Below, in pieces: positions 1 through 21,263 of a stretch of DNA of 21,263 nt. Origin of the DNA: a virus; the IMG/VR virus record IMGVR_UViG_3300006641_000220, positions 1 through 21,263 of that record; one strand, given 5' to 3'. The position numbers were made by a program, and so were the translations under genes. How positions within the stretch are numbered: the stretch's first letter is position 1; each line of letters opens with the position of its first letter. The notes under the pieces were generated by a model. It was given only the letters and a program-made list of their open reading frames with translations. It did not search any database and was not told where the DNA came from.

Positions 1-724
1 TTTCTTCTATTTTTGGTTCAGCTAGTGTTGGTAATGCTTCATTTGGTACAAAAGGAAGTTCATATTGAAAACCAATGACTCCATTTGCTCCAAAAGCGAT
101 AATATTGGAAACTATAAATTGTCCATTGTATTGAACTTCGCTTACATTAACAATACTAAATTGACTTCCAACTTCAAAATTTGGTATTTCGGTTTGTGAG
201 AATACTGTTACAGTGTTTGATGGTGTTACTGCATCACCAGAAAATATAGTTCCGATTCTGGTACTATCCATTTCTAAGAAGTTTCCATTTGTTTTCCAAG
301 ATGGACTAATTTTTATACCAGATTTTAAAACAGTAATACCTAAAGAGTTTTTAATTTCTTCTGTTTCATAATGATGAATTTTAGAGTATAAATTTTCATA
401 AGAACCATAACGTTCTAGCATAACACTATCAAAAGTTCTTTGTGTCATTGGCCACTCAGTTTGAATATTTAAAATATTGTTAGAAAGAAGAACTACCCAA
501 TCTAATGTCGAATCTCCATAGAATTTAAACGCAACATTATCTGGTCTCTCATCACCTATAATTGAATACTTTTCAAAGAACTTTAAATTGCCAAAGATAT
601 CTTCTCTTAATTTTCCACGTTTAAATAGATTTTTAACAGAAGTATATTCTGAAATATACTTGTCTCCAGGATCTCTGGAGACATATTCAAAGTTTGGTAC
701 TTGTCTGAAGTATGGTTTTGACAT
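1..724 (-). CDS. 53: Baseplate wedge protein gp53 (3' end outside window)
   Basis: The reading frame opens with ATG at 724 and stays open to the window edge, giving about 241 residues without a stop, so the C-terminus is missing. It begins MSKPYFRQVPNFEYVSR, followed by a 'YTSVKNLFKR' segment, 'FYGDSTLDWVVLLSNNI' and 'WPMTQRTFDSVMLERYGS'. I recognise this arrangement as the gp53 wedge protein of T4-like phages. In T4, gp53 joins adjacent wedges around the hub during baseplate assembly. Its start lies 2 nt after the stop of the gp48 gene, so the two are probably co-transcribed and translationally coupled. The neighbouring baseplate genes support the call. The C-terminal part, where T4 gp53 has a LysM-like domain, cannot be judged here. 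Confidence 0.85.
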   Translation of the reverse strand, partial: MSKPYFRQVPNFEYVSRDPGDKYISEYTSVKNLFKRGKLREDIFGNLKFFEKYSIIGDERPDNVAFKFYGDSTLDWVVLLSNNILNIQTEWPMTQRTFDSVMLERYGSYENLYSKIHHYETEEIKNSLGITVLKSGIKISPSWKTNGNFLEMDSTRIGTIFSGDAVTPSNTVTVFSQTEIPNFEVGSQFSIVNVSEVQYNGQFIVSNIIAFGANGVIGFQYELPFVPNEALPTLAEPKIEE

Positions 725-726
725 CT

Positions 727-1980
727 TTAGTAACCTATTGGATGATCAGTGTAATCCTTATCATAAACTGGTTCAAGTTCTTGGAACGATAAAGACATAC
801 TGTAAGAAACCATAGTACCATCAGGATATGTCATATAAGTTCCAAGTGGAGTATATTCGACAGAACAAGATAAAAGAGCACATTCTTTAATTAGATTGAT
901 ACCTGGATGTGTTGCGTCAGGACCATTGAATTTATATTCAATTAAAAATGTATTTGGTGCTTTTAAAAATATACCAGCACCATCACTTTTTTTCACTGCC
1001 ATATTTTTTTTAAAGAAATTTATAATTGCTTTAATATTTTCACCTTCAGTTTTTTCTCTTGCAGACATTTTAAATTTAAATTCAAAAGGTCTTAGTTGTG
1101 GTCCAGAAAATAATAACTCAAGGTTTGGATTAAGAACTGTTCCAAATCTTGAAAGGAGATTTTGAATTCCAACTGCTGCTCCACCAGCAGCAACTTTTAT
1201 TTCTTTATTTGACGCCGAAACATCTTTAAGAGCCTTGTCCATATTCTTCTGTAAAAGATCAGATAAATTATCAACTCCTCCTGCATTCATAGCACCAAGA
1301 GATAAATTAACTGCTCGTTTTTCAATTTCATTAATATTTGCTCCTTGCCACTCTACACTATTGAAATCAGATATAGATGCTTGTATTGGTAAGAAAACAG
1401 TTCCTAATATCGATTTACCTTTTGTACTTGTTCTATTTTGAGATGCAAATGTTCCTGTTTGTAAATTTCCACTTGGTTGATATTCAATAGCAGTAAATTT
1501 AATTCTATCCTGTTGCGTGGATCTCATCTTAAGAGGATAGATTAAAATTGGTTTTGGTGCTGATAGTGCTTGAGCGTTACCAGGATTTATTGTTGGAACA
1601 CTTCCTCCTTGAGCATCTGGATTGTCTGCTGTTGTTGCGGCATTTCCACTTCCTCCACCTGCTTGAGCATATGCTCCATTTTGTTGTACACCTGTTATTG
1701 AACCTTCGATTTGAGATTGAGCATCTGTAACCATAGAGCTGCTAGCTAATCTCAAAGGAGAATTTGGATCTTGTAGTGCTATTTGTTCTGCTTCTGTGGC
1801 ATTGACGAAAGAACTAGTCGTACTAAAAGTTCCATTATCATTTTTAGTTGTTTCTAAAGTTCTTACTATTCTATCGCCACTTTTTTGCACAGTAGTCAAA
1901 GAACCATCTGCATTTTTAGTGACAGTTGTACTGTAAATGGTTCCATTTACTATAGCTGGTTTACTTGTTGCCGTTGACAT
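727..1980 (-). CDS. 48: Baseplate tail-tube cap protein gp48
   Basis: This 417-residue protein starts at ATG 1980 (MSTATSKPAIV). A TTG one codon earlier at 1983 is also in frame but less likely. The first 140 residues or so are low-complexity (Thr/Ser/Gly/Asn rich). The remainder is tail-tube-like: 'KPILIYPLKM', 'LNPNLELLFSGPQLRPFEF', 'MSAREKTEGENIKAIINFF', and a C-terminus with 'YPDGTMVSYSMSLSFQELEP'. This pattern is typical of gp48 of cyanophage T4-likes. In T4, gp48 and gp54 bind the top of the baseplate hub and start tail-tube polymerisation. It lies between a conserved unknown gene and gp53 on the same strand. T4 gp48 is somewhat shorter (about 364 aa), and the difference is mainly in the N-terminal extension. 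Confidence 0.85.
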   Translation of the reverse strand: MSTATSKPAIVNGTIYSTTVTKNADGSLTTVQKSGDRIVRTLETTKNDNGTFSTTSSFVNATEAEQIALQDPNSPLRLASSSMVTDAQSQIEGSITGVQQNGAYAQAGGGSGNAATTADNPDAQGGSVPTINPGNAQALSAPKPILIYPLKMRSTQQDRIKFTAIEYQPSGNLQTGTFASQNRTSTKGKSILGTVFLPIQASISDFNSVEWQGANINEIEKRAVNLSLGAMNAGGVDNLSDLLQKNMDKALKDVSASNKEIKVAAGGAAVGIQNLLSRFGTVLNPNLELLFSGPQLRPFEFKFKMSAREKTEGENIKAIINFFKKNMAVKKSDGAGIFLKAPNTFLIEYKFNGPDATHPGINLIKECALLSCSVEYTPLGTYMTYPDGTMVSYSMSLSFQELEPVYDKDYTDHPIGY

Positions 1981-1994
1981 CAACCCAGTGACTT

Positions 1995-2384
1995 TTATTT
2001 ATTTAGACGGAATTTTCCATATTGTAATGAGACCAATTCATCCAACTCATTATACTTAACAATATGAAGTTTTCCTTTGACTTCTTCCCACGTATATTGT
2101 CTAGATTTTCTCCAATGAAAATTAAATCCTTTAAATCCCCACTTATACAATTCTGTACAAGCAATTAATGGATGTTGATCGTATTCGATTTTTGGAGTCT
2201 TTGGATTATAAATGAATGTATAGAACTTTCCTGGTTCTGGATATAAGACTTCTTCCTTAAAAATTTCCATAATTAGTAGCATTATATCTTCAGGATCTCC
2301 AGATCCTAAATCTTCAACTTTTTTTAAAAGTTCTTTTGTTCTTGATGTTCCTGTTCCTACATACTTTCCAAAACCTTCTGCCAT
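1995..2384 (-). CDS. Conserved phage protein of unknown function (129 aa)
   Basis: I do not recognise a named family. The protein is 129 residues, with a charged N-terminal helix region (about residues 10-50) followed by an aromatic, probably beta-rich part: 'GKFYTFIYNPKTPKIEYDQ', 'ACTELYKWGFKGFNFHW', 'YTWEEVKGKLHIV'. Its ATG overlaps the gp4 stop by one base (TAATG), which indicates translational coupling to the head-completion gene. It ends 14 nt before the gp48 start. It lies between gp4 and gp48 in the late structural run, so a role in assembly or in the virion is a reasonable inference, but the sequence itself does not show one. Confidence 0.75.
   Translation of the reverse strand: MAEGFGKYVGTGTSRTKELLKKVEDLGSGDPEDIMLLIMEIFKEEVLYPEPGKFYTFIYNPKTPKIEYDQHPLIACTELYKWGFKGFNFHWRKSRQYTWEEVKGKLHIVKYNELDELVSLQYGKFRLNK
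1996..2003 (-). promoter_or_regulatory. Possible late promoter AATAAATA before gp48
   Basis: Read on the minus strand, 2003 to 1996 is AATAAATA, which fits the NATAAATA late-promoter form of T4-like cyanophages. It overlaps the stop codon of the upstream gene and sits 16 nt before the gp48 ATG. In AT-rich DNA such octamers also arise by chance, so this is only a candidate. Confidence 0.35.
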
Positions 2385-2836
2385 TACTTGATACCTAATT
2401 CCGATTCAGTGATTATGCGGAACTTAATTAAACGATCCTCACACCACTCTTGAATTGATTTCCATTTTGATTGATTAATCGCATAAGTATTCACTTCGTT
2501 AATGTATGTTTTTGTTTTCTTTTTTCCTTGAATAGGTGGAACAGTTTGTTTCTTTGGTTTTATTTCTATTACATATTTTTGAACTTTACCATTACCTTCA
2601 AGAACTTCAATAATAAAGTCAGGAAAATATCTACATACTCTTTGTTTTACTGGATTATAATAAGGAATACAAAATTCTTCTGATCCATATTTTAGTATAT
2701 TAGAAGAACGGTCACACCATTGCATAAATTTTAATTCCCAACTACTTCTATACACTATATTCTGTGGATTTCCAATATATTTTTCTGGATTTCTTGGATG
2801 AAAATATCCTTGATGGTATTTGGCGTCACGAGGCAT
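2384..2836 (-). CDS. 4: Head-completion nuclease gp4
   Basis: This 150-residue protein starts at ATG 2836 (MPRDAKYHQGYF). It shows the gp4 pattern 'NPEKY.GNP..IVYRSSWELKFMQWCD' (about residues 17-42) and a PD-(D/E)XK-type nuclease core: Pro72-Asp73 in 'FPDFIIEV', and Glu91-Ile-Lys93 in 'YVIEIKPKK'. T4 gp4 is about the same length and acts in head completion before the tail joins. An in-frame ATG at 2881 would add 15 residues. I prefer 2836 because the conserved part begins there, an AAAGG ribosome-binding site precedes it, and the upstream stretch lies inside the neighbouring gene. The start overlaps the end of the upstream NUMOD gene by 11 nt, and the stop overlaps the next gene by 1 nt. Confidence 0.85.
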   Translation of the reverse strand: MPRDAKYHQGYFHPRNPEKYIGNPQNIVYRSSWELKFMQWCDRSSNILKYGSEEFCIPYYNPVKQRVCRYFPDFIIEVLEGNGKVQKYVIEIKPKKQTVPPIQGKKKTKTYINEVNTYAINQSKWKSIQEWCEDRLIKFRIITESELGIK

Positions 2837-3290
2837 TTTTCCAACCTTTATGAGATTTTCTTTTTCCGGAAAGAACTGCACCTAAATGTGATGGGTTTAA
2901 ATTTAATTCTTTACTTATTTCTGATATTGAATTAAATTTAACTACTTTACCTTCTTTTGAAATTATTGTTCCTCCTTTTTGAAATTGAGGATATTTATGT
3001 CCTTTATTATGCGCGGGTTTTCCCTTTCTTTTTTTAGCAGATTCTTTAACTGCTTTACTCATATTTCTACCCTTTGCAGCGGCTCTCATTAATTTTTTGG
3101 TTTCTTCTCTGTAACAATTTGTTTTTCCTTTATTCCAAGGTGTATGATTTTTTTCGAAACCATATAAAGGTTTGATTGGTTTCGAAAAAGTTTCATATTC
3201 TAATCTTACAATTTCTTCACCACTAGTATTAAATACTTCACATAATTTTTTAGTGTTCCAATATTCTATTTTTTTAATACTTTCTGCCAT
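2826..3290 (-). CDS. NUMOD-type DNA-binding protein, homing-endonuclease-like, no catalytic domain seen
   Basis: This 154-residue protein is taken from ATG 3290 (MAESIKKIEYW). An in-frame ATG at 3299 adds three residues. It is very basic. It has two NUMOD3-like segments, 'HTPWNKGKTN..REETKKLM' (about 50-75) and 'KRKGKPAHNKGHKYPQF' (about 88-104). A C-terminal helix-turn-helix of the IENR1/NUMOD1 sort follows, 'SISEISKELNLNPSHLGAVL' with 'GKRKSHKGW' (about 120-152). These modules bind DNA in HNH and GIY-YIG homing endonucleases. I see neither a GIY-YIG motif nor an H-N-H zinc motif, so this may be a remnant, a freestanding DNA-binding protein, or a nuclease with an unrecognised N-terminal domain. 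It overlaps gp4 by 11 nt, and its start lies in a hairpin with a late promoter. Confidence 0.7.
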   Translation of the reverse strand: MAESIKKIEYWNTKKLCEVFNTSGEEIVRLEYETFSKPIKPLYGFEKNHTPWNKGKTNCYREETKKLMRAAAKGRNMSKAVKESAKKRKGKPAHNKGHKYPQFQKGGTIISKEGKVVKFNSISEISKELNLNPSHLGAVLSGKRKSHKGWKNAS

Positions 3291-3336
3291 TTCCAGCATA
3301 CATAATATAACAGTAAAAGTATTTATAGATGGCAGA
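3283..3336. repeat. Inverted repeat TCTGCCAT/ATGGCAGA spanning the divergent start region
   Basis: TCTGCCAT at 3283-3290 and ATGGCAGA at 3329-3336 are perfect 8-bp complements. Each arm includes the start codon of one of the two divergent genes (minus-strand ATG 3290 and plus-strand ATG 3329). On the minus strand the late promoter TATAAATA lies in the loop. Part of the match follows from both proteins starting Met-Ala-Asp/Glu, so chance symmetry is possible. Confidence 0.55.
3320..3327 (-). promoter_or_regulatory. T4-type late promoter TATAAATA (minus strand)
   Basis: Read on the minus strand, 3327 to 3320 is the exact T4 late consensus TATAAATA. It lies 29 nt upstream of the NUMOD gene ATG at 3290, so a transcript beginning 6-7 nt downstream would have a leader of about 24 nt. 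It can serve the run NUMOD - gp4 - 129 aa - gp48 - gp53. It touches the start of the divergent gp54 gene. Confidence 0.7.
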
Positions 3337-4303
3337 TCCAACATTTGGATTTACACTCGCTCAACAAGGAATAAATCTTGCCACAGGTGTCCCAGCACCA
3401 TCTTCAGTTACCACTTCAGGAACTGGAGTTAGTCCGGGAAATTCTTTTAATTCTTCTCAGACTATGCCGTCTGCCCCTGCCCCTCAAATAGTTCCTAATT
3501 TTGAAATAAAACAAAAGTTATTAAGACCTGCACTAACTTCACATTTTCAATGTTGGTTTAATCCTCCAGATGTTCCAGAGATAAGAAAGTATTATTTTGA
3601 AAACCAAAAAGGAGGTACTATTAGTTTATTATGTAGTGATTCATCTTTACCAGGATCTTCTATTTTAACTAATGATATTAATGATGATTATACGGGCGTA
3701 ACTGAAAGACTTGGATATCGTAGACAGTATGATAATGCTACTGACTTTACTTTTTATGTTGATCACGGCACAGGGAATGGTGGATATAATGTTATCAGAT
3801 TATTTGAAGCTTGGATTAGATATTCTATGGGAGAAACAGTAGAAGCTCCAGATTCAAATTATCATTATAGAGTAAGATATCCAGACGAACCAAAAATTGG
3901 ATACAGAACAGAAATTTTTGTTCAAAAATTTGAAAGAGACTTTTTAGGAAATTACCTAGAGTATGTTTTTGTGAAAGCATTTCCAATTGCGATTGCTTCG
4001 ATGCCTGTTTCTTATAATGCTTCTGAACTTTTAAAGTGTACTGTTTCATTTACATATAATCGTTATGTGTTAAGAAGTCGTCAAAATATAATAGAATCGG
4101 AACCAACACCTACAACACCTCCAGGAGTTCCAAAACTTTCTTCAGCACCAATAACAGGGGGATCTCAAACTGGACCTATTGATTATGATTATCAATTAGG
4201 GGTTGTTCCGGGTCAATTTACAGTTCCTATTGGTCAAGGAGGAGCTGCTGATTTATTTGGTGGACTTGGTGGAATAGGAGTAAGAAATCCCGTTCAACAG
4301 TAG
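3329..4303 (+). CDS. 54: Baseplate tail-tube initiator gp54
   Basis: This 324-residue protein is close in length to T4 gp54 (about 320). After a Ser/Thr/Pro-rich N-terminus (residues 1-60), the tube-like domain begins 'NFEIKQKLLRPALTSHFQCW' and continues with 'NPPDVPEIRKYYFENQKGG', 'GVTERLGYRRQYDNATDFTF' and 'LLKCTVSFTYNRYVLRS'. The C-terminus is Gly/Pro rich. In T4, gp54 with gp48 sits on the hub and nucleates gp19 tail-tube assembly. It is the first gene of the plus-strand tail run and diverges from the minus-strand genes. No clear Shine-Dalgarno sequence and no consensus late promoter are visible on this strand immediately upstream. Confidence 0.83.
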   Translation: MADPTFGFTLAQQGINLATGVPAPSSVTTSGTGVSPGNSFNSSQTMPSAPAPQIVPNFEIKQKLLRPALTSHFQCWFNPPDVPEIRKYYFENQKGGTISLLCSDSSLPGSSILTNDINDDYTGVTERLGYRRQYDNATDFTFYVDHGTGNGGYNVIRLFEAWIRYSMGETVEAPDSNYHYRVRYPDEPKIGYRTEIFVQKFERDFLGNYLEYVFVKAFPIAIASMPVSYNASELLKCTVSFTYNRYVLRSRQNIIESEPTPTTPPGVPKLSSAPITGGSQTGPIDYDYQLGVVPGQFTVPIGQGGAADLFGGLGGIGVRNPVQQ

Positions 4304-4309
4304 TACTAA

Positions 4310-4334
4310 ATAATTTTAACTGAATTAAAATTAT
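4310..4334. repeat. AT-only hairpin between gp54 and gp26
   Basis: ATAATTTTAA at 4310-4319 and TTAAAATTAT at 4325-4334 form a perfect 10-bp stem around the loop CTGAA. It lies in the 39-nt gap before the gp26 start and is followed by no U-tract, so it is not a normal terminator. The preceding ACTAAATA (4305-4312) differs by one base from the late-promoter form NATAAATA. Confidence 0.5.
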
Positions 4335-4342
4335 AAAACATC

Positions 4343-5062
4343 ATGCCTTTACCTAAAATTTCTACGCCAACTTATGAACTTGAATTGCCATCTACAGGAC
4401 AAACAATCAAGTATAGACCTTTTTTAGTAAAAGAAGAAAAACTTTTGGTTCTTGCATTAGAATCTGAAGATACGAAACAGATTACTACTGCTATTAAAAC
4501 AGTTATTAAAAATTGTATTGAAACGAAAGGAATTAAAATAGAAGCACTTCCTACATTTGATATTGAATATCTCTTTCTCAATATTCGTGGAAAGTCTGTT
4601 GGAGAAGAGATTGAATTGAATGTAATTTGTCCTGATGATGGAGAAACTACAGTTCCTTTCAGCATTAATGTTGACGACATTAAAGTTCAAAAAAATCCAG
4701 AACATAATAATAAAATTAAACTTGATGACTCTATTATGATGGAAATGAAATATCCATCATTAGAACAATTTATTAAGAGTAATTTTGATTTATCTGCGGA
4801 CAATACTGTAGATCAATCATTTGAATTAATTGCTTCATGTATTGGTAAAATTTTTACTGAAGATGAAGTGTGGGTTGCAGAAGATGTTACTAAAAAAGAA
4901 ATGATTGAGTTCTTGGATCAAATGAATACAACTCAATTTAAGCAAATTGAGAAATTTTTTGAAACAATGCCCAAACTTTCTCATACCATTAAAGTAGTAA
5001 ATCCAAAAACAAAGGTCGAAAGTGAAGTTGTTTTAGAAGGGTTATCAAGTTTTTTCGCATAA
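4343..5062 (+). CDS. 26: Baseplate hub/tail-assembly protein gp26
   Basis: This 239-residue protein (MPLPKISTPTYELELPS) has the T4 baseplate gp26 pattern: 'YRPFLVKEEKLLVLALES' (about 25-42), 'LPTFDIEYLFLNIRGKSVGE' (about 68-87), then a cysteine-containing beta segment and a helical C-terminal half. T4 gp26 is about 208 aa and acts in hub assembly. It lies directly upstream of gp51 and the tape-measure-like genes, the place where other tailed phages encode the tail-assembly chaperone. Its last codons are AGT TTT TTC GCA TAA. The embedded T TTT TTC is a canonical -1 slippery site (see the separate entry), so some ribosomes may make a longer gp26-gp51 fusion. No convincing Shine-Dalgarno sequence precedes the ATG. 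Confidence 0.85.
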   Translation: MPLPKISTPTYELELPSTGQTIKYRPFLVKEEKLLVLALESEDTKQITTAIKTVIKNCIETKGIKIEALPTFDIEYLFLNIRGKSVGEEIELNVICPDDGETTVPFSINVDDIKVQKNPEHNNKIKLDDSIMMEMKYPSLEQFIKSNFDLSADNTVDQSFELIASCIGKIFTEDEVWVAEDVTKKEMIEFLDQMNTTQFKQIEKFFETMPKLSHTIKVVNPKTKVESEVVLEGLSSFFA

Positions 5063-5093
5063 GTATGTCTCACATGAACCTGGAGAGTTACTT
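5050..5093 (+). promoter_or_regulatory. Probable programmed -1 ribosomal frameshift site (T TTT TTC) with downstream stem
   Basis: The heptamer T TTT TTC (5050-5056) lies in the gp26 frame as AGT TTT TTC, one codon before the stop. Slipping back one base gives TTT TTT CGC ATA AGT ATG, which enters the gp51 frame with no stop, because the gp51 ATG (5065) is in that frame. Downstream, 5061-5065 can pair with 5089-5093 (AAGTA/TACTT) and 5068-5071 with 5083-5086 (TCTC/GAGA), separated by a 2x2 internal loop. That stem starts 4 nt after the heptamer, about the spacing used by stimulatory structures. The predicted fusion is 300 residues (238 from gp26, 62 from the new frame). The heptamer and frames are seen directly. 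Its use is inferred by analogy with lambda G/GT. Confidence 0.75.
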
Positions 5094-5244
5094 TAGATTA
5101 AATTTTTCTCTCATGCAGTTTCATAAATATTCATTGACAGAAATTGAAAATATGATACCTTGGGAGCGAGACATTTATGTTGGACTTCTTAAGAATCATC
5201 TAGAAGAAGAAGAATTAAAACAACAACAGCAGCAAAATCGATAA
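5065..5244 (+). CDS. 51: gp51-like hub/tail assembly protein, possible frameshift partner of gp26
   Basis: This short gene encodes 59 residues (MSHMNLESYFRLNFSLMQ). A second in-frame Met follows three codons later. It contains 'FHKYSLTEIENMIPWERDIY', which resembles the T-like half of frameshifted tail-assembly chaperones, where a helix and an 'E...mP.wer..y' motif recur. It ends in acidic residues and a Gln run (EEEELKQ, then five Q). Cyanophage annotations usually call this small protein gp51 (hub assembly catalyst), although T4 gp51 is much longer (about 249 aa). It begins 2 nt after the gp26 stop with no good Shine-Dalgarno sequence nearby, and the tape-measure-like gene follows after 1 nt. 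Both facts fit expression by frameshifting or tight coupling. Confidence 0.75.
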   Translation: MSHMNLESYFRLNFSLMQFHKYSLTEIENMIPWERDIYVGLLKNHLEEEELKQQQQQNR

Positions 5245-5245
5245 G

Positions 5246-7492
5246 ATGGCTCCAGTATCCGAAAAAGTAGATGAAAGAATCCTAAGGTTACTTGGACTTG
5301 AGTTTGTTTTTGATCTTGATTATGGAACTTATATAACGCTTTTAAATGAGGCAATAATTTCTGGTAGAACTAGATTGCCTCAAGAAGAACTTGCGTTATT
5401 ATCAAACGAAAAGAAAAGAATACGCGGAAAACAAGGTAGATTTAGACCACAAAAACAAAAGATAACAGCGGATAAATTAGCAACAACAAAATTTCTTAAA
5501 CCTGTTGTTCAACCTGTTTCATCTCCAGTTTTACCACCTCAGGTACAAGCACCTGCTACACCACCTCCTATAAATTTATCACCTCTCGAAGGACCTCTTG
5601 AATCAATTAAGGCAACTTTACAACAGTTTTTAAAGTTTAGAAAAGGTGTAGATGAGCAAGAAAGAAGAGGTTATGAGGCAGCAAGAAGAGCAAAAAGAGA
5701 AGCAGTTTTAGAAAATGCACAAAAAGGAATGTCTGCCGTCTCAAATACGGTTAGTAAATTTATATCACCATTTCAAAATATTGTAGATCGTATTTGGAGA
5801 TTTATATTTTTTACTTTATTAGGAAGAGCATTTACTCAACTTATAAATTGGTTTAGTGATCCTACTAATCAAAAGAAAGCTCAAACACTTCAAAGATTTT
5901 TCAAAGACTGGTGGCCTACTCTTTTAGGTGCTGCAGTTTTATTTTTTACTCCTTTTGGTAGATTTGTAAGAGGAGTTTTAAGAATCGTTGGAGGTTTAAC
6001 AGGAAAACTAGTAGCACAAATACCAAAAATTGGTGGTGCTATTAATGCACTTAAACGTGTTCTATTGAGGAATCCTTTACTTGCAACTTTGGCAATCGGA
6101 ACTGCAGCAGCTGGTGGAGTTGCAGCAACCATAAATTACTTCAATCAAAGACAACAAAAAGAAGAAGAGAGTCCAGAAGTTGCTTCTGCTGAACAACAAG
6201 TACAGCAATTTTCTTCAGGCGGTTCTATTTTAAACTCTTTATTTGGGATTAATAAAACCAGCCCATACACTCAAATGTTTGGATATGGAGGAATAACTAA
6301 CAACACTGGACAAAGAATATCGGGTTTTGGTCCAGATACTCAATTAATTGCTGCACAACCCGGAGAAATAGTAATTAATAAGAGGACTGTTGATGCTGTT
6401 GGTTCTGATACACTTTTAAATCTAAACAGATATTATGGTGGTCCTGGATCTAACCGACCAAAGTTAGGAAGATTATTTAATACTGGTGGAGAAGTTGGTG
6501 GAAATCAATCTCCTTTAGTTAATTCTAGAGCATTTTATATTTACAACAAATTGATATCAAAAGGATTGTCACCAACTGCTGCTATGGGAATTGTTGCAAA
6601 TATTGGTGTAGAAACTGGATATACTTATAACCCTTCCACTAATCAACAAGGAGGTGGACCTGGAAGAGGAATTGTTCAATGGGAAAAAGGTGGAAGATTT
6701 GACACGGATAAGATTAATCTTATGGACTTCGCAAGGTCTAAAAAAAGTAATTGGAATAATCTAGGAACTCAAATTGACTTTATCGTTCATGAATTGAATA
6801 ATCATCCAGAATTCATACCATTAAGATCGCAATTAAACAAAGCAAAAGATATTACTGAAGCAACTCAATTATTTTTAACAAGATATGAAAAAGCGGGAGT
6901 CAGTCATTTAGATCGAAGACTTGAGGTTGGGCAACAACTTCAACAAAGAATAACTGCCGCAAAACCTACTCCAAAAAAAGAAACCAAAGAGGAGAAAAAA
7001 CCTTGGTATGATCCATTTGGGTGGTTTAGTGGTAAGAAAAAAAATCAAAAAGTTGAAAAGAAACAAGGTGGAGGAATTGTAGGTGTAACACCAAATACCG
7101 GAACAAAGATTCCATCTTCCGCATTTTTTGGTTCAGATACTCAATATTTTCCTCCTTTTGCTGCTGCACCAGGAGAATCTCTTGTTGTACTTACTAAAAA
7201 ATCAGTTGAAGAAGGAGCTATTCCTAAAGTAGAGAATTTAATTGCAGGACTTGATCCAAATTCAAATCCAGCAAAAGGACTTAATTATCGTTCAGATCCA
7301 AAAATACCAGAAATAAAACCACTTTCTAATAAGAATAATCAAGTTACATATTTACCTGACATAAATCAGTCAGCATCTAAACCTTCTAGTTCGGGTGATG
7401 GTGGTGGAGCTCAAGTACCTCCATTCTCACCAATTTCGCCTAAGAGTGTGAGATCTATTCAACTTACAATATATGGAATTAAGGGTGTATAA
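5246..7492 (+). CDS. Tape-measure-like tail protein with phage tail lysozyme domain
   Basis: This 748-residue protein has the layout of a tail-length tape measure. Residues 1-140 are charged and Pro-rich. A hydrophobic block at about 180-300 includes 'RIWRFIFFTLLGRAFTQLINW', 'WWPTLLGAAVLFFTPFG' and 'LLATLAIGTAAAGGVAAT'. The tape-measure motif 'AAQPGEIVINKRTVDAVG' is near 370 and a second copy, 'AAAPGESLVVLTKKSVEEG', is near 640. Residues about 425-568 match the phage tail lysozyme type (Phage_lysozyme2): 'LSPTAAMGIVANIGVETGY' with Glu456 as the likely catalytic acid, then 'GRGIVQWEKGGRF'. It probably sits inside the tail tube and helps degrade peptidoglycan during DNA entry. It follows gp51 by 1 nt. 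It shares an N-terminal motif with the next gene, so the two look like paralogues. Which of them corresponds to T4 gp29 is unclear. Confidence 0.75.
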   Translation: MAPVSEKVDERILRLLGLEFVFDLDYGTYITLLNEAIISGRTRLPQEELALLSNEKKRIRGKQGRFRPQKQKITADKLATTKFLKPVVQPVSSPVLPPQVQAPATPPPINLSPLEGPLESIKATLQQFLKFRKGVDEQERRGYEAARRAKREAVLENAQKGMSAVSNTVSKFISPFQNIVDRIWRFIFFTLLGRAFTQLINWFSDPTNQKKAQTLQRFFKDWWPTLLGAAVLFFTPFGRFVRGVLRIVGGLTGKLVAQIPKIGGAINALKRVLLRNPLLATLAIGTAAAGGVAATINYFNQRQQKEEESPEVASAEQQVQQFSSGGSILNSLFGINKTSPYTQMFGYGGITNNTGQRISGFGPDTQLIAAQPGEIVINKRTVDAVGSDTLLNLNRYYGGPGSNRPKLGRLFNTGGEVGGNQSPLVNSRAFYIYNKLISKGLSPTAAMGIVANIGVETGYTYNPSTNQQGGGPGRGIVQWEKGGRFDTDKINLMDFARSKKSNWNNLGTQIDFIVHELNNHPEFIPLRSQLNKAKDITEATQLFLTRYEKAGVSHLDRRLEVGQQLQQRITAAKPTPKKETKEEKKPWYDPFGWFSGKKKNQKVEKKQGGGIVGVTPNTGTKIPSSAFFGSDTQYFPPFAAAPGESLVVLTKKSVEEGAIPKVENLIAGLDPNSNPAKGLNYRSDPKIPEIKPLSNKNNQVTYLPDINQSASKPSSSGDGGGAQVPPFSPISPKSVRSIQLTIYGIKGV

Positions 7493-7494
7493 CT

Positions 7495-10389
7495 ATGGCA
7501 ATTGATCCTAAAAAGTTATTACCACCATCAAAAATATCATCAGCACTTTCTACTGCAGATTTTTCAAGATTTTCTATTCAGAGAAGAACCTCTGAAGTTA
7601 AAAGAGTAGCAAAATTATCTCAAAAATATAATGAGCAAAATGTTAATTTAATGCGAAAGTCTCTACTTGATGTAGATACTCTTTTAAAATCAGTTCTAGG
7701 TGAAAATAAAACAACAGAGGAAACAAAAAGAAAAAGAAAAGAAAGAGAAGAATATGAAGAAAGAGAATCGGAATTAGAACTTCCAAAATCACAAAGAAAA
7801 TTTAGATTACCTACCGTATCACTTCCAGGAATGAGTTTTCTGGATAGAGTAAAAAGGTTCTTGTTATTTACAGGAATTGGTTGGTTATTTACAAATTTTC
7901 AAGATCAATTACCAAAGTTACTTGGAATCATAAAAATCATCACTCCAATTTATGGCGTAGTAGAAAATGTATTTAAATTTATATTATCATCTGTAGTTAA
8001 TTTCATTGAGCGTGGATATGAGACTTATGATAAGATTAGAGCGTTAGTTAGAAGTGTAGGTGGTGAGGGAGCTCAACAATCTTTTGATGCGTTATCCTCA
8101 AGATTAAATGAATATATTAACTATATCTTGATTGGTGGAATGGCACTGACTGGTGCTATTGCTGCTTTTGCAACTAATGTAAGTAAGATTAGACTACCAC
8201 AAAAACCAAGTACGAGACCAGCCGCAACAGGAACTGCTGCAGGAAGACCTGGAGTTACTACAGGAAGAGGTGGAATACCTGTTCGATCTACAACTGCTAG
8301 AATAACAACAAGTGGTGGAAGATTAGCGGAAAGAAATATAGCAAAAAATATTTTAAGAAGAACTGTCAAACCAGTTTTATCAAAATTGCCTATTGTTGGA
8401 GCACTAATTGAATTTGGACTTTCTTGGGCACTTGGAGATCCTGTAGGTAAGGCAGCATTTAGAGGTGTTGGTTCTCTGTTGGTTGGTGCTGTTGGAACTG
8501 CAATTGGTGGTCCTATTGGTGCTGCTATTGGTGGTATAGTTGGTGGAGAAGTTGGTGGAAGAGTTTATGATATTTTCTTTGGAGGTAAGACTCCTCCAGC
8601 ATATAAAAATGGTGGAATGGTAATTAGATCTTATGCTAAAGGTGGAGGAGTTTTAGGTAGTTATGAATTGAGAAGAACAATTGAAGTTGAGAGAACAAGA
8701 AAACCAACACCACCATCGCAATCAACTCAACCAGGAAGAGACGTTGGTGGACAAAAGGAGATTAAAAAACTCTTTCCGAATCCAAATGAAAGTCTTTTAA
8801 ATATTGGACAACAAAAACCAAATCCATATTATGCACTTACTAATACTGCAACTGACTTTAAGAGCACTCCATATGGACTTGGTGCTTTAATGGGAGGTGC
8901 AATTGATGTTGCACTTGGACAAAAATTATCCGACTCTACAATTTTAAATACAAGTGTTGGACTTGAAAATATGTTTTATGATAATTATGATAAAAATAGA
9001 AATTTTATTGATGTTCGTTCTATCATTTTTAGTGCAGTAAGAAGTGCAGCTAATTCAGCATTAATGAATGTTAAAGATGAATTAAATAAAGGAAAAATTA
9101 TAAAGAAAGAAAAACCAAAACAAACAGATCAAACTCAAACGGCAACTAGGGATCAAGTTACTCCAAGTGGTACTCCTGGAGGAGTTGATGTTAGTGGTGC
9201 AGTTGTTGGATATGTTGGTTCTACTGGAAGAAGTTCAGGTCCGCATATACACATTGAAACTGGTGATGGATATTCTGGTAAAGGTGGAGAAATTCCGGGA
9301 TATGTTTTGGATAATATTATCGTAAATGGAAAACCATTATCTAAACATCCTAGAGGAGACGGATTAGGTGCAGGAAGAGGACACAGAGGATTTGATTTTC
9401 CAATGAATGGTAGAGAACCAATTGTTTTAAAAGGAGGACTTAAGTTTGTTGAATATGATGCAGGATATAATGCTGGTTATGGTAATTCTTTAATAATAGC
9501 AGATTCTTCTGGAAGAAAATATTTGATAGGACATTTATCCGGTGGTCCAAGTAATCCTAAGCAAATTAAAGAACTTCAAGAAAAGCAAAAAGTTGCGTCT
9601 GTAGGAAGATTAGATGATACTACTGGTTCTAAAAAAGAGGAATCATCTACTCCAGTTGGGTCTGGAAAAATCGGTAGTATTCAGAAGAGAGCATTGGATA
9701 TTATAGGTAAGTATGAATCAGATTCTGTTGGTGGATATAATGCTGTTAATCAAATAGGTATATCTGGCGGAAGAAGAGTTTTACCCGGATCTTTTTCTGG
9801 CGATTTTCGTCAAATGAAACAGCATAAAGGAAGAGCATTGACTGATATGACAATTGGTGAAATAATGGCACTTCAGGCAGAAAGACGAGGAATGTCAAAT
9901 GAAGAATGGATAAAGCAAGGTAGATTGCACGCAGTCGGAAGATACCAGTTTATTGGTGGTACTTTACCTGGAGTTGTGGCTAGAGCAGGAATTCCGACAA
10001 GTGCTAAATTTACTCCAGAAGTTCAGGATAAACTTGCATTTCAGTATCTAAAAGAGGCTGGTATTGGTGCTTGGGTAGGACCTAGTGATAGAGCATCAAA
10101 AGAAGAAAAAGCAATTGTAGAGCAAGCAAGAAAAGCAAAACAAGGTGGATTAGTTTCTTCAATATCACCATCAGGTAATTATGTTTTACCAAAAGATTCC
10201 TCCGCAGATACAAAATCACTGGAACAATATCCATCTTATGCGGAAGGTGGAATGAGAACGAAGATTGCAATTCAAAGAGTTATTGTTGAAAAAATGATAC
10301 CTATTCCTACTCAAGGAAGAACAAAAACTGCTGACTTTAGAATTGCTGGTTCTGGTGTAAATAATAACATGGCTTTACATAGGGGATAA
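7495..10389 (+). CDS. Large tape-measure-like/hub protein with M23-like peptidase and lysozyme-like domains
   Basis: This 964-residue protein has a charged N-terminus (to about 115), a hydrophobic region from 'DRVKRFLLFTGIGWLFTN', and a Gly-rich membrane-like stretch near 330-350. A peptidoglycan-hydrolase half follows. Residues about 568-705 carry every M23 peptidase motif but in changed order: 'STGRSSGPHIHIE' (His584, His586) comes first, then 'GHRGFDFP' (His630, Asp634), then 'GYGNSLIIADSSGRKYLIGH' (His680). Residues about 723-865 look like a lysozyme-fold glycosidase: 'IIGKYESDSVGGYNAVNQ' with Glu741, and 'LHAVGRYQFIGGTL' (GRYQF at 815-819), similar in style to GH104 lambda lysozyme. It is 2 nt behind the previous gene and 1 nt before the hub gene. 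It is likely a virion-associated wall-degrading tail protein; the cleaved bonds are not shown. Confidence 0.72.
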   Translation: MAIDPKKLLPPSKISSALSTADFSRFSIQRRTSEVKRVAKLSQKYNEQNVNLMRKSLLDVDTLLKSVLGENKTTEETKRKRKEREEYEERESELELPKSQRKFRLPTVSLPGMSFLDRVKRFLLFTGIGWLFTNFQDQLPKLLGIIKIITPIYGVVENVFKFILSSVVNFIERGYETYDKIRALVRSVGGEGAQQSFDALSSRLNEYINYILIGGMALTGAIAAFATNVSKIRLPQKPSTRPAATGTAAGRPGVTTGRGGIPVRSTTARITTSGGRLAERNIAKNILRRTVKPVLSKLPIVGALIEFGLSWALGDPVGKAAFRGVGSLLVGAVGTAIGGPIGAAIGGIVGGEVGGRVYDIFFGGKTPPAYKNGGMVIRSYAKGGGVLGSYELRRTIEVERTRKPTPPSQSTQPGRDVGGQKEIKKLFPNPNESLLNIGQQKPNPYYALTNTATDFKSTPYGLGALMGGAIDVALGQKLSDSTILNTSVGLENMFYDNYDKNRNFIDVRSIIFSAVRSAANSALMNVKDELNKGKIIKKEKPKQTDQTQTATRDQVTPSGTPGGVDVSGAVVGYVGSTGRSSGPHIHIETGDGYSGKGGEIPGYVLDNIIVNGKPLSKHPRGDGLGAGRGHRGFDFPMNGREPIVLKGGLKFVEYDAGYNAGYGNSLIIADSSGRKYLIGHLSGGPSNPKQIKELQEKQKVASVGRLDDTTGSKKEESSTPVGSGKIGSIQKRALDIIGKYESDSVGGYNAVNQIGISGGRRVLPGSFSGDFRQMKQHKGRALTDMTIGEIMALQAERRGMSNEEWIKQGRLHAVGRYQFIGGTLPGVVARAGIPTSAKFTPEVQDKLAFQYLKEAGIGAWVGPSDRASKEEKAIVEQARKAKQGGLVSSISPSGNYVLPKDSSADTKSLEQYPSYAEGGMRTKIAIQRVIVEKMIPIPTQGRTKTADFRIAGSGVNNNMALHRG

Positions 10390-10390
10390 A

Positions 10391-11740
10391 ATGGCCGCTG
10401 CAAATCGTGCTGCTCAAGCAGGTGAAGCTCAGATTACTTTATTTGAAATTTATTCAAATTACAATGATCCCGTAGATGTTAAATCTGGATGTATTGAATT
10501 AAATTATTATGAGAGCATACTTGATAATAGTATCAGAGCAACTGCGACTATTGCAGATACAGGATTCCGTTCTCCTACTGGTACTGGTAATGATGTTGCA
10601 TCAGTTGAAAAGGATGATATTAATTTAACAGTTGGAGAAAAAGTACATTTAAAAATTTATGATGGAAATCAATTTCCTTTAGACTTCATCGATAAAAAAC
10701 AATTTAGAATTGAAGAAGTTCGAAATGTTGATGAAAGCACTAATAAAATGACATATATCATTGATTTGTTTTCGAAGGAGTCAATTGATAATGAGTTAGA
10801 GCAATATAGAGTAAAGCAAAGATATGATGGCAAAGTTTCTGATTCAGTAAATAAAATTTTAAAAGAAGTTTTAAAGACACCAAAAGATGTTGATATTGAT
10901 ACTACTTTAAATAAGTTAAGTTTTATTGGAAATGTTGATAAACCATTTTATAAATTAACTTGGTTAGGTCCAAGATCAGTTCCAGAAATTCCAGATGCTA
11001 AAGGAACTCTTGCAGGATTTTTCTTTTATGAAACGTATGATGGATTTAAATATAAATCTATTGATAAATTGTTTGAGCAAAAACCAAAAAAGAAATATAT
11101 CTTCAATAACTTGATAAGATGTGAGTCTGGAGAAAGACCTGATGGTTATGATGGAAAAATTTTAGATTTTGCCTTTGATAGTACTTTAGATTTAAAAAAT
11201 GTTCTAGACACTGGATCTCAAGTAAATGCAAAATTAAAAGGAACAAATACATACGAAAGTGCATATCGAGAAAATAATTTCGACTCTAAGACTCAATTTG
11301 GGCAGAATAATATTGGTGGAAAAGAACAACCAGTTATTGCTAAAGATTTAAATATTCAACAACAAGTATCAAGAATATCTTATAAATTTGATGATCAAGG
11401 ATTCCTTGTTGAAGGTAAAAATCTATCTGCACAACTTCCCAAATCAACCTTTGTAAATTACAATAATGATGAAATTTTAAGACAGTCTTATGTTAGATAT
11501 AACAATCTTTTTTCAATTAAACTTTCTATAGCAATTGCAGGAGATATGAGTTTAAGAGCCGGCGATATAATCTTTTGTGATTTTCCTGAATTATCTGATA
11601 AGAAAAATACACTTGTTAGTCAGAAGAAAAGTGGTAATTATATGATAGTAGATATTTGTCATAGAGTTACAAAAAATGGTTGCTATACGAGAATGAATTT
11701 AGTCAGAGAATCAATCGGAAGAAAACCTACTGAAATGTAA
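10391..11740 (+). CDS. 27: Baseplate hub protein, gp27-like
   Basis: This 449-residue protein starts at ATG 10391 behind a clear AGGGG ribosome-binding site at 10381-10385. The N-terminal part, 'ITLFEIYSNYNDPVDVKSG' then 'IELNYYESILDNSIRATATI', is the beginning seen in gp27/gpD-type hub proteins. Later come 'LKIYDGNQFPLDFIDKKQF', a helical 'SKESIDNELEQYRVKQRYDG' and a C-terminal beta domain with 'LSIAIAGDMSLRAGDIIFCD'. In T4, the gp27 trimer forms the hub ring between the tail tube and the gp5 spike. It lies downstream of the tape-measure-like genes and just upstream of the gp5-like gene, which supports the assignment. It is longer than T4 gp27 (391 aa). Confidence 0.75.
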   Translation: MAAANRAAQAGEAQITLFEIYSNYNDPVDVKSGCIELNYYESILDNSIRATATIADTGFRSPTGTGNDVASVEKDDINLTVGEKVHLKIYDGNQFPLDFIDKKQFRIEEVRNVDESTNKMTYIIDLFSKESIDNELEQYRVKQRYDGKVSDSVNKILKEVLKTPKDVDIDTTLNKLSFIGNVDKPFYKLTWLGPRSVPEIPDAKGTLAGFFFYETYDGFKYKSIDKLFEQKPKKKYIFNNLIRCESGERPDGYDGKILDFAFDSTLDLKNVLDTGSQVNAKLKGTNTYESAYRENNFDSKTQFGQNNIGGKEQPVIAKDLNIQQQVSRISYKFDDQGFLVEGKNLSAQLPKSTFVNYNNDEILRQSYVRYNNLFSIKLSIAIAGDMSLRAGDIIFCDFPELSDKKNTLVSQKKSGNYMIVDICHRVTKNGCYTRMNLVRESIGRKPTEM

Positions 11741-11746
11741 TAAATA
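11739..11746 (+). promoter_or_regulatory. Possible late promoter AATAAATA
   Basis: AATAAATA begins inside the stop codon of the hub gene and lies 23 nt upstream of the next ATG (11770). It fits NATAAATA, with room for a leader of about 17 nt. It could boost the 71-aa gene and the spike genes behind it. A chance match in AT-rich DNA cannot be excluded. Confidence 0.4.
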
Positions 11747-11769
11747 ATATCAATCAATATCGTGTTCAT

Positions 11770-11985
11770 ATGGACAGAACACTTCAGCAACACATTAATG
11801 ATGATAAAGATGAACTAGATAATCCAAATACTAGTGGTCAACGTCGTCGTCATTTAGAAAATGAACTTGATTCTCTTGAGAAGTATCAAGTAAATCATCC
11901 TGACGAAGACCATGACCCAACCTCATTAGAACTTTATTGTGATTCTAATCCAGATGCTTTAGAGTGTAGAGTATACGAAGACTGA
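11770..11985 (+). CDS. Small acidic protein of unknown function (71 aa)
   Basis: The protein begins MDRTLQQHINDDKDELDN and is strongly charged. A helical middle part with a basic patch (GQRRRHLENELDSLEKY, about 23-39) precedes an acidic tail, 'LYCDSNPDALECRVYED', with two cysteines. I recognise no named family; its position inside the baseplate hub cluster suggests a late or structural accessory role. Its TGA overlaps the ATG of the gp5-like gene (TGATG), so the two are likely translationally coupled. A candidate late promoter precedes it. Confidence 0.75.
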   Translation: MDRTLQQHINDDKDELDNPNTSGQRRRHLENELDSLEKYQVNHPDEDHDPTSLELYCDSNPDALECRVYED

Positions 11986-12671
11986 TGAGTGACTATAGTG
12001 GAAATTTTGATTTAAATACTGCATCTTCTTTTCCTATGTGGTTAGGGAGAGTTGTTTCTAATCCCTCTTGGGAAGATAATATTGAATCGGAACATTTTGA
12101 TCCCAAGGACCAAAAAGGTTGGGGTTACAGATACAGAGTAAGATATTTTGGATTACATTCCGCTAGCACTAAAGATCTTCCAGACGATCAACTTCCTATG
12201 GCAAATCTGGTTCTTCCTGTCACTGGAGGATCTGGACTTGGTGGATTTGTAGACACTCCAACTTTGTCTGATGGTTCGATTGTAGTTGGGTTCTTTTTAG
12301 ATGGAATGTCCTGTCAAGAACCATATATATTTGGAGTTTTAATTAATTCAAATAACTCTGTTCCGAAAGATCAACCAAAAGATGAAACAGGAGGACTTCA
12401 ACTCTTTAATAACTCATATAATGGAACGAGTCCACAAAGAGGTTCTTTTGTTCCCGATCATTTACAAGCCACTATACCAATAGAAAGACCATCTGTTGCA
12501 AGTACTGAATATAAACTTCCAAGACAAACTCCATTAACCATAGATGAATTAAGAGCAAGAACTGCTGCTAGGGAAGCAGCAGGACCTCAGGTAGGTGATG
12601 TTGTAACAGATCAAGAGACTTTGAATCTTATAGAACAAGAAAGACAAATTGGTCTAACTGGTAATATATAA
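11985..12671 (+). CDS. 5: gp5-like spike/hub protein, OB-fold domain only
   Basis: This 228-residue protein matches the N-terminal OB-fold of T4 gp5: 'FPMWLGRVVSNPSWEDN' (about 17-33), 'RYRVRYFGLHSASTKDLPDD' (about 49-68), 'MANLVLPVTGGSGLGGFVDT' and 'GSIVVGFFLDGMSCQEPYI' followed by 'GVLIN'. In T4 this domain binds gp27 and carries the spike. The T4 protein continues into a lysozyme domain and a beta-helical needle. Neither is present here: after about residue 130 there is only a Pro/Thr-rich linker and a helical, charged C-terminus. The needle-like role may be taken by the gene at 14962, and lytic domains occur in the tape-measure-like proteins. The start is coupled to the previous gene by TGATG. 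Confidence 0.75.
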   Translation: MSDYSGNFDLNTASSFPMWLGRVVSNPSWEDNIESEHFDPKDQKGWGYRYRVRYFGLHSASTKDLPDDQLPMANLVLPVTGGSGLGGFVDTPTLSDGSIVVGFFLDGMSCQEPYIFGVLINSNNSVPKDQPKDETGGLQLFNNSYNGTSPQRGSFVPDHLQATIPIERPSVASTEYKLPRQTPLTIDELRARTAAREAAGPQVGDVVTDQETLNLIEQERQIGLTGNI

Positions 12672-12687
12672 TAGACGGAGATTTAAA

Positions 12688-13728
12688 ATGTCAGCAGGAA
12701 CAGCACCAACAAAAGGTATAAATCAATCCTCTATTGATAAAGTAAGAGCCGTTGACAATTACAAAGTCACGAAAGCGGCTGGAGAGCAGAAATTAGATCT
12801 TGAGAAGGTTATTCATATACAGAGTCCGTGCAGGACTGATAACAGTGATATGAAAGGTATTCAACGTACCATTAAAAATCTTCAAAATGACCTTGAAAGA
12901 ATTAAAAGATTTTCAAATGTAAACTCTGCTTTTGATGCACTTACGAATGAGAATGTTGAGCCTTGGAAATCTATCAGAAAAGTTATAAATTTTTCTGCAA
13001 CTGATATTTCTGGATACGTGAAAAATATAATGGGTCGAGTTCGTGGATGGGTGATGAATACGGTGCAGAATCAAGCAAAGAAAGTACTTCCATTTCTTTT
13101 TCCTGGAGAGATGCCATCTTTCATCAATGCATTGGGAAAGGGAACTAATGGGTTATCCTGCGCTTTTGCAAAAGTCGTTAGAGGTCTTGCAAAAACTGTT
13201 GGAAATTTGTTGTTGCAGATGCTTGATAAATTTATTAATGGACCTATGTGTTTATCTGAAAATTTTGTAAATAATTTACTTAATCAAATTTTAGGACCTA
13301 TTCAAGCAGCTATTGGTTCTGCATTTGGATTAATTAATGGTTTCCTCTCACAAATTCAGGGAGCTATAGGTAGTATTGCCGGAGGTTTATTTAATGCGAT
13401 TGATTTTGTTACTGGTATTCTTAATTTCTTTAAGTGTGATGATGACAAGGCTTGCCCTTCGGTTCAGGAGATAAGTTTGTCTGGAGCAGGACAAAATAAT
13501 CCACAAGGTGGAGATCCTGTTGCTCCAAACTCTTCTACTCAAAATGCATCTCCATCTGATGAACAAACACCACAAACTGGACAATATACTGCTGGTGTTT
13601 CTCAAGGAAATGCAAATGCCGCTCAAGATATTAGAGTTGACTCTGCAACAGATACTGGAATAGATCAAGCATTAGCAGATTCTAAGGCAAATATTCCTCC
13701 AGGAAAAGAAGATTTAAAGTTATACTAA
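12688..13728 (+). CDS. Structural protein with hydrophobic/amphipathic centre (346 aa)
   Basis: I recognise no named domain. The start at ATG 12688 follows a GGAG ribosome-binding site. Residues 1-110 are charged and helical, with 'CRTDNSDMKGIQRTIKNLQ'. Residues about 120-255 are long, hydrophobic and Gly/Ala/Leu/Ile/Phe rich, with 'GNLLLQMLDKFINGPMCLS', 'LNQILGPIQAAIGSAFGLI' and 'SIAGGLFNAIDFVTGILNFF'. A cysteine pair follows ('CDDDKACPS'), and the tail is disordered and Gln/Asn/Thr/Ser/Pro rich. It lies between the gp5-like OB gene and the repeat protein inside the baseplate/spike cluster. It is probably a virion protein, and the hydrophobic block could be a helical bundle or a membrane-active segment. 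That is inference only. Confidence 0.75.
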   Translation: MSAGTAPTKGINQSSIDKVRAVDNYKVTKAAGEQKLDLEKVIHIQSPCRTDNSDMKGIQRTIKNLQNDLERIKRFSNVNSAFDALTNENVEPWKSIRKVINFSATDISGYVKNIMGRVRGWVMNTVQNQAKKVLPFLFPGEMPSFINALGKGTNGLSCAFAKVVRGLAKTVGNLLLQMLDKFINGPMCLSENFVNNLLNQILGPIQAAIGSAFGLINGFLSQIQGAIGSIAGGLFNAIDFVTGILNFFKCDDDKACPSVQEISLSGAGQNNPQGGDPVAPNSSTQNASPSDEQTPQTGQYTAGVSQGNANAAQDIRVDSATDTGIDQALADSKANIPPGKEDLKLY

Positions 13729-13735
13729 TAAGATA

Positions 13736-14965
13736 ATGACAGAAGATCAGTACAGGGATTCTTGCGTAGATAGACAAAATAAAAAAAGAAAAGTTTTTCA
13801 AGGAAAACCAAATGATCCTATTCGTGTATCTTTCTATGATAAAGATGGATTAAAAGTAAATGATGTAACTAGAAGTGAAGCAAACTGCATAGCATCTTTA
13901 AATCCTCCACAATTATTTTATTTTCAGGATGGTAACGGATATCAAAGAGAACTTTTGATTCAACAAGTAAATGAATTAACTGTTGTTGATGATGCATTAC
14001 CTACTGCTCCTGTTTGCCCTACAAGTCCTCAACCTTGTGGACCACCTAGAGTTCAATTTTCTGGTGGTATTGGAATGGGTGCAATGGCAAATGCCGTTAT
14101 TAGTCCAATTTCTTCCTCTGTAATTGGATTTGATATTGTAAATCCTGGATTTAATTATATTGAACCACCTTCTGTAAATTTAGTTGATGAATGTGGTTAT
14201 GGATCTGGTGGAAGTTTATTGTCTCAAATTCAAGAATATGGAACTTCTGCATCTAATGTTGCCGTAATTGGAGTTGCTGGTGGAGTTGCTGGTGCTGGTG
14301 GCGCCTCTGGAACTACAACCGAATCTAATGGAAATGGTAAGGGTGGTTATGAAGTTAAGAATATAATTATTACTGCTCCCGGCGATGGATATCTTTCTGC
14401 TCCTAATGGAGCATTGGGTGGAAATGGAAGAATATGGAAAGATGTTAATGAAGGATATGTAGTAACAAATGATAATAGATATTATGTTCCTCCAGGAGGA
14501 AATGTTAATAATGTGGAATTACCTCCAGATGATATTTTTGTACCTCCACAACCTCAATCATCTCCAGATGTGACAATACCATCATATCCAGTGATAACAG
14601 AAATTGAAGAAGTGTATGTTGTTGATCCTGGATTTGGATATGAAATTGGTGATACATTAGAAGTAGTAACTGAAGATGGAACAAATAAAGGATCTATATT
14701 AGAACCTGTAATAAATGATAGAGGTGAAATAATACAAGTTAAAGTTGTAAGTCCTGGAATTGGATTTGTTGATTTACCAGAAATTAGAGTCAATTCTCCA
14801 AGAGGATATAATGTAAAATTAATTCCTATTCTTAAAGTAACTCCTATAGCAAATATTCCAGAAGAACAGTTGCAAACAATTCCTGCAGGAACTCAGTTAA
14901 TTTCAGTTGTTGATTGTGTAGGAAGAATACCACCAAAAGTAGAATTTGATAGAGTACCACGATGA
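13736..14965 (+). CDS. Repeat-containing tail/baseplate structural protein (409 aa)
   Basis: The N-terminal 80 residues are mixed and charged; then comes a Cys/Pro segment ('PVCPTSPQPCGPP'). The rest contains four copies of a short beta repeat built on a 'v..pG.Gy...P' core: 'IGFDIVNPGFNYIEPPSV' (about 128), 'VKNIIITAPGDGYLSAP' (about 205), 'EEVYVVDPGFGYEIGD' (about 290) and 'QVKVVSPGIGFVDLPEI' (about 334). The spacers are Gly-rich or Pro-rich. Such repeats are familiar from marine T4-like phage structural proteins, but I cannot name the family. Its TGA overlaps the ATG of the next gene by 4 nt (ATGA). The context suggests a part of the spike or the baseplate periphery. Confidence 0.75.
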   Translation: MTEDQYRDSCVDRQNKKRKVFQGKPNDPIRVSFYDKDGLKVNDVTRSEANCIASLNPPQLFYFQDGNGYQRELLIQQVNELTVVDDALPTAPVCPTSPQPCGPPRVQFSGGIGMGAMANAVISPISSSVIGFDIVNPGFNYIEPPSVNLVDECGYGSGGSLLSQIQEYGTSASNVAVIGVAGGVAGAGGASGTTTESNGNGKGGYEVKNIIITAPGDGYLSAPNGALGGNGRIWKDVNEGYVVTNDNRYYVPPGGNVNNVELPPDDIFVPPQPQSSPDVTIPSYPVITEIEEVYVVDPGFGYEIGDTLEVVTEDGTNKGSILEPVINDRGEIIQVKVVSPGIGFVDLPEIRVNSPRGYNVKLIPILKVTPIANIPEEQLQTIPAGTQLISVVDCVGRIPPKVEFDRVPR

Positions 14966-15540
14966 CTAAATCTAGAAATCATAAATCCGTAAGAAAAGGA
15001 ACAATGGATGGCCAAATTTGTTTTGGCCAAATACATAATGATCAAGTAAGATCATCCATATTTCTTCAAGGTCAAGAGTCTCTTGAATATATTTCAATTG
15101 ATCAAACTGAACCAAGAAAAAGATGGATCACTTCTAGATGCAGAGGTCGTTATCAAGTTAAATGTGGTGATGATATTCCAAAGGATCAAATTGGAATGTG
15201 GTTTAATGCGGATCGTAGTGATATTTTAATTCAGACTAAAGGTAGACTGAGATTAGAAGCAGAAAATATAGACTTGATTGCTCGTGGACCTGATCCAACA
15301 AAAGGAGTTATTAACCTCATTTCAAATGAGAGTGTAAATATTGAAACTAAAAGATTTACTGCTAACGCAAATGAATCCATCAGTATATACACTGATGGAG
15401 AGATGCTTCAGAGTGCAATAAATATTATGAAGATTTATGGTGGTAGCATTCAAAAAATGACTTCTATGAGTGCTGCTAAACAACCAACTTTGGATATTTT
15501 AAGCAATTTAACACAATTATCAAACCCATTTCCATTGTAA
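14962..15540 (+). CDS. Needle-like, beta-structured baseplate protein (gp5 C-terminal type)
   Basis: This 192-residue protein starts at an ATG that overlaps the previous stop (ATGA). Residues about 20-60 hold 'SIFLQGQESLEYISIDQ'. Residues about 75-145 are a run of alternating short beta strands, 'SDILIQTKGRLRLEAENIDL', then 'GVINLISNESVNIETKRFT' and 'NESISIYTDGEML'. This resembles the triple-stranded beta-helix of gp5/VgrG spikes, where successive strands lie across the needle axis. The gp5-like gene upstream has only the OB-fold, so I infer that this protein supplies the needle or caps it. It could instead be another baseplate beta-structure. The C-terminus is helical. Confidence 0.6.
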   Translation: MTKSRNHKSVRKGTMDGQICFGQIHNDQVRSSIFLQGQESLEYISIDQTEPRKRWITSRCRGRYQVKCGDDIPKDQIGMWFNADRSDILIQTKGRLRLEAENIDLIARGPDPTKGVINLISNESVNIETKRFTANANESISIYTDGEMLQSAINIMKIYGGSIQKMTSMSAAKQPTLDILSNLTQLSNPFPL

Positions 15541-15543
15541 TAT

Positions 15544-16338
15544 ATGTCAAGTTCTAGTGATTTTGAGTTGGTGCATGGTCAACTCCACGTAACAAAAGAT
15601 CCTGCTGCACCAGAACCTTTAGGTAGAGGTCCTGCATCAATTCATGGTGCTGCATATCTTCAAGGACCCACAATAGTTGGAGATGATAAATCTAATTTGG
15701 GAATATCTGCAACTTTAATGGTAAATCCATTAAAGAATAACGATTCTCCTACTCCCGCAGTTATTGGAACTATATGTGGAGTTACCCCCACAAAACCATC
15801 ATTGTATGTGATTGGAAATACTGCTATTAAAGCAAATTTGTTCGTGAGTTCTAGTGTTCTTGCAAGAGCAAACATCACCTCACAGTCTAATGTAAAATCT
15901 CAGTGCGGAAAACATATTCTTTCCAAGAAGAAGAACTTTGATATACCTCACCCATCAAGAGAAGGATGGAGACTAAGGCATACTTGCATTGAAGGACCTT
16001 CAAATGATGTTTATATCAAAGGAAGAGTTAAAAATAAAACAGAAATCAATCTTCCATCTTATTGGAAAGACTTTGTAGATATTGAATCAATTGTAGTCAC
16101 TTTGCAACCAATTGGTGCTCATCAAGATGTCATTATCAAAAGATGGGACGAAAATAAAGTTTATCTGCAAGCAAAAAGTGGAATGCCTATTGATTGTTTC
16201 TATCATATTATTGCAGAAAGAATAGATGGAGAAAAACTAATTCCAGAATATCAGGGAGAAACTCCTGCAGATTATCCTGGAGACAATTCAGAATATTCAA
16301 TTTCTGGATATCATTATGACGTTAAAGAGGAGGTTTGA
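15544..16338 (+). CDS. Conserved phage structural protein, tail-fibre-like (264 aa)
   Basis: The N-terminal half is beta-rich, with segments typical of fibre shafts ('GAAYLQGPTIVGDDKSN', 'PSLYVIGNTAIKANLFVSS'). From about residue 128 comes a distinct conserved domain: 'KKNFDIPHPSREGWRLRHTC', 'EGPSNDVYIKGRVKNKTEI', 'LPSYWKDFVDIESIVVTLQ', 'CFYHIIAERIDGEKLIPEY', ending 'YHYDVKEEV'. I know this C-terminal domain from many marine phage tail proteins, but not its function. Such domains are often trimerisation or maturation modules. The gene ends 2 nt before the GTG start of the adhesin gene, and its last codons hold that gene's strong ribosome-binding site. Confidence 0.7.
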   Translation: MSSSSDFELVHGQLHVTKDPAAPEPLGRGPASIHGAAYLQGPTIVGDDKSNLGISATLMVNPLKNNDSPTPAVIGTICGVTPTKPSLYVIGNTAIKANLFVSSSVLARANITSQSNVKSQCGKHILSKKKNFDIPHPSREGWRLRHTCIEGPSNDVYIKGRVKNKTEINLPSYWKDFVDIESIVVTLQPIGAHQDVIIKRWDENKVYLQAKSGMPIDCFYHIIAERIDGEKLIPEYQGETPADYPGDNSEYSISGYHYDVKEEV

Positions 16339-16340
16339 TT

Positions 16341-18209
16341 GTGTCTGATACATTTGTAAATGATAATGATTTTTTAGAGCCAGAAGAATTTATAGAGATC
16401 CCTGATACTGGTATCAATGGATTTACGAGACCAATTCTTTATACTGCATTAGATGATCCAGAAGAAATTTTAGATATTAATGCAGGAAATTTAAGAGTTG
16501 ATTCTTCAGCAAATGTTGCTGGAAATCTTTCTAGTGGATCTAGAGCTGTTCCTAAAAATATGACAGGAATTTCTGCATATTCTTTTGGATCAGAAAAGAG
16601 TGTTTCGGCAGATTCTTTGGGAGGAATTGCTGGATATAATCTTGTAGGATCCTTTACTACCAGTGTATACAATCCAAATGAACCTACTCATATTGGATTT
16701 GGAACCTATGGCAATTTCGGAAATACACTTGCAACAAATGGCGATGGAAGTTTAATTATTGTTGGTAATAAAAATTCTTTTATTGACGGTTATTTTGTTG
16801 GAATGGCAACTACCGTAGGAATATCAACGTATTATGGTAGTGCATACCTTTTCGAAAGAGTATCAAATGGATTTGTAAAGAGAGATTGTATTGTTGGAGA
16901 ATATTCAAATCCAGGGACAGGTGCAACACACGGAGTTGGAATTGCAAGTACAAGCAATGATGATTATGGTCACGCAGTTGCAATGGCTCTTGATGGGAAA
17001 ACATTTGTTGTTGGTGGGCCTAATGTTATTGGAGAACCAACAAAAGTTGGAGTGGCAACAACTGCAAAAGTAGGTGTTGTATGGGTATACGAATATACTC
17101 CACCTACAGAAGTAGATACTTGTGGTGTCGGAACTCTTCCCGTTTGTTGTGGCATCGGAACTTCAACTTTCTGTGAAGTTTTGGAGTCTGGAAATTTAAC
17201 GAAAGATAATACAGTTGTTTGTGGTGTAGGAACTACAAATATCTGCAGATCTAAAAATGTAAAGAAGATTGCAAAACTTCAAGGAGAACTTGAAGGAGAT
17301 TTGTTCGGATACTCTGTTGCAATTAGTGGAGATGCAAAAGTAGTAGTAATTGGTGCTCCAGGTGCAAAATGTCCTAAGTCTGGATATCAAGGAGGAACCG
17401 CATTTGTCTACGAAAGAAATGATAATAAGTACAATAAAGTAGGAATCTTAACTGGAACATCTCCTGTTAAATTTGGTAGTTCTGTTTCCGTTAGTTTAGA
17501 TGGAAATATTGTTGCAGTTGGAGATTCTTCTTCAGGCAAAACTCATATCTTTGAAAAAAATGATAAGAAGTATGGCGGTTACATTGGAATCGGAACATTA
17601 TCAACAGGTGGTTCTCAAGTATGCATAAGTGAGGATTCTTATACATTAATCATTTCAAATGGTACAACATCTTCAGTTTATGATCGTTCAGGTTCTACTT
17701 TTACTCTTGTAGGTTCCTTATCTGGTGGTTCTGTAGGAATATCCTGTTCGCCTGATGGTAAAATTATTGCCACCGCATCTTCCTCAGGATATATTGTCTA
17801 TAATCGTGAAGGTAATATTTTTATTAATAATTGCAGTGGAGGACCTTCAAACACAGACTCATTTGATATGAGTGCAAGCACAAAGGTCATCTATGCTGGA
17901 AGTAGTACTGAAGTAGTTGGTACTGCAATGACTGGCAAAGTTTATGGTTATGATCAACAATTAGAAACTTTTGTATATACTGCAGAGAACGGTAATATTG
18001 GTGTTGCCATTACAAATCCATCTGCAAAACTTCACGTATCTGGAAACACTATTATTACAGGAATTGCTACGGTTGGATTAATTGCAACTACAAATCCAAC
18101 TTCAAATTCTTCATTTTCTTTTGAGTTGACAAATAACACTACGTTAACAGTAAGAGTCAAAGGATCTGATGGAGTTGTCAGAACTGGAACGATCGCCTTA
18201 AGCCCTTGA
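16341..18209 (+). CDS. Beta-propeller tail adhesin/fibre protein
   Basis: I choose GTG at 16341 (MSDTFVNDNDF), because GAGGAGG at 16327-16333 lies 7 nt upstream; the in-frame TTG at 16335 is only 1 nt from that site. This gives 622 residues. From about 126 to 520 there are seven copies of a blade motif of the FG-GAP/WD-like type: 'FGNTLATNGDGSLIIVG', 'YGHAVAMALDGKTFVVGG', 'FGYSVAISGDAKVVVIGAP', 'FGSSVSVSLDGNIVAVGD', 'GGSQVCISEDSYTLIIS', 'VGISCSPDGKIIATASS', 'FDMSASTKVIYAGSS'. A Cys-rich insert (Cys261-Cys302) separates blades 2 and 3. The C-terminus, 'NPSAKLHVSGNTIITG', is fibre-like. A seven-bladed propeller on a tail fibre suggests receptor binding. This is the last gene of the tail run, and its stop overlaps a sigma-70 promoter. 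Confidence 0.75.
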   Translation: MSDTFVNDNDFLEPEEFIEIPDTGINGFTRPILYTALDDPEEILDINAGNLRVDSSANVAGNLSSGSRAVPKNMTGISAYSFGSEKSVSADSLGGIAGYNLVGSFTTSVYNPNEPTHIGFGTYGNFGNTLATNGDGSLIIVGNKNSFIDGYFVGMATTVGISTYYGSAYLFERVSNGFVKRDCIVGEYSNPGTGATHGVGIASTSNDDYGHAVAMALDGKTFVVGGPNVIGEPTKVGVATTAKVGVVWVYEYTPPTEVDTCGVGTLPVCCGIGTSTFCEVLESGNLTKDNTVVCGVGTTNICRSKNVKKIAKLQGELEGDLFGYSVAISGDAKVVVIGAPGAKCPKSGYQGGTAFVYERNDNKYNKVGILTGTSPVKFGSSVSVSLDGNIVAVGDSSSGKTHIFEKNDKKYGGYIGIGTLSTGGSQVCISEDSYTLIISNGTTSSVYDRSGSTFTLVGSLSGGSVGISCSPDGKIIATASSSGYIVYNREGNIFINNCSGGPSNTDSFDMSASTKVIYAGSSTEVVGTAMTGKVYGYDQQLETFVYTAENGNIGVAITNPSAKLHVSGNTIITGIATVGLIATTNPTSNSSFSFELTNNTTLTVRVKGSDGVVRTGTIALSP

Positions 18210-18234
18210 CACCAGCACCAATCCCTGCTATGAT
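18206..18234 (+). promoter_or_regulatory. Sigma-70 promoter, TTGACA-17-TATGAT
   Basis: TTGACA at 18206-18211, a 17-nt spacer and TATGAT at 18229-18234 make a near-consensus host-type promoter. The -35 box overlaps the TGA stop of the adhesin gene. Transcription would start near 18241 and run into the gene at 18261, then on through the tRNA/HNH block. It fits an early-type phage promoter using host RNA polymerase. Confidence 0.8.
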
Positions 18235-18260
18235 ACTTAGGTAATCAGGAAACTTCCCGA

Positions 18261-18443
18261 ATGAAAGATGAGTACCTTGCACGATGCGTGGTTGACCCTC
18301 TGAAACGAACAGTGTATCTTTACTCAAGTGAGGGATCAGAACGTGAAGTGGTCTGTGATACGGTTGATGAGTTTATGAATGTGCTACAATTTATTCGTGC
18401 AACGGTAGATGAGGAAACTCTCTCATACGCAAATCCACTTTAA
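18261..18443 (+). CDS. Small protein of unknown function (60 aa)
   Basis: The protein is MKDEYLARCVVDP then 'RTVYLYSSEGSEREVVC', ending 'FIRATVDEETLSYANPL'. It is predicted to be a small mixed alpha/beta protein with two cysteines. AGGAAA at 18245-18250 is a reasonable ribosome-binding site. It is the first gene after the sigma-70 promoter, which suggests early expression. I recognise no family. Confidence 0.7.
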   Translation: MKDEYLARCVVDPLKRTVYLYSSEGSEREVVCDTVDEFMNVLQFIRATVDEETLSYANPL

Positions 18444-18453
18444 AATCCATTTA

Positions 18454-18485
18454 GGGGGGAAAAATTTTCCCGGTAAAAATTGCCC
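18454..18485. repeat. Tandem imperfect palindromes in the gap after the 60-aa gene
   Basis: GGGAAAAATTTTCCC (18457-18471) is a palindrome apart from its centre, and it is followed directly by a variant copy, GGTAAAAATTGCCC (18472-18485). A run of six G (18454-18459) precedes them. This stands out against the surrounding composition. There is no U-tract, so it is not an ordinary terminator; it could be a protein-binding site or a small dispersed repeat. Confidence 0.55.
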
Positions 18486-18501
18486 TTATTACTTTTTTCA
18501 A

Positions 18502-18681
18502 ATGCGTCCAGAAACAAGAGAATCAATGGAAATGCTGTTTGCAGCTCGCTGGAACCTTCCAAAAGCAGCAGCAAACTGCAATCTTACGAACAAAGAAATG
18601 AAGATTACGTTTAATGAATACTGCACTTTACATCCTCCGACTTATGCGGTAGAATCTGATAGTCAACTCAATACTCTTTGA
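18502..18681 (+). CDS. Small conserved phage protein (59 aa)
   Basis: I take ATG 18502 (MRPETRESMEMLFAARWNLP) as the start. The frame is open further upstream to 18409, but that part lies across the previous gene's end and the palindromes and reads as non-coding. The protein is mostly helical, with 'LPKAAANCNLTNKEMKITF' resembling a helix-turn-helix-like arrangement and a tail 'NEYCTLHPPTYAV'. I recognise it loosely as a recurrent cyanophage small protein without known function. A DNA-binding role is possible but not shown. The ribosome-binding site is weak. The stop is followed within 10 nt by tRNA-Leu. Confidence 0.65.
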   Translation: MRPETRESMEMLFAARWNLPKAAANCNLTNKEMKITFNEYCTLHPPTYAVESDSQLNTL

Positions 18682-18689
18682 GTTTTTAT

Positions 18690-18763
18690 GGCGGAGTAGC
18701 CCAAGGGAAGGAGGCACCGAACTTAAAATTCGTACAGTATGGGTTCGAATCCCATCTCCGCTA
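18690..18763 (+). tRNA. tRNA-Leu(UAA)
   Basis: A 74-nt cloverleaf. The acceptor GGCGGAG pairs with CTCCGCT (first pair G-U). U8-A9 is present, the D arm is GCC...GGC, and the anticodon loop CTTAAAA has the UAA anticodon at 18724-18726. The anticodon stem has four pairs plus a C-U mismatch at its base. The T arm is ATGGG/CCCAT with loop TTCGAAT, and the discriminator is A. No CCA is encoded. The variable region is only ACAGT, whereas bacterial and T4 tRNA-Leu normally have a long variable arm. The anticodon defines Leu for codons UUA/UUG. Confidence 0.85.
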
Positions 18764-18805
18764 TTAGAAGACATAAGTATAAATAAATGTAGTTATGTCT
18801 TCTAA
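18764..18805 (+). promoter_or_regulatory. Inverted repeat with late promoter in its loop, covering the start of an HNH gene
   Basis: TTAGAAGACATAA (18764-18776) and TTATGTCTTCTAA (18793-18805) form a perfect 13-bp stem. The 16-nt loop contains TATAAATA (18778-18785), the exact T4 late consensus. The HNH start codon (18795) is inside the right arm. A read-through transcript from upstream would hide the start in the stem, while a late transcript starting near 18791 lacks the left arm. This is the layout known for T4 genes e, soc, 49 and I-TevI. Confidence 0.8.
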
Positions 18806-19268
18806 AATGCTAAGAAACGGATATAAATCTTCTGATGCTGAATTTGTTGACGCAGTAAAGACCTCTAATTCTATTAGGGAAGCACTGATTAAATTAAATC
18901 TAAAAGCAGCAGGTGGAAATTATCAATGTTTTCATAAAAGAGCAAAAGAACTGAATATTTCTATAGATCATTTTACTGATCCTAAAGTATGGAACAAAAA
19001 TAAAAAATTTGGACCAAAAAGATCATTAGAAGAATATTTAAATGGAGTTCCTATTCAATCACACAAACTTAAATTGAGACTTATATCTGAAGGAATCAAA
19101 ATTCATCGGTGTGAGTGTTGTGGTATAACAGAATGGAGAGGACAACCTACTCCAATTGAATTAGACCATATAAACGGAATTAATTACGATAATCGTTTAG
19201 AAAATCTCCGTTTATTATGTCCAAACTGCCACGCACAAACTTCTACCTATAGAGGTAGAAATAAATAA
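18795..19268 (+). CDS. Free-standing HNH endonuclease
   Basis: This 157-residue protein begins MSSKMLRNGYKSSDAEF. An alternative start at ATG 18807 (MLRNGYKSSD) would leave a more usual leader for a transcript from the late promoter. The N-terminal 60 residues look like a helical DNA-recognition part ('NSIREALIKLNLKAAGGNY'). The C-terminal HNH core has 'CECCGITEWRG' (zinc CxxC), 'PIELDHINGINYDNRLENL' with the DH and N residues, and 'CPNCHAQT' (second CxxC, then His). Such enzymes cut DNA and help themselves spread between phage genomes. It lies directly behind tRNA-Leu and is related to the second HNH gene in the catalytic core. Its expression seems to be held back until the late phase by the hairpin at its start. 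Confidence 0.85.
   Translation: MSSKMLRNGYKSSDAEFVDAVKTSNSIREALIKLNLKAAGGNYQCFHKRAKELNISIDHFTDPKVWNKNKKFGPKRSLEEYLNGVPIQSHKLKLRLISEGIKIHRCECCGITEWRGQPTPIELDHINGINYDNRLENLRLLCPNCHAQTSTYRGRNK
19241..19260. repeat. 8-bp hairpin at the 3' end of the first HNH gene
   Basis: TTCTACCT (19241-19248) and AGGTAGAA (19253-19260) form a perfect 8-bp stem with loop ATAG. It lies inside the last codons of the HNH gene and directly precedes the possible late promoter AATAAATA (19260-19267). No U-tract follows, so termination is doubtful; a role in RNA processing or 3'-end protection is possible. Confidence 0.5.
19260..19267 (+). promoter_or_regulatory. Possible late promoter AATAAATA
   Basis: AATAAATA lies at the stop codon of the first HNH gene, 25 nt upstream of ATG 19293. 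This would give a leader of about 19 nt containing the AGGA ribosome-binding site. It fits the NATAAATA form. Confidence 0.45.
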
Positions 19269-19292
19269 AACAAAAGTATTAGGAACTATTCT

Positions 19293-19562
19293 ATGAAATA
19301 CAGAATAGATGCCAGATATGTTTGGTACAACAGAGGAACACAACTTGTTCTGATGTATTTTATCCAAAATATTCCTTTTACTTTTGATGATGTTCCAGAT
19401 AGTCTTATGTATGATTTGGAACTCATAGAACTAGCAGACAACGAAAGACGCTTTGAACCAGAGGATTTATACAAATCATCATTCTATTTGATTGATGAAG
19501 AGTGTCATCCAATGTTATTTGAAGTTGAACTGGAAAATCCAGAAATGATGCCTGCGGATTAA
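19293..19562 (+). CDS. Small acidic protein of unknown function (89 aa)
   Basis: The protein begins MKYRIDARYVWYNRGTQ and has an aromatic, beta-like N-terminal half ('LVLMYFIQNIPFTFDDVP') and an acidic C-terminal half ('LELIELADNERRFEPEDLY', 'ELENPEMMPAD'). AGGA lies 8 nt before the ATG. Its stop codon is followed within 2 nt by the tRNA-Thr gene, so both are probably on one transcript. I recognise no domain. Confidence 0.7.
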   Translation: MKYRIDARYVWYNRGTQLVLMYFIQNIPFTFDDVPDSLMYDLELIELADNERRFEPEDLYKSSFYLIDEECHPMLFEVELENPEMMPAD

Positions 19563-19563
19563 T

Positions 19564-19635
19564 GCCGAAGTAGCTCAGTGATAGAGCAGGAATTTTGTAA
19601 ATTTCAGGTCGCAGGTTTGATCCCTGTCTTCGGCT
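19564..19635 (+). tRNA. tRNA-Thr(UGU)
   Basis: A complete 72-nt cloverleaf. The acceptor GCCGAAG/CTTCGGC has seven Watson-Crick pairs. The D arm is GCTC/GAGC, the anticodon arm GGAAT/ATTTC with loop TTTGTAA (anticodon TGT at 19596-19598), the variable loop AGGTC, and the T arm GCAGG/CCTGT with loop TTTGATC. The discriminator is T and no CCA is encoded. It reads ACA and related Thr codons, common in this AT-rich genome. Confidence 0.92.
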
Positions 19636-19652
19636 TAACTAAATAATATCAC

Positions 19653-19726
19653 CTGGATGTCTGCAAACTTCAGGTGGAGGGTGGAAGTCCCTCCTTTTCA
19701 ATATAAATAGAAATGCAGACATCTAG
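19653..19726 (+). promoter_or_regulatory. Inverted repeat with inner hairpin and late promoter before the second HNH gene
   Basis: CTGGATGTCTGCA (19653-19665) pairs with TGCAGACATCTAG (19714-19726): 13 bp with one G-U. Inside lie a hairpin, GGAGGG (19676-19681) with CCCTCC (19689-19694) followed by TTTT, and the late promoter TATAAATA (19702-19709). A transcript from that promoter would start near 19716 and lack the left arm. The right arm ends 9 nt before the HNH ATG and covers part of its leader. CACCTG (19650-19655) and CAGGTG (19671-19676) offer a competing fold. Confidence 0.7.
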
Positions 19727-19735
19727 AGTAGAACT

Positions 19736-20347
19736 ATGCCTAACTGGACAGAGGAAGGTTTCCAGCGTATTATTGATGCTGGACAAAGAGGTGGTTTAAC
19801 AACAAAAGAAAAATTTAAAAAAATTAAAGAAGAATACTATAAAAATCCTAAATTATGTTTAAACTGTAATAAAGGAATATTATACGAAAGAAAAAACGAA
19901 AATAAATTTTGCAGTAGTTCTTGTTCTGCTAAATTTTTTAACACTAAAAGAAAAAAAGAAAAAAATTGTTTAGTCTGTGATAATGAAGTTAAGAAAGGAG
20001 CATCAAAATATTGCTCACTTAAATGTCAAAAAACATATCATTTTAACCAAAGATTATCTGATTGGATAAATGGAGATTCTACAACAAAATCAAGAGATTT
20101 TTTTAGAAGATATTTAACAGAAACTTACGGATACAAATGTTCTTGCTGTCATATTACTGAATGGAATGGAAAATCAATTGTTTTGGAGATAGATCACATA
20201 GATGGAAATTCTGAAAATAATAGACCAGAAAATTTAAGATTTATTTGTCCAAACTGTCATTCACAAACTGACACTTACAAAGGAAAAAATGTTGGTAAAG
20301 GAAGACATTATAGAAGAGAAAGATATGCGGCTGGACAGAGTTACTAA
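19736..20347 (+). CDS. Free-standing HNH endonuclease with extra zinc-binding motifs
   Basis: This 203-residue protein begins MPNWTEEGFQRIIDAGQR. Residues about 40-105 contain two Cys-rich zinc-finger-like units, 'CLNCNKGIL...FCSSSCSAKF' and 'CLVCDNEVKKGASKYCSLKC'. The HNH core follows: 'CSCCHITEWNGK' (CxxC), 'LEIDHIDGNSENNRPENLR' with DH and N residues, 'CPNCHSQTDTYKGKN'. The C-terminus is basic. Its core closely resembles that of the HNH gene at 18795, so the two are related, but the N-terminal recognition parts differ, which suggests different target sites. It lies 100 nt behind tRNA-Thr, and its start is preceded by the hairpin/late-promoter arrangement. Confidence 0.87.
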   Translation: MPNWTEEGFQRIIDAGQRGGLTTKEKFKKIKEEYYKNPKLCLNCNKGILYERKNENKFCSSSCSAKFFNTKRKKEKNCLVCDNEVKKGASKYCSLKCQKTYHFNQRLSDWINGDSTTKSRDFFRRYLTETYGYKCSCCHITEWNGKSIVLEIDHIDGNSENNRPENLRFICPNCHSQTDTYKGKNVGKGRHYRRERYAAGQSY

Positions 20348-20360
20348 ATTAAGTTAGAAT
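20332..20360 (+). promoter_or_regulatory. Candidate sigma-70 promoter, TGGACA-17-TAGAAT
   Basis: TGGACA (20332-20337), a 17-nt spacer and TAGAAT (20355-20360) match the host consensus at 5 of 6 positions in each box. The predicted start near 20367 leaves a short leader before ATG 20381. The -35 box is inside the end of the HNH gene. Confidence 0.5.
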
Positions 20361-20380
20361 GATAGAAGAATAAAAGTCTT

Positions 20381-20548
20381 ATGAAGATAAATTTGTGGTT
20401 TTGTAAAGATATGAATCAATGGCGTTGGACCCTTACCGACGACTCAAGGCCTATTCTTAAACAAGAATCGGGTCAGCAACCAGATCTTCGTGCAGCAATG
20501 AATGATGTTGCAAATACCGTAGAATATATGATGAAATCCTCACACTAA
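20381..20548 (+). CDS. Small conserved phage protein (55 aa)
   Basis: The protein begins MKINLWFCKDMNQWRWTLTD, continues 'SRPILKQESGQQPDLR' and ends in an amphipathic helix, 'AAMNDVANTVEYMMKSS'. The Trp-rich strand pattern followed by a helix suggests a compact alpha/beta fold. I recall similar small proteins in cyanophages, without known function. Its TAA overlaps the ATG of the Mom-like gene by one base (TAATG), so the two are very likely translated together and may act together. A candidate host-type promoter precedes it. Confidence 0.7.
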   Translation: MKINLWFCKDMNQWRWTLTDDSRPILKQESGQQPDLRAAMNDVANTVEYMMKSSH

Positions 20549-21195
20549 TGAGTAAAAATACTCAGTACTTTATAGATAGAGTAGGTAAAGAAGAAATCAA
20601 AAATCTTCTTTATACCTACCATTATCTTAAAGACGAATCAAAAGATTTTAAAAGTGGATATAACTACGGTCTTTTCCGATCATCTGTTACTGATATTCTT
20701 CATATTGGTGAGTGCTTGGGTTGTTGTGTCTTTACTGGGTTACCCGTCCCAGAAATAGCAGTTGGTGCCTTTGGTCTTCAAAGGGATCAACAAAAAGGTC
20801 TTTATGAACTTTCTAGATTATGCGTTCATCCAGATATTCAAAAGACAGAATATAATATTACCTCTTGGTTTGTTTCAAGGTGCATAAAGAGATTTTGTAA
20901 AGAAACCAATGTAAGAGCAATATTATCATATGCAGATTCCTCACATCATTCTGGGGTCATTTATCGTGCAACAAATTTTAAGTACTACGGTCTAACAGCA
21001 CCCAAAAAAGATTTTTATTATGTTGACGGTACAAAACACTCAAGAGGAAGTGTGAAAGGTTCTGAAGGCGAATGGAGAGAAAGAAGTCGGAAGCATAGGT
21101 ATTTGATGATCTTTGATAAGCAACTCAAAAAAAGGTTGACTTGGAAAGAGGTGAAGTGGTATAATAAACAAGACGATACTGAATCGTTACAGTGA
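20548..21195 (+). CDS. Mom-like GNAT-fold protein (possible DNA base modification)
   Basis: This 215-residue protein has a pattern reminiscent of the Mu Mom family (a GNAT-fold protein that modifies adenine in phage DNA): an N-terminal 'YTYHYLKDESKDFKSGYNYG', a central 'PEIAVGAFGLQ', 'LYELSRLCVHPDIQKTEYN' (E-L-.-R-L strand), 'SWFVSRCIKRFCKETN', 'AILSYADSSHHSGVIYRAT' and 'NFKYYGLTAPKKDFYY'. The 'SYAD...H.G.IYrA.nF.Y.G' block is the most characteristic. Mom converts adenine to a carbamoylmethyl derivative and blocks host restriction. Whether this protein makes the same base is unknown, and a GNAT enzyme with another acceptor is the alternative. It follows the 55-aa gene by TAATG and is closed by a strong terminator. 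Confidence 0.65.
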   Translation: MSKNTQYFIDRVGKEEIKNLLYTYHYLKDESKDFKSGYNYGLFRSSVTDILHIGECLGCCVFTGLPVPEIAVGAFGLQRDQQKGLYELSRLCVHPDIQKTEYNITSWFVSRCIKRFCKETNVRAILSYADSSHHSGVIYRATNFKYYGLTAPKKDFYYVDGTKHSRGSVKGSEGEWRERSRKHRYLMIFDKQLKKRLTWKEVKWYNKQDDTESLQ

Positions 21196-21215
21196 CCCAA
21201 AATGTGTGACTTCAG

Positions 21216-21241
21216 AACCTCCCTTTGGGAGGTTTTGTTGT
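21216..21241 (+). terminator. Rho-independent terminator
   Basis: AACCTCCC (21216-21223) and GGGAGGTT (21227-21234) form a perfect 8-bp GC-rich stem with a TTT loop, followed by TTGTTGT. It lies 20 nt behind the Mom-like stop codon and closes this transcription unit. Confidence 0.9.
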
Positions 21242-21243
21242 AT

Positions 21244-21251
21244 GATAAATA
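21244..21251 (+). promoter_or_regulatory. Late promoter GATAAATA at window end
   Basis: GATAAATA fits NATAAATA and lies just behind the terminator, so it probably drives a gene that starts beyond the window edge. Confidence 0.5.
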
Positions 21252-21263
21252 ATCCATAACGGA

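Follow-up and report, generated by a model that had tools for sequence, protein, structure and literature searches.

The sequence analysed here is a 21-kb virus fragment from IMG/VR, attributed to a marine T4-like phage, and the whole stretch of 21,263 nucleotides is referred to below as the window. Its gp26 gene and the reading frame that corresponds to gp51 in the annotation of relatives are placed between a tail tube gene on the 5' side and large tape-measure-like genes on the 3' side (Table 1). This gene order, which was read from PHROG and Pfam profile matches (those to tape-measure proteins being weak), agrees with the preliminary description of this DNA, which had located the pair directly 5' of tape-measure-like genes. 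The two large tape-measure-like tail proteins are encoded in tandem, one carrying a phage lysozyme domain and the other a peptidase M23 domain. On the other side of the tail tube gene, a minus-strand NUMOD/I-HmuI-like frame (2826-3344), related to homing endonucleases, overlaps the start of a TnsA-like nuclease gene (2384-2881) that lies where relatives have gp4 (head completion); this frame is possibly the remnant of an inserted endonuclease gene.

Table 1. Features of the gp26/gp51 locus and its neighbours, in coordinates of the window.
Feature	Position	Strand	Evidence or remark
Tail tube protein, upstream of gp26	3329..4303	+	PF23849 2e-8; PHROG 45 1.7e-22
gp26 / TAC-N (putative short chaperone form)	4343..5062	+	239 aa; PF12322 3.5e-77; PHROG 150 2.7e-83
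Slippery heptamer T TTT TTC	5050..5056	+	T TTT TT[C/T] in 113/113 related loci
-1 frame reading (putative TAC-C; gp51 in relatives' annotation)	5056..5244	+	PHROG 634 6.9e-28; PHROG 150 positions 241-280
Candidate stimulatory stem	~5061..5093	+	MFE -8.7 kcal/mol, z -1.29
ATG, supposed start of a free gp51, unconserved	5065..5067	+	residue comparison across 112 loci
Large tail protein, lysozyme-like domain, tape-measure-like	5246..7492	+	PHROG 9570 'tape measure' 4e-14; PF18013 1.2e-28
Second large tape-measure/peptidase-like tail protein	7495..10389	+	PHROG 167 'tape measure' 6.2e-6; PF01551 1.6e-8

The gp26 gene ends with ...TCA AGT TTT TTC GCA TAA, where the TTT and TTC codons of a T TTT TTC heptamer stand in the zero frame and are followed by one sense codon and then by the stop. 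After a -1 slip, the same bases would be read as TTT TTT CGC ATA AGT ATG..., and the ATG at 5065 is therefore in exactly that frame, which is open from 5' of this ATG to the TAA at 5242-5244. When the -1 product was built, it came to 300 aa. The preliminary description had thus been right on the slippery site, to the base, on the uninterrupted -1 frame that shares its phase with the gp51 ATG, and on the length of the fusion. To compare with chance, all in-frame slippery heptamers in the genes of the window were collected (n=60), with the -1 frame examined in plus-strand genes only: the heptamer at 5050-5056, two codons from the end of gp26, was the only one with a -1 reading of more than 28 codons (64 codons). 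The T TTT TTC site at the end of gp26 is more than a chance occurrence.

Relatives of gp26 were then taken from IMG/VR and from named phages, giving 113 junctions from loci that are partly non-independent. This set includes cyanophages, the pelagiphage HTVC008M, the Vibrio phages KVP40 and VH7D, the Aeromonas phages 65 and AsFcp_4, the Stenotrophomonas phages DLP_6, Yut2 and Moby, the Sinorhizobium phage phiN3, the Pseudomonas phage Astolliot and a Desulfovibrio phage; IMG/VR scans with HTVC008M, Aeromonas and DLP6 queries contributed few loci. A heptamer was found three codons or fewer from the gp26 stop in 113/113 junctions (T TTT TTC in 98 and T TTT TTT in 15). In 112 of them, all but S-SCSM1, the -1 frame stayed open over 58 codons or more, or up to where the contig ends. 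Among the 74 gap-free gp26 genes, whose mean pairwise DNA identity is 75%, the two codons of the site were TTT in 74/74 and TTC in 74/74, while elsewhere in the same genes phenylalanine was encoded 621 times by TTT and 228 times by TTC (27% TTC); none of the other conserved phenylalanine columns of gp26 was invariantly TTC. The serine codon ahead of the site was AGT or TCT only. A scan of the whole IMG/VR collection returned at least 120 stretches with a T TTT TTC junction, 2 with a base other than T before TTTTTC (one real G TTT TTC and one with a deletion) and 0 with a TTC-TTY version of the junction. As judged from these codon counts, the constraint at the site is one that acts on the bases, beyond Phe-Phe alone.

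The preliminary description had regarded loss of the heptamer or a different frame relation in close relatives as an argument against frameshifting. The heptamer was kept in all 113 junctions and the frame relation in 112, while S-SCSM1 and four distant pairs depart from the arrangement. In Synechococcus phage S-SCSM1 (L081:2205-2260), the heptamer is kept, but an 11-nt insertion directly behind the gp26 stop interrupts the -1 frame and puts gp51 in another one. From this sequence, gp51 must use an ATG of its own, and S-SCSM1 would seem to have escaped frameshifting, unless the insertion is an error. In Vibrio phages D493 and BX-1, Pseudomonas phage Cygsa01 and Escherichia phage AV101 (L087, L123, L124 and L125), gp51 is still in the -1 frame and T TTT TTC is missing, the corresponding bases being A CTT TTC, C GTT TTT, C ATT TTC and A ATT TTC, respectively. 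In three of these four phages the gp26 stop shares bases with an ATG (TAATG), and expression of gp51 in this group may depend on a different slippery site or on coupling of stop and start.

We also looked at RNA structure downstream of the heptamer. A two-part stem starting 4 nt past the heptamer had been proposed for the window, and its position and fold were recovered; however, it is weak when taken alone, since 22/200 shuffles fold equally well, and it is not the stem that most relatives have. Among 24 positions compared across 81 loci, the strongest structure was that of the 45 nt past the heptamer (mean -10.0 kcal/mol; z averaging -1.49 and below -1 in 70%). A five-pair hairpin with a CAUAUG loop recurs there with different pairs (GGUCC/GGACC, GAUCC/GGAUC, GGUUC/GAACC and AGUCC/GGACU), and it was complete in 42/78 loci versus 0-1 when the partners were slid. 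This covariation is suggestive only, because the bases of the hairpin also encode protein. The hairpins vary by lineage, the window and some other loci having stems unlike the common one, and RNAalifold found no single consensus structure for the 78 aligned junctions.

In T4, genes 26 and 51 are two separate genes, as had been stated, but T4 gp51 is already the long form; the accompanying statement that they are far apart was wrong, since they are neighbours on opposite strands, arranged divergently. T4 gp26 matches PF12322 from end to end. The 249-aa T4 gp51 matches PF12322 over residues 1-201 and then carries the gp51 domain, and its PHROG 150 match reached position 280 of 282. In a profile comparison, the alignment of T4-type gp51 with the fusions ran uninterrupted over the junction (probability 99.5%, E 3e-22). 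This collinearity means that T4 holds the long form as a plain gene. The two systems are thus alike in that T4 gp26 belongs to PF12322 and that the C-terminal domain of T4 gp51 is homologous to that of the window, and unlike in that T4 has two adjacent divergent genes without a frameshift, whereas in the window a single gene is extended by a -1 frame. In a tree of TAC-N parts, FS, T26 and T51 formed three groups, with an arbitrary midpoint root and a long branch for RB43; this tree allows, without proving, a duplication in the T4 line. Reviews of T4 count gp26 and gp51 among the hub-assembly chaperones and describe gp51 as an essential protein of unknown function that the particle does not contain (PMC3004832).

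An AlphaFold2 model of gp26 (pLDDT 86) was then used, residues 1-96 of which were aligned to solved structures. The best matches were 3fgx (Z 8.0; 4.1 A over 86 residues), 2ob9 (Z 7.9), 3klu (Z 7.4) and 5ir0 (Z 5.4), followed by an unrelated structure at Z 3.8. The first three, among them the HK97 chaperone 2ob9 and YqbN (3klu), have been described as phage tail-assembly chaperones (PMC9603447), as has 5ir0 (PMC12987554). With all four best matches being chaperones, the N-terminal ~90 residues of gp26 are predicted to have a tail-assembly chaperone (TAC-N) fold, although Z values of this size could stem from a common arrangement. Foldseek alone placed 2ob9 on top for the gp26 model with an E of 0.32, which is not significant. 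For a T4-like gp51 model, neither Foldseek nor VIA gave a chaperone match, and a sequence search against solved structures found nothing.

How gp51 would be started if it were a separate gene was considered next. The window's ATG at 5065 sits 2 nt past the gp26 stop; of the 112 loci read in the -1 frame, 52 have M and 55 have L at this position. In 20/113 loci, no ATG occurs among the first 10 codons of this frame, and the HTVC008M group and loci L101, L113, L120 and L122 have no ATG, GTG or TTG at all before the conserved gp51 core. By contrast, codon 8 of the -1 frame (5074 in the window, three codons beyond 5065) is an ATG in 79/112 loci, and this ATG falls in the CAUAUG loop of the hairpin. 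Annotations of relatives place the gp51 start variably or omit gp51, most of them listing a free gp51. A conserved, strong ribosome-binding site had been named as another argument against the fusion: the start is unconserved and no Shine-Dalgarno match was found at the window's gp51 ATG, but most genes of the window, gp26 included, also lack one, so that this absence says little. Shine-Dalgarno scoring was dropped as a discriminator on the same ground.

The codon-8 ATG lends some weight to a scheme in which frameshifting gives the fusion and an internal ATG (5065 or 5074 in the window) additionally gives a small C-terminal protein on its own, as does the apparent reliance of S-SCSM1 on a start of this kind. 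Neither ATG is universal, and the conserved His-Met may reflect a constraint on the protein or on the hairpin, and we consider this scheme unlikely. An extension of it, in which many of these phages also make the free C-terminal piece from the ATG in the loop of the stimulating hairpin and in which folding sets the ratio of fusion to free protein, appears distinctly improbable. We think it very improbable that gp51 is simply separate, its own ATG being served by translational coupling or by re-initiation past the gp26 stop codon, with the poly-T run being conserved Phe-Phe codons only. The closeness of the window's ATG to the gp26 stop, the codon-8 ATG of so many loci, the free gp51 of most annotations and the uninformative lack of a Shine-Dalgarno site would all fit with such a gene; against it stand the invariance of T TTT TTC at the synonymous level, the many loci without a start codon ahead of the gp51 core (HTVC008M and its relatives for example), the -1 relation kept in 112/113 loci and T4 gp51, a natural single-chain fusion. 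Finally, the T homopolymer might have suggested that one gene was split by an error of sequencing or assembly. This reading is refuted by conservation, as more than 100 contigs and isolate genomes share the frame break at an identical codon, and can be practically discarded.

Altogether, the conservation of the heptamer and of the frame, the loss of start codons, the RNA structure, the collinearity with T4 gp51 and the predicted fold make it very probable that gp26/gp51 is a single frameshift-coded tail-assembly chaperone gene (TAC-N/TAC-NC) with a short form and a slipped 300-aa form, for which T4 has two genes. The idea that gp26/gp51 is the counterpart of lambda G/GT, with gp51 as a -1 fusion, is thus supported, gene order adding to this evidence. 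In the mechanism that we propose, most ribosomes would end at the gp26 stop and make the short form, TAC-N (239 aa), while some would slip by -1 on T TTT TTC, aided by the downstream RNA structure, and make TAC-NC (300 aa). By analogy with lambda gpG/gpGT, the tape-measure protein is probably coated by TAC-N, while the additional C-terminal portion of TAC-NC probably serves to bring in components of the tail tube or hub. T4 would get the same two products from gene 26 (short) and gene 51 (long). The slippage itself, its efficiency and the binding partners of each form are what we infer here.

Like lambda gpG/gpGT and other frameshifted chaperones, this gene has a short form and a predicted -1 long form and lies between the tail tube and tape-measure genes. 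The lambda slippery heptamer is G GGA AAG; here, unlike in lambda, it is T TTT TTC one codon from the stop, and TAC-N, a member of PF12322, is far longer at 239 aa. The tail-assembly chaperone genes of T4-like phages, which are of the same gp26/gp51 families, were reportedly identified by Vladimirov, Gautam & Davidson (2022, Virology 566:9-15), who are said to have found that frameshifting is kept in several T4-like groups and that T4 uses genes 26 and 51. The idea of a frameshifted chaperone in T4-like phages, described in 2022, is hence not new, and the novelty of the present reading is low; our results on how widely the heptamer is conserved, on start-codon loss, on the downstream structure and on the exceptions may go beyond that work. 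Two papers refer to it: one states that T4-like TAC-N genes carry poly-T frameshift signals (PMC12846349, citing Vladimirov, Gautam & Davidson 2022), and the other that some T4-like phages have short and fused copies as separate genes (PMC10885494, citing the same study). In Vandenendeviridae and Andersonviridae, which are other phage families, the end of TAC-N likewise has a poly-T motif at which a -1 frameshift takes place, but the motif is GTTTTT (PMC12846349).

Records of T4-like cyanophages and pelagiphages give gp51 as a free 'baseplate hub assembly catalyst' with an arbitrary start codon, or omit it, while the sequences suggest that the real product of this region is probably the 300-aa fusion. 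T4 gp26 and gp51, long called hub-assembly factors, make sense as a tail-assembly chaperone that comes in a short and a long form, one lineage having two genes that do what others do by one frameshift.

Elsewhere in the window, genes for tRNA-Leu and tRNA-Thr lie within 18689-20347, each followed by an HNH homing-endonuclease-like gene (18795-19268 and 19736-20347). Farther on, the plus strand encodes a Mom-family protein (20548-21195; PF25680, 5.6e-22), likely a DNA-modification gene of the phage.
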